Shown piece after piece: positions 1 through 64,000 of a DNA stretch of 64,000 bases (its first letter is position 1; each line of letters starts with the position of its first letter). This stretch comes from Reticulascus tulasneorum (lineage: Eukaryota > Ascomycota > Sordariomycetes > Glomerellales > Reticulascaceae). The translations under genes were made by a program, and so were the position numbers. The DNA is taken from assembly GCA_001557505.1 (NCBI GenBank), contig LSAX01000013.1:310001-374000 (forward strand), given 5' to 3'. Under the pieces are notes generated by a model. It saw only the letters and a program-made list of their open reading frames with translations. It ran no database searches and was not told the origin of the DNA.

Positions 1-2
1 TC

Positions 3-2963
3 GATATAGTTGAAGTCCTTCTCGAAAGGGGAGCTGATGCCACGCCAAGAACCAAGCACGGCTGGGCGCCATTGGATATGGCGTCAGAGGGTGGATACCT
101 CGAGATAATACAACTCCTTATCGAAAAAGGGGCCGATGTGAATAATCAGAACGAAGACGAAATAACGGCAGTTCACGGGGCCTGTTCGCTAGGGCAAATT
201 GACGCCTTTAAGCTCCTTCTCAAGAATGGAGCTAATATTGAAACAGATAATAAGGCCGGGTGGATGCTATTACACACGGCTTCATACAGGGGGCACTTCG
301 AGATAGCCAAGCTCCTCCTCGAGATTGGAGCCGACATTGAAGCAGAAGATTCGGACGGATCCACACCATTATATCTGGCTTCGGTAGGTGGTCACCTTGA
401 AGTGGTTAAGCTCCTTCTCGAGAATAAGGCCGACATTGGGACAAGAACCGATTTGGGGTGGACGCCTTTGAGTATAGCTTCGCAACTTGGACACCTCGAG
501 GTAGTTAAGCTGCTTCTCGAGAACGGGGCAGACTTAAAGACAGGGAACCAAGATGGATGGTTGCCACTACACGTTCCTATACCAAACAACCACGTCGAGA
601 TGGTTAAACTCCTTATCGATAATGGGAGCGATATTGAAGCGAGGAATAATGACGGATGGGCAGCATTAAGCGTAGCTGCAGAGCATGGATGCCTAGAGAT
701 AGCTCAACTTCTGTTACAAAGGGGAGCTGATGTTGACCCTGAACATAAAGATGGATGGACACCGCTATCGCAGGCTTCACTCGAAGGTCGCGTAAAAGTT
801 GCTCAGCTACTTCTCGAAAAAGGAGCTACTATTCATACGAGGAATAAGGACAGGTGGACACCGCTAATATTGGCCGCACAAAACGGACACCTCGAGGTCG
901 TTCAAGTCCTTCTTAGAGAAGGCGCAGACGTTAACACTCGAAATAAGGACGGGTGGACACCGCTATTATTAGCCTCACAAAACGGACACCTTGAGGTTGC
1001 TCAACTCCTTCTTAGAGAGGGCGCAGACGTTAGGGCTAGAAATGAGGACGGTTACACAGCTTTACTGATGGCTGGGAAGTTCGGACATCTAGAAGTGACT
1101 AAGCTCCTTCTCGACAAAGGAGCAGACGTCAACGCGGCTACTAATCAAGGACTTACTCCACTGATCGCTGCCTCGATGGATGCGCATTTCGAAATAATGA
1201 AGCTCCAGATTGAGAGGGGGGCTGATGTCAATGCGGTCGACAAGGGCGGATTGATGTCACTATATGGTCCTTCGTTGAAAGGCCATCTCGGAACAGTTGC
1301 ATTTCTACTTGAGAAGGGGGCTGACGTGAAAGCGGCTACGGAGAGAGGATTCACTCCATTACTTGCCGCCTCGACGGATGGACATCTCGAAGTGGTTAAG
1401 CTCCTTGTCGAAAAGGGGGCTGACATAAACGTGGTTACTGATGATGGATTAACGCCACTATATAATCCTTCGGTAAAGGGGCATTTCGAGACGGTTAAAT
1501 TCCTTCTCGAGGAAGGCTTTAATAACATCAACACGACCACTGCAGCAGACGGATTCAGTCTATTGATTGCTGCCTCGGTGAATGGGCATTTCGAGATAGC
1601 TAAGCTCCTTTTGAAATACGGGGTTGATGTTAGATTGGCTAGCCATGAAGGGGTCACACCAATCGGTATCGCTGCGATCTATGGGCAACTTGAGAATGTT
1701 AAACTATTTCTCGAAAATGGGGCGGACCTCGTTGGCGAGGGCATAGCGACACCATTAAGTGAAGCTGCAGAAAATGGACATCTCGAGATGGTCAAGTTTC
1801 TTCTCGACCAAGGACTTGACATCGAAGGGACTAATGAGAACGGGCGCACCGCAGTATGTGCAGCCTCGATGAATGGACATGTCGAGGTAGTCAAGTTTCT
1901 TGTCGAGAAGGGGGCTAACCTGGAATGGGCAAGTGAGGAGGGATATAATCCAATGCAAAGCGCTTCGGAGAATGGCCATCTCGAAGTAGTCAAGCTCTTG
2001 ACTGAGAAGGGGGCTGATGTTAAAGCGGCAAATCAGCAAGGTTGGACAGCTCTATTCCGGGCTTCGCGCGGCGGGCACCTCGAGGTAGCCAAGTTCCTGA
2101 TAGACCATGGGGCCGATATCGAAGCTAGAAACGGGAGCGAGTTGACACCACTACATATGGCCTCGAGAGAAGGAAAGCTCGATGCAGCTAAACTCCTTCT
2201 CCAGCGAGGTGCCAGCCTTAATGTGGCCGATAATCGCAGACGGACACCATTACACATGGCTTCAGAATATGGACACGTCAAGGTTGTCAAATACCTTCTC
2301 CAACAACATGCCGACCCCACAATGGTGGATGAACTGGGGTGGACACCACTACACCTAGCGTCAAGGGCTGGACACGTCAAAGTGGTCCGACTTCTTCTTA
2401 GAAGCTCCGGCGTTGGTGTTACTACCAAGGATTATACTGGTCGCACACCACTTTTCCTCGCCTCCGTGCGGGGACATGAACATGTAGTGCGATTACTACT
2501 CTCTATATCCCCGTCGGAGCTCCATACCAAGGACAGGTACAACGCAACTCCGTTATTTGCGGCAGTAAGACACAGACATGAAAGAGTGGTAGAGCTGCTA
2601 CTCAATACTGACAATACCAATGTCGACTCTAAGGACTGCTTTGGTCGGACGTTGGCATCGTGGGTGGGTAGCCCAAATACTCGACTCTCGGAGCTTATTT
2701 GTCGCCATACGACCAAGGCAGACTTATCAACCGACGCTCTTGAAGCAGAAAGGGACAGCCCGCTCGTGACATACAATCCAGCGTTATCTTGGTGCGACGT
2801 CTGCACGTTTTACATACCCAATGACGCTGATTACTACTCATGTTTGATATGCAACAGTGGCAATTTCATTAGCTGCTTAGAATGCTTCAAACATGATATG
2901 CAGTGCCTGGATGGTACTCACAAGTGGACATTGCGTAAGGCAGACGTCAAGAAAGATGTGTAG
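3..2963 (+). CDS. Ankyrin-repeat protein with C-terminal ZZ-type zinc finger (5' end outside window)
   Basis: The frame is open from the first bases of the window, so the gene begins upstream. The first in-frame ATG (72) lies in the middle of a repeat and is unlikely to be the true start. The visible part (about 986 residues) is nearly all ankyrin repeats of 33 residues with the GHLEVVKLLLEKGADV-type core, roughly 27 in a row. The last 65 residues change to a Cys-rich module with CDVC, CLIC, CLEC pairs and a His (starts WCDVCTFYI), which resembles a ZZ zinc finger. Ankyrin repeats bind proteins. In fungi such long arrays are often the sensor end of NLR-like proteins with an N-terminal NACHT domain, but that part is not visible here, so the NLR assignment is only a possibility. 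A decayed HET gene lies 3 kb downstream, which fits an incompatibility/immunity neighbourhood. Confidence 0.9.
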   Translation, partial: DIVEVLLERGADATPRTKHGWAPLDMASEGGYLEIIQLLIEKGADVNNQNEDEITAVHGACSLGQIDAFKLLLKNGANIETDNKAGWMLLHTASYRGHFEIAKLLLEIGADIEAEDSDGSTPLYLASVGGHLEVVKLLLENKADIGTRTDLGWTPLSIASQLGHLEVVKLLLENGADLKTGNQDGWLPLHVPIPNNHVEMVKLLIDNGSDIEARNNDGWAALSVAAEHGCLEIAQLLLQRGADVDPEHKDGWTPLSQASLEGRVKVAQLLLEKGATIHTRNKDRWTPLILAAQNGHLEVVQVLLREGADVNTRNKDGWTPLLLASQNGHLEVAQLLLREGADVRARNEDGYTALLMAGKFGHLEVTKLLLDKGADVNAATNQGLTPLIAASMDAHFEIMKLQIERGADVNAVDKGGLMSLYGPSLKGHLGTVAFLLEKGADVKAATERGFTPLLAASTDGHLEVVKLLVEKGADINVVTDDGLTPLYNPSVKGHFETVKFLLEEGFNNINTTTAADGFSLLIAASVNGHFEIAKLLLKYGVDVRLASHEGVTPIGIAAIYGQLENVKLFLENGADLVGEGIATPLSEAAENGHLEMVKFLLDQGLDIEGTNENGRTAVCAASMNGHVEVVKFLVEKGANLEWASEEGYNPMQSASENGHLEVVKLLTEKGADVKAANQQGWTALFRASRGGHLEVAKFLIDHGADIEARNGSELTPLHMASREGKLDAAKLLLQRGASLNVADNRRRTPLHMASEYGHVKVVKYLLQQHADPTMVDELGWTPLHLASRAGHVKVVRLLLRSSGVGVTTKDYTGRTPLFLASVRGHEHVVRLLLSISPSELHTKDRYNATPLFAAVRHRHERVVELLLNTDNTNVDSKDCFGRTLASWVGSPNTRLSELICRHTTKADLSTDALEAERDSPLVTYNPALSWCDVCTFYIPNDADYYSCLICNSGNFISCLECFKHDMQCLDGTHKWTLRKADVKKDV
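843..1039 (+). repeat. Two adjacent near-identical 99-nt ankyrin units
   Basis: Bases 843-940 and 941-1039 align with a period of about 99 nt. They share long identical blocks such as cttcttagaga and ggcgcagacgtta, and the flanking units are more diverged at DNA level. This suggests recent tandem duplication or gene conversion within the repeat array. Confidence 0.75.
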
Positions 2964-4151
2964 GCGGTTCGTGTATGTATCTACCAACTTGGCTACTCCC
3001 AGTAATAGTATGCTAAACCGATCACAGTATCTAACTTGGGTGACAATCTGGACATGAAGGGGAGATTCAGACACAGCCCTGTTATGTATATTAAGATGGG
3101 ATCATATCGTATTTTCCCATATACACGACCAATTTCTTTCTGAGTTCGTGAACAGGTGGAATTGCTTAGGCAAGTCTGGTCCAGCTACTGGCCGATTGAC
3201 TGAACTCCGGGACGCATTTATGAAATTTCACACCTAGAGTGCTACCAAGTTTCCACGGCTGTGGCCCGAGCAGCATCTGGACGAATTCATCTCCATTTGG
3301 TCTCACAACTGCAAACTTCGACAGACCGCAACGTTCTCGTCCAGGCTTCGAAATTACATGGGCTGGTCACTTCTCACAGGAGCAAGTCAAACGCGCAAGT
3401 TTTAATAGACAGCAATATTCAGAATTAAGCCATGTCGGACGATGGACCAAATTTCTCACTCGGAACGTGCCGCCTATTCAATGCGTGCTTGCCATCGTCT
3501 CGATAGTATACCGACCTGTTGAGCTAATGTCTCTCGTGGGCAGGCTTAAGGTGATTTCTAATACTCTCTAGTCGCTAGCATATGTCAGAGCACACCTGGC
3601 AATGCGGAGAGCACTAGAGATTATCGAAGGCAGCTATTGTGCATCTAATCCACAGGCTGGAAAGACAGTCCCTACCACCGCCGCTGCAGCGTATTTCTGG
3701 CTCAAGTTGGAAGAGCAACTCGCGGACTTCGCTACTATTCTGGTTCATGGAGTCTCACTGCATGGTCTGTTAGTGCGGCGGAGCTCCATCTACCTAAATA
3801 GCCGTCATAGTCATCACCATCCCCGCACTCGAAACGTGCCAACCCCAGATGCTGGGCCGAACCCGGCAAAGCAACCCCCCGAAACCGTGATTGCAGGTGG
3901 TTTGTAAGCGGTGATACCGGCGATAACGACGAGACCTGCGCATCCGCTTTACTGCTTCCGGTCGTAGTGCGAGTGACGCTGGACGCCTATTGTCCACACG
4001 TTGTTGGGATGAAACCAATCTGCTTTTTGCTCGCATGGTGCGGGTTTTGGCCAACCGAGGAAAAAGACCCCGCACGGCGCGCCGCGATACGGAGTACCAG
4101 CCAATCCCATGACGCCAGGGGTAATGACGTTTTTTTCTCCATGATGGTCGA
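2964..4151. other. Intergenic, no supported gene
   Basis: This stretch holds only short open frames (3239-3571 and 3602-3907 on the plus strand). Their translations start with GTG or lack recognisable domains, and no splice pattern joins them convincingly. They could be remnants of an old gene, but I cannot name one. Confidence 0.5.
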
Positions 4152-4160
4152 TATAAATAG
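4152..4160 (+). promoter_or_regulatory. TATA box of the aldo/keto reductase
   Basis: TATAAATAG lies 138 nt before the ATG at 4298, a plausible distance for a fungal core promoter. The assignment rests on the motif and its position only. Confidence 0.5.
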
Positions 4161-4297
4161 GGAGGCGATCTTAACTGTCGTCCACTTCCCCGTCAAAAGA
4201 ACGAGTTGCTAGATCTTAGTCATCTGCTGCGCTGTCTCGTCACACTAAATCAGCATCATCACACTACAGCTTAGTATCCCACAAGTCGACGTAAAAG

Positions 4298-5500
4298 ATG
4301 GGCACACCAGAGGTTCCTCCTCTTCTGAAGAAGTCGGTGGAGAATTCCAAGTGCGAATACAGACGCCTGGGAGAAAGCGGGTTGAGAATCTCTGTTCCCA
4401 TCTTCGGATGCATGAGTTTCGGTGATCCGAGAACCCTTCCGTGGGCAATTGGCGAGGAGGAGGTGAGCTTTGCCCTCACCGTTCACAGTCTGGATGAAGT
4501 ACCGCCAAAATGGTCTAACCCCCGCAGGCTTTCCCTCTTCTCAAGGCCGCGTATGACAGAGGTCTCAACACGTGGGACACAGCCAACGTGTACTCCAATG
4601 GCGTTTCCGAGATCATTATTGGAAAAGCGATCAAGAAGTTTGAGATCCCGCGCCATAAGCTCCTCATCCTAACTAAATGTAACGGGGGTGTTGGAGAGGA
4701 ACCTGGTAAGTTGAATCTCGCGACTGTGCACTGCCAGTTCTAACCCACAACCTGCAGAGGCACGGAACTTTGTGTTCAAGAATGAGTTCGATCTTTCCAA
4801 GGACTATCAAAACATGTTCGGCCTATCCCGTGCCGCAATCTTCAACCAAGTCGAGGCATCGCTGAAGCGCCTGGACACTCCTTATATCGACCTCTTGCAG
4901 ATCCATCGCTTTGATCCAAACACTCCTCTTGAGGAGACAATGAAGGCACTCCATGATCTCGTCCAGTCCGGAAAGGTCCGCTACATCGGCGCGAGCAGCA
5001 TGTGGGCCACACAGTTCGCCCGTCTGCAGTTTGTCGCCGAACGCAACGGCTGGACCAAATTCATCAGTATGCAGAACCACTACAACCTGCTATACCGCGA
5101 GGAGGAGCGCGAGATGAACCGATTCTGCAACGACACCGGCGTCGGTTTGATTCCTTGGGCACCGCTCTGCCGCGGGCACCTAGCTCGACGACCCACGGAG
5201 TTTGGATCTACGGAACGGAGCAAAGGAGAGAAGGAGAGCAGCCCGGGCAGCCACGGGACTGTCGAGCCAGATCTAACTATCATCAAACGGGTGGTGGAGA
5301 TTGCGGAGAAGCATGACTGGCCGATCGCCCATGTTGCGCTCGCGTGGATCAACAAGCGTGTGGCAAGCCCGATTATTGGGTTTAGCAGCATTGAGAGGAT
5401 GGACCAGGCCATCACGGCCAGGGGCAAGGTTCTCACAGCAGAGGAGGAGAAGTATCTCGAAGAGCTATACGAGCCAAAGGCAATCTCTGGACATGCTTAG
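4298..5500 (+). CDS. Aldo/keto reductase (AKR), 361 aa
   Basis: NADPH-dependent carbonyl reductase of the AKR TIM-barrel superfamily, probably cytosolic. Three exons restore one frame: 4298-4462, 4528-4705 and 4758-5500, with introns of 65 and 52 nt (donors GTGAGC and GTAAGT, acceptors CAG). The catalytic tetrad is visible: Asp72 and Tyr77 in DTANVYSNG, Lys105 in LILTK, His164 in LLQIHRFD. The C-terminal cofactor region contains [12 protein letters not shown]. The N-terminus [21 protein letters not shown] is typical of the voltage-gated-potassium-channel-beta-like / aryl-alcohol dehydrogenase branch. Similar proteins occur in secondary-metabolite clusters (for example versiconal hemiacetal acetate reductase), but no synthase lies nearby, so the substrate is unknown. 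A TATA box lies upstream. Confidence 0.93.
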
Positions 5501-6025
5501 ATGAAATCTAGATAGTCCGATGATAGTGATTCGAAACATACATGGTCTAGTTTAACAGCAATCTCATGACTCGCCGCAAGCAACGTCGTGGAATCCGTCC
5601 ACGCGAAAGCACTGCATGCTTGTGGGTGGTACAAAGTAGTTACCTTGAGCATAAATCTATAGCTAGGTTGCAAAAAATCAAAACGCAATAGGTTGAGACT
5701 TTGGAGCAGTTCAAGTGTCAGACTTAACACGACTTTGGAACTCATCGACATTTTCGAGCTCTAAAGGACGCGACTTGAGATATCATGCTTGAATTACATG
5801 CGGTACGTCACAATTGCGGTTAACCACCACTCGCTCCTACTCGACGCCACCAGAAACCTCAGCCATGGGGGGGACTTCAGCCCCAGCTAGAGAGATGCGG
5901 ATTTGGTTCAACCAGCTCCTCTTTCGCGTTCCAGGAAACTTCCAGCATTCAATTGAACCACTGGAGGTAACCTATCACCGTAGCACCGCCTTGTAAATTT
6001 CTCTACTTCGGGCCACATCACAGAC
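5501..6025. other. Intergenic, nothing recognised
   Basis: About 0.5 kb between the reductase and the decayed HET gene. No credible open frame, RNA gene or repeat was seen. Confidence 0.5.
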
Positions 6026-7260
6026 TTGTTTGGCGGCATGGAGCACCTCCAGAATCTCGTGGCCCATAAGGTGAAACACCTCCTCACGCCAGCGGTTGCC
6101 GACCCACGCTTCATGTACGACCGCCAGGGGTTCTGGAGATTTCCGGAAAGGAAATCGGCTCCGATCGCAGAGCTATGGGCGCCTCCAGACAAATCCAAGC
6201 TCAATGCCGGGGAAAGCCTATGTTTTCTCCAACATCGGATGTACTTCGCCGTCGTGCACGAAGTACCAGGCCGCATCGTCGAAGACTCTCCAATGCCGCT
6301 TGAGATGAAAATGTTCTCCAGAAACGGGATGGAGAACGCAGTACATTGTCCACAGCACGTACCTGTGGTCTGCGGTGGTGGCCTGGATGGCCGCCGAGGA
6401 GTACGGCGATATTGAAGTCCAGAAGGACAGGATCCACAAGGTACTGAAATTAGTGACGGAGATAGTACAGATCCTCAAGGCAATCTTGGATGCAGATGAT
6501 CGGGGCGAGATAGACTATCTCAAAGGTAGCGACCGGGGGAACACCGGCTACCCAATCGGCATGCCCATCTGCCTTCTAGGCGAGGTGATCACGGGCGCGG
6601 TGGAAGCAATATACCTGGAGCCCAGAGACGTCCCCAGCCTGGGAGCGTGGCCGATGGGTGATGGTTTCCGCAAATTCTACCTCCGGTTTCAACGGGCTGT
6701 GCAGCTCCGAAGCAACAGCGGTGGCCCGGAATGGGCAGGGGGCACACTCAGTCCTCGCGTATGCGTCGCCGACGGCCAAGTTCGCTCCTGGAACTCAACC
6801 CTATGAACTGCTCCGATAAGGAATGCAAAGCGTTACCGCCACCCGGAGACAGTCCAGCTCATATTAACGAGGACTGTTGTTGCAATCTTGTCAGCCTCTC
6901 GGATGAGGATTGGGCGACGCTCTCTTCCCTTATCAGGCAGGGAGTCACTCCCATATTGTCGGTTTCGAATCAGCCAGAGGAGCCCGCCAGAGCGGAATTG
7001 CACATTAAGGGATTCTCTCCTTCAGACAAGTCCTCGCCCTGTATCACTATTTCCCACGTATGGTCCGACATGCTCGGGAACCCACCGACAACTCCATGCC
7101 ATCATGCCAGCTGCTAAAATTCCAGCAGACCGTTAATCAAGTAGTTGGCCAAAATATGGCGTCGTTCAAGCTGGAGGAACCAGTGTACCGGATGTATGGC
7201 TCGCGTGCAGAAAGTGGAGGACGGGGTCACGTACGTAAAACCGCTGTCAGTGTTTGAAAT
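6026..7260 (+). pseudogene. Decayed HET-domain (heterokaryon incompatibility) gene
   Basis: Pieces of one protein occur in successive different frames: 6026-6415, 6375-6806, 6731-7117 and 7060-7257. The third piece carries the hallmark start of the HET domain, CITISHVWSDMLGNP. The natural continuation (NSMPSCQLLKFQQTVNQVV) lies in another frame just downstream, so there is a frameshift near 7080. Upstream pieces look like the variable N-terminal region of long HET proteins (MEHLQNLV at 6038, then VVAWMAAEEYGDIEV in another frame). The middle and C-terminal HET motifs are not found in any frame before 8.1 kb. HET proteins trigger cell death on non-self fusion, and this copy should be inactive. 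Introns could explain some frame changes, but the break inside the HET motif has no splice sites. The family call is from memory of the motif. Confidence 0.75.
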
Positions 7261-8106
7261 TGTGTCGAGGCGGAACCGTGGGCAACATGGAAGAACGGCG
7301 AATAACTTTCGGACGGGTCAACGAAGGCCACGAGATGAAGCCCCCGTTGGACGAGGTGTTCGAATGGGAGGCACCCCTGTCTGGCGAGGCGGAGTTTCAC
7401 CCGCCAAAGATATTTTGTATTGGACAGCTTTCAGCGATTCTATAACTCAATCATGCCGCGGGAATTTTAAGTGCGCGAGTATCCTTCAAGTACGGTGTCT
7501 CTCAGCCGGGGGTGGTACCACCGCGACGTATAACCAACGAGAAGGGTTTTATCTGAGGCTCTGAAGATATTCTTCAATTGGTAAAGTGCATGCTTTGCTG
7601 GCGTCTTTCGACGAGCTTATTATTGTTTGACATCATCCATCTCAGTGCTGGCTACTTCTTATGACGACTAGCAGTCAGAGTGGTTCGATTTACTCGAATA
7701 ATCTGGAGAACTTGGCAACCCAGGAAATCCTGGCTAATCACACAGTTATGACTTCAATATCCAACCTAGAGCTTGCGGCACTCTTCCTTGGCTCCTCTGG
7801 TTGAAGAAGAGTTATGGGCAAGATCAGAGCACGGTATCATCAGGCGCAGGAGGTGGTGGGCGGGAGCCCGATCCGTCGACACAGCCACCCAACAGCTCCA
7901 GCACATTGCCAATCAGACACACCGTACGGAGTACAGCCGCATGGTCATGAAATGCGGGCGTTTAAATACAAAGGGAGGTAGACATGAAGAGACAGCCTTG
8001 CGGAAGACTGCACATTTTTTCTTATATCCCTTGCGCTGCCTCCCATTTGTGTTGGTGGAACTCAGTCGTTAACAATTGCCTGTTTTGACAAGCCCGGCCA
8101 CCGAAC
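7261..8106. other. Intergenic, possibly further HET remnants
   Basis: Only short frames (such as 7145-7564) with no complete domain. The first few hundred bases may be the tail of the HET pseudogene. No RNA gene or repeat was seen. Confidence 0.4.
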
Positions 8107-10314
8107 ATGTCAAATTCAGCTGTTCAAGCACAATGGAGCATCAGCGAAACCTCACAATCGGCAGTCTCTGTCATGAGAGGTGTCCTGGCTGCTGCGACGA
8201 GTGACAATATCCAAGTCCTTGCCATCATAGCTTGTCGGCAGTTCGGGAGCACGCTTGCCATAAGTACTGAGACAGTATACAAGGTTGAGCATATCCTACT
8301 TCCGTCGCCAGACCCAGCTGTCATCGGTTTTCTGAAAGGGCATGTCGGCTTCTTCCGAGATGACTGCGCGACTCAACTTGGGAACAGCAATGCGGGACCC
8401 CGCTTCCTCGGACTAGCAGCCGCTCTCATCACATCTCTCGGTGTCTTCCATAGCGCTAAGGCCCTTGACATCATGCTGAGAGCCACCACAACGGACCTGA
8501 CACTCCTACCGACAGTGAGGCAGTTGAAAGATCTGTTAGGAAGCCTCGAGGCTAGATCCTACCGATGTGGCTTTTCTGACTCCGTTGCGGGCTGGCAAAC
8601 TCTGCTACGAAAGGAGGTTCTTCCACGCATCTTTCCAGATCAAGAACAGCTTACGTCTGTACGGCACCTGCGCGGGGCCATTTTCAACTCATTTCCTTCG
8701 CCGGAAGCAATCGCCGGCCTGGTCGATGTTTTCCGTCAAGTGGCTCGTATGGGCCCTTCCACGATTATCGGAATAACGATCAGGGTAGGCCCAGCTGCTG
8801 CGTGGGTTTTGGCATTTGCACAATGGTGCATCGGACCACCATCCTTGTATGTAGAGGGTAAAGGAGCGGTTCTTGAACAGCCTGCCTCGCGAATCAAGAT
8901 CGTTATCCCAACCGCAATCACCGATACAGATATGCCATTGGAAGTAACCGTACACCACCAGGTCAATAATCTTTCTCAACTTCTTGGCCCGTCATCTCCG
9001 GTTGCAATGTGCGGGATGGTCACAATCGAGTCATACCGAACTTGGCTGCTTCAGGGACTCGGCTTCGAGGACGGACTGCGTCGGACACTTCGCGAAGCAA
9101 TGGAATACGCTATTCCTCAGGTTTTATCCAAAATGAAATGTGGAATGTTCTCGCATCTTGGCCAGGATTTGGGTTCTGCACAAAGGCGATTTTCAACCGA
9201 CAACTACTTGGATCGTTGCCGGCTTAGTCCGCTTCCAGATATCCGCACGATTGCGAACGTATGCACCACCTTCCTAGCCTTGGATGAACCAGTTCAATTC
9301 GCGTCTCTGGAGAAGGGAATGCTGATTGCCGACCTTCCACTGGTTTCCCGCCACTTGCAATCACTGATGGAAACATGTCGATGTAACCAGTGCCGCAGGT
9401 CTAAGAAGAGAGGTGTCGACCCGGACTCGAATAATGATAACTGCAGTAAAGATTGGTTTTTTCGAGAATTGTCCTTTGTGATGATGGATATCTTTGCTCT
9501 CTCGCTCTTCGATTCCCCAGCACCTCTCTTGATAAGGCTCTCTCTTACCAGAGAAGGAGGCATTCCACTGATGAATACCATGCTTAAGGCTATCAAGACT
9601 GGGAAAACCTTTGTGTTTGACGATATGGAACTCCTCGAGTGGGCTAGGAGCATGATTGGACACGTTTTCGACGAGGAGGATCGAAGCTTGATCATGACCT
9701 CTGCGAAGGGTCAAGTGATCTACCCAGCAGTTTTTGACACATTCCACATTGAAAGACACGGTTACCTCGGAATATCTGTTCTACCAGGGACTCTAAGACA
9801 TGAAGGCGACACATACGACGTCGTCTCTTCGCCGTATGACAACGAACAGGAGGCTCATTTTGACCTGCCCCCTTTTCCAGAAGTTTCCCAACCGATGAAT
9901 CTCTTCAGAGCCTTCAAATTCTCATGGAATATAGCGGTTCAAGACAACAAAGAAATTCACGCCAGTCTTATGTTTCAGCCCAGCACAAGAAATGCCTCGC
10001 CGGTCGTGAAGGACCCTCTATCAATACTCGTCTCCTTGAGAGACACACTGTTGCTGGAAAGCTGCCTTCATGGCCCTCGTGCCCCACTCCTGACTGCGGA
10101 CAGATTTTGCTCGTATGCGTCTCCTTGGGATGAACATGAGGAGGCTTTAAGTTCGACCTCCCGAGTTGATGTTATTCCGGTGGATGGTGCGAATAATCTT
10201 CGTTGCCTTGCACTTGCATGTACAAACGCAGCATCTCTTCTGCGACGAGATTCATGTCTAGCTTGTTGTCTCAATGTCTGCAGAGATGCCGGCATCCATA
10301 TTCTTATCCTTTGA
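8107..10314 (+). CDS. Uncharacterised 735-aa protein, single exon
   Basis: A single open frame from ATG (context aacATGtca) to TGA with no intron. I recognise no named domain. Visible features are an N-terminal half with hydrophobic helices (around residues 215-240, ITIRVGPAAAWVLAFAQW), a short Cys-rich motif CRCNQCRRSKKRG around residues 423-435 that could bind a metal, and a largely globular C-terminal half ending hydrophobic. The block PTVRQLKDLLGSLEARSY followed by GFSDSVAGWQ looks like a fungal lineage-specific conserved region, but I can attach no function to it. Its neighbours (HET pseudogene, ankyrin protein) suggest an accessory region. Coding status is supported by length and normal amino-acid composition. 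Confidence 0.85.
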   Translation: MSNSAVQAQWSISETSQSAVSVMRGVLAAATSDNIQVLAIIACRQFGSTLAISTETVYKVEHILLPSPDPAVIGFLKGHVGFFRDDCATQLGNSNAGPRFLGLAAALITSLGVFHSAKALDIMLRATTTDLTLLPTVRQLKDLLGSLEARSYRCGFSDSVAGWQTLLRKEVLPRIFPDQEQLTSVRHLRGAIFNSFPSPEAIAGLVDVFRQVARMGPSTIIGITIRVGPAAAWVLAFAQWCIGPPSLYVEGKGAVLEQPASRIKIVIPTAITDTDMPLEVTVHHQVNNLSQLLGPSSPVAMCGMVTIESYRTWLLQGLGFEDGLRRTLREAMEYAIPQVLSKMKCGMFSHLGQDLGSAQRRFSTDNYLDRCRLSPLPDIRTIANVCTTFLALDEPVQFASLEKGMLIADLPLVSRHLQSLMETCRCNQCRRSKKRGVDPDSNNDNCSKDWFFRELSFVMMDIFALSLFDSPAPLLIRLSLTREGGIPLMNTMLKAIKTGKTFVFDDMELLEWARSMIGHVFDEEDRSLIMTSAKGQVIYPAVFDTFHIERHGYLGISVLPGTLRHEGDTYDVVSSPYDNEQEAHFDLPPFPEVSQPMNLFRAFKFSWNIAVQDNKEIHASLMFQPSTRNASPVVKDPLSILVSLRDTLLLESCLHGPRAPLLTADRFCSYASPWDEHEEALSSTSRVDVIPVDGANNLRCLALACTNAASLLRRDSCLACCLNVCRDAGIHILIL

Positions 10315-11668
10315 AAGCGAGAAAGCACCACAAGAGGGCCAGTGAGGGGCAGTATTCCTTAAGTTCCGCTCAAGAAGTTGTTATTCGTATGCAATATAGG
10401 TGGAACGGAAAGGTCAAATAGTCATGTTCATTGCTGGTTTCCAATTGACTGAAAATGCCATCCTACGTGCATGATAACCACAGTTGGCTTATCTGACCTC
10501 CAGGAGGTCTGTCTTAATGTTGATGATTTTTACGCACTGGCATTCTATCATCGACTAAACCAGTATTCTAAAAGCAGCGTAACCTGCCGCAAAACTCGAG
10601 AGATGAAGCTAGCCCATTGAAAGGACGCAATCTCCAAGTCTCTTCTTCTCTACAGTCATCTAATACACCGCACCTAACACCAGGCAATGGATATCGGAAC
10701 CATGCGTCAACTTTCAAAGAAGACATCAGTGAGGTCGCAATGAAACAATCTAGTAATAAGTCTCGATGCATGAATCAACCCTTATTAACACTCGATCTTA
10801 GTCCTAAACGAATGCTAGCAACCACCGTGTCTCTGGTCTAAGAACCACCACGTCCATCCGAGACAACCCCCCACCAGCCAGCCCAGAACCCAAAGAAAGA
10901 GACAAAAACATGACCCCGGGTATCAAGCCCACAATTCCCGCCCTTCCCCCTCTGCCCAGTCATATCCAGGTCCAGACAATTCCACGGTGGTTCCCAGCGC
11001 GCATGTGGGCCGAGCCGACCCCCGTGAAGACCAACATCAATTAGCCTCCGCCAACCCTAGGTTCGTCACCAGAAACGACTGGGGTATCTTATTGCTCGTG
11101 AGCAATCATTAAGGGCGAGTCCGGTGCCAAGCCAACAACAGGAAACCGTCTAGTGTGCGGGAAACACCCAGAGCAACAGAGCCAGGTAAACCACAAGACA
11201 AACCCCGCTGAGCCGAGAACAAAAGAAAAGCCGTGTAGCACCTGGTACCACACCGAGGAACAGTAGTGGCCAGGGCTTTGTGCCCAGGTGTGAGATAAAT
11301 AGCGAGAGTTCAAAGTTGAGATGGGTGATGGTGATGCAGCGAATGTGAGGGATAATCCCAACAATGATCTTGAAATGCAGGTACAAAACAAACGCTTATA
11401 TGCCGACCGTAAACATAAAACAGAAAAACGATAAATGCAAAGTGCCTTCCAGCATCGTAAGACAACATAGGTATCATGGCCAAACGATCGTTGTATCATG
11501 CAGCCTCTGCTCTTGTAGATGCTCCCCGCCACCACCGAAAATCAAAGGAATAGTCGTTATGGTCATCATCATATGTATGCCGCTATCGTAGCGGTCGAAA
11601 TTTGGACAGTTGAACTTGGAAATCCTCCTTGGCCAAGAGACCCAAAACCGTCTGTATTTATATGGGTA
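10315..11668. other. Intergenic between convergent genes, nothing recognised
   Basis: This 1.35 kb lies between the 3' ends of the 735-aa gene and the C2H2 regulator. An open frame on the minus strand (11089-11535) is Cys/Ser/Leu-rich and unlike a real protein. The right part is probably the 3' UTR of the C2H2 gene. Confidence 0.5.
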
Positions 11669-13835
11669 TCAATAAGCTGTCGCGGTGCTTCCCTCGCTGG
11701 TAGCCACCGCCACCAAGGCCTCCAGTCGCCTCAGCGGGTCTGGGTTCGGTGATCGCTCCATGCCGGGTTGCTGCTGGTGATGAGGAGGCTGGGAGTCCCT
11801 TGCCGGAAACCCCGTGAATGCATTCATGTTGGGGTGAACTATGCGCTCTACGTGTGCCACTCGAGGATCTCCGTGGTCTTCCTGCGGCTGGGCGTGGACA
11901 GCAACGGGGCCGTGGTACCAGCCGTGTCGCTTTGTATCTCTGGGTGTGGCGAAGGCTGGGGCCGACATGGTGTGCTGGTGGTGAGCTCTGCTGATGGCGC
12001 TGGAACTCGTCCGTGTTGGCTGATCAACCTCGAAGCGAACGGTTGGCGGGTTCAGTCGCACGTTCTCCGCTTGCGCCTGCACGGCCTGGTTTGCCTCATT
12101 GGCCCATGCACCCGCGCTATCGCGCGGTGGCGTGGTGTTTTTGGAGGTGATGTCCAATCGAGTGAGACCTCGATGCAGTCCCATATCCCAATGTGCCACA
12201 TTCCTTCGATCGTCGGCCGCTGCTGCCATCTCGGCGGAAGGGATAAGTGATGATGGAACAGACTGCTCGGAATCGATCATCATGGGGGAAGGGTTGCGTC
12301 TCGGCGGCGTGATTGCCCGCGGCGGGAGAGGATCGAAAGACTCGATTCCGGGAAGACGGACGGTTTGCTGGGCGCCCGGCGGGTTGGCAATGGGCAACGG
12401 CGCAGGGCTTGGCTGGAACTGGCTCGGCGTCAGGACATTGTTCAGATGGCTCGTGTTTGTGTTGAAGTTCCGCGTGTCTGGATGCCATGTGCGGCGGCGC
12501 CAAGCTTCATCAGCAGCACTCGTTATCGAGTCACGTCGGGCTGACCATCCAGACGTTGATGTCGTGGGAGAGGACAGCAGGCTGCCCGGAGCCGGGGAGA
12601 ATGCTGCAGGGTGAGACGAGTTCATCCCGCCTGGGCCGAACGGCGATCGATTGACGGAAGAGGCGTGGGGGGAGTGGAAAGGATTGCCGCCGCTCGAGGG
12701 AACGCTGAGTCGGCGTCCTGGGGTTCGAGCTCCAGAGTACATGCTATGAGATCGAGAATGGGATGAGATTGGCGATGCAACACCGGAGCCCCATCGAGGA
12801 CTGCTCTGGGCGGTTGAGAAGGTCGCCGAAGTGGGTGTGCTAAAGTCTGTCGGCGACACAGGTCGGTAGCCGTACGAGCCGTCGCCCGAGCTGCGATAGG
12901 ATTCGAGCGAGAGCCTTGACCTGGGGTCGGCCATGACCAGGGGTGGTGGGCGCCGGCGAATATCCTCACGGCCGCTAAATGCGGATCCTACCGAGCTCAC
13001 GCTGGTAATGCTCGATGTCGAGAGAGACTTTGAGTGCCCGCGAACCGGACCGGTTGCGCTACTAGCTGTCGCAGCCCTCGCGCGGCCTCCCGCTTGTCGC
13101 ACTCGCTCAGTTCGTATCTGCCTCTGAAACCTAGCCCCGGTTGCTGCCAGCGAGTCCATGGGTATATCCTCGTTCACATGCACCGTCTGGGCGTGCTGTC
13201 GGAGGTTGTCGAGTCGGGAGAATCGTCTCGAGCAGTGGCATTGGAAGGGTCTCTCGCCAGTGTGCTTTCTGGTAAGGGTCAGCAAGGTGGATCGTTCGGA
13301 CAAGTCCTCGAGGCAATTACCTGATGTGCCGGGCCAGATGTTCACTACGTGTAAAGCTTAGGTTGCAGGGCGGATAGTCGGTGCAGTAGAACCTCTGTGA
13401 CTTCTTCTTCTTGTTCGATCTTGTCCCGTCGGCATTCACGCTCTCGTCGTCCGAGCCGCCTCCGTCGTCCCCAGCGGTCTCGCCATCGGAATCATCCATA
13501 TCCACGTCTTCCGAATCTCGCGATTTCCTCGAGTGCTGTGAATTTTCTCTGGTGGGGATCTTGGACATCTCGGAGGCGGACTCGGGGACCTGAACGGCTT
13601 GGGGAAATGGAGATGTTGGTAATGGCTTCTGCGACGCCAATGCACCGGCGAAGTTTGCTCTCGTCGGGGTCGTTGCATCGTCGGAAGGGTTCGGGGTTGG
13701 CTGCTGGGGTTGCAGGGCCTGCGGAGGCTGTGGTGCAGTAGCCGGTCGTGGGGTGGTTGGTGACGTCGTCATCATGTCTTCCCTCTTGGCTTCGGCAGCC
13801 AGCGGCGAATTCACGGGCCTAAACGTAGCCGCCAT
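11669..13835 (-). CDS. C2H2 zinc-finger transcription factor, 704 aa
   Basis: Two exons on the minus strand, 13835-13321 and 13268-11669, are joined by a 52-nt intron (donor GTAATT, acceptor CAG) that falls inside the finger region. The tandem fingers span about residues 149-200: the first is a C-x5-C finger (CTDYPPC... HLARHIRKH). The second is FQCHCSRRF followed by LRQHAQTVH, in which the two Cys are separated by a single residue. Upstream is an acidic stretch ([11 protein letters not shown]). Downstream is a 500-residue Ser/Pro/Thr-rich disordered tail with [12 protein letters not shown] and SPT-type repeats. The finger pair looks like the Nrg1/Usv1 class and like the fungal CSP-1 type of repressor, but I cannot assign orthology with certainty. 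It is a nuclear DNA-binding regulator. The 11-kb gene-free DNA upstream of its start hints at complex regulation. Confidence 0.9.
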
Positions 13836-14455
13836 GATGGATGATGATGATTTTAGGAAGGGATGTAGAGAAGAAGAGGAGAGAGGAGTCGAGCCACGCA
13901 GGTACGGGGGGCCAACAGGATTAGATATGGGCGTGCAGCCTGGTGAGGCTGAGACGGATTGAGAGAGGCAGGGTCAATGCGGGGGGTGGCCACGAAAGGC
14001 GCGGCGGCGGCGGAGGGGTTTTGTTTGAGAATGATTAACCCGGAAGGGAGAGGAACAAGACGGGACGAAAATATGGGGAACGGGATAGAAGAGGGGGAGA
14101 GAGGATGATGAGGATGAGGGAGCGAAAAAGGGAGAGGGAGAGAGTGAGAGGAGGAGGAGAGAGAGAGAGAGACGAAGGGGCCGTCGAGATTCCGAATCAA
14201 GTCATTCGAATGAGATTGATTATTTTATGGGAGTGGTTGGGGGGGTCTGACGAGAAGGGCAGGCCGCCGAAGAACGGGTTTTGCGTAAGGTGGGTTCCTT
14301 CTGGTTAGGTATTATTATGCGCCAAAGTGCCCGCCAACAGAGAGAGCAAAGTGGTAATGCGGCGTATCGGTTCGAGGTATTACCCACGGAAGGGCCTCGT
14401 AAGTCCGGGCGTCGAGTGGGGGAGGAATAATAAAATGCGTCGACAATAGGATGCG

Positions 14456-14508
14456 TATGGATGGGTGGATGGATGGATAGATGGATGGATAGATGGATAG
14501 ATGGGTAG
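14456..14508. repeat. (GGAT)n / (AGAT)n microsatellite
   Basis: Imperfect tetranucleotide tract alternating ggat and agat units for about 50 nt, in the upstream region of the C2H2 regulator. Confidence 0.95.
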
Positions 14509-14611
14509 GCCAGAACCGGCGGGATGGGAAAGCGGCTCTGGGTGTATGTATGTTGGTTCAGTGGTGTCTTGGGAGTGGTCGGAAAACAGAGGCAGGGGGG
14601 GAGTGTGGCGA

Positions 14612-14651
14612 TGAGAGAGAGGGAGAAAGAAAGAGAGAAAGAGAGAGATAA
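14612..14651. repeat. Polypurine (GA-rich) tract
   Basis: About 40 nt of nearly uninterrupted G and A. Another purine-rich stretch lies at about 14100-14180. Both are on the strand opposite to the C2H2 gene's transcript, so that transcript would carry CT-rich leader sequence. Confidence 0.85.
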
Positions 14652-14660
14652 AGCCGGGTC

Positions 14661-14688
14661 GATGATGATGATGATGATGATGATGATG
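14661..14688. repeat. (GAT)9 microsatellite
   Basis: Nine perfect gat units and one extra g. On the minus strand this reads ATC repeats. Confidence 0.97.
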
Positions 14689-15035
14689 GGAAGAGAAGTG
14701 TGTTTCTGAACTTCTCCCCGGCCCTGCTGCTTGATCGTTGCGAGTGCGCCTCGAGGAGCTGCTGCAAATGGGGGCGTCGTATGTCTCGTCTATTACTCGC
14801 TCGCCGTCCGGTCCCCTTTCTACTCGGTGCTAGGTTGTACCTAGTAGAGTAGTCTAGGAGTCAGGTAGGTACAGATGAATGTGCGTACCAACTAGCCAGA
14901 CCGACTACAGGGTACTCCGTACTGTGGATGAATGAATTGCAGGGACGACTGATTAGGTTGTTAGCCTAGACGGCTAAGGCAGGGTACTTTGCAAGTCCGG
15001 TGCAGCAGCAGCGGTGACTGCAAGCTCGAACAAAC

Positions 15036-15050
15036 AAAAAAAAAAAAAAA
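15036..15050. repeat. A15 homopolymer
   Basis: Fifteen consecutive A residues in the gene-free region. Confidence 0.97.
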
Positions 15051-16761
15051 GGTCGAGTTAGGTGGAGAGAGGAGAGCCCCGTGTGCGGGCTGGGCGGTCC
15101 AGGGAATAGAAACCAACCACCAACCACCCATGAGTTAGGGGCGGCGGGCAGGGCAAGGCAGGGCAGGACAGGACAGGGTGTCGGCGATTTTGAACGGGGA
15201 ACCGACTGGACTGGACCGTCGAGATCTGTCGAGCCAATGCAGGGCAAATCCCAATCGCCAAATCCGATCGGATGGAGAGGGGAAGACAAGATGAGACCTG
15301 CCTCTGTTGGCGTTGCCGCTGATGCGCTGCTTTGCTTTGCTTGCTTGCTTGCTGCAAACGAGGACAGATTTCAAGGCAGATGAGATGGACTAGATGGGAT
15401 GCCCGGAGGTCAGGTCGTGGTCACGTTGGACAGTGGTCAGTCAGTCAGACAGACAGCCGGCCAGTCAATCAAGCCCGTCCGTTTCAACTCGGCCGTTATT
15501 ACTAGGTAGCCTGCCAGGTCCAGGGATGTAGGGAAAGATGGCGGGCTGTGAGTGATCGATGATGGGGTAGCGGCCGGGTGACGATCCTGCAGGGCAAACC
15601 AAGCAAGGCACCCGTCGTTTCTGTTTCTCAATGATGATGGTAATATCGCGACGGACGGTATAATTATTATAATATGACGACCAACAAGTCTCGGATATGG
15701 AGGAAGTGGTACAAAGCTTTGGCGAGGACGAGTGGGGAAAGTCGGGAGGAGGAGTTGGAGGAGGGAAGGAAGAAGAAAAAAAAGAGAGATGGACGAGGCG
15801 AAGGAAGAACGGAACCTCCTTAGATGGAAGCGAGAGGCAGAGAGATGGACAGAGACAGAAGGAGGCTTGACGATGATGACAATTATCAGTGGCACCGAGC
15901 GGCTGCACTTTTTTTTTATTTGGGAATAATCGTCGAATCTAGTACAAGCAACCGTACGAATGGGGCACCAGCAGACTGGAGGATGGTTGAAGAACACGAA
16001 TAGGATGGCGGCGACAGCGATGCAAGGGCACGCATATGCCATGTACACTACCTTAGTTTACGGGTGGGGACTTGCTATTGAAGCACGCAAAGACTGTCAA
16101 AGTCGAGGTCGGCTGAGACGGACGGCATACGGGCGTGTGGAGGCGAAAGCGAAGGATGGAAGTAGCGGGAATATGGCTCGATCAGCGGCCAGGTACGAGG
16201 TCGGTACTGGAAGGCATACATAGTATATACCTGCACAGTAATGGTTTCGAAACGGAGATGTCAAGCGATCCATTCTGCGAATAGCATCGCAAGGAAGAGG
16301 GAGAGAGGGAAGGATGGTGGATGGTTTGGTGTGGTGGCTAGGCCCAGCGGTAAACAGGAGAAGTAGCACACACACTCCACTTTCCAGCAGGTAAGGTACC
16401 TAGCTAGGTGGTCAGTTACTAGGTAGGTACGGGGTCGAAATGGTCACGCCACGCTAGACTAGGCCGGACTGTAAGGTACAAGTTTCTGAAGAGGTGCAGA
16501 GACGAGGTCACCAAAGGTGGGCCGGTATGGAAGCCCGTCGTGGTGGTGATAGGTGTGGTGGTGGTGGCTGTTTCTGGGTTTGTGGTGGTGGGTAAGACGA
16601 AAAAAAAGAGCGGGACCCCGGGACCAGGTACAAAGGGCCAGGAAGAAAGGAAAAAGAAGAGGGAGAAGAGGCGAAAAGGAGAAATACCGGCCGTCGATTG
16701 GAAGAAAAGTGGTGTGGTGCTGATGATGATAGGTACCTGTGATGGTTGGTGGGCGTTGGAA

Positions 16762-16790
16762 GGGGGGGGGGGGGGGGGGGGGGGGGGGGG
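16762..16790. repeat. G29 homopolymer
   Basis: Twenty-nine consecutive G residues. Such a run can form G-quadruplex DNA and is hard to sequence accurately, so the true length may differ. Confidence 0.95.
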
Positions 16791-17560
16791 TGATCACGGG
16801 GAAGGACGAGGATCCGGGACAGGGAAGTTTTAGAGAATGGCTGTGAAGGACGAGGAAGAGGAACATGCTATGCTGGACAGACAGAGAGAACATGACAGTG
16901 AGAGAAGATGTGAGGTGGCCTTTGGGTAGGTATGTATATGTTGCGACGGTGATGATGATGATGATGAACACTGGCGACCCCCTCTGACCATGGCGAGGCT
17001 ACTGCGTAGAGAAGGCATGTAGACAGACAGACCTACGTTTCAACCTTCAGTGGGTTTCCCGAAGCGACGAAGCAAACCGTTTCTTCAATCTTCAAGTCGC
17101 TCTCCCCGAATATGCTGGGCAAACAAGGTATGTGCATCATGTACCCAAGGTACTTCGTAGAGTTCTCCGTCGAGAAGAACAAGATGCTTGCAATCTTGCA
17201 ATCAAAGTGAGGGGCAACGGCCGATAAGACAAGAGGAGGGGCAGCAGGCTGGTTCGAGCACACAACTCTCTGTCAGTAGTGTGGATACTTCGTAGGGTAG
17301 GGTCGCAAAAAAGACAGAAAAATGAACGAGGTCGGTCAGGTCCGGTGCAGCTACTGCAACCTTAGGCCTTAGTACGAATCCCTCCCCTTAGGCTCTCGCT
17401 GCCCCTCCATCGATCACCTTGCGAAACTTAAGAGGGGGGGTTGGCTGGGCTTGGTGCCCCTCTATGTTTACAGGGGAGGGGGCAGGCATTACAGTGGATA
17501 TCCATCGGATGGCCCGTGTGTTTCGGGGTGGGTGGACACGCAGTGATCGGATTTTCAAGG

Positions 17561-17590
17561 TTCCATTCCCAGTTCCATTCCCAGTTCCAG
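17561..17590. repeat. Short tandem repeat of ttccattcccag type
   Basis: The unit ttccattcccag is present twice in direct succession, followed by a partial third copy. Confidence 0.85.
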
Positions 17591-17632
17591 AGGAGAGTCT
17601 CCACTTCCAGCCTGCCAGCCTGCCATACTACA

Positions 17633-17650
17633 GGGGGGGGGGGGGGGGGG
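17633..17650. repeat. G18 homopolymer
   Basis: Eighteen consecutive G residues, the second long G run within 900 nt. Confidence 0.95.
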
Positions 17651-20600
17651 TTGCTTTTGCAGGGGGCCAAACTCTTTTCTATAAAAAGTTCGCAGCACAC
17701 ACGCACACCACACACCCCGGCAAGCCCTGCAAGCCCGCCAGCCCCAAACCAGTCTACCTAACCCAAGGTACCTTAAGCACGAAGTATGAGTGTGCCGGTC
17801 CCCAGCCTTGCAACATCACCGACTAAATTCTGCCACTCCTGCCTCGCAACCCCTCCATCCTTGTGGTGCTTGGGGAAAACGTGTCTGGATGGTGACAAGA
17901 CAGACAGACCCGGAAGACATGCTTGGAGTCTTTCCGATAGATCGTGGGCGAGTTTTTGGTGATGAGTGGTGTGTGCGACTGTGCGCAGCGAGGCATGAAC
18001 TTCCCACACCCCGCCTCGCCTCCCCGCATGGACCATCACATCAAGCAGATTCAAGCCATGACACAAATACATGGTCGGACCAGTTCGGTTTGGGGGTGGA
18101 TTTCTGATGATGGGCGATGGCCACATTCTGTGCGTCCGCAGCCTGTCAATGTTTCGTCCCTTTGCTCGTGCAAAGGAGTCCGTTCCTCTTCCGGTGAATT
18201 AACAGTCAGCCCGCGACGTGTGCATTGATGAGGCGAGACATCGCCCTCATCCTTCCGCATTTCTCTCTCCCCAATTCGAGGCAATGCTACTTGAGAGGAA
18301 CCTGTCGCCGTGGGACCTACCATATAGGAGGGCAGCCTACTACCTGCCTTCTACCTCCGCCCACCGTGCCTCTCATGAGTCGGGGCAAAGGTGAGGTGAG
18401 AGGGCGAAGCCACAGGGGAGGGGGTGCAGGTGTCAGTTCTCGGTCCCCCATTGTCGTCGTATTCAATATATCCCAAAAGGTAACCTACTCGTTTGACGTC
18501 CCGTGACGCTGTTCCTTGTGCCTGGATCAAGGCAGCCTTGCCCACCCATCTCACATACAACCCACACACCATGTACGGAGCATAATCGACTGCATTTTCC
18601 ATCCCACCCCCCATCGCCACAGTCACGCTCGGGATGCCGTATTGAGCAAGCAGCGAGGAGGGGTGGGTGGTGCAGCAGCTCGAGTCGGCTTTAATAATCT
18701 GCCTTTCTCTCGTGTATCGGTCGGCTACCGGCCCAGGGCAGGTATACATTTCCAACGAAAGCCGAGTTACAAACCGAGACAGAATCTCAGTCTCTGACAC
18801 CACACCGAGAAGGGTCTTGCTTGCCGGTGAGATTCTATTTTATTGGAATCTGGCCCGAAGCGGGTTTCTCCCTCGAATTCCACCAGGATATCACAGCCCT
18901 TCAGCCTCTCCGACCTCGTCCGCCGTCAATGCGCCAACATCTCACAGTGGTACAAAACTTGTACAGTCACAATTCGTAGAGTCATATGCCTCTCCTCTTC
19001 GTGGCAATCAAATCGGAACCGTTTCCAGTCCGTCTGCCCCCCAGTCCCCAATTTGCTCGTGCTCGGCATGACATGAACCCGACCTCGAAAACCTTCAATC
19101 GAACGCGGGGGGTTGGACTGGGGGGGTTGTCCGCAGGGACGGTGCCTGTTTGGGGGTAGAGGGTGTAAGGATGAGCGATGATCTGCAAAGCCTATCGCAG
19201 AATCCTTCCATGATCCAGGCAACCCTCGCCGCCGCTAAAGATCCCGTACTGGCGCCATGTCATCATAGCTCAACAGCTTTCACTCGCATCTTACTACGCA
19301 ACTCACGTAGTACATCTAATCATTCCGCCATCTACTCATCCACTGCACATCGCAAGCCACGGTCCCTGCCTATTTCCGTTGTCCATATTGCCTCCCAGGC
19401 CAAGCCTATCCCACTTGCTCAGTTGAGTTCTTCATTCCTCTTATGGCGTAGCACGAGTGCTCCAGCGCTCCTACGTCAATATACGGGGAACCATCCCCAG
19501 CGTTCCATTGCGTCGAAAAGCCTCCCATTACCCCCATCCCCCATCCCCAAAAGCACGCATCCCGCCCGAGCAGCGCATGAATATACAGGCGGCGGCGAGC
19601 CAAAACCTGGGCCAGCAAACCAGAGACACCGCACTAGAAGCAGCATGAAAGTGCTTAGCAAAGGCACTGTGGCACTGGGGCACTGGGGGACTTGCAGATT
19701 GGATAACGGCACCCGCCTGACGGACGTTGCACTTTGCGGTACTGCGGCGCAAAACACGCGACCCCACCGCCGCTAGATGTCGCACTCCGAGTTTAAATGC
19801 TCTACGTGGCAGATAAGCACTGCAAATGACATTCAACATAGGAGATGATGCAGCCACGACGACGTTCCCTCGTGGCGCCTCTGGCATCCGCAACGTCTAT
19901 CTGGTTGTGATTCCTGAGATGAAGCGCCCCTCTCACCGTCCAGTCCGCCTCACATAGCTGCTAGTCTGCCCATACCTCATTCGTCAGACATTACGGATTA
20001 ACTAGTAGTGGGAGGGACAAGAGATGAGGAGCCACGTTTTGCTCCCCGAAAGTCGCCTATTCACGTGGCCCTATTGTCGCAACCCAGCCATTCCATCATC
20101 GTGAAACAGACCTAGTAGCGCATGCCCCATTCCCTACCGCCTTTCTGCGCCCGCCCCGAAAGCTTGCTAGGGAGATACCGGCATGACGAAATGCCTAGCG
20201 GCGTGCCACTGCTGCTCTAGCCCCAGCCCAGCTCCGCGGACCAATGCTATCGGGACTTGGATCGGAGCGGCCTCGTCCAGATGTCCAGATCTAGTCCACT
20301 CCTCCAAAATTCGGGATTGAGGCATATGGCATGTTGTACAAAAGGGCGGGCTGGCCTAACTTGGAGCTGAACCCAGATCTGGGCCCGCTTGACGCCGATT
20401 CAACTGCCGAGCCCTTCAATCTATCCCAGCTATCCCGTCTGCGGAGAAGGTTTGTGGGCGCAGATCACGGGCAAGGCAAGGCGGGAAGAGGGAAGGGAAT
20501 CAGAAACAAAAGATCCAGATCCGAGAAACGGGGAATCGTAGTCGTTTTCCAAGTTTTGCGGACTGGAGGTACTGGTTTCATGTAGATGGGCGCAGGTGAC

Positions 20601-23600
20601 CGAGAAATGCTGAGGTGAGGTTGGTAGCAGGCGACCCGAGTTTGTCTGAGATCAGCGCCGACACCGAACCAAGGTCCCTATGGGTGACCTACCTGCGCCG
20701 CCCGGATGTACTCTATAACCACGGTAGTCTGGTTGCGCTTCCTGGCGGGCGATGCAGGCGCATGCAGGTGTAAGTGCGAAATAAGCCGTACCTGGAACTG
20801 GAGTCATGTCATCCCACTCTGGCCTCGTCAGCCCGCTACCGACACGACACCCTCTTGCAGCAGCAGCAGCAGTATTGGGGGTAGTAACCCCACTGCAACG
20901 CTACTATGCACACGTACTACACATGTAGTAAGTTTCCTCCGCTCCAGTGCTGGTGGCTGACACGTACAGAGGACCCCGAAGCAGACGCCTGGACACCAAC
21001 TCTCCAGCGCTGCAATAAACTTGCCTGCCGCATGCGCAGTGTCGGGGAGGGGAGTGTGTGGCCGCCTGCTATCGATAATCGGAGGCATGACATATCATAT
21101 TAAAGCCCTCTAATCCCCCCAATCCCCCCATTCCCTCTCGGCCCTGTTTCTATATTGCGGCCTATTATTATCTGGCCCCGATCTTTGGAGCTCCGTTTAC
21201 GAATCCGGAATGTCAAATAGTCCCACGGGTTGCGGCACTGGAGGAGTTGTGGGTCGCGGAGGCACAGGCTCACCGACTCACTTACAGCATAGCATCGCAG
21301 GTAATATGGCAAGTTAGGCTACAGCTATTAAGTTATACACTTGGTTGGAGAGACGTTCCTTGGGACTAGCCACCCGGCTTAGATGCTCCTGAGGTCAGAT
21401 GGCTCGGTCCGAGGAGTGTGCCGTTTTGGCAAATGTTCACTCGGGTCCAGATGTGATACAGTAGACCTGCCTTTCCTGTTCGACGGCCGCGATAGGGCTA
21501 ATATTTGCATATTACATACATATCGTCACGGCAACATTTGGGGGGGTGGTTTGGATGCGCAATGAGATCAGTTGGTGCCCCGCCTGGAATCTCGGTGTGC
21601 TAGTCTAGTTTGTTAGTTCCAGGTCCACCTCAATAAGTGCCTTAGTTAACTGTGACGGTGCTAAACTAATGCTCGGGAGATCAAGCGCCTGTAGAAGGCC
21701 CTGTAATTAGGTGCTATATCCGGACCTGTTCGCAAACTAATTACCTAGTACCCCGCCATGCTTCAGTCGCCAACACCGAAAACCCACACAGAGGGCAGTC
21801 AGTCTCAGCGCAAACCTCAACACGCCCGGTCTAGAACCGACAACCCGCCCGCCTCATTCTCATCCATCGCTTAATCTCAAACCATGACCATTAGAACCAA
21901 CAGAGTTCCCCACTTCGGCCCTTCAGCTCCTAGTGATTCAACGGTCTCGGATTCGTTGTATGAACCAGAACGGGACGCAGGGAACCGCCGGGACAGAGTG
22001 CGCCCCACGTCGTTCGCCAGCTTCCCCCTTCCGCCCGGGCCAGTCAGGGCTCGCCAACGTGCCCATTTTGGCGCCAATCTCGGGTCCGGCCTGGTGGTCG
22101 GGTCGAGGTCGAACGAGACCCCCGTTCAGCCAGCGAAACAACCCAGCCAGCCAGCCAGCCTTGGGGGGGATGGGACGGAGCATCACGGCCGCTGGTCCCA
22201 GGCTGCAGAACCAACAGCGTCCCGAACCAACTAGTCTAGTGATTCAGGGATGACTGGATCAAGACATTCCAAGCAAGGAATAGGTATACCCTCTCCCATC
22301 AGCCCGTCCGCCCATCCCACCGAGCTGGATCTCGCCTGTTCCTTCGGCCTATTCCTCGCCAGCCAGCCAGCCCCCATCCACAGCCTTCCATACAGTATGC
22401 CCTCCACGTCACCAACCAAGCCCCGCGAAGATGCCTGTCCGAGAAAGTTCATTATGTACGGATGACTGATCAAGCCCCCGTTCCACACCGAGCCAATAAC
22501 AGCGGCCACGAAGTAAGGTGGCATTTCTCATCCTCTCCAACGAACGCTTACAGCCGGTGCTTCTCGGACTGGAGCTACCTCTCTCCTCTCTCTCTCCTGC
22601 CCGGGTCCTGCAAACCCAGTTATCGCCGGTCCCAAGACACCATCTTTCGTCCTCCATCTCTTGACTAGACGTCGAACCAAGGGCAAAACCAGATCATGGC
22701 ATCACGCTAAGCAAGGGGCGGTGACACACCTCTAGCCCTTTCACATGTCTTTCTGCATGATCAAAGCCAATGGCGGCCATCCACCCACGATGCCTGGCGT
22801 TCTAAACTTCCCTCTCTGCCACCGCCCCAGGGCTTTCTTCATACGTCAACCTCCCACCAACCCACCCCTCTAGCTCGTTCGCGCGGCCTTGCCAACTAGT
22901 ATAGTCTTCGCCTTTTTGCTTTGTAGGTTCCTGTTCTTTCATCTCATGTCTTACTAGCCCTAGTCCCTTACGTCCTGCCACTTCTTGAATTCCCATCGCC
23001 TGCTGCGCTCGCGATATCCGGGCCTTTTCCTGCCCTCACCGCTCTTTTACGATCCGTTCCCCATCTTCTTGCTTGGCTACGAGTCCACGCCGGACTTTTG
23101 CGCCACCACTCCCAGTCCCATTCCTCCGTGTGTCAAACCCATTGCTCGACCATCTCACTGGGCCCAGCGTCTCTCTCCACTGCAGAGGCCCGGAGTATTT
23201 CTCGTTGGAAAAAGGAAAATGCAGCAGCCAGACGCAGCCGGATGCACCTGGCCTGGCCAATCCGTGCGACCCCTCGCACCCGGCAGCCTTGGCCCTAGTG
23301 CATGTTCCGCGGGCACTGGCACAAACTATTACTCAAGGAGCCGCTTGGGTCTTGGGCTTTCCGGCCCTGCCATTCGCAGGAGATAGACGCGGCGCAACCA
23401 ACTTCATCTTCGCCCATCCTGTTTGGTCCGCCACGACGCTCTAGGGGCATGCAGCCAACATCGCATATGCAGCGACGGGGCGGTTGTCCCACACGCACCC
23501 TCTTCATGCACGCAGCCAGCATTCTGTCTCCTTTCGCTCTTACCACGACCAAACGTCTACGGGTGCTCTGGGTGCTAAGGTAGGCAGTCCAAGTGGTGCA

Positions 23601-24912
23601 GCACGGGCTTGTTGTCCCTTGCCTCACTCTTCGTCCAATCCCCCGCCCGCCATCACACCAGTCATCCCAGCCCGTCCAAGCCATGGTCGAGATGCTAGCC
23701 TCTCTCGCTCGGCCCAGATCGGGACACATCTGCAGGCCATCCGTCTCGTGTTTCATGCCTGCAGCGCCAGGAACGGAGGGTTATTTCGAGCCCGGAAGCC
23801 TCGAGATATGGCTTGGGCCCGGATCCGAATGAAGCAAAGTTTTCTCTTCTGCTATACAAGGTTCTTCTACTGCCGTCTCCCCACAGCTATGTGTTCCTGG
23901 ACTTTTGTTCCAGGGATGAGGGCTACCGCTCGGCTTTGGCCGCAGCTGAGATCTGCTACTGTGCTGGCAGTAGTGCTGATCTGTCCCCGCCGGAGAGGCA
24001 CGAGTGGTCGGGCTGCTACCAACCTTCCGTCTTCAGCATGCATCGTCAGCTGTCCGCCATTCCGCCCGAGCTACCCAAGGCCCTCTGGACCAATCTTTGA
24101 TGAAACTTTCCGATTTGTACCTGGCAGGATGCCACGTCTGCCGAAATGTTCCCTACTCCGGCAGGTACGGATGACAGCGCTGGCGATCTTAGTGCGCCGC
24201 TCTGCCGGTCTTACTGTGCCTGACCCTCGATTCGATGTCGCATTATTTCCATTATCAAGGGAGGTAGGTAGGTGGCAGGTCGCAGGCGACTTGCCCAACT
24301 GGTTTGCTGCTGTGCATTCAGAGACAGATTCTGTTCTGACACCTTCCTTCCTCAAAAGTGGTCGTTGATGCTGTGGAACGCCGTGCAAGTGGGCCAGATG
24401 TCCGGACAGCATGGATTAGCAGGACAATATGGAGTGCCAGGATTCTCTCTTCATGTCCTGTGACATCAATGCTGAAACATGTCTGGACCGGACTTGCCGA
24501 TAGCTTGTTGCGTTCCGTGGCTCTGGCGAAGGACGACCAATTTTCGTCATCTGCAACCTTGATAGGCCGCGGACCTGTGTCCGGACAACTCTGTCCGATG
24601 ACTCGGATCCATTTCGACTGCAAGACATGGATTCATAGGTTTGTCATGACAAGCTCGAAGCAAAGAGTTGTAAAGTAAGTTTCAGCCACAGGTAAGAGTT
24701 TTGCAGCTTGAGAACGCGATATCTCACAGCAGGCAATATATTGAAAACCTTTCAAATTATGTAATAAAATAACATGTAGTATGCCGCCAGTTTAAAAACA
24801 TTACCGTGTCTAAACTTCTTAGCGCCGTGACGACTACCCTAGTCCCATAATGTTCATGCGTCGTGACGATGTGTTGCGGTCCATCCAATTTCACCATGAC
24901 CGCGAACGCAGC

Positions 24913-26673
24913 CTAAATATCCAACATACTCCGCACTTGCTGGGGAGGCGCCGTGATTGAAACATCGGTGCTGGTGCTATTACTCCTCTCGGTGGTACCC
25001 GGCCTCTGTTCCGAACTGTTCGACCCCCGATTTAATCTCCCTCTGTCCGTGTATGGCGGTGGCGGTGGCCCATCCAACATCAGCTCGGCTCGTCTATCCG
25101 GTGGAGCAGGCCCAGAGTTGGGAAACAGCAAGCCGGCCGCGTGGGACATGGTTCTCTCGGACCGGCGTCTATCGGATTTGCCCGAGTACGGCAGTATGGG
25201 CTTCGAGCCGTCGGCGCGAGGTCGGGAGGCAGCCGTAGTAGAAGTTGAATCCGATCTCCGCAGGCTGCCCATCTCGATGCCTGCGGCTCTCTGCCGCTCG
25301 ACTTCCTGAGCCTGAGCCTCGATATTTTGCTGCACGCCCCGAGTGGTTGCAGCACCACCGCCCAACTCACGGACGTTGGCTGCAAGACGCCCACTCACGG
25401 TAGTAATGTTGTGATCATCCCTCATTGCACGCTTCCACCATGCTGGCTTCGCCACGATCCCCATCTCCTGGTCGATCTCCTGGCCACGTTCCCGTCTCTG
25501 GCGGATCAACTCCCTATCCTCGTTTGGATTGGCCCATCCGTAGATGCACTGCACAATAACTATCAAGAGTGCCGGGCCGTAGCCTCCTGCGTAGATGGCA
25601 GCCAAGTTGCCCTTCACGTTCAGGACGGAAAAGTCGAAGACGAACGAGACAAGTGCCTGGTATGCAACAATGCATAGGGCTAGGGGTATGATGAAAACGA
25701 ATCGTAGCGGGACATATGAGACGAAGCCAACGGCTCTATTGAAGATACCCCGGTGACGAGGTTTGTAGTGCTTTATAGAGTGGTAAAGCGAGCCGACGAT
25801 GGTGAGCCAGCAGACGAGGAGGCAAAATGCTGCGGTTTTGAAACGCACGTCTGTGGCAGTCGGAATGGCTCGTACCGCGGCTTGTTCGGGGGATCGTTGT
25901 AGCTCAATATCTCCCCAGTTTCGAGGAACAACCATGAAGAAGTTCTGCGTCCACCAGTTAGTATCTCGATCTTTGATCAAAGGTTGAGAAGAACATACCA
26001 GCCATAGCCACAAGTAGAACCAGAGCGGAAGATAAAACTCAATCTTGGACCTGCGATCATCCTGCTTCAGAACAAACGGGTCGGGATCAATGAACTGCCT
26101 CTCCATCCAGCTGCCCCAATGCCGTACCGCTTCCCAGACCAATGCCATTGTCACCTGCTGCATCAAGAACCAGAAGAAGCAGGTTAGCACAATCGGAAGC
26201 TCCTGGATGTAATATCGGTCCACATCGATGTTTGTGAACAAGCTTATGATGGCTGTCGCGCACACGACGGTACCCCAGTACCACTGCCATCTCCTGCCAA
26301 TTGGGTAGAAGCGCTTCTCGATTGGGAGAAACCGACGGCCGTGCTTGTGGAGGTTGACGAGAATCATGACGAGCGTGAGGCCAAATGCAACCGCAAAGCC
26401 AACGCCGGTTCCGGCGCGCGCGCCAATTGGGTTGATGGGCTCGTAGCACCATGTCGCGTTGATGAAGGAGCCGTTGGTCAGGAGCATGACCGGGGCATAT
26501 GGTTCGAAGGTGAGGTAACACCTGGAACCATTTGAGAGCGTGCCATTGCTGTACAGAGTATAGTTCCAATGATCCAACGTCGTGGTATTGAAATGAACGT
26601 TTCCAATCAGTGTGTCGGTAGCATTGTCCCCGCCCGGGAAGGCGAGGAGTTCTCGAGCGTTGATGATAGGCAT
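24913..26673 (-). CDS. DUF2434-type polytopic membrane protein, about 568 aa after splicing
   Basis: Minus-strand gene starting at ATG 26673. The N-terminal 85 residues carry many N-x-S/T sites (NATD, NTT, NYT, NGT, NGS) and look luminal/extracellular. About seven hydrophobic segments follow, including GVGFAVAFGLTLVMILV, VVCATAIISLF, VLTCFFWFLMQQVTMALVW and LLIVIVQCIYGW. The cytosolic-looking tail is long, Arg/Ser/Pro-rich and disordered. The block WGSWMERQFIDPDPF fits the fungal DUF2434 family, whose function is unknown. The frame is open throughout (586 codons), but bases 25945-25998 look like a 54-nt intron (GTATGT donor, TACTAAC branch site, CAG acceptor) whose length is a multiple of three. 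Removing it joins two parts of one hydrophobic segment (WLWL to NFFMVVPRNW). It is head-to-head with COG5. Confidence 0.88.
   Translation of the reverse strand: MPIINARELLAFPGGDNATDTLIGNVHFNTTTLDHWNYTLYSNGTLSNGSRCYLTFEPYAPVMLLTNGSFINATWCYEPINPIGARAGTGVGFAVAFGLTLVMILVNLHKHGRRFLPIEKRFYPIGRRWQWYWGTVVCATAIISLFTNIDVDRYYIQELPIVLTCFFWFLMQQVTMALVWEAVRHWGSWMERQFIDPDPFVLKQDDRRSKIEFYLPLWFYLWLWLVCSSQPLIKDRDTNWWTQNFFMVVPRNWGDIELQRSPEQAAVRAIPTATDVRFKTAAFCLLVCWLTIVGSLYHSIKHYKPRHRGIFNRAVGFVSYVPLRFVFIIPLALCIVAYQALVSFVFDFSVLNVKGNLAAIYAGGYGPALLIVIVQCIYGWANPNEDRELIRQRRERGQEIDQEMGIVAKPAWWKRAMRDDHNITTVSGRLAANVRELGGGAATTRGVQQNIEAQAQEVERQRAAGIEMGSLRRSDSTSTTAASRPRADGSKPILPYSGKSDRRRSERTMSHAAGLLFPNSGPAPPDRRAELMLDGPPPPPYTDRGRLNRGSNSSEQRPGTTERSNSTSTDVSITAPPQQVRSMLDI
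25945..25998 (-). other. In-frame 54-nt intron of the DUF2434 gene
   Basis: On the minus strand the segment starts GTATGT, contains a perfect TACTAAC box 14 nt before the end, and ends GCAG. It lies between codons (phase 0) and has no stop. The retained 18 residues would be hydrophilic (VCSSQPLIKDRDTNWWTQ) in the middle of a hydrophobic stretch. Confidence 0.8.
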
Positions 26674-27187
26674 TGTCGAGGTAGTTATTCGGCAGTGGCC
26701 GGTCGGAGCCTTCGGGTGTAGTTATTCGCGAGATGGCAGAGCCAGTAATTGAAGTCCACAGACGCGAGATGTCTGGACTAGATCATTGCAGGAAAATGGA
26801 AAGGCCGGGCAGGAGCAGACAGGAGAAGATGTATGAGAGAGTTGCGGAACGTCAGGGACGTGGAGTCAGCCCATAGCACGAAAACAATGGATTGAAAGTG
26901 GAGGTGCCGAAGCTCCGGATGGAGATTTTTATCACGCAGCCCAAAGCGCGATCTCCGTCATGTCATAAGTAGGGATGGCTGATAAGATCTGGTGGCTTGT
27001 GCGGGGTTGGGTCAGCCACGCCCAGTGGATCCCCGCCACAAGTGGGTGACAACAAATAATTGTGGTCAAATTCCATCATTCGAAATTGTTAACCCGAATA
27101 TCATCGAGCTGGGCTCCGAGAGCAGCACGGCACCTGGGAAGCCTCAATGAGTTCGAAATCAAGAATTTTCCGTGTCTCCTCATTATA
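26674..27187. promoter_or_regulatory. Shared divergent promoter, DUF2434 gene / COG5
   Basis: The start codons of the two head-to-head genes are 514 nt apart. Bases 27062-27187 are open in the COG5 frame but lack an ATG, so they are leader. No specific motif could be assigned. Confidence 0.5.
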
Positions 27188-28531
27188 ATGGCTACGAACG
27201 ACGAGGACGATGCCTCGTATATCGACTACGAAACCTTCATCTCTCCCGAGTTCAGCCCCTCCTCATTCGCGAACACCCTCGTCCTAGCGACAAACAACCC
27301 TAATGATGCGCCGCTCGACCTATCCACTCCACTCTCTCGAGTTCTCTTCGATACCCAGGAGATAGACTCCCACATCCACTCCCTTACCACAAGATCCGCC
27401 ATTCCATTGCTCGAATATACTCAAGAGCAAACGCAGGCGAGCAAGCGGATCATCGCAGAGCTAGACACGCAGATCAAGAGCTTAAATGACAGCTACAAAC
27501 AGCTAGAGAAGGAGGTCATCGACAAGCATGCTGAGGCAGAGGAAGTGCGGCAGGTTGCGACGCGGCTTTGGGAGACATTGAAGCTCGGCAGGTCGGTCGG
27601 GAGATGTTTGCAGCTCGGGCGACAGTTGCAGGTGCAGCATTCCGAGATCGCGGGATCCAGCCCGAGTGCAGCTGCGGCCACGGCTGGGAAGAAAGAGGAT
27701 CACCGCGCGCTGGTCCGCTGCACGCATACGATACTGTCGCTACGAGAAGTGCTGGAGAAAACCGCTCCTGGGGAGGAGGGGCATGGATTGAACCGGGTGG
27801 ACGCGGTGCGGACTCTTCAAGAGGGGATCACAACACCTGTCGAGAACTCCGTGCGGGAAACAGCTGAACGGATAATTCGCGACTTTTCAATCCCAAACAC
27901 AGCCACATTTGCCCAGAGCGAGGAAACAAAAGCGCGGACGGTCTCTGCCATGATCACGCTGTTCCTACTCTCCCCTACCGCGAGTTCGAAGCCGGACAGG
28001 TGGATTCCAGCTCTCTTACTCCAGGCTTTGGAACTCTACTTCCGAACAGCCCTCCAGACTTCCATTGCCTCCCTCTCTCGGTCTCTAGGCCAACTCCCCA
28101 GTCTAGAGCGGACACTGGCAGACATCTCCGCCAAATGCCAGAACATCGTTGCCCTGGAACTAGTCCTCGAATCCACCAAGGCACCCGCACATCCACTTCT
28201 CCCCCCACCGCCAACGCAGCAGAAACAACAGAATCTACTACAGCCTCTGCTGTCGTATCTGGAGACGGGATCACTGCCGTCATACTTCTGGCGGACCATG
28301 GCGAGCAGTCTCGGCACCCGCGTCCAGGAGATAATGAACCGGGGCGGTGTTGCCGCTCGCACGCTCAAGTCAAACAAGAGCAGCGTCGGTGATGCGATTC
28401 GGGAATGTGTGGTCAAGGGGTGTCAGCCACCGAGCGCGCTGAAAGGCAAGGCCGGAAAGGCGGAGACGGGAAATTGGGAGAGGGAGGTTGCTGTTATGGT
28501 TGGGAGTGTAGTAAACAATCTTGGTAGATGA
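27188..28531 (+). CDS. cog5: Conserved oligomeric Golgi complex subunit 5 (COG5), 447 aa
   Basis: Subunit of the eight-protein COG tether that captures retrograde vesicles at the Golgi membrane and keeps glycosyltransferases in place. The start is the ATG at 27188 (ataATGgct). The frame is open upstream to a GTG at 27062, but the family N-terminus begins at SYIDYETFISPEFSPSSFAN, close after this ATG. Visible features are the N-terminal conserved block, a coiled coil at about residues 70-120 (ALDTQIKSLNDSYKQLEKEV-like, ending EEVRQVATRLW), and a helical C-terminal half. The length fits fungal COG5 proteins (shorter than human). Single exon. It is a housekeeping gene with no sign of damage. Confidence 0.9.
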   Translation: MATNDEDDASYIDYETFISPEFSPSSFANTLVLATNNPNDAPLDLSTPLSRVLFDTQEIDSHIHSLTTRSAIPLLEYTQEQTQASKRIIAELDTQIKSLNDSYKQLEKEVIDKHAEAEEVRQVATRLWETLKLGRSVGRCLQLGRQLQVQHSEIAGSSPSAAAATAGKKEDHRALVRCTHTILSLREVLEKTAPGEEGHGLNRVDAVRTLQEGITTPVENSVRETAERIIRDFSIPNTATFAQSEETKARTVSAMITLFLLSPTASSKPDRWIPALLLQALELYFRTALQTSIASLSRSLGQLPSLERTLADISAKCQNIVALELVLESTKAPAHPLLPPPPTQQKQQNLLQPLLSYLETGSLPSYFWRTMASSLGTRVQEIMNRGGVAARTLKSNKSSVGDAIRECVVKGCQPPSALKGKAGKAETGNWEREVAVMVGSVVNNLGR

Positions 28532-31500
28532 CCTATATGATGGCGTTTAAGCATGATTGGTATATGATTCCGGCGTAACTTCAGTGGGAGGGTGGGCTCC
28601 GTAAGTTCAAGAGCCAGGCTGGCAGTTAGACATCGGGTTGACGCATCTGTCGTATTCGCCAGAGATGTGGTGCCTGTTCCCCTTTGGGCCTCTTCATTAG
28701 ATGTCAGAATATCATAGATCAGAAACCAAGGTTCTGCATGCCTTTCATGGTTTACGACTGGTCCATGCAAGCTAGATTTCAAGTCCCCGTTCGAAGTTGC
28801 CGCGACTACAGCAACGAGAATACAGCAGGTCGGTAACAACGATGCCAAGGGAATGGAGGCACATGAGACTTTGACAGCACCCTTAGATGGATATCCAAAA
28901 TTGGGCTCGGTACTGGCTGAGGATAGAGCCCGACAATACTGGACGACTTGGGATACAACCAAGCCTTGCAGCTCGGCTTTTGGAGACCAGGATGTCCAGT
29001 TAGCCAGCCAGATGAGTCTCGGTAGCGGAAAGGTTTCATATTCGGACTACTAGCTACAATCCTGTGATCAACTAGCCCCGGTCAGTTGAGGTTTGGACCA
29101 TTGCGCTCCGAGTTGCTTGGCTACAAGCCTGCGGCAACGCCGTTCTTGTGACGCCTTAGATAGAAACATCCTAGGCTGCGAACACAACTCCCAGCATCGT
29201 CCAAGTAGAGTTATAAGTACCATGAGCGACCACTCTTTTGGCAAACCTTGTCTCTCGACACCCAACTGCTTCAAGGATCATAGTTCAAGCCCAGGTCAAA
29301 ACGCCCAGATGCACATGTCAAGTACTTGCACAGGCATCCTAGAGTCTCCTCTCGCCTACCAATCAAAGATACAGGACTGACGGGTGCTGGCCTCAGTTTG
29401 CTCTCACGGTAGTGATTTGATGCTCAACCTTAGCTTGGATGTTTGCGACTTGACAGATTTCAAGTCAGCCGATGCCCGTCTTGCACACTCGTCTACTCTA
29501 TGCTCTGGTACTGCTATGCCCGAAGGCCGGATACGTTCCATTCTAGAGTGGTGTAGCCTCTCGTCAAGACCATATGATGCGTCTTTGCCCCCAAGCTAGT
29601 TGGATTGAAAGCAATGCGGGTGATCATGCGCGGCTGCATATATGAGCATCCAATTGCAAATGCAGACACGTCTCTACCTGCGGCGATCACATGAAACGCA
29701 CGTCTAAAGCTGTCAAGATGTATAGGCTCACAATAGCCGAAACATGTGAGCTTGAATTTAGATTACATGGAAACATCAGTGGTTGGACACGTTGTCCAAG
29801 GAGCTCTGTACTTGAGCCGATCTGAACTGTGAAGCATCACGATTACATTGCTGGGGGACTCCCCACGTAGACCGCGTGGGGCATAAGATGCATGCTTCAC
29901 TCACAAGGTAGGGCGCTCTGCCCCATCGGCGCGACATCCCGAAAGGCAAGGTAATGCCATAGACGAAACCAGAGCGCCGAGTCAGTAAATCAGCAAAGCG
30001 GGCTGAACCGTAATGATGGACAGCCGACCGCATCGGCCTCCAATATGTTGGGCCGACAGAAAACGTGGCTACCACCCAGGTATGCATCGAGGCCCAGCCA
30101 GGACGACCACTGATATGGCGGGATTGCCGCCATGTGGGAGCTCTCGCCATGCAGCCCTCGAGAGCGGACTCTGAACATGAGGCAATGGTCGGAGGAATTC
30201 GGTGTCTCTCTCCCTCAAAAATGGCTCAAGCTGCAGGAGATGCATTCAGGCTGATTGTGATGCGATTGCATCGTCGCTAGGAAACGGCCGGAGGGGAGGG
30301 TTGGGTAGGTTTGTCGGATCGGAATGTCGATGCGTTCCATGCGCTCGCTGACCACGGCGGCCTGGAGATGAGATGAGATTGGCATCCGGGCGTGCTGGCA
30401 GCTACCCGTACATACATACGTACAGTAGCTAGCTATCTTAAGGTAGGCATTTGCAGCATAGCTCAGTCACTCTGGGACAGATGGCCAAGCCGCCGATATG
30501 CTGTCGGATGAGAGGCTTATCTCGGTGCCCACAGACGGCTTCTCGTACGCACGTTCGAGTCAGGAACCAAAAACGGAAACGCAATGGGGGAACGGCTGGT
30601 CAGAGAGTCAGATAGATAAATATAAACAAATCCACCTAGCCCCAGAGCCGCCGACGATCCAAATCTCACTCCAAGCTTCTTCATTCAAGGTTCACGCCAT
30701 CGATCGGGTCGCTTATCCACATCTCCGAACGCAGCATCGTCTCGAGTTCTGATTTCGAACGAACGACACTCCCTACCTACTAAAACGAAAAGTAGTGTGG
30801 AGTTATCACTAGCCGCGGCTTACCTGCACTAACTAACTACCTGGACTAGAGGATAGATTCAGAGGAGTCTGACGTGGCCGTCTTGCTTGCTCGCCTCGAA
30901 GAAAACATCCCATCTGTTTTCCCCCCGTTGTCGGCATATCGCGGCCCCTTTCCTTCACCGTCTTTTGGCGTCGAGTTACAGCGGCCGGCCCTTGCACTGC
31001 TACTGCTACTGCGACTAGGTCCTAGGTAGGGAACGAGCTTGGATATTTTAGCTTGAGAAGCAGTGCACCAGCAGTGGGGGGGATTGGAATCGTGTGGGTT
31101 TTTCTTTGGGGGAAGAGAGAAAGTGGGAAAGACTGAGACTCATTTGGGGGATAACTAAGTGCCAATTACGTCAGGGTGAGTGAATGTGTGGCCGTTTTAC
31201 TTTTCCTTGTGTTCGTTTGTTTGTTCCTCGCGATGCCCCCCTGAATCAGCTCCCTTTTCTTTGGATTTAGCGGCCCACACCCTGCCTGAACTGCACATTC
31301 GAACGGAGTTCCACTAGATATCGTGCCCGGCTTGTTATTCGGGAGATTCGCCTTACTAGGTGGTGAAGAAGCACCTCCGTGGAAAAAGAAATCTGTCTTC
31401 TACAGATAGGTAGATCGAAAATCGCGGCGTCAGATCCAGGTCCAATCCAATCCAATCCTTGAACGGGCTGATCCCTCGGAGCTGGCAGCTTCAATTGCTT

Positions 31501-31977
31501 GCTTCTGCCCCTCACCAGCACCCCCGTCCCCCAAACTTTCAATCAACCCCTCCGATCATCGTCACGGACGAGGTCAAGGAAGCACAAGCGGCGCCAATCA
31601 CCAAGTTCGCAACGGGGGGGTAGCTCCTCAAACAGCCTACTGCAAGCTCTATCCAATCACCTGCCATCCATAAATACAGCACTCGCACGTTGTGCTGCGA
31701 CCGCTGCGACGGCACCGTGGGACCTACCTAGGTCCTGGACATTGGGAACAGGGATAGGAGCAAATAGTCCTGTAAGAAACGGTGAAAAAGACCCCACCGC
31801 TGAGTCTGGATCTGGCCAAGGCACGACCTGACAAGGACCAAATCCCCAGCCAGCCTGCTTAGGGGCGTTTGTGTGGGTGTGTGTGCGTGGTGTGTGGTGT
31901 GTCTGGTGTGTGTGTGGGTGTGGGCTCACTATCATCGCCTTTTTTCTCGTCACTTTTCTGAACCTTCTTCCCTCATT
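28532..31977. other. Gene-free stretch upstream of tps2
   Basis: No supported coding or RNA gene. Short frames such as 29776-30150 (minus) and 29093-29380 (plus) have no domain and unusual composition. The right third is probably the tps2 promoter and leader, with CT-rich and GT-rich stretches (31871-31924) just before the hexanucleotide repeat. Confidence 0.55.
31238..31551 (+). promoter_or_regulatory. STRE-like CCCCT motifs upstream of tps2
   Basis: CCCCT occurs at 31238-31242, 31508-31512 and 31547-31551. This is the core of the stress-response element bound by Msn2/Msn4-type factors in yeast, where trehalose genes are classical targets. The motif is short and common, so the functional claim is inference. 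Confidence 0.25.

Positions 31978-32073
<96 letters not shown>
31978..32073 (+). repeat. (CTGCTC)16 hexanucleotide repeat
   Basis: Ninety-six bases of perfect ctgctc repeat, 186 nt before the tps2 start codon and probably in its 5' leader or core promoter. All six frames stay open through it and give artefactual Leu, Ser-Cys, Glu-Gln or Arg-Ser runs, which are not real proteins. Confidence 0.97.
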
Positions 32074-32258
32074 TTCGGCCCTGCTCTCCTCTCTGCCCGG
32101 GTCTCTCTGCGCCGGCCACCTACTACGTTGGCGAACAAGGTTCATTCACGGCTTTCTGTGTTTCGATTCTCCACCGTTGATTATTCCTGCTACTTGTCTT
32201 TTAATCCTCAGCCCTGCTCGCTTTTGGTGGCCGTTCCACGCAATTGACATCTGTAATC

Positions 32259-35200
32259 ATGGCGCAGAACTCAACCGATCAAGGAGCCGAGCTCCCTCCC
32301 AAAACTGGCGAGCCAGCCGTACGGCCTACAGAGTTTCAGCGTACAGACACCACCGCAGCCAGGCTTTTTCGAAGCTCCGCCGCGGAAGCCGTCACTCCAG
32401 GCATCCACCTCTCTACCTACGACTCCCAGTCCAGCAACGACCACGCCGAAAGCCCAAGCTACTTTACGCAGGGAGATCGCCAAATCATCTCTGACCAGGT
32501 CGTTGCCGAGCCCGAAGCTATTGCGCAGCCGACGGGCGGACCAGCAGCTGGCTTAGCTAAAGGAGACGACATCCTCCGTCGGATCAGCTTGGCCGCTATG
32601 GGCCGACGAGAATCTCTTTCCGACATCCGGGCTGGCAACCCCGAACTGGCCCTGAGCGGGAACATCATATCTGCTACTTTCAATATTCCGCACTCATTCA
32701 AGTATCGCAAAGGCTCTGACTGGGTAAGGAGGCTCTCCACCTGTTTGTGCTTGGTTTTTGTTGACATTACCCCGCCACTGACATCATTGCTCATTTCCAG
32801 GAATTGAAACCCCGCCGTGGTCAATCCGCCCTCTTCGACTCGTTCGTCTACCTCTCCTCCGACGAGACCCCTTGGAACCATACCGTCGTTGCATGGACTG
32901 GTGAGATTGATACTCCGCAAGAACCGCTATCCACCCCAGGTACCCCTCCGTCGACGACGGTGCATTTATCGTCCCTCAATGTCCTTTCGGCGCCCATCCC
33001 AATCGACGGAGGTTCTCGACTACCTACCCCACCCCCCTCGGAAGGGTTGTGGATCACTACCGAAGACCAGCACCGCCTCGAACAGCAGTTGTCGCACGAC
33101 AAGACCATCAAGACCGTGCCGGTCTGGCTCTACGATGACGATGAGAGCCACGAGGATGGGATCCGGTTGAAGGACCAGGCCCGCTGGAGAAGATACGCCG
33201 AGAATGACCTGTACACCCTCTTCCACTATAAACAGCATGAACCGACGGATGGGCGGAAGGAGAGAATACAATGGGCCGACTACTACCGCATGAACCAGAA
33301 GTTCGCCAACAAGATCGTCGAGCTCTACAAGCCCGGTGATGTTGTCGTCGTGCACGACTACTACCTCCTGCTACTCCCGAGCATGTTGCGACAACGTGTT
33401 CCCAACATGTACATCTCCTTCTTCCTGCACTCTCCCTTCCCCAGCAGCGAGTTTCTACGATGCCTGCCGCGCCGGAAAGAGGTTCTAGAGGGTGTGTTGG
33501 GCTCAAACCTGGTTGGTTTCCAGTCCTACAGCTACTCTCGCCATTTTGCCAGCTGTTGCACTCGAGTGCTGGGCTTCCCATCCGACAGCTTGGGTATCGA
33601 TGCATACGGAGCTCGTGTGCAGGTTGGTGTTTTCCCTATTGGAATCAATGCCGCCAAGGTGGAATCATACGCCTGGTCGGACTCCGTTACCGAGAAGTAC
33701 AACAACCTGAAGAGCATGTACGAGGGCAAGAAGATCATCGTTGGCCGGGATCGACTGGACAGCGTGAGAGGTGTCGCGCAGAAGCTCCAAGCCTTTGAGC
33801 GGTTTCTCGAGATGTATCCGGAATGGCGAGAAAAGGTTGTGTTGATCCAGGTTACGTCGCCAACGAGCATCGCAAGCGCGGAGGAGGACACGGAGGACAG
33901 TGAAAACAAGATTGCTAGCCGAGTCAACGAGCTGGTGATGAAGATCAACGGCATGCATGGAAGCTTGGGTTTCTCGCCGGTACAGCACTACCCACAATAT
34001 CTCACTCAGGATGAGTACTTTGCTTTGCTCAGAGTCGCAGACATCGGCTTGATCACCTCCGTCAGAGACGGCATGAACACCACGAGCCTGGAATACGTCA
34101 TCTGCCAGCGAGATGGGCACGGCCCATTGATCCTGTCGGAGTTCAGCGGTACCGCAGGCAGTCTGAAAGATGCGATTCACATTAATCCATGGGATCTTAG
34201 CGGCGTGGCTTCCGAGATCAACAACGCGCTGACCATGTCAGACGAAAAGCGAATGGCCATGCAGCAAAGTCTTTACAAGCACGTAACTACCCACACCGTC
34301 CAAACGTGGATCAACAACTTTTTGAGAAAGCACGTCCATGTGCTCGGAAGTTCGAATAACATTGTGGTCACCCCACTTCTAGACCGTTCATTGATGCTGA
34401 AGACTTACAGAGCCGCCGGCAAGCGTCTCTTCATGTTCGACTACGATGGGACCCTCACCCCGATCGTCCGTGAACCTAGTGCAGCTGTCCCGTCACACAA
34501 AGTCATTGAGACGCTCAAGACTCTCGCAGCAGACCACAAGAATGCCGTTTGGATAATATCTGGCCGCGACCAGGAATTCCTACAGCAGCACCTCGGACAT
34601 ATTACTGAGCTAGGCTTCAGCGCAGAGCATGGCAGCTTCATGAAAAACCCTGGCTCTGACAAATGGGAGAACTTGGCAGAGCAGTTCGACATGGGGTGGC
34701 AGGCCGAGGTTGTTGATGTGTTCCAGAAGTTCACAGATCGGGTACCTGGTAAGCACACATATGACAGAGCCTTTCCATAGAAAGTGACGCTGGCTGACAG
34801 AACGCAGGCTCTTTCATCGAGCGAAAACGTTGTGCTCTCACCTGGCACTACCGACTGGCTGATCCCGAGCAAGGCCTACACATGGCTCGAGAATGCCAGA
34901 AGGAACTCGAGGCAACCGTGGCCCAGAAGTGGGATGTGGACGTTATGACTGGCAAAGCAAATTTGGAAGTGCGGCCGACCTTTATCAACAAAGGTGAAAT
35001 CGCCAAGCGACTTATCAACACATACAACAACACAACCACAGAGGACGGGCTGCCGAGCAAGGTTGAGTTCATCCTATGCATGGGCGACGACTTTACCGAT
35101 GAGGACATGTTCCGTGCCCTGAACAGTGCCGCGGGCCAGGATGTGCAGAACGAGCACGTCTACTCGGTCACGGTCGGCGCCAGCACCAAGGTCACGCTCG

Positions 35201-35331
35201 CAAGATGGCATCTGCTCGAGGCCGAAGATGTGGTCGAGTGTGTGGCTTTGCTCGCAGGTCTCGGATCGGGAATTGGTCAGGTCAATCTCGCGGCACTGAG
35301 TGCAGTGGAGGGCCACATTCCCACCCTCTAA
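32259..35331 (+). CDS. tps2: Trehalose-6-phosphate phosphatase (Tps2/OrlA type), 978 aa
   Basis: Dephosphorylates trehalose-6-phosphate to trehalose in the cytosolic TPS/TPP complex. It matters for heat and stress tolerance and for cell-wall integrity in fungi. Exons are 32259-32723, 32801-34748 and 34808-35331, with introns of 77 and 59 nt (GTAAGG, GTAAGC donors). About 155 residues of disordered N-terminus are followed by a GT20 (trehalose-6-phosphate synthase-like) domain, then a HAD-type phosphatase domain. The HAD nucleophile motif DYDGTLTP is intact (Asp702, Asp704), and the late motif GDDFTDEDMF is present, so the phosphatase should be active. This distinguishes it from regulatory subunits (Tsl1/Tps3 type). 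A. nidulans calls the orthologue orlA. A hexanucleotide repeat and possible STREs lie upstream. Confidence 0.95.
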
Positions 35332-35626
35332 AAGCTGAAACGACGCGGCGAAACGAGGTACCTCGAGCGTATGAGTAATGCAGCCAGAAGTAAATAGAGC
35401 TGGTTGGGCGGGATTTCAAGCTTAGTTTTGATTCTTCTTTGAGCCCACCTTCACGATACAGTCCAAAGGGTCTAGGGGCGAGGGTTCGGCATGTTACCAC
35501 TTCTCCGATGCGGAGCAAGGGATTTCACGCGATGCAGGGCAGTTCAACAAAGCATGCGAGAATAGGCCAGAGGAACAGCTAGCTCAGGTATTGAAATGCA
35601 TATAGAAACAGTTTATTATTTATGCC

Positions 35627-36427
35627 TCATGCTCTCTGGTTCCGTTTTTCTTTTCTTTTCTTCGAGTAGGTTTCGGTGAACTTGGAATTACTGAGGCTGT
35701 CTACACAAATGCGACATCGACGATGGTGTCTGCGGAGGTTATCTCGTCTGTTCTTGTGCGTGACTCCGCAAGGTAGAATGATAGCCGGCGCGTGGACGGA
35801 CTCCATGTGCCGTCTTCGGTCTTTGCTGCTCATGAAGGTCGGAGTCGCGCAGCCTTCCATATCGCATTTGTACGTACGACGGTGTGTGGTCTGCTTGCTG
35901 TTGGTGCTGGATGTCTTCCCTAGTTGTCTCTCCTCATATTTAGTTGAGAGATTAGTTGTTGATGGAGGTGGGGAGTCGATGTCGACTCCTAGTGGTTGGT
36001 GCTGGGCTGACGTTTCGAAGAGTAATAATGCCTCAGAGAAGTCGAAGGCCGGTCCCAATGGGGGATGGGGGTCGACTGTTGCAGGAAGCATGAAAAGGTG
36101 TGTGTTGGGGGAGTTGAAGACTAGATTCTGTTGTGAAGGCGACATGCTTTGTGCAAGATCCATGTTCTGGCCAGGAGATATGGGATTGTAAGAGCTGATA
36201 TATGTATTATTGGCAAAATGAGAATTTGCCGACACTGCTGTGTTCCAAGCTCCGTAATGATGAGGGGTTAGAAAGTCCGGTGTATCAATCACTTTCGCTT
36301 CGTTCCAGTACGAGTGCACCGCCATCTGATCCTCGCCGAAGCGGGTATCGGGGTCGAACGCGCCGGCTGGGGGGATCCAGCTGCAGATATCTGTAAGGGG
36401 GTGCTGCACATTGACCAAGATCCACAT
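35627..36427 (-). CDS. C2H2-type zinc-finger protein, 266 aa
   Basis: Minus-strand single open frame from ATG 36427. The N-terminal 180 residues are low-complexity (Asn/Ser/Pro-rich). The C-terminal 80 residues hold a basic finger region: YKCDMEGC followed by RRRHMESVH (a C-x4-C/H-x4-H finger), then a degenerate second finger ILPCGVTHKNRRDNLRRHHR, and a Lys/Arg-rich tail suited for nuclear import. It is probably a transcription factor, with unknown targets. It is divergent to the dual zinc-finger regulator at 37125 with about 0.7 kb between start codons, so the two may be co-regulated. Its 3' end faces tps2. An additional upstream exon cannot be excluded. Confidence 0.75.
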   Translation of the reverse strand: MWILVNVQHPLTDICSWIPPAGAFDPDTRFGEDQMAVHSYWNEAKVIDTPDFLTPHHYGAWNTAVSANSHFANNTYISSYNPISPGQNMDLAQSMSPSQQNLVFNSPNTHLFMLPATVDPHPPLGPAFDFSEALLLFETSAQHQPLGVDIDSPPPSTTNLSTKYEERQLGKTSSTNSKQTTHRRTYKCDMEGCATPTFMSSKDRRRHMESVHAPAIILPCGVTHKNRRDNLRRHHRRCRICVDSLSNSKFTETYSKKRKEKRNQRA

Positions 36428-37124
36428 GATGGGCAGAGTATCAGTTCGATAGAATGGGAGGCGATGACGGATTGTGGAGGGCTTGGTAGAAACTGGAACA
36501 TGGAATGTGATGTGGGCAGACTATCTTCCTGTCCGTCTAGGGTTATATATTCATTCTCAAGGACCATTTCTTGATTCGCGCCGGTGAAAAGTACTGCTTG
36601 TATGGTATTTTCGCATCTCACCCACAACTTTCACGCCGCTGATCAACAGCCCTACGAATGCCAGCCCCGGCCTTACCACGCGGTCACCCAGCTAGGTTGG
36701 TGGAGGCAGCCTCTTAATTCTCAGCTCAGTGGCCCATCCATCCCAAAAAGACCACCATCTCTCAGCCCCATGTCCTTTTCACGTCTGATGGCTGCGATCC
36801 CCGATGCGAGGCAGTATGTGGTCTTGGCGATAGGATCGGCAACGAGCTGTGGGGGCCAACTCTAGGAGCGTGATGATTGGCTATTCACGGAGAGAGACAA
36901 CGCTAAGACGAAAAGGGAAGACCGCCTGGAAGCCTTACGAGCCCTACTCAGCCTTGTGCAGACTGCATGCTCTCAGTCAGATTCTCTCCCCTCATTCCTA
37001 GCAGAAACTTCGATTGTCGCTGTCGTTTCCCGAGCTAGCATCGTTGTAGACCTCAAAGGATCGCGCGACCCAAATGACATGCGCGTTAGATTGCAATTCT
37101 CTGCCCCACCATGCATGAGCACCT
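36428..37124. promoter_or_regulatory. Shared divergent promoter of two zinc-finger genes
   Basis: About 0.7 kb separate the two start codons. No long open frame with a domain is present. A minus-strand frame (36289-36627) overlaps the C2H2 gene in another frame and is not credible. Confidence 0.5.
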
Positions 37125-40100
37125 ATGAACAGCGAGATGGTGGACGATGGCAGCCAAGATGACTTCATGGCTCCGGGTAACCTGGACTTGGACCAGGTAG
37201 TGGAGTCTTGGTTTCCCGTCTCGTCTAGTCTGCTGGAGACCTACCAACCACCCGAAGACCAGACAGGCGCCAGTCTTACTCATGGCGGCCAGGCCAGTAA
37301 CCAAGTCGATTCGCTACCCGTATCAGGTCGTACCAATGAATGGTACTCTGATACCCCACAGTTCGACATGGTCGATGAGGAGGCGAATGCTCCGATAGAG
37401 CAACGTGACGGTGACCTGTTGGGTGAGTTGTCCAAGTCCACACATGACGCATATGGTTATCCATACCTAATGAAATAAGCAATGAATGACCCCGACATAT
37501 TAAGTAGTTGTAGCTCTCTTCTTCTCTTTGCGAACAACACCTCGATGAATCATATAGACTTCAAGGGTTGCACTCCGGCAAGACTAGAGATCATGAAAGC
37601 ACTTGCCGTCAAATTCAACCTTCACTACACTTATAACGATGTCACCAAGATCGCCCGGATCGCAAAGGGCCCAAACGTGGCAAGTCCTAGAGACTCAGGT
37701 CTGCCGGTGGCTGGTAGCCGTACCGAGGCTACCGGACCTGCGTTCATGTCGTTTGACCCGACACTTCCGTTGATGCCATCTCACTTGGAGGATCTGAGTG
37801 CCGTGGACAACGATTTATTCAATGCCGATTTGGAACTGATGTACGAGAACCTGGGCCTGATACAAGATGGACTTAATTCAGACATGACTGGTACATATGA
37901 ATGTAAAAACAGCAATCAGTTCCCGGAACTGAGCTCGTCAATAACGAGCTCTGACTACAGTTCATCATGGAGCCCCTACTTCCAGCCGAGTTATCCGGCT
38001 AGACCAGGATCGTTAAATGGACTTGCCAGGGCGGGCATGAAGACGGTCACGGAGATGGGTGCCTGTTGGAGGTGCAAGATTTTGCGGAAGAAGGTGAGTG
38101 CCCTGCCTTCCGTCACGCAAGATGTTGCTCATTGCTGTTCTAGTGCGACCCTGCACAGCCTTGCAAAGCTTGTCCGCGTCCCGAATACCAGTCTGCTTGG
38201 AAAAATGTCGGCTGTAAGAGAGGAACCCTGTCGGAACAGATGCAATCCATGTCTCTATGTCCACAAGTGGGTTCTCGGCTGCCCTCATCAGATATGCCCG
38301 ACTACACTAGCCACACTTGGAGGCTTATCAACAACGCTAGACGAAGACGTATACGCCAGGCTCTTGAAAGGGCGACAGAGTGTTTTACCTCGTTGCTATC
38401 CGAACCGAACGACTCGTTCGAAAAGGTGATGCTGGAAAGTCTGTGCTTGACAGCAACCGTGTCGATAACGAGGGATGCCTCTCTCCATCTCGGAGACGAT
38501 ATCCAGGATAGCATACTGAGAATAGTCTGGGGACATCTCGAACTTCTTGCTGGCCTTCCTTTTCTCACTAGCATTTTAGTCACCCACGGTTTCGTTGGCC
38601 ATGAGATGTCTTCGAAACAGCCTTGACTGTTTACGACTTTGTCATTCTAAACTGCTCGACTCACGACTCCACAGAGACTGCCAGGCAGACAAATGCGACC
38701 TAGAATGCGTTGAGACTCTCAACTTCAGCACAAAACTTCTCCTGGAAGAGCTCTCGAGTGTGATGTTCAGGAAGGAAAATCGCCAAAACGAAAGGAAATG
38801 GTGGCTGTCGGCGTTCTATACGCTCTGGATACAGGCATTGATTCGGCGGATAACGAGGTTCATTCATGCAGCGACAAGAGAACCAACCGCGAAGATTGAA
38901 CACTCTTCACTCGAAAACTCCCTCTTGCCTCTTCGACTTTTCCTCGCCGCGTCAGCCTCTTATGACCCGCTCATTTCTACTTGGTCTCTCGAAGTCCTTC
39001 CGCTGGATCCTAATCTGGACTTCCGTCTCGTGAAATATTATCGACTTGCTCAAAGGGCGCTCCAGACGAACTCCTGGCCGCAAGCAAATATCCGCAGCTC
39101 ATTCGAGTATCTCGAACGTTTACATGATGACGCATCTAGCATACACCCAATCATCGGGAACTCGTTGCCAGCTGTGCCATCGAAGATGGCCCACATTGTC
39201 CCATCAGCAATTCGGCCCTTGCAGATCATTGACTCGCCTTGGGACGTCCAATCTTCAAAGTCCACGGCGAAAAGACGTGCTGTTTCTCCGCCTACTGAGT
39301 CAAGCCCACTGACTCGGAAGACAAGTTTTAGTAGTATGAGCGATATTTCCGGGGAGCCTTTGCGCCGAGGGTTTTCAAGTGGGAGGGCGTCTCCGCTGTC
39401 GACGGCTCAGTCATTTACCTATGACTTGAATAGATCCCCTGCTTGGCATGGCAGTTCGGAGAGCTTGAACGAGCTTCCACGCCATCAGACGCCTGAGTTT
39501 GCAAGGTCTTCGAGTCTCAGAGGTAACCTGACAAGACATGGAGTCATGCTGCACCACATAAGCAGCTGCGAGAGCCTCTCCAGCGAACCAAGACCAGTGA
39601 AGATCCGCCCACCAAGCAGTCCTTTCACATGCGAATGCTGTCCGAAGAAGCCCGTGACTTTCACAACTGCTGCAGAGTTGAGGTAAGCCCCGCAGTATTT
39701 CACCATCACCAAGATCTATTCCTCGACACCATCAACTTTTACAGGAATTGGTTTCGTTGGGAGCGTAGACTAACTGCCCCACAGCGCACACGAGGCAGAA
39801 AAGAGATACGAATGTAGCTTCTGCGGGAGCCGTTTCAAGAATAAGAACGAGGCCGAGCGCCATCATAACAGTCTCCACGTGCGGCGACATTTCTGGTCTT
39901 GTTCCGTGCTAGAATCTTACCAAAAGGTCTTTCGTAGCAGCGCAGGTCGTGAAGATTGCGATGCATGCGGGTATTGTGGGGAAGATTTCCCGCGGACTGG
40001 TTCTGCTACTGGTGATCTGCGAGCTAAGGTTCCGACTGAGCAGGACTGGGAGGAGAGACTTCGTCATCTTCAAGAGATACACAAGCTTAACGAGTGTAAT

Positions 40101-40226
40101 CTTTCGAAGAAGTTCTTCCGAGCCGACCACTTCCGCCAACATCTCAAGCATTCTCACGCCGCAACTCCCGGGAAACGAATAGCTAGACATTTGGAAGATG
40201 CATGTATGGCCGAGGTCGCTAATTAG
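37125..40226 (+). CDS. Dual zinc-finger regulator: Zn2Cys6 cluster plus C-terminal C2H2 fingers, about 941 aa
   Basis: Predicted nuclear transcription factor. Proposed exons: 37125-37422, 37480-38093, 38144-38607, 38675-39682 and 39785-40226. The Zn2Cys6 cluster starts at about residue 295 (GACWRCKILRKK, then CDPAQPCKACPRP and GCKRG after the splice). The 50-nt intron falls exactly before the third Cys. A middle helical region follows, then a Ser-rich linker. Near the C-terminus are CECCPKKPVTF, a clear C2H2 finger RYECSFCGSRF...HHNSLH (about residues 803-826), and another Cys/His stretch CDACGYCGEDF with a late FRADHFRQHLKHSH. The fourth exon join is the weak point: the intron at 38608-38674 has a poor GTCTTC donor but a good TTCTAAAC branch and CCACAG acceptor. 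Without it the frame stops at 38626. An alternative is a one-base frameshift. It is divergent to the 266-aa C2H2 gene. Confidence 0.8.
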
Positions 40227-40583
40227 CTGCCATGGCAAACTGGCCTGGTGAGTTTAGATGATTTGGTTCGGTTTTGGCGTCAGATACTAGTGGATTTAGC
40301 GTCTTGGAAGCATTTACAAAATGATTTTATTGAGCTATGTAGGTCATCAGGGTCTGGCTCGTTCCGCTAGAAATAGATATTTTGAACTCTGCCAAGGCGA
40401 AGTCCTTTATCTACTGACTCGTGGACATGGCAGTAATCAATCGCGCGCAAAAGGTGAGCACGCGGCCAGGAACTACTTTTGTTGTACGCAACATCCCAAG
40501 TCAAGCAAGTTGTAGAGGACTTGGATTTGCTTCTACGAAATGACTCAGTGGCCTTAGAGTATGGTTCAATGAAGATAACAGGA
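40227..40583. other. Short convergent intergenic region
   Basis: About 0.36 kb between the stop codons of the regulator and the M16 peptidase. It should hold both 3' UTRs. Nothing else was seen. Confidence 0.5.
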
Positions 40584-43500
40584 CTATTCTTGCCACTTGT
40601 ACTTGATCAAGTCCAGGTGGGGAGGCTCCAGAGCCTCAAGGCTAGCCTTGAACTCGTCCAAATCACCGATGTTAATCACCCGACTATTTTCCGTCCCATT
40701 GATCTCGGTCTCTTCTGTGTTCTGATTCTGCAAGGAGATCTCGCGCCACAGCTCGACCGCATCCTCCAGCTCGGTTTCGTTCACCTTAAGCTTAAGTTGG
40801 AGATGCTGCTTTATAGCCTCGGTGTCCGTACCGACGAGACTGTTGGGCGAGGCCAAGGACTCCCCGTTGGTCGTAGAGGCCGTATTGGCTTGACTCGTCA
40901 TATTTATTACTAATTTTGCGCACTGAGCGGAGGACGGGTCTACATAGCGCTTGTAGAAGTCGATCATGTCGGTCTTGGTGAGAGCCGCGATGTTTACGGC
41001 ATAGTTTTGAGCTGTATTTTCTACAAGTTAGCCATAGTGATCATGCCTCGGCCGTTAAGACACTTACGTAGCTCAAAGTCATAATACTCGTCATCAATCT
41101 GGGTCCAGAATGCGTCGTAGGCTTCGTACAAGTTCTTCGGTTTCTGGAGAATGGCGTTGATGAGACTAAGCTTCTGCTTCTCGAACTCGCTTTCGCTGGT
41201 GTTCTCAAACCACTTCAAGTATGTCTTGAGGAATGCTACAACGCACTTTTCCATATAACCGCATGTCTTCTCGCCCTGTACGATGATGCTGAAGCCATAT
41301 GCCGTGGATGTTGGCCTTGAGAATGCCGACACTACATATCCCAACTGCAGCTTTGTACGCAGCCAGTTGTATGCCACCTTCGCGATCATCTGCGACAAGA
41401 GCTTTATTTTGGCACGAAGTAACGCATCAGCTCGATCTCCGCCGTACACGTAGTACTCAATGCAATTGTTGACGTTTTTAGGGTCTGCAAGCTCCTTCTC
41501 ATATCGATAGGTGAAACCAGGCTTGAGGGCTAGTGCCTTGATCACTGGCCATGAGGAAGGAGGTAAGATTGCAGGGTCTAACGCTGACTCGATTATTGTG
41601 GTCAGCTTTTGGGCTTCAGCTCGATCTATATTTCCGTGGGTGAAGACTTCCGCGTGAAACTGAGACAAGAGCTCATTTTTGAACTGGCGCACTGCGTCGG
41701 CATCCACCTGTGGCAGCAGGGCCGCTTGGGCTTGATAGCCAACGGACGTTTTCGTGGTGACGTTCCACGTGTAGCCCATGGCTTGTCTGTAGGGCACTCG
41801 GAAATCCATGTTACTATACGAATCAATGGCGTCATCCTTGATGATTTTGAAGCGCTCTTCACGTATCTCAAGATCTTTTATCGTAGTGACAATAAGCTCT
41901 AGCAGATCTGCGAACTTGTCGTTATAGCCATTAACATAAATGAGCAAGCCTCTTGACTCGTGAGAGATGGTATAGAAGAGGCCTGCTTCTTCCGCCTCGG
42001 ACGCGCAGTCCGTCAGCTTATCCTCGATAAGCCTAATCAAAAGATAGGTCTTGATGAGATGGTCCGGTGACCCAATCAAAAGGGGGCTTCTCAACAGCGA
42101 CACAAAGTAGGCTTTAGGAACACCAAATGTATTGTCTGTCCACCAGATGCGAGCTTTCTCATCATCGCGAATCACCTCCGGGGACAGCAACTTCCCTTGT
42201 ACTCGTGGTTGGTGGAGGCTCAAGTTCGAGGGAAGGAAGGGGTTCGGGCGGGGGAGATGGAGCTCAGCTAGGCGCTCACCGGCAGAGCTGGTGGCCAGCT
42301 TGACCAACCCGGCCATAAAGTCGGCGGGTATAGGCTCTGCCCTGTATTCAGTGCCATACCACTCTTCCTTCATATCGAACGTGCCTTCTTGCGCCACTAC
42401 CATGATACGGAGGTTATCCGGTCGGAGACAATCCACGCCGTCCGTGATGAGCTCAGGGTTGAACTTGATCTGGCAGTCCGGACCTAGGAGCCATTTGCGG
42501 GGAATAGGATCATGCAGGCGTGTAGCGATCGCCTTTGTAAAGTCTACTACGCCAGTCTTTTGTTTGTATTTAAACCGAAGGTCGGCTAGCTGTTTCGCCT
42601 CCTCGAATATGCGTTTCTGAGGCCCACTCTCTCTCAGTAAGGCGATGTATGAGAAGAAGATCTTGATCACTTCTTTATAATATTCAAGGCCCTGTATAAG
42701 CTATGTAAGCAGCGCCATGCGATGCTGAAGCTGGCAGAATTCGTAGTCAGATTCACTTACTTCTTGTGTCAGGGTGACATTGCAGCGGAAGATACCAGGG
42801 CTTCCAGGACTGAGCCGCACAGGGTACGCCCATATATCGGTGGCCCAGCCCTTCTTCTTAACATATGCCAGGATGCTACCTGGACTTTTGTGGCCCAGGA
42901 GATACGTGATGTACTGGCTCGGTGGTGATTCGTAAAGATCCGTTTCATCGAGGAAAGGGAATGTGAGGATCAGTTGTCGATAGCTAGTAACAGGTTTGAT
43001 AAAGTACTGCAAGCCAAGCTCGTTCTTGGTGTACGGAAGCTCGTCCGGCCAACGATTTGGCTTCAAGTGCTTGTTTGGGATGTCGGAGAAACACTGGAAA
43101 GCCCAAGTTGCCAAAAGCGAAATAGGCTCTCGACCCAGGATGCAGACCTTAGCCCGGTTTGCTGAATATTCAGTATTGTGAAACCGAAGCAGTTCATCCC
43201 GTATGTTGATCCCGCGAGACTTTGCGTCCTCCTGAAACACCTGCAGGTTGCCGATGTTGAAATGATTCCAGGCATGCTTGGGGTTGGACGTAGACCGCTC
43301 GAGCTGCCATATACGCCAAACATCATCCTGCAGGCGCATTTTGTACTCAGAATCTACAGCGTGAAGCTCTCGGTTGATTGTTTCCGGGTGAATCAGAGGG
43401 TCGATTGCAACCCGAGAGAGACGGTCCAGCGCACCGAGCAGCGGTGAGGGGTTACTGGCGGAAGGCTCCTCGCCATTGCTGGGTAAGGCTGCTACCTTGA

Positions 43501-43871
43501 GGTGGTAGTTTGTATGAGTACCGGAAGTGTGGGCGTTCGAAGAGCCAGAGTGGGACGAGACGTATTCCTTGAAGTCGTTTTCCCCTGGATACTTCTCCGT
43601 GCCTCTGAGGACAAGCTATGGCTATATGAGACTCCGAGTCGTTTCTCTGCGAATCAGGTATGGAACTTACATGCTCGAGTGCATGGGCTGTGCCAGGATG
43701 CTCATCGCTCATGCTACCCACACCAATGTCCATGCAAGCACCAGCCTCATCTGTAGTGGGATCATGAACCAAGAGTGCTTCCAGGTCATTTGGCAGTCGC
43801 ACAACGCAGTAAATCCGGTCATCAGTCAGAGGCTTTTCCAGTTGATCGGTGACTAGCTCAAGGAACTCCAT
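40584..43871 (-). CDS. M16 metallopeptidase, insulysin/Ste23-like, 1041 aa
   Basis: Zinc peptidase of the insulin-degrading-enzyme family, which encloses and cleaves short peptides. Yeast Ste23 processes a-factor. Four exons on the minus strand: 43871-43671, 43615-42761, 42700-41068 and 41020-40584, with introns of 55, 60 and 47 nt, all GT...AG and phase-consistent. The inverted zinc motif HxxEH is present as HALEH (His63, Glu66, His67), directly before the first intron. The distal metal ligand is Glu150 in RELHAVDSE, and SGSSNAHTSGTHTN matches the substrate-groove motif. The length equals that of insulysins. It differs from canonical Ste23 (usually HFCEH, LFMGT), so it may be a second, divergent paralogue. 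The start is the ATG at 43871 (MEFLELVT). The open frame upstream has no ATG. Confidence 0.92.
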
Positions 43872-45803
43872 TTTGCGAACGCCAGCGTGATGATGAAGTC
43901 TAGGAGGGAAACGCGAGAGCAGGCGTTTATATAGACAGGCGTTGCCTTCCTGCACCGGTGCCGGAGTTACGCAAAACCTGATTGTGAGGCGGGGTAGTGT
44001 TCGTTGCTTTCGGCCAACCAACGACCATCGAGCTCAAGGCTGCAAGTTGCGCCCTGCAGAGGTCAAGCAGAAGGATGTGCCAGGCTTGGAGCCTAACGCC
44101 ATCATCTGTCGTAAGGCAGAAATGTGCAGAGACTAATATGGACAGTTCATGTCGGATTATAATGTTCTCAGGGTGTCCCAATACCTGAACAGGTTCTATG
44201 CATAGGTAGTGCATCTGTCAAACGAGCCCTGAAATTGGGATATTGATTGAAAGGGATAGTGGCGGACGCGTGATGAACGAAAGAATCAGAAATTACGATC
44301 ACGTACTTGACATCAACATGGATATCTCAGAAGACTTGTGAGAGTCGAACTTTTTCGTCCACGAGTTCAGTGCTATTTGGAGTTGCCTTGCGCTATGCTG
44401 TCACCCGAACAGTGCAACGACCTGCGCTTTTGACTTTTTGGAGATGGAAGTTTGGCACAGGGTGCAGACTCCGGATGGGGTGTGCTACAGGAGATTGGTG
44501 ACATAAAATAGAAATAAGAGGCAATCGAAGTAACATCCCGAAGCCACCTAAGATGCTATGCGGACTTCGAGAAGCACAGCAGCCTCACCTGCGATGTACT
44601 GGTTATCAGTGTTCTGGCCTGCCGAAATTCGAGGGCCGAAGCTGCCAACACGCAGTCCAGACAGCGAATCAGATATCATATCCGTAGCTCCCATATCTTA
44701 TGATAAGAAAGGGCGAAAGTAGATGAGTTATGGCGGCCGAAAACATGGATTGGTGTAACATGGGGCAATTTGTGCACTGATACCGGATGTTGAAAAAGAC
44801 ACATCCATTTGCAGGCAAGTGTGCACAGTGTTGCACGGGCAGAATCATCTTTGATACTGCTGGTCTTGTTCGCCCGATTCGAGATGAGTTGCTAATCTAC
44901 ATCAGCACGTTTGGTCTGTGGTGATCAACATCCTCGCAAGCTCCTACCGACCGGCCCTCCATTCTCTGTGGAAAGAACTGGAACGCCATTGCAATTGCTG
45001 TTTTCGTATATGGCGTATCTTTCTCCTTTGTGGGAAACTTGCTAATAAGACCGAGACGGGCGTGCCCCGGGCAAATCTTCATACCCTGAAATGCGTCCTT
45101 GGGATGCGAGGCGAACATGTTCGAAGAGATGCATGACTAGTAGGCATGACAGACTGTTCCAGCCTTTGGTGACCACAACTGCGTGATTCACTCTCTCAAT
45201 AAATGTAGACTAGTTCCTGGCGTGTCCTTCGTCCCACCACGCTTGGCCAACCAGTAACGTTCTCTTTCCTCGGAACACGTTGAGTTAACGGCTGCCCACA
45301 AAACACACCGAAACACTATTAGGAATGTGTAGCTCTGGGCATCGACTTGCTTTTTGATGAGGAATTAGGGGAAATGGTGGAGCTTGCGGGATAAATGATC
45401 GCAAGACACGGTTGCATCACATTTATGGAGTGTTACTTGGCATACAGCATCCCATCGTCGCACACACTTATTCGAGCTTCGTTATTCAACAACGAAAGCT
45501 AGAATGCCATCATCTATTATATATGGTTGTATTCCTGTATGATGTTTTGTTTATTGACTCCAACATCCCGAATACAGACATGAAGATGTGGGCAAATGGA
45601 TTCCCGGATCCTTGGAGCGATAGATGTGAATCTTCATCAGCCAAACCGGTGCTGCACCAACGCTCCATGAGATATAGATGTGCCAGAAAGTGGCAGCCAT
45701 GTGCATTTAACAAATAATCAGAGTATTCAATAACAGTATGTGTGATTGGATTTAGGAATTCTCTACAATCATGCCGGATTCGGCATTAAATCTAACATGT
45801 TTT
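43872..45803. other. Intergenic, no supported gene
   Basis: About 1.9 kb with only short frames (for example 44897-45118 minus, 45412-45717 plus) lacking domains. No RNA gene was recognised. It includes the M16 promoter on the left and the 3' UTR of the NmrA-like gene on the right. Confidence 0.5.
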
Positions 45804-46721
45804 TCAAACCCGTTGCGGGGGTGGTCTCCGTTTAGCCCACTCCTCGATTGGAGTCAGAGTTACCGGCAGCTCTTTCAATATTGGCCCCATGTCGACATTG
45901 AAAGGATGCTCAGGGGCGTTGTTGTAGAAAGTATACGCCTTGTGCATCTGCTTGATGATCCGATCTGTCTCAAGACTCGATCTGGTTTGCATGCTCTTGC
46001 TTATCTTCTCGCAAAAATCGTCAACCGTCTGGCACTCGTACTTCAGTGGCCGGTTCCAAGCGTGGGAGAGCTTCTCGGCCAGTTGGTGGAGGCGGACCGT
46101 CTCTGCCCCGCCGACTGCGAAGTTCTGCCCCGCGAGGTCAGGCCTGTCCATCGCTGCCATCATGAGCTGTGCCACATCGTGATGGCAGATCCAAGAGACG
46201 TCGAGGTCCGGTTTGTGGCAATAGACAATGGTGTCCCGTTCTACAATCGGCGGCAACGCCCATCCTTCAAGAAGGTTGTCGAGAAATACGACGGGTTGAA
46301 TGCTGATGACTGGGAGGCGTGTCTCGCGGAGCAGGCGGCGCATGTCGTGCCGGTCATCTTGGGCCTTAATTCCTCGCTTCACTTCAGGAACGGGCATGCT
46401 GGTGTTGAAAATTAAGAGTCGTATGGTAGAAACTTTTGCTGCTGCCTCGCCGATTGCCTTTGCGGCCGCAATAACCGGCTCGGCTGTCTGGAAAGACGTA
46501 GAAGGCAAGTTGAGGAAGACAACCTCTCCGCCCTGAAGGGTACGATTTAATGCCACTTCGTCAGAGAACTCAGCAGAGGCGGTTTCGATAGCAATTCCGT
46601 CGATCTCTAACGGTTTCGGGTTGCGGCTGACAGCAATGGGGTGGTGGCCAGCACGAGCCAGAGCCGCCACTTGCGCCGCACCTTGCACGCCCGAAGCTCC
46701 AAAGACAACAACGCGTACCAT
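45804..46721 (-). CDS. NmrA-like NAD(P)-binding protein, 305 aa
   Basis: Atypical SDR fold protein of the NmrA / isoflavone-reductase-like group, which binds NAD(P)(H) and acts either as a redox sensor or as an oxidoreductase. The glycine-rich nucleotide loop GASGVQG is at residues 8-14, after the beta strand VRVVVF. The family-typical middle part (VISIQPVVFLDNLLEG) and the later HDVAQLMMAAMDRPDLAGQNFAVGG follow. No SDR catalytic YxxxK is seen, as usual in this group. Single exon with a normal start (accATGgta). It is divergent to the TRI12-type transporter, about 0.96 kb between starts, so joint regulation is possible. The substrate cannot be read from the sequence. Confidence 0.9.
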   Translation of the reverse strand: MVRVVVFGASGVQGAAQVAALARAGHHPIAVSRNPKPLEIDGIAIETASAEFSDEVALNRTLQGGEVVFLNLPSTSFQTAEPVIAAAKAIGEAAAKVSTIRLLIFNTSMPVPEVKRGIKAQDDRHDMRRLLRETRLPVISIQPVVFLDNLLEGWALPPIVERDTIVYCHKPDLDVSWICHHDVAQLMMAAMDRPDLAGQNFAVGGAETVRLHQLAEKLSHAWNRPLKYECQTVDDFCEKISKSMQTRSSLETDRIIKQMHKAYTFYNNAPEHPFNVDMGPILKELPVTLTPIEEWAKRRPPPQRV

Positions 46722-47681
46722 GATTTAGACACTCGGGGGTTGGTAACTGAATCAGAAATCAAGTGTGAGGAATTCAGTGTAGCTGCATTGATATGCCAAT
46801 TTGGTCCAATTTTAGAGGCTAGTGGACTAGGGGCGGGTGACATTTTCCGGACGACATCTCAACATCAGCTCCATCCCATAAAATCGTTGCAAGCTTTTTT
46901 TACTTTTGCCGCCAGCATTTCTGAGAGCTTTTCACGTCGATCGGAATCTGATAGCCATACCGCAATTTCTTGTTCTCAAAACCAGGATACTAGATCCTGG
47001 CGTTAATGATTCAGTGTGTCGTCCTAGTGCGGGTTGTTATGGTAAGGGAAAAGGTTTCGCGGGTCATTTCTCCCCGCATTATCCCTCGCCAAGCTGTGGA
47101 GCACCCATCTCAATAATCAAAACGGGATTGTGGCGACAATGCGGGTGGATGCTCTGGAGAAGCTTGCGGGGATGGATCTGGTATTCCAGCCAGAGGAGCT
47201 ACAGGGTCGAATCCTGGGGTCAGATGCGTGGACAACATGCCTGCTTAGACTGACCTACACGCGATGATGCCCATGTTAAGCTTAGCCCTTTTGGGGAGGG
47301 TTGTGCCGGGAGTGGCCCTTGAATAAATGGCAGATCTATCTTCTCTAGTGTGCAATTGGCAAAGATATCAGCTCGCTAATGGCTTGGAGAGCGGAACCCC
47401 CCCCCCCCAACCAGGCCAACCACAAAGGATATGTGCTCCCGGAAAGCTGGATTCCTTCAATCTCGGTCTGGGGATGCGTTGTGCACGCGATCTTGCCTGC
47501 GGGATATCTAATGTAAAAGGCCTCGACCTCGCCCGTCTGGATAGCTTTGTCGATCATTGCAAGCTTCGTTCCCGACAACTCGGTTTCTGCAAAACTAGGA
47601 CTTTAGTTTTGAGATCGAGAGCCTTTTCACCTGGTTTCGTTAGTGTCCAGTTCACTGGAAGCTGTGCTCTCCACTATCAAG
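46722..47681. promoter_or_regulatory. Divergent promoter, NmrA-like gene / TRI12-type MFS
   Basis: 0.96 kb between the two start codons, containing a C12 run at 47397-47408. Open frames here (47327-47776 plus, 47345-47578 minus) have no domain and overlap the transporter start in another frame. Confidence 0.5.
47397..47408. repeat. C12 homopolymer
   Basis: Twelve consecutive C residues in the promoter region of the TRI12-type transporter. Confidence 0.95.
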
Positions 47682-49692
47682 ATGACCATCTCTACAGTTC
47701 AGGCGTCATCGAACGACCTCTCGGACGGAAGCAACGAAAAGGATGTTCACGAACATGTCGAAGTCACCGCCTCTGACGCGATGACTCCTCTGACCGAGGA
47801 CCACGCTGATGGAAAATTGACGAGAGAAACAATTCTCGCTTATATTGTATGCTAATTCTATGAGTTCTCAGAGTGTGGCGCTGACACCTCTAGGCTATGT
47901 GCGGTCAAATCAACGCCTACATCATGTCCTTGTTGATACCAGCTACAACTCTCCCCTACATCAACGCAGAACTTGGTCCCAGTCCGAACGCTGTTTGGAT
48001 CACCATCTGCTGGACTCTCGGAGCCTCTATCATCGTCTCCATCGGCGGCCGTCTCTCGGATATCTTTGGTCGCCGGTACTTTATGATGACCGGAGCCATC
48101 ATTTCGATCTGTGGTACACTGGTCGGGGCCAACGGCAGGAGCATCAACCAGATGATTATTTCCGGAGCTCTGTTCGGTATCGGAAGTGGATTCCAGGAGC
48201 TGTGCTATGCTTGCGTCCAGGAACTTGTCCCAAATCGACATCGAATCAAGGCCGTCGGCGGCTTGGATGTCTCACTCGCTTTGGCCTTCAGCTCGCCACT
48301 CGTCTCCTACTCGTTCATTGCCTACCAGCCCATTGGATGGAGAGGTGCATACTGGTATCTCTTCAGCTTCCACTGCTTTGCATTCATCCTGCTGTTTCTC
48401 TTCTACAACCCTCCAGACTTCGAGATGAAGCATCGAGCCGATGGAAAGACGAAACTGCAGTTGCTCGCTCAACTTGACTATGTTGGAGTATTCCTCTTCC
48501 TGAGCGGAGGTGTTCTATTTCTTGTTGGTCTTAACTTCGGCGGCCGAACTTATCCATGGCGTCATCCTGCTACTATCACCCCCATTGTTGTAGGGTTAAG
48601 TCTCTTCGTTGCTGTCGGCTTCTGGTGCGCGTACGCAGACTTGAAGTACCCACTGTTCCCTCCAAAGCTGTTCAGAAAAGTTCGAGAGTAAGTTTTCGAT
48701 CTCATCCATTGAAAGTTAAGAGCTGGAGACTGACCAATTTGTTTCCTAGGTTCGTAATGGTTATCGTCGTCTGCTTTGTCGGTGGCATGCTATACTACAG
48801 TATGAATGTGCTCTGGCCCCGTCAATCGCAAGCATTCTTCGTAGGTCCTGAAGAGATCATCATGCGAGGAGTCTATGCTACAATATTCTCGTGCGGCACC
48901 TGGTGTAAGCATCCAAGCAATTTGATTGGGCATGGAGTCTAGCTAACAAGGCCTACAGCCGCCGGCCTGATTACTGTTTTCATATGTTCTCGTCTCCACC
49001 ACGAGAAGTGGCAACTCATTTTCTTCACGATTGTGCAGACAGCTTTCATCGGATCCATGGCTTCCGTCGGTTCCACTGATAAGGCGCAAGCCATTGTCAC
49101 GGTAGTTCTCGCGGCCACAACCATCACACCACCGCAGTTGTTGTCGTTCACCATGTTGTCTTTCGGTTTGGAGGATCAAGAAGATCTGTGAGTACAACAT
49201 CTTCCTTGATGAAATCATGCACATACTAATGCTTCTGCCTCTAGTGGGGTTGCTGTCGGTCTCGCTGGCACATTCCGTCTCTTCGGCGGCGCCGTGGCAA
49301 CAGCCCTCTACACCGCTATCTATACAACTCGGTACACTTCAGCGCTTCCTGGTGAAATGACGGCCGCAATTAGCGAGGCTGGTGTTGAGTTTTCCGAAAC
49401 CTTACTCGCCGGTCTTGTCAAAGCTGGGACAGTGAACACGAAGGCTGCCTACAATGCAGTCGCCGGCATTACACCGAGACTCACCGAACTTGCTATAGAA
49501 GCCGCACGCCAATCATATGTCAAGGGGTTCAGCCTCGTGTATCTAATTGCCATTGCCTTTGGTGCCATTGCAACTATTGCAGCGGCTTGCACAGTTAGCA
49601 CGGACAGATCGAAGAAGAACAACTCTCGGGCCGTGATTATGAAGTCAGAGTTGGCTAGGACGGATGCAGAGATGTCGAAGACGGTGGTATGA
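47682..49692 (+). CDS. MFS transporter, fungal TRI12 type, 596 aa
   Basis: Plasma-membrane efflux carrier of the major facilitator superfamily (14-helix type). The TRI12 family includes the trichothecene pump and siderophore or drug exporters. Five exons restore one frame: 47682-47846, 47894-48687, 48750-48904, 48959-49187 and 49245-49692, with introns of 47, 62, 54 and 57 nt. A 55-residue polar N-terminus precedes the first helix. MFS motif A is present as GGRLSDIFGRRYFMM. Further visible parts are the central loop DFEMKHRADGKTKLQ, helix FVMVIVVCFVGGMLYY, the motif GLAGTFRLFGGAVATALYT, and a Lys/Ser-rich tail. Its partner on the divergent side is the NmrA-like protein. The cargo is unknown. 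Confidence 0.94.
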
Positions 49693-49899
49693 GAATCCTA
49701 AGGCATAATAGGTTCAATAGACACCATTGGGGTTTCATGTTTGACCCGGAAGTGTCTAGAATCACAAATATAGTGACACATCCCGCGCTTCCGCGCCCAC
49801 TCGTTTTGTGTTCAAGCAGCCTAGATGAAAGACGTCCTGAGTGCTATGAGCCTGCCACACATTTATAATTCATGAATAATGCATTTGCTTTCAACAACT

Positions 49900-50054
49900 G
49901 GTGAGATGGCCGAGGTAAGTAGTTCAGCGGTTCCTGATCAGTTTGATATTGTCTAATATCTTCAAGTTGGTCTAAGGCGCGAGATTAAGGCTTCCCGGAG
50001 GCAATAAATTTTCTCGTCTGGTAACAGGCGTGGGTTCGAATCCCACTCTCATCA
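49900..50054 (+). tRNA. tRNA-Leu(AAG), interrupted by a D-loop insertion and an anticodon intron
   Basis: The acceptor stem GGTGAGA (49900-49906) pairs with TCTCATC (50047-50053, one G-U pair), with discriminator A at 50054. The D-stem GCC/GGC is at 49909-49911 and 49976-49978. The anticodon stem CGAGA (49980-49984) pairs with TCTCG (50012-50016), and the loop reads TT-AAG-G, anticodon AAG at 49987-49989. A canonical-position intron follows base 37 (49991-50010, 20 nt) and starts CTT, complementary to the anticodon. A long variable arm (CTG-GTAA-CAG) makes it class II as expected for Leu. The T-arm is GTGGG-TTCGAAT-CCCAC (box B GGTTCGAATCC). The D-loop is interrupted by 52 nt (49915-49966). 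Without both inserts the product is 83 nt, normal for tRNA-Leu. T5 lies 8 nt downstream. It may be functional or a pseudogene, depending on whether the D-loop insert is removed. Confidence 0.82.
49915..49966 (+). other. 52-nt mRNA-intron-like insertion in the tRNA D-loop
   Basis: Starts GTAAGT, contains CTAAT (49953-49957) nine bases before the terminal AG, and is 52 nt long, the same size and signals as the spliceosomal introns of nearby genes. It splits box A after TGGCCGAG. The insert itself contains TAGTTCAGCGG (49920-49930), which fits the box A consensus. The exact borders are ambiguous by two bases because AG occurs on both sides; the GT-AG placement is used. Confidence 0.75.
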
Positions 50055-50061
50055 ACCTAAA

Positions 50062-50066
50062 TTTTT
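50062..50066 (+). terminator. Pol III terminator of tRNA-Leu
   Basis: Five T residues eight bases after the tRNA 3' end, a normal RNA polymerase III stop signal. Confidence 0.8.
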
Positions 50067-50325
50067 GCTTGCTTCGTCCTGGATATGTTGATATCATCGA
50101 GGTGCCTACAATGAGCAACGGCCGAATCTTCTGTGCTTTGCAGTGTGATACTCCGCACATGTCAACTTTACAGAATGTTTTGAAGCTCCTACTGTGATCT
50201 AAATATAGGAAATTCTTGTTTCTATGCTCAGTCTATATCTGGGTATATGACTTCACATAGGCGGCCAATAGATCAAAATGCGGCACCACAAGGCCTTTTC
50301 CAGCGGTCTTTGTCTAGCCGAATCT

Positions 50326-52456
50326 TTATTCCGCTAATTTGACGCTCGGATCACCCCGAGGTACATTGGAAACGTGAGTCTCTGTCTTAGAAAAGCGCCA
50401 GGCCGGGATCCTGCGATCGAAGAGTTCATCGAGCTCGGCGAATGAGCGCCCCTTGGTCTCAGGCACGAAGTACGCGACGAGGATGTAGATGAATGTTCCA
50501 GTTCCGAAGAAAAAGAAGACTAGACAAGGCATTAGCATTACAGGATTTAATTTAGGAGTAATGAAAAAGATGTGCAAAGTATCCCATGGAAAAAGGGCTG
50601 CCCACCAGTCTTGCTCATGCCCATGCTCGGAGCATTCAACATTATTGGGGTTATATATACGTAGACAGTGGCCATGCCCTGGATAAAGAAGATAGCAACT
50701 CCCGTTGACTTGGCGCGAAGCCGTGTGGTCGGCGTTTCGGCCACGTAAATGTAGCCCATAACGCCAGCGGATAGCGCCTGGCCAATGGCCCACAGGACAC
50801 TACGATTGAGTCAGCTCCAGGCTTACTGACATGATAAACGGAATGGAAGGAAGTGGAGCTGTAGGCTCTGCGCGGGCAGCTTACGCAAATACAACGAGAA
50901 CTGGACCAACCGCCGAGCTGTCGGTGCGTAGCACACCTCCAATGACGAGGAGCGCAACAAGAGCGAGAGGCGAGCATGCCAGTAGTAGGGTGCGTCGCCC
51001 GAAGCGCTCGACTAGAGGGACAGCGGCGAAGAGGCTGAGAATAGACACGATGCTACGCGGATGTGTTAATGGCAAAATCCCAGCGCAACATGCTGCGACT
51101 TACTTGGTAGCAACCGTGCCGAGGAAGGGATTTTGAAGGCCGGCCTTCTGGTAAAAGTAACTTGAGTAAGTGCCGATTATGGGTACACCCATTGCGACCT
51201 GCCAATGCCACGGCAGAAAGGAGACAAACAACCGACGCTACTCGAATTGGTCAGCAGCTGGCAGAGATGTGAACTACGCAGGGGCTACTGACAAGGTTGG
51301 TGCCCTGGAATACTTCTAGATAAGAACCACCCTTCTGGGCTGACTGATTCTCGTGCGTATTCTCCAGTTCGACTAGCATTTTTCGATACTCGGCGTCTAC
51401 GTCGTAGTCCTCGACACCTTTGTACACCTTGCTAAGAATCTTTTTGGCCTCGTACTCCCGGCCGTGCATGCAATGCCAACGGGGCGACTCTGGTAGAAAC
51501 ACCCAGGCAATGATGGCGACTCCGGTAAGGGCAAACTGGGAAATAACCGCGCGGCGCCAGTTCTCGGGCTTGTCCCGGGTAACGATGTTGAGGGCGAGGG
51601 TAGATAGGAAGGCACCAATGGTATACTAAACCCTCCGAGTCAGCATGATTGGACACTAAGACCTTGAAGAATGTTTATCGTCGGAATTGTAGTCGGCCAA
51701 CTTACGGAAAGCTGAGTTAGGCTCATTAGAGCACCACGACCGGCAGTAGGAGCCATCTCGCTAATGTAGACAGAAATACAACACTGAGCAAGACCGATCG
51801 AGAAGCCCTAATAAAAGAAGCATTTGTTAGTTAGACGCATTACTCTTGTCATACATGGTGAGAAGAGAAAAAGTGGTAAAGATTCTTCTTACCGCTAGCA
51901 GGCGAGCGCCCAACCACATGGACCAGGTTGTGGCAAACTGCTCCAGGATGGCGGCCCCAATCATGACAAGTTGTACGGAAAGAATCATCCATTTCCGGCC
52001 AAGAGCATCAGCCGGCCAGGAGCCGACAGCGGCGCCAAACATAGCTGCCACATTTTTGAGAGCTGTTTCGGATAAGAGTCAGTGTGAGAATCCAGAGTAC
52101 TAACAAGTAGCCCGGATAACGAGCGAGACTTTCTACTCACAACCCCAAAGCGCGACATGCTGGGCATTTAGCACATATTTCCCGTTAGGCTGAAGAGCTC
52201 CAAAGGTTTGCATGAAGCCTCTTAAGGCAATGATGCTGCCAGACATCTGAACTTGGTAGCCGTCCGATAGAGTTCCGACCGCGGCACCAACGCAGAGGAG
52301 GGAGGCATAACGGTACTTCTTGATGCACTGCCACAGCGTCAGGCGTTCTGGAGCAGCCGCAGCGGCAACCTCAGTGGAGGCTGGGTCCGAGATGTTCTCG
52401 GCCATGACTACCTCAGGGTAGGCAGCTTGAGTCGCGTCGGTCTTGTCTTTTCCCAT
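50326..52456 (-). CDS. MFS sugar/H+ symporter, 536 aa
   Basis: Plasma-membrane sugar importer of the MFS sugar-porter family, closest in style to maltose/alpha-glucoside permeases. Eight exons on the minus strand, all phase-consistent: 52456-52141, 52062-51893, 51807-51706, 51625-51293, 51237-51104, 51052-50885, 50799-50606, 50519-50326. Introns are 51 to 86 nt, one with a GTCAGT donor. Diagnostic motifs: SWPADALGRKWMI (motif A), FLPESPRWHCMHGRE at the end of helix 6, VERFGRRTLLLACSPLAL, and the C-terminal VPETKGRSFAELDELFDRRI. The N-terminus is 45 polar residues. It lies on the same strand as and downstream of the Zn2Cys6 regulator, and near a glycoside hydrolase, which suggests uptake of the sugar released by that enzyme. 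The substrate cannot be decided from sequence. Confidence 0.94.
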
Positions 52457-53200
52457 AGTGTTGTTTGTGCAGTTAGTAGTTGGTGAGGCTCTTTGCAATA
52501 GGTATCTTATCCACTTGAGTCTCTCAGGCCACTGGGGTGGTGTCATATATAGTCAGACAGAAACTCATCGCGTCCTGCCTGGCAAGGCAAAGAGTGCGAA
52601 GCATCTCGACGATGAGGACTGCCATCTAGAGCCCGCTTCGGCGACCAGATGTCCTGGGGTTTGTGGGGTAACATGCGCTAGCCTCGAAATCTAGCCCACC
52701 AAACTAAGTTTGCGGGGACCCCAGATGCTCGGATGCCACCTGATGGTTGGGTCAGGGGAACTACATCACGGAGGCCGATGTTTATCCGCCCATCTGGACG
52801 GTAATACAGTTCCTGGAGCTCTGCAAGTGAAGTTGCGCAGCCAACTTCAGGCGGTCGGAGAATGTTCCTGCGCCAACAATTGGGCTGAATCACGTCGCCA
52901 TCCATACAGAAGAGTTGCACCGGCCTATTCTGGAAACAAGCAAACTCCTCACATGTCATGCTGTTCGCGAATCACAGCCACTCATCTCAAGCTATGGCAT
53001 TGTGGCAGTAAATTCATTGGTGCCTAGAAAGAGCTAGGACTCGATGATGCAGAGCTATGTAATTTCTGCTAACACTATTCATACAATCTGGAGTCCGGCC
53101 GCCCTCCAAGAAGAACGAGGCTGGGAAACAGGCTGTGACAATCTCCTTGATGCTGGCCGATCTGTGCACTTCTAGCCCGCCCTACTCATGACGCATCACT
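52457..53200. promoter_or_regulatory. Transporter promoter and 3' UTR of the regulator
   Basis: 0.74 kb between the stop of the Zn2Cys6 regulator and the start of the sugar transporter, both on the minus strand. No gene is supported here. A binding-site pattern for the neighbouring regulator could not be defined by eye. Confidence 0.45.
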
Positions 53201-56200
53201 TTACAGCGAGGCAAGGTGTAGTAGGCGTTCTGCCGCCGCGAGAAGCGCATCCCGCATGAACTTGGAGTCATCGCCTCCGGTGCCAATGCTACTGCCACTG
53301 TTGAATATCGCGTTGGGGACCTCTGTAGCCCAATCAGAGTAGGAGCTAAATATCTGCGCTTCCCCCTGGGTGGAGTCCATGGTGTCGGGCGGAAATCCAT
53401 AGCCCCTATCGAGAGGAACTTTTTGATATCGCATCCCAGTGCCAGGCCCTGAGCTCGTGCCCAGACTGGTGGCGAATGGTGTCATCCCAGTCAGCGCATC
53501 AATCTCGGCCGGAGTGTATAACTGCCAGGGCTTATGGCTCTGCAATTCCGGCTCCATAGGGTCTGGTGCATAGGGAAAGTCAGAGATATCAAACCCGAAT
53601 ATTGTGTCGCACTGCATCGGCGACGTGCCCGGCCGCTCGTGGCCACTGGCATAGCAGTGCATGTCGTGGAACTCGGCATCACGACAAGTCGTGGCTTGCT
53701 CTGTCCCGGGTTCTTCTGGTGTGGATTGGGCACTCCCACCTGGAATGTGAAGGCCGTCAGCCTCAACGTATGCCTCCCGATGATCCTGTGGGCTGCCAAC
53801 GGGCTCACATTCGGCATGGGGTACCGGAGATGACGGACGAGTGTGCTCCATGCTAGCACTGGGAATAGAGTGTTAGAAAGTAGGCATGAGTATGCGAGAT
53901 GCTTCAATGCTAGACTCACCACACCATGGCAAGCATCACGAGACCCGCGTCGCGCACGAATGTCGGAACGAAAGTCCTGCGCGGGTCCCCGGTCATACGC
54001 AATGCTAAGCGGAGGACGAGATCACGCCTGGAGCTGAACCTGAGAATGATGGATGCCGCCACCGTAAAAATGCCAGCCCTATGTGTCGTAATGACCGTCT
54101 CGGCCGCATCGAGCGCTTGCGTGCACAGACGGGTTGCCAGTGTGAGCAGGAGCTGCTGTTGTTGCTGCTGCTGGCGAGCCGACAGTGACCAAAGAGGACG
54201 ATTCCTGGCGATATAGATAACAAGCAGCAGCCAACAGCTGATCCCATCGTGCCTCAGATGCCAGCTCAGGTGTTGATTACCATTTGGCCGACACCAGTCA
54301 CGGATCCACTCTTCAATGTATTCCCGTGTGTGCTCTAGCTCCGCATCCAACGTGCGGCCGGCCTGAAATTTACTCTTTGAAAGCTCATCGACCCTTCGAC
54401 GGACGTCGCGCTATACAATATTAGTAGTTAATCAGTCTAACAAACCGTCAGGTGTTTATTCTGTAACGCACATCAAGTTGGAAAAGGCTATAAAATGCTC
54501 CCAGGGAAGTGGCATGGCCGCCACGACTCATTTGCATCATTTCGTCCAGGTCGGCATCGTTGTAATCGAATTGGGGTAACTCTATGGGAGAGCGGCCAGA
54601 GTGTGTAAAGAACCTAATGGTCCGAAACGGGAGAAAATTAGTGAAGGGAAGTGGTGCGAGCTGAGGGAACTCGGTATGATATACAACGTACCGGTGCTCG
54701 TTCAGAATCATGAAGCCTCTTGTGCGAATGTCATTCCACCTATATTTCTCAATCAATTCTGCATCGAGTTCGTCCTTTTTGTACCGTCGCGGGAGGTTGA
54801 GACCAATTTCCGCCGCCATTCTCGGAATCATGGCAGCACGCATCCATCGCTTTTCGTCGAGGTATGTCCCCGAGGATGCGCCCCATCTAGATAAGAGCTT
54901 TCTCATTCAAATTTTAGCAAGCCAATCGCCATGAGGGAAAAAGACATGGGTGCGTACAATCTGCGCCTGGATGATGTCGATGGATCGCGCGCCAGTGGCA
55001 AATACCACGAGTGTGAGCTTCTCAACATGGGCATGAAGGCAGAGTGCTTCGGTTACTTGCTCGTCTTGCCCCGATCCGAGAGACGGGTGAGTCGAGAGTG
55101 CCGTCGCTCCCAAGGCTAGGATCGTTGTCGTGAGCAGGGCCGACCTTTTTCGCACAAACTCAAGAGAGTGGAGGTTCGGGTCAAGAACAGCCCATTGAGG
55201 GTGGCACAACTCCCAGTAGCTAGTTTACTTATTTAGTTTTCGTTTGGAATACCAATAAATCTGTAGGATTATGGTGATTCCTACATACGCCTTGAAAAGC
55301 CGGCCCGCCTTCTCCTCTGTCACAAACCCACGCTGGACAGGGTCGAGGGGTGCGGCGACGTCACGCTTCGATCCGAACAACCCGTGCTCGTAGTACCGAC
55401 TTTGCTCTTTCATGACCTCTTGCAGGGCCTGGGGGGTCCACTTACTCAGTAGGGTTGCGTCTTCGGCTGGGAGATCAGTTGTAGACAGTGCCGTGGGATG
55501 GCGCGAACGCTTGCGGCCATGGAGATCCCAGCCTCGCTCAGCCAGCTCGGCGAGCAGCCACATGGGATCCTGCAAACCTTTGGACCCAGAGTCCACAGTG
55601 TCGCTGCGGCGGCCCTCGACGGGAAACTCGTTGACAATGTGTGCAAGGAGGCGGCCCGCCCTTGTTCGTGATGTCTGGGAATCCGCAATCACATCCATCA
55701 CCGATGTATTTGGGTCCCGCAGCCTCTCTGCCCCAGGCACGTCCCGGCGCAACGTCTCTTGGGCGCACCTTCCGTGGCTGTCCGACACGTTAGAGCCCGC
55801 GGCATCTACGCTGGCGTTACCAGGTGGCGATTGACCTGGAGTATCGACCGTCTCATCGAGACTATACGCTGGTGAGCTATCATCGTCCTCGCTATTCGAT
55901 TGAGACCGGGGCGAGAAATTATCTCGAATTCCGCTTGTTGCGTCTTGGTGCTGTTGTTTGTCATTTGAAATGAATTGACCCGGGCTCGAGGATTGTGCAT
56001 TGCCCGAGTCGATGCGGTCAAGCAGTCGCTGAAGCGTTCGAAAACTTGGTTTGCATGCACTTCAGTACGGCTCAGAATCAATCTTGTGCCCGTTTAACGG
56101 GCTCACCGTGGTAGAACACATACTTTTTGCTTCCCTTGACACGTCCGCGCCGACTTGCCGTGAAAAGGCACGGCCTTGAGGTGAATATACATCGACGGCA

Positions 56201-56668
56201 TCGTAACTCGCCATCTTGAACTTCACACTTGGTCTTGGCCTGATCGGAGCAATATAATTAGCCTTACGACGTCATCAGATACGTTGCCATCAACCACCCA
56301 TTCACTGTCGAAATGGGAATGAATGGCCCGCAGACGGCCAACCTGAATGGACTGCAACGGGCGATTATCTTACCGATCGGCAACTGGTGGCAACAAGTCG
56401 GTTAGCAGGCCTTTTCACGGCTACTGGAACTTCTCCAAGGTCAGACAGGCGGCAAAGAAACACTCACGCTTGGCAAGCCCGGCTCGGCCGATGGAGAGGA
56501 CTGGGGGCTACGAAAGTGTCCCCCATTGCCCGATGAAGTGAAGTCACGGCAAATAGACTCGGTAGGCGCCCAGGAGTAGGAAGAGCTGCATGGAGGAGGA
56601 TCCATAAAGCTGAACGGAGGAGCTGGGGAATACAAGGAGCTGGTGTTGGAAAGTCTAGTGGCCGCCAT
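53201..56668 (-). CDS. Zn2Cys6 transcription factor with fungal-specific regulatory domain, over 900 aa
   Basis: Likely nuclear regulator of the surrounding metabolic genes. Well-supported exons (minus strand): 56239-56124, 56044-55289, 55219-54958, 54897-54472, 54410-53920, 53858-53201, in consistent phase, giving 902 codons. The binuclear cluster ends with AKTKCEVQDGELRCRRC and SRPC. A coiled coil (FRTLQRLLDRI), an acidic linker, and a regulatory domain with LFKAYWELCHPQWAVLDP and the helix RWMRAAMIPRMAAEIGL follow. The 5' end is uncertain. A short exon ending ...RLVATSCRS before a GTAAGA donor at about 56359 supplies the second Cys with correct C-x6-C spacing, but Ala stands where the first Cys should be. 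The ATG at 56668 opens a plausible Ser/Pro-rich N-terminus whose join to that exon needs a weak donor or contains a frame break. It is divergent to the dioxygenase. Confidence 0.83.
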
Positions 56669-57327
56669 TATATCAATGCAAGTAGCGTCCTCCGTCGGCT
56701 ATCATTGTCCCTAGGGTCATCTGTATGTAGCTCTGGGATGCGGGGCCCCACGGGGTAGCGGGGGAGAGTGCCAAGCGGAGCTTGTTGAGTTTCCTCCCGA
56801 TCTGCTAAATTGATGGTGGGGGGCAGTCGTCGGCGTGAGCTGGCTAGTTCTCCCATACCCCCGTCGCGATGGTTCATTGCGCCGTCCTATCCATGTGAGA
56901 ATCTCAACACAAGTATTCCTTCTGTGGCATAATATGAGGGGAGTGGCTGGATGCTCCGCTGATCAGCGACAAAAGAACCGGGGTTAGGTTGGGAAACCTG
57001 CTCCAAAAAACGATCAAGGCACTTCAGATGAAAACCACTTTACAGGAATCATGTAAAGGGAAAAGAAATCATAAAATGGAATTGGCTGTCGAGAGAGGCT
57101 TAGAGCGTAGTCTGTTGTAAGTGTCCTACCGTAATACGAGCGGTGCCATGTAAAGCATCGGCCATTAGCCCTGGATCTAGTAGCCGAGACAGGTTCTATA
57201 AAGTCTTGTGCCTAAAGTTCGGACCGCACATGGACTTTACCATGCGCAGTACAACTCAGTATTTCTCATATGACACCCAATTTTGACGACCATTAATATC
57301 CTTGACGTCATCAGTACATTATATCCA
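56669..57327. promoter_or_regulatory. Divergent promoter, Zn2Cys6 regulator / dioxygenase
   Basis: 0.66 kb between the two start codons, a typical arrangement for a regulator and its target. No specific motif was identified. No gene is supported inside. Confidence 0.5.
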
Positions 57328-58593
57328 ATGTCAACTTCCGCCGAGATCACTACAACGGCTAATGTGCCTCTCCTTACCACCATACCCAAGTCATGGACGA
57401 CACCGACGTACGAGCACCTTACCCCAGAGGAGGCCGATCACTTTCTTACCAAGGGCTGGCTCCATGTCAAGAATTCCATCAGGCATGAGTATATTGATAA
57501 GTGGATGAAAGACCTCTGGACGCGCATCGACTACGACGAGCATGACAAGTCTACTTGGACTGATCCATACCTACATCTTCCGCGTCATCGTGAGGTTCCC
57601 GCAGAAGAGTTCGCTCCGGAGGCCTGGCGCAAGATTGTCGATATATGCGGAGGTATCGAGAACATCGACCCGGTCCGCGAAAGGCATTTTGGGGATGCCT
57701 TCATCGTTAACCTTGGTAGTGAGGAAAACACCAAGGATACGGCGGCCTTCAAGCCGCAGGATCAGAATGGATGGCACACGGATGACGACTGGTACCGCAT
57801 GTTCCTTGATTCGAGCGGTAATAACTTGACCATCATCCACGTGTTTGCCGACATTCCCGCTCGTGGCGGTGGGACCTGGGTATGCGAGGATGGCATTGAG
57901 GGTGGGTCAGCTCTGTGACCTAACTGATTACCTTGGATGACCGAGCTTTGCTAATAACGTATGTGTGTACTCACAGGTGTTGTCAAGTGGCTCTATGACC
58001 ACCCCGAGGGCTTTGATCCCCCTATCAATGGCGCCAATTGCAAGCACATCAAAGACTGCTCCGAGTTCTCGACTGTCGTGGCGGAAAAAGGCGACGTCAT
58101 CATACTTCACGGGCTTCTACCACATTGTCCCAGCCCAAACTACCTGTACTACCCACGCGTAATAGGCAACCCGCATGTTTCCCTGCATAGCCCCCTGAGC
58201 CTGAATCGCGCAGATGGCAACTATGTAAGTGCCAGAGCTTGCGTGCTCTTTCCCTTTTATACCAAACATGGCTGAATCCCTTACTCTTTCAAGAGCTTGC
58301 TGGAGCGAGTGGTGCTCAGGAATCTGGGCCGTGAGTCTGTCCCCGAATTCAAACCAACCCGCGAGCGGAAGTTCTGGTATCCACGCAACGCGGGATTCAA
58401 ACGCGCCAAGGCCGAGGGCGAGCTTCGGCGCATGGTTGCCGTCGCCAAGGCCAATGGTCTTGATGAGAGCACCGTGGATAGCATCTATCAAAGACGAGGC
58501 ACAAAGGAATTTGCCGAATTTGAGCTGCGAAACGGTTTTAACAAGACGGTCAATCAGAAGGACGGATTGCTAATGGATCAGCATACTATGTAA
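57328..58593 (+). CDS. PhyH-like 2-oxoglutarate/Fe(II) dioxygenase, 373 aa
   Basis: Predicted non-haem iron oxygenase of the phytanoyl-CoA dioxygenase fold, which couples 2-oxoglutarate decarboxylation to substrate hydroxylation. Exons 57328-57901, 57977-58224 and 58294-58593, with introns of 75 and 69 nt (GTGGGT and GTAAGT donors). The metal ligands are visible: His150 and Asp152 in GWHTDDDW, and His241 in GLLPHCPSP. Arg252 (YPRVIGNP) is a good candidate for 2-oxoglutarate binding. GGGTWVCEDGI and the late RADGNYSLLERVVLRNLG are characteristic of this fungal subgroup. Start is ATG 57328; the open frame before it begins with TTG. No targeting signal is evident, so it is probably cytosolic. 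The substrate is unknown. It is divergent to the regulator and convergent with the SDR. Confidence 0.92.
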
Positions 58594-59205
58594 GTGCCAC
58601 AATCAGCCGATGAAATTCATGGCCCATTCCACAACTGGCAACTCTCCCGCTGACTGGGCATGTGCCTCCTGAGTAGGAAATTCCAAGCAGAAGCTAAAGC
58701 AGTCGCGGCTGTGTAATTTCTTCTCTATTCTTAGGGGGCATGGGATCTTGGTAGTGCTATTATCTGTTCCAGAACCGCCGAGGCAGAGCGATGAAATACA
58801 TGCCATAGCACAAGCAATTCATGTATTCGATTAACGATGTGGTTATCTCCCCAAATCGCCTTAGCTATCCAAACAAGTTTCCCGAAACGGAATGCCGTAG
58901 TGGCTGTCCACATAAGTACCTTACTTTATGTTCCTGCCCTCTCAATCGAGCTACATGTCTTCCAGCCGTATGTTGTTGCCTGGAACCAACCTTGCATAAG
59001 TGTGATACGTCATGCTACAAAGGATGTTTTCTAAAGGTGAAGCATTAGGGTTGCTCGAACTTCCATCGTGAACTCATATGTGCTATCATCTTCCCAATGC
59101 CTTGTTTGCCCGCCGTAACGATCTACGCAATATACCATCCAGCTAACCTACGGGATCGGCTTAGTCTAGTCTACAAATCCACCATGGTACGTGATGATAA
59201 AGCCA
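58594..59205. other. Convergent intergenic, nothing recognised
   Basis: 0.6 kb between the ends of the dioxygenase and SDR genes. Short frames such as 58821-59048 have no domain. Confidence 0.5.
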
Positions 59206-60566
59206 TTATTGCGGTTTGCGATAAGCAACGGAAGCAGCCGCCTGGGCGGTCGGGAAAATCACTGGGGCAAATCAGCCTCGTTCGTCAATTCCCAGAGTGA
59301 TCTGAGGAGTAGTATCTTACACATCTGGGCGATCTGGACATGCTCAGGACGGCTGGCACACCATACAATCTCCTCGGCTATATCATCACCATTCACTGGG
59401 GAAATCGTGAGTTATAATCCTCTCTGATCTTCCCAAATGAGGAAACGTACGTGGAGTCAGGCCTATGTACTCGTTGTCGGCACGGGACTTGTCGCCGCGG
59501 AATCTCACGACGGAGAATTCGGTTTCGACCATTCCTAGAAGAACAGAGTATCAGCCACCATGTAGTTGCGGCACATGCCGAACGGAAAACAGACCTGGCT
59601 GAATCTCGCAGACGCGGATTGGGGTGTTGACGAGCTCTTTCATGAGCGAGGTGGTAAAAGCAGAGACGGCGAACTTTGTAGCGCAGTAGATGGAGCCACC
59701 GATGTAAGCCTCACGACCCGCAATGGATCCAAGATTGATAATGAACTATTTTGCGATGGTTAGACAATGCTCCCGATTGCAAGGCACCTCCACAGGATTG
59801 AGAAATGACCACACCTACACCGAAGCCCTGTTTCTTCATTTCTCGGACAACGACCTGTGTCAACCGGATGAGGCCAATGACTATTAGCTCAAGTTAGTGT
59901 GCATACCGATCCAGGAGTAGCCTGAGGAGATAATTTGGTTTATGAGACATGTGGACCAGGGAGCTTGGTGTACCGTTTGTCTGGATCATGATCTCAATAT
60001 CCTCATCGGCTAGAACGTCGGTCGTCAGAATAAATCGAAGGCCGGACTGAGCGCATATGTCCTACCGATGTCTTAGAATGATACTGTCAGCTGGTGCAAG
60101 TCTTCAATGGGGGGTTGTGCGGCATACCACCAACATGCTCTCTACCACGCACCATACCGGCGTTGTTGACAAGACTAACGGATGGCAGGTCAATAAATGG
60201 ATTTTGTCTTTCTTAGTCACCTCCTTTATGAACTTACATGTCGACCGGGCGGCCTTCAAGTTTACCAATAATACCCTCTACATCATCCTTCTTTGTCATG
60301 TCGGCCGATATGGGTAGAACGAAAAGCTGACCCTGTGCATTTGGGCTCTCCTTCTGGGCTTCTAAGCACTTCTTGCGTACTTCAACCAACTTTTCGGTAC
60401 GACGGGCGGTGATGATCACATTGGCACCGCAGCGGGCGAAGAGAACGGCCGTAGATGCCCCGATGCCGGAAGATGCACCAGTGATCAGGACTGACTACAA
60501 AGTCAGTAGCTTCTCTCTTTGGTGCCGTGGGGAGAATTGGGTTCAGGGGATCTGTATACGAACCAT
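59206..60566 (-). CDS. Classical SDR, NADP-dependent dehydrogenase, 256 aa, nine exons
   Basis: Short-chain dehydrogenase similar to the yeast YMR226C / serine-3-dehydrogenase group. Minus-strand exons: 60566-60560, 60490-60238, 60174-60128, 60009-59974, 59880-59819, 59745-59595, 59534-59451, 59395-59321, 59261-59206. All phases agree and total 771 nt. The cofactor motif TGASSGIG is at residues 6-13, followed by TARR (NADP preference). NNAG is at 90-93. The catalytic triad Ser142, Tyr155 and Lys159 is in GSIAG and YCATK. The C-terminus ends [16 protein letters not shown], typical of this subgroup. The first coding exon has only seven bases (ATGGTTC). It is divergent to the GHL6-like hydrolase. 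The fourth exon's acceptor is the least certain join. Confidence 0.9.
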
Positions 60567-61418
60567 TTTTTCCCTGTAGGCTGGGTAGGGTTAGTGGTGT
60601 TAGCATCCGCGCGAGTATGAACCATGGTACGAGGCATGTGAACAGCCTACCGAGAGGTGATGCCGAAAAGTGACATGATGAAAGGCTAGAAGGATGTAAA
60701 GATAGAGTCAAGTCGTCGCAGTGCCGGGATCTATCGTGGGCAAGGCTGAACGAACTGGAGAGGAAGAAGCGCGGAACTGGGGATGTTTCCCGATACATGT
60801 CATACTTTATTTCCTTGGTGATGTCTCTCTTATCTTGAGCCGGGCGAAACCCCTAGTGCAACCCCGGGTCGGTGCCTGGTTTCGTTTGGCCTTAGCTTGT
60901 TCCCTGAGGTCCCCGGCTAACAGAATATTCGAGGCACCCTTAGCTGGTTTAGTAGTCGGCGAATAGATTTCCGGGGACCATGCGTTGACTCCGCCCTAAC
61001 TAAAAAATCGGCACCTGTAACCTAGATTAGCCAAGTTGCTGATCGCCAAGTTGCGAGGGATGTACGGAATAGTGGGCTTGATGCAATGTCCAAGAGAGTG
61101 CGGAGCTCCTCAACCGGCAACCAGATTTTAGGAAAGACCCAGAGACACTTGGCGCGCATCAGTCTGCCCAGCGCTACCGAAACCCTCGCGGGACAACACT
61201 GTCGACATGGTCGTGACTGGGGCGGTCGACAAGCATTCAAAAGGCAATGCCCGCCATCGCTAATGTGACTGCTCTCCGAGAAGTGTCTCGTTGCTGAATC
61301 TGCTTCAGTGTTGAAGGTGTTTTGAAGCTTAATCGACGTGCTACCCTGCCTACCAAACCCTTCCAACAACGAGGTCAAAATAACGACGGCTACCCAAATA
61401 GACCCCGATCTATCAGAC
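60567..61418. promoter_or_regulatory. Divergent promoter, SDR / glycoside hydrolase
   Basis: 0.85 kb between the two start codons. Nothing else is supported. Bases 61338-61418 are open in the hydrolase frame but begin with GTG and are treated as leader. Confidence 0.5.
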
Positions 61419-63452
61419 ATGGCTCCCGCGAGCGTGCTCCCTCTAGGCGAATGGTGGCGCAAACCATTCAGCATGCTCCAGACCAACCTGCGCGAGATTG
61501 ACGCCGACATGGATGTAGATGCCTGCGCCGACTACATCAAGAACCATGGCGCCGCTGCCTGGCTGATCAGTGTGGCGGGCATCCAGGCCCAGTACCCCAG
61601 CGACCTGAGTTTCCACTGGCGCAACCCGCATCTGGCCGCCCGAACGAGTGGCGACCTAATCGCGGATGCATTCCAGGCGGCGCAAGCACGCGGCCTGCGG
61701 CTGCTGGCACGCGTAGACTTCTCCAAGATCACCGCTAAGGTCGCCGCCGAGCATCCAGATTGGTGCTACTCATCGCCTGATGGAAACCTTCAGGAGCACT
61801 CAGGCGAGCTCGTGTCCGTCTGCCCCTGCGGGCCATATTACCAGGAGCGCATGTTCGAGATTCTTGACGAGGTGATGACACGCTACGCGCTTGACGGCTT
61901 CTTCATAAACTGGGTATCGTTTAACGAGGAGGATTACTACAAGCGTTACCATGGAGTGTGCCATTGCAGCAATTGTGCGGCCGCCTGGTTCAAGTTTTCG
62001 GGCGGTCTCCCGCTGCCCAAGAAGCCCAGCGATGACGCCTATGCCCAGTGGTTGCACTTCAGCCGCGGCGTATTCGACGACCTGCTAGGTCGCCTGAAAG
62101 AATTCATCAAGTTAAAGCTGCCCGATGCCTGCCTAATTATGGGCAAGACGTGCGATATGATCTTCCATGAGGCCAACAATGCGGTCGGCCGCGAGCTCTG
62201 GCCTCACTCCACCTCCGAGATTATAAGCAGCTGGCGCTCGTGGCGACCTGAGGTCCCTGTCCTATCCAATTCGGTTGCCTTCCTCGATATGCCCTACCGT
62301 ATGGCTAGCGAGGAGCCGGCTCAGTTCTCCCAGTACCTCCTGCAATGTATTTCGCGCGGTGGCAATCCATCCACATACATCATGGGCGTCCCGGGCAGAA
62401 CCCCTTACCCATGCCTCGACACGGCGGGCGAGCTCACGCGCTTCCACAGCAAATGGATCGACTACTACACTGACTTCACGCCCTGCGCGAGGACGGGTCT
62501 GGTTCGACCCGATCGTGCGCTCACGTCAACCGCCCAGTTCGATGCGGCCGTGGCTGAATTCCGCGGCTTGTATTCGGCATTGCAAGAGCTGCACGTCCCG
62601 TTCGACGTTATTGCCCACGAGCACCTGGTAGCGACCCAAGATAATGGAGGGCTCAAGCGATACGAGGTCATCATCCTCCCTGACCTCGGCACACTGGGCG
62701 ACGGTGACGTCGAAGTCCTCGATGGCTGGGTGCACGCAGGCGGCCGCCTCATCGCCACGGCCTCGAGCGCCATTGGCGCTGACGGCACAACCCAGCTCCA
62801 GTCACTCCCCTCGGTGCGGGAGCGCGCTGTCGTCTGCAAGCGCGAGCTGCTCTGGTCGTCATACCTTGCGCCCCCGCAGACGAGCGACCACCCACATGTC
62901 TACAATGGCCCCATCGTGCCCCTTTACGGTACCTACCACCTGTTCGAGTGGAAGAAAGACAGCGAAGCCGAGTACAAGATGCTAGCGCGGGCTCCCTTTT
63001 CTCCCCCTGAGAAGGCCTACGGACAGGTGCAGGTCGAGCAGCGCGGCTATGGCGCCGCCGTCTACGGCTGCGGCAAGGGCGTCGTTATTCCCTTCACCAT
63101 CGGCCGCGCCTACCGTGAGACAGGCCTCACTGCCATACGCGATCTGTTCGAGTTGGTCTTGACGAGCTTGGGCGCTAGTAACGAGCCGCTGTCGTTCGAC
63201 ATCGCAGAACAAGTCGAGGTAACGGTGCATACTAGTGGCTTGAGGACCATCGTTCACTTTGTCAACATGTCAGGTGTCCGGAGGCAGAACTTTGGTCCCT
63301 ACCTCCCTATTCCTGCTGGATTTATCAAGGTGGCCAAGGGCAACGTCAAGGCACGGGCGCTGAACGTAGATAAGGAGCTAGAGGTGAAGGATGGCAAGAT
63401 TATCCTGCCTCCGCTGGGGCTTTTCGAGGTAGTTGTTATTGAGGGCTTGTAA
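61419..63452 (+). CDS. GHL6-like glycoside hydrolase with beta-galactosidase-trimerisation-like domain, 677 aa
   Basis: Predicted glycosidase of the bacterial-type hypothetical glycosyl hydrolase 6 group. Start ATG 61419 (gacATGgct). The first ~350 residues look like a TIM barrel: AAAWLISVAGIQAQYP, a loop with HPDWCYSSPDG, VCPCGPYYQERMFEILDEV, then LDGFFINWVSFNEEDYY, where the acidic residues are candidates for catalysis. A CHCSNC motif lies at about residues 183-188. The middle part YEVIILPDLGTLGDGDVEVL followed by GGRLIATASS looks like the glutamine-amidotransferase-like fold next to beta-galactosidase barrels, and the C-terminal part is beta-rich. No signal peptide is visible, so it is probably intracellular, acting on an imported sugar. 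It is intronless and GC-rich, unlike its multi-exon neighbours, consistent with transfer from bacteria. The exact substrate is unknown. Confidence 0.82.
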   Translation: MAPASVLPLGEWWRKPFSMLQTNLREIDADMDVDACADYIKNHGAAAWLISVAGIQAQYPSDLSFHWRNPHLAARTSGDLIADAFQAAQARGLRLLARVDFSKITAKVAAEHPDWCYSSPDGNLQEHSGELVSVCPCGPYYQERMFEILDEVMTRYALDGFFINWVSFNEEDYYKRYHGVCHCSNCAAAWFKFSGGLPLPKKPSDDAYAQWLHFSRGVFDDLLGRLKEFIKLKLPDACLIMGKTCDMIFHEANNAVGRELWPHSTSEIISSWRSWRPEVPVLSNSVAFLDMPYRMASEEPAQFSQYLLQCISRGGNPSTYIMGVPGRTPYPCLDTAGELTRFHSKWIDYYTDFTPCARTGLVRPDRALTSTAQFDAAVAEFRGLYSALQELHVPFDVIAHEHLVATQDNGGLKRYEVIILPDLGTLGDGDVEVLDGWVHAGGRLIATASSAIGADGTTQLQSLPSVRERAVVCKRELLWSSYLAPPQTSDHPHVYNGPIVPLYGTYHLFEWKKDSEAEYKMLARAPFSPPEKAYGQVQVEQRGYGAAVYGCGKGVVIPFTIGRAYRETGLTAIRDLFELVLTSLGASNEPLSFDIAEQVEVTVHTSGLRTIVHFVNMSGVRRQNFGPYLPIPAGFIKVAKGNVKARALNVDKELEVKDGKIILPPLGLFEVVVIEGL

Positions 63453-63666
63453 ATATATCTATTTCATATGGTTAATTTACCGTTGTTTAAATAGGAACTT
63501 TGGCTTAAATTGTCCTTCAAAAAAATAGCCTAGGCAGTTCCAAAACTCTTTTCGTAGTGTCTAAACAACCAATCCTTTCCGACAGTACATTCTTAGCTTG
63601 GGTTGACAAGACCATTGCCAGCATCTAGTACTTGACTTCACATATCTTCTGCACAGTTGACTACAG

Positions 63667-64000
63667 CTATAATTGAGTATAAACTCTACGACTCTTGAGA
63701 GTCGTGTACTTGGAGAAGACCTCCTCGCGCCATTCAGTCTCCAAAGCCTCCTTAAGCTTCGGTCCTCCAAGACCATTGACCTTGGCGAATTCGTGGAGAG
63801 CGAGACATCTCGGTATCTCAGTCTTCGTGTCATAGCTAAAATAAAGCCTGCTCCGTAACCATCCAGAAATCTGGGATACCATAAAAATGTGTTCTTTGTC
63901 ATACCATCTAATCACTTCCTGTTTTGCGTCAGGCTCGACCTTCAATTCTAGCTCTGAAACCCCGAGCACAATTCCCTCAGAGTTAATATCTGCAAGGCTC
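63667..64000 (-). CDS. EthD/dimeric alpha-beta-barrel-like small protein (5' end outside window)
   Basis: The minus-strand frame is open to the window edge and ends at 63667, so the start lies beyond 64000. The visible 110 residues contain EVIRWYDKEHIFMVSQISGW, LRSRLYFSY, CLALHEFAKVNGLGGP and a final SRRVYTQL. This pattern (RWYDEEH, GWLRSR, LALHEY) fits small fungal ferredoxin-like dimeric barrel proteins of the EthD kind, often found in metabolic clusters. The function is unknown. It could be another cluster member. Confidence 0.72.
   Translation of the reverse strand, partial: SLADINSEGIVLGVSELELKVEPDAKQEVIRWYDKEHIFMVSQISGWLRSRLYFSYDTKTEIPRCLALHEFAKVNGLGGPKLKEALETEWREEVFSKYTTLKSRRVYTQL

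What the first reader, a model, noticed from the sequence alone, without database searches (positions are those of the whole stretch)
49900..50054. tRNA-Leu(AAG) gene with an mRNA-type intron-like insertion in the D-loop
All parts of a class II tRNA are present and pair, plus a normal 20-nt anticodon-loop intron. In addition 52 nt interrupt the D-loop. The insert begins GTAAGT, has CTAAT nine bases before a terminal AG, and has the size of the protein-gene introns around it. Excising both gives an 83-nt tRNA-Leu. Eukaryotic nuclear tRNA introns normally sit only next to the anticodon and are cut by the tRNA endonuclease. Removal of a D-loop insert by the spliceosome would be new to me. A known parallel is the mRNA-type intron in fungal U6 snRNA genes, also Pol III transcripts. 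The insert carries its own box-A-like TAGTTCAGCGG, so transcription may survive the split.
Basis: partly seen in the sequence, partly recalled or inferred. Interest (0 to 1): 0.88.

Follow-up and report, generated by a model that had tools for sequence, protein, structure and literature searches.

The report
Spliceosomal-type introns inside fungal tRNA genes
A fungal transfer-RNA gene is interrupted by an intron that looks like those of protein genes, and so are many other tRNA genes of the same genome, which suggests that this fungus needs its messenger-RNA splicing machine to make some of its tRNAs.

Summary
The window holds a tRNA-Leu(AAG) gene (49900-50054) with a normal 20-nt anticodon-loop intron plus a 52-nt D-loop insert with GTAAGT, CTAAT and AAG signals. 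It is not a one-off. Among 33 nuclear tRNA genes of this genome found through their T-arm (42.8 Mb, Sordariomycetes, near Colletotrichum), 14 carry such inserts, 16 in all, in the D-loop, D-stem, 26/27, anticodon stem, anticodon, variable loop and T-stem. All are 52-60 nt; 15 are GT-AG and one is AT-AC; all have a YTRAY motif 10-14 nt before the 3' end. Removing them gives 14 good tRNAs. No uninterrupted copy was found for eight tRNA species tested, including Leu(AAG), Lys(CTT), Arg(ACG) and Ser(AGA); one exists for Asp. The two Lys(CTT) paralogues have identical exons (73 of 73 nt) but diverged introns. The inserts lack the bulge-helix-bulge motif of tRNA-endonuclease introns. Best reading: functional tRNA genes that need both the spliceosome and the tRNA endonuclease. 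There is no RNA evidence here, two of the 16 introns are less certain, and two further genes have unparsed inserts. My searches of open-access papers found no such report.

The parts
49900..49914 (+). tRNA-Leu(AAG) exon 1: acceptor strand and start of D-arm (GGTGAGATGGCCGAG)
   Evidence: read; parsed
49915..49966 (+). 52-nt U2-type spliceosomal-like intron in the D-loop
   Evidence: GTAAGT start, AAG end; structure-only scan: 18 of 5034 excisions fit equally well and 1 of them is GT-AG
49920..49930 (+). A-box-like TAGTTCAGCGG inside the intron, possible substitute for the split A box
   Evidence: only one among 16 tRNA introns; 181 of 20,000 shuffles
49953..49957 (+). branch-site-like CTAAT; branch A at 49956, 10 nt before the 3' splice site
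49967..49990 (+). exon 2: rest of D-arm, anticodon stem 5' strand, anticodon AAG
49991..50010 (+). 20-nt canonical 37/38 tRNA intron (endonuclease class)
50011..50054 (+). exon 3: anticodon stem 3' strand, variable arm, T-arm, acceptor strand
50033..50043 (+). B box GGTTCGAATCC
50062..50066 (+). TTTTT, likely Pol III terminator

Best explanation
The window's tRNA-Leu(AAG) is a working nuclear gene that carries two introns of two classes. The anticodon-loop intron is the ordinary kind cut by the tRNA splicing endonuclease. The 52-nt D-loop insert is a U2-type spliceosomal intron, one of 16 found in 14 tRNA genes of this fungus, so a sizeable part of its tRNA set would have to pass through the spliceosome. 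Shown: the sequence signals, their fit to the tRNA structure, the failure to find uninterrupted copies of eight of the ten sequences tested plus the shared Lys sequence pattern of conserved exons and drifting introns. Inferred: that the spliceosome does the cutting, that the precursors are Pol III transcripts (A and B boxes, T runs), the order of the two splicing steps, and that the A-box-like string inside this intron stands in for the split A box.
For: 14 of 14 spliced products are called as the expected tRNA by ARAGORN. 16 introns, 52-60 nt, GTRNG-type or ATAAG start with matching AG or AC end, YTRAY with its A 10-14 nt from the end; 9 of 200,000 shuffled inserts do this. Scored by cloverleaf fit alone, the seven non-D-loop introns leave 1-7 equally good excisions, exactly one of them GT-AG or AT-AC. 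No uninterrupted copy of Leu(AAG), Leu(TAG), Leu(CAG), Arg(ACG), Lys(CTT), Pro(CGG), Ser(AGA) or Thr(TGT) by BLAST of mature sequences; no other Leu(AAG) by pattern. Lys(CTT) pair: exons 73 of 73 identical, introns 47 of 62 columns. BHB central helix in 1 of 14 inserts (0.77 expected), 0 of 2 more, against 3 of 9 canonical introns (0.42 expected). Introns called in the window's protein genes have like lengths and signals.
Against: No RNA data. I recognised the inserts by eye first, partly by their GT-AG ends; the structural filter came after. Two of the 16 are weak: Lys(TTT) fits 228 excisions as well, Arg(TCT) ties with a Thr(TGT) reading. Two of 33 genes (L047, L086) have long inserts without usable signals. 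Asp(GTC) has uninterrupted copies (L133 with a canonical intron only, L181). Six further tRNA genes with other T-arms show no such intron. Ile(AAT), Arg(TCT), Lys(TTT) were not searched for uninterrupted copies, and strongly diverged copies could be missed. No other fungal genome could be compared. The spliceosome normally acts on capped Pol II transcripts (recalled).
Confidence: 0.87

Rival explanations
1. The inserts are ectopic tRNA-type introns cut by the tRNA splicing endonuclease, as in Cyanidioschyzon and archaea, and the GT-AG ends are coincidental or secondary.
For: Ectopic endonuclease introns exist in a red alga and archaea, and nucleomorph ones without a defined BHB are known (PMC4090602, PMC3978253, passages). 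Canonical introns in nine of the first twelve genes show that the fungus has the endonuclease pathway.
Against: BHB central helix in 1 of 14 (0.77 expected) and 0 of 2 further inserts; all 16 carry spliceosomal signals; one is AT-AC at its only structurally allowed place.
Confidence: 0.06
2. These are decaying tRNA pseudogenes; the inserts are never removed and other tRNA genes do the work.
For: Decayed copies do occur: L047, the inverted Asp copy at C15:800717, the Ala repeat array. Asp has uninterrupted genes.
Against: Exons of both interrupted Lys(CTT) genes identical (73 of 73) while their introns drifted; 14 of 14 spliced products keep the cloverleaf; eight species without an uninterrupted copy, among them tRNAs for frequent codons such as CTC, CTT and AAG.
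Confidence: 0.04
3. The spliceosome removes the inserts, but from Pol II transcripts that contain the tRNA, which RNases P and Z then release; Pol III is not the source of the spliced precursor.
For: Capped Pol II transcripts are the usual spliceosome substrates (recalled). A and B boxes of Pro(CGG) lie 233 nt apart.
Against: T runs follow all 14 genes; 10 of 14 keep a consensus A box at nucleotide 8, which was not used to find them. Fission-yeast U6, whose gene has an mRNA-type intron, is a Pol III transcript (PMC10484740, passages).
Confidence: 0.1

Closest known systems
mRNA-type intron in the U6 snRNA gene of fission yeast
   Same: A spliceosomal intron in a small Pol III transcript (PMC10484740, passages)
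   Different: One spliceosomal RNA gene, intron near its catalytic bases and thought to come from reverse splicing; here many tRNA genes and many sites
mRNA-type introns in nuclear 18S rDNA of fungi
   Same: Spliceosomal introns in a non-mRNA, non-Pol II gene of ascomycetes (title in a reference list seen; details recalled)
   Different: Pol I transcript, not tRNA
Canonical nuclear tRNA introns (37/38)
   Same: Interrupt tRNA genes; the window gene has one too (49991-50010)
   Different: Placed only next to the anticodon, cut by the endonuclease with a relaxed BHB; the inserts here sit elsewhere and lack the BHB helix
Ectopic tRNA introns of Cyanidioschyzon merolae and the Guillardia nucleomorph
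   Same: Introns scattered over the cloverleaf, several per gene (passages)
   Different: BHB motifs or undefined; no report of GT-AG or branch signals in the passages seen
Introners
   Same: A known route to massive gain of spliceosomal introns (mentioned in PMC11782384, passages)
   Different: 13 introns searched had no other near copy in the genome apart from one decayed Asp copy

Membership tests
U2-type spliceosomal intron | 5' splice site GTRNGN (or ATAAG) with matching AG (or AC) end | tested here: met
   16 of 16
U2-type spliceosomal intron | branch motif YTRAY shortly before the 3' end | tested here: met
   16 of 16, A 10-14 nt from the end
U2-type spliceosomal intron | size and signals like those of the protein-gene introns of the genome | tested here: met
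   29 introns called by open-frame rules in the window, 46-120 nt, 14 of them 45-70 nt; 6 calls in the reversed control. The calls are not checked against proteins or RNA
U2-type spliceosomal intron | removed by the spliceosome through a lariat | not testable with these tools
   needs RNA
Functional nuclear tRNA gene | spliced product folds as the expected tRNA | tested here: met
   14 of 14
Functional nuclear tRNA gene | A box, B box and T-run terminator | tested here: inconclusive
   B box in 14 of 14 (but used to find them); T runs in 14 of 14; consensus A box at nt 8 in 10 of 14
Canonical nuclear tRNA intron | placed at 37/38 | tested here: not met
   window insert follows nucleotide 15; none of the 16 lies at 37/38
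Canonical or ectopic endonuclease intron | bulge-helix-bulge with 4-bp central helix | tested here: not met
   1 of 14, 0.77 expected; 0 of 2 more. Positive control weak: 3 of 9 canonical introns
Group I or II self-splicing intron | catalytic core | tested here: not met
   no Rfam match at gathering score in the window; 52 nt is too short for either (recalled)
Introner | many near-identical copies in the genome | tested here: not met
   13 of the 16 introns searched; one further copy, of the Asp intron, in a decayed gene

The most novel reading that the evidence does not exclude
In this ascomycete lineage the spliceosome has become an obligatory second tRNA-splicing pathway: a large share of nuclear tRNA genes, including the only genes found for several frequent codons, carry spliceosomal introns at many positions (even inside the anticodon, and three in one tRNA-Pro(CGG) gene), so that translation depends on spliceosomal processing of Pol III transcripts.
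Probability: 0.78. Interest if true: 0.95.

Novelty: new variant of a known kind. Interest (0 to 1): 0.92.

Why it matters
Nuclear tRNA introns are held to be a separate class, cut by a protein endonuclease next to the anticodon. Spliceosomal introns in working tRNA genes would show that the spliceosome can act on many compact Pol III transcripts, that intron gain is not confined to mRNA, rRNA and U6, and that tRNA supply can hang on the mRNA splicing machine. It would also mean that tRNA annotation misreads such genes: of 11 unspliced genes tested, ARAGORN gave 5 a wrong identity and found nothing in 2. It offers a test bed for intron gain in genes whose exons cannot vary.

Tried and rejected
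Rfam RF00005 over the genome was swamped by mitochondrial-looking copies (63 of 1362 candidates scored) and missed tRNAs found later, so it was not used for counts. A general B-box pattern gave 424 hits against 406 in its control, with only the first 100 listed; some of these were read.

T-run test for Pol III: the 16 tRNA introns have no T run over 4, but the window's mRNA introns of 45-70 nt have none of 5 or more either (0 of 14), so this does not discriminate.

Introner hypothesis: rejected for the 13 introns searched. A shared fold of the introns: the Lys pair shares a hairpin, the rest show no common fold by eye; not pursued.

Two first readings were changed: in L085 from Thr(TGT) with a 66-nt canonical intron to Arg(TCT), in L099 from a 62-nt canonical intron to an 18-nt one plus a spliceosomal one. 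Both are less certain than the rest.

Not counted as intron-bearing: L047 and L086 (long inserts without usable signals). L046, L129 and L178 are degraded or unparsed tRNA-like places. L125 passed the filter but I judge it spurious.

Comparison with other fungi was not possible: no fungal genome collection is held here and the metagenome cap is 0. Viral, phage, plasmid and prokaryote collections were not scanned.

Full report
What is there. The window (G000:C6:310001-374000) comes from an unnamed 42.8-Mb fungal genome in 35 contigs. Its nearest named relatives by protein are Colletotrichum: up to 62% identity for a DUF2434 protein and 85% for trehalose-phosphate synthase/phosphatase, with Verticillium the next named genus at 79%. 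So it is a sordariomycete, probably near or in Glomerellales (order recalled). Spliced, it is an 83-nt tRNA that ARAGORN calls Leu(aag). Unspliced, neither ARAGORN in the tool's default nor Rfam at gathering score reports it.

It is not alone. A BLAST with the gene found one other match in the genome: a second Leu(AAG) gene at C35:1391775 with an uninterrupted D-arm but a different insert, GTAAGA...ACTAAT...TAG, between D-arm and anticodon stem. A pattern for the uninterrupted stretch from D-arm to anticodon of Leu(AAG), with up to 2 mismatches, matches the window gene and four places with 2 mismatches each, fewer than the backwards control (5 and 10); none of the four is called a tRNA or has a T-arm downstream.

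Inventory. I searched for T-arms with four gap-free patterns: GGG..CCC 39 hits, AGG..CCT 59, CGG..CCG 26, TGG..CCA 35. I read the surroundings of all their nuclear hits and of some hits of a wider pattern; hits in repeated, mitochondrial-looking contigs were mostly not fetched. Among 123 distinct T-arm-like places in the loci given to the script, 34 pass a filter on a matching acceptor strand upstream, T8- and A14-like bases and a TTTT downstream. The filter uses no splice signal. One (L125) I judge spurious. Of the other 33, 17 are uninterrupted or have only a short intron at the canonical place, 14 carry mRNA-type introns, and 2 (L047, L086) have long inserts that I could not parse. Six more tRNA genes with other T-arms, seen through other searches, have no such intron: Glu(CTC), Thr(AGT), Trp(CCA), Ala(TGC), Pro(AGG) and a second uninterrupted Asp(GTC). 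The tRNA set is not complete.

The 14 genes and 16 introns. D-loop: Leu(AAG)-1 (window), Ile(AAT), Arg(ACG), Lys(CTT)-1, Lys(CTT)-2, first intron of Pro(CGG), Leu(TAG). D-stem 3' strand: Leu(CAG). 26/27: Leu(AAG)-2. Anticodon stem: Thr(TGT). Inside the anticodon: second intron of Pro(CGG), Arg(TCT), Ser(AGA). Variable loop: Lys(TTT). T-stem: Asp(GTC) and third intron of Pro(CGG). Pro(CGG) thus holds three, plus a canonical intron: 262 bp for a 72-nt tRNA. Lengths are 52-60 nt. Fifteen are GT-AG; the one in Leu(CAG) is ATAAGT...ACTAAC...CAC, the form of U2-type AT-AC introns (recalled). Branch motifs are CTAAC 8, CTAAT 4, TTAAC 3, CTGAC 1, the A 10-14 nt from the 3' end in all 16. Of 200,000 shuffled inserts 9 have all three signals in place.

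Are the boundaries forced by my eye for splice motifs? I scored all excisions of 25-90 nt by cloverleaf fit alone, canonical introns already removed. For the seven introns outside the D-loop, 1-7 excisions score at least as well as the annotated one, and exactly one of them is GT-AG or AT-AC; for Leu(CAG) it is 1 of 5100 excisions and it is AT-AC. The seven D-loop introns are looser (18-35 excisions), each set holding one or two GT-AG cuts; for Arg(ACG) and the first Pro(CGG) intron some other cuts score 0.5-1 point higher. Two introns are weaker cases: Lys(TTT) (228 excisions fit as well, best 0.5 higher) and Arg(TCT) (6 excisions; a Thr(TGT) parse with a 66-nt canonical intron ties; its mature form agrees with Arg(ACG) in 54 of 75 columns and with Thr(TGT) in 48 of 77).

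Are the genes functional? The two Lys(CTT) genes have identical exons (73 of 73), while their spliceosomal-type introns agree in 47 of 62 aligned columns, their canonical introns in 14 of 26 and their 60-nt flanks in 32 of 62 and 35 of 63. GTAAG, CTAAC and TTCAG are kept. Selection seems to keep the spliced product of two genes that are both interrupted. A BLAST with ten joined mature sequences found no uninterrupted copy of Leu(AAG), Leu(TAG), Leu(CAG), Arg(ACG), Lys(CTT), Pro(CGG), Ser(AGA) or Thr(TGT). It did see an uninterrupted Asp copy at 81% identity, so it was not blind to moderate divergence; a more diverged isoacceptor could be missed. Asp(GTC) has that copy and one with only a canonical intron (L133), so the Asp case proves nothing about need. 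Ile(AAT), Arg(TCT) and Lys(TTT) were not tested. In 11 mechanical ORFs of the window (6225 codons) CTC, CTT and AAG run at 30.2, 19.1 and 27.3 per 1000.

Which machine? The central 4-bp helix of a bulge-helix-bulge is complete in 1 of 14 inserts against 0.77 expected from shuffles, and in neither of the two added later, but in 3 of 9 canonical introns against 0.42 expected. Introns called in the window's open frames have like lengths and signals (29 calls, 6 in the reversed control). So the spliceosome is the best candidate; this step is inferred. The 13 introns searched have no other copies in the genome except one in a decayed, inverted Asp gene, so a recent burst of identical mobile introns is not seen.

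Promoter. In 10 of 14 genes the A box at nucleotide 8 fits the consensus even unspliced. The window gene's A box is split, and its intron alone of the 16 contains an A-box-like string (TAGTTCAGCGG, 49920-49930; 181 of 20,000 shuffles hold one). Against a general rule: Ile(AAT) also has a disturbed A box and no substitute; Ser(AGA) and Lys(TTT) miss the consensus without being split. All 14 are followed by runs of at least five T. The B box is intact in all 14, but that is how they were found.

What is known. Passages of two reviews describe nuclear tRNA introns as lying exclusively at 37/38, with exceptions in a red alga and a nucleomorph that are treated as bulge-helix-bulge or undefined introns (PMC4090602, PMC3978253). 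The tRNAscan-SE 2.0 paper treats noncanonical introns as archaeal in the passages shown and has no occurrence of 'spliceosom' (PMC8450103). The nearest precedent is the mRNA-type intron of fission-yeast U6 (PMC10484740, passages); mRNA-type introns in fungal 18S rDNA are another (a title in a reference list). [quoted passage not shown] in the passages shown I saw no spliceosomal tRNA intron named (PMC11782384). Ten searches listed no report of spliceosomal introns in tRNA genes by title or abstract start. The library is open-access PMC only, so this is not proof of absence.

Verdict. The finding is real, broader than reported, and best read as spliceosomal introns in functional nuclear tRNA genes, with both splicing systems acting on one precursor. 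RNA evidence is the missing piece.

Noticed in passing
L101 (G000:C17:3563660-3563950), tRNA-Leu(CAG): The insert in the D-stem begins ATAAGT and ends CAC with ACTAAC before it: an AT-AC intron in a tRNA gene, at the only excision that restores the cloverleaf.
   Followed up: yes
L076 (around G000:C2:1348998), tRNA-Pro(CGG): Three mRNA-type introns plus a canonical intron in one 72-nt tRNA; one of them splits the anticodon.
   Followed up: yes
L047 (G000:C1:1595900-1596700, minus): Gly(CCC)-like gene with a 64-nt insert that starts near GTAAGT but has no usable AG; mismatches in anticodon and T stems. Probably a decayed copy; an intact Gly(CCC) is at L095.
   Followed up: partly
L086 (around G000:C12:1518931): tRNA gene with an insert of about 102 nt in the anticodon loop whose ends are complementary (CCCAAGTGATC / GATCGCTTGGG); anticodon unclear.
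   Followed up: partly
L046 (G000:C34:273300-273850): Asn(GTT)-like 3' part in place, its 5' acceptor strand missing; an inverted copy of the D-arm lies about 200 nt upstream on the other strand.
   Followed up: partly
L065 (G000:C16:1949989-1950490): tRNA-Ala(TGC) followed by a tandem array of 85-bp units, each with a fragment of the tRNA's 3' part.
   Followed up: no
L180 (G000:C15:800450-801300): A truncated, inverted and decayed copy of tRNA-Asp(GTC) with its T-stem intron lies next to the intact interrupted gene; a diverged uninterrupted copy is about 3.6 kb away (L181).
   Followed up: partly
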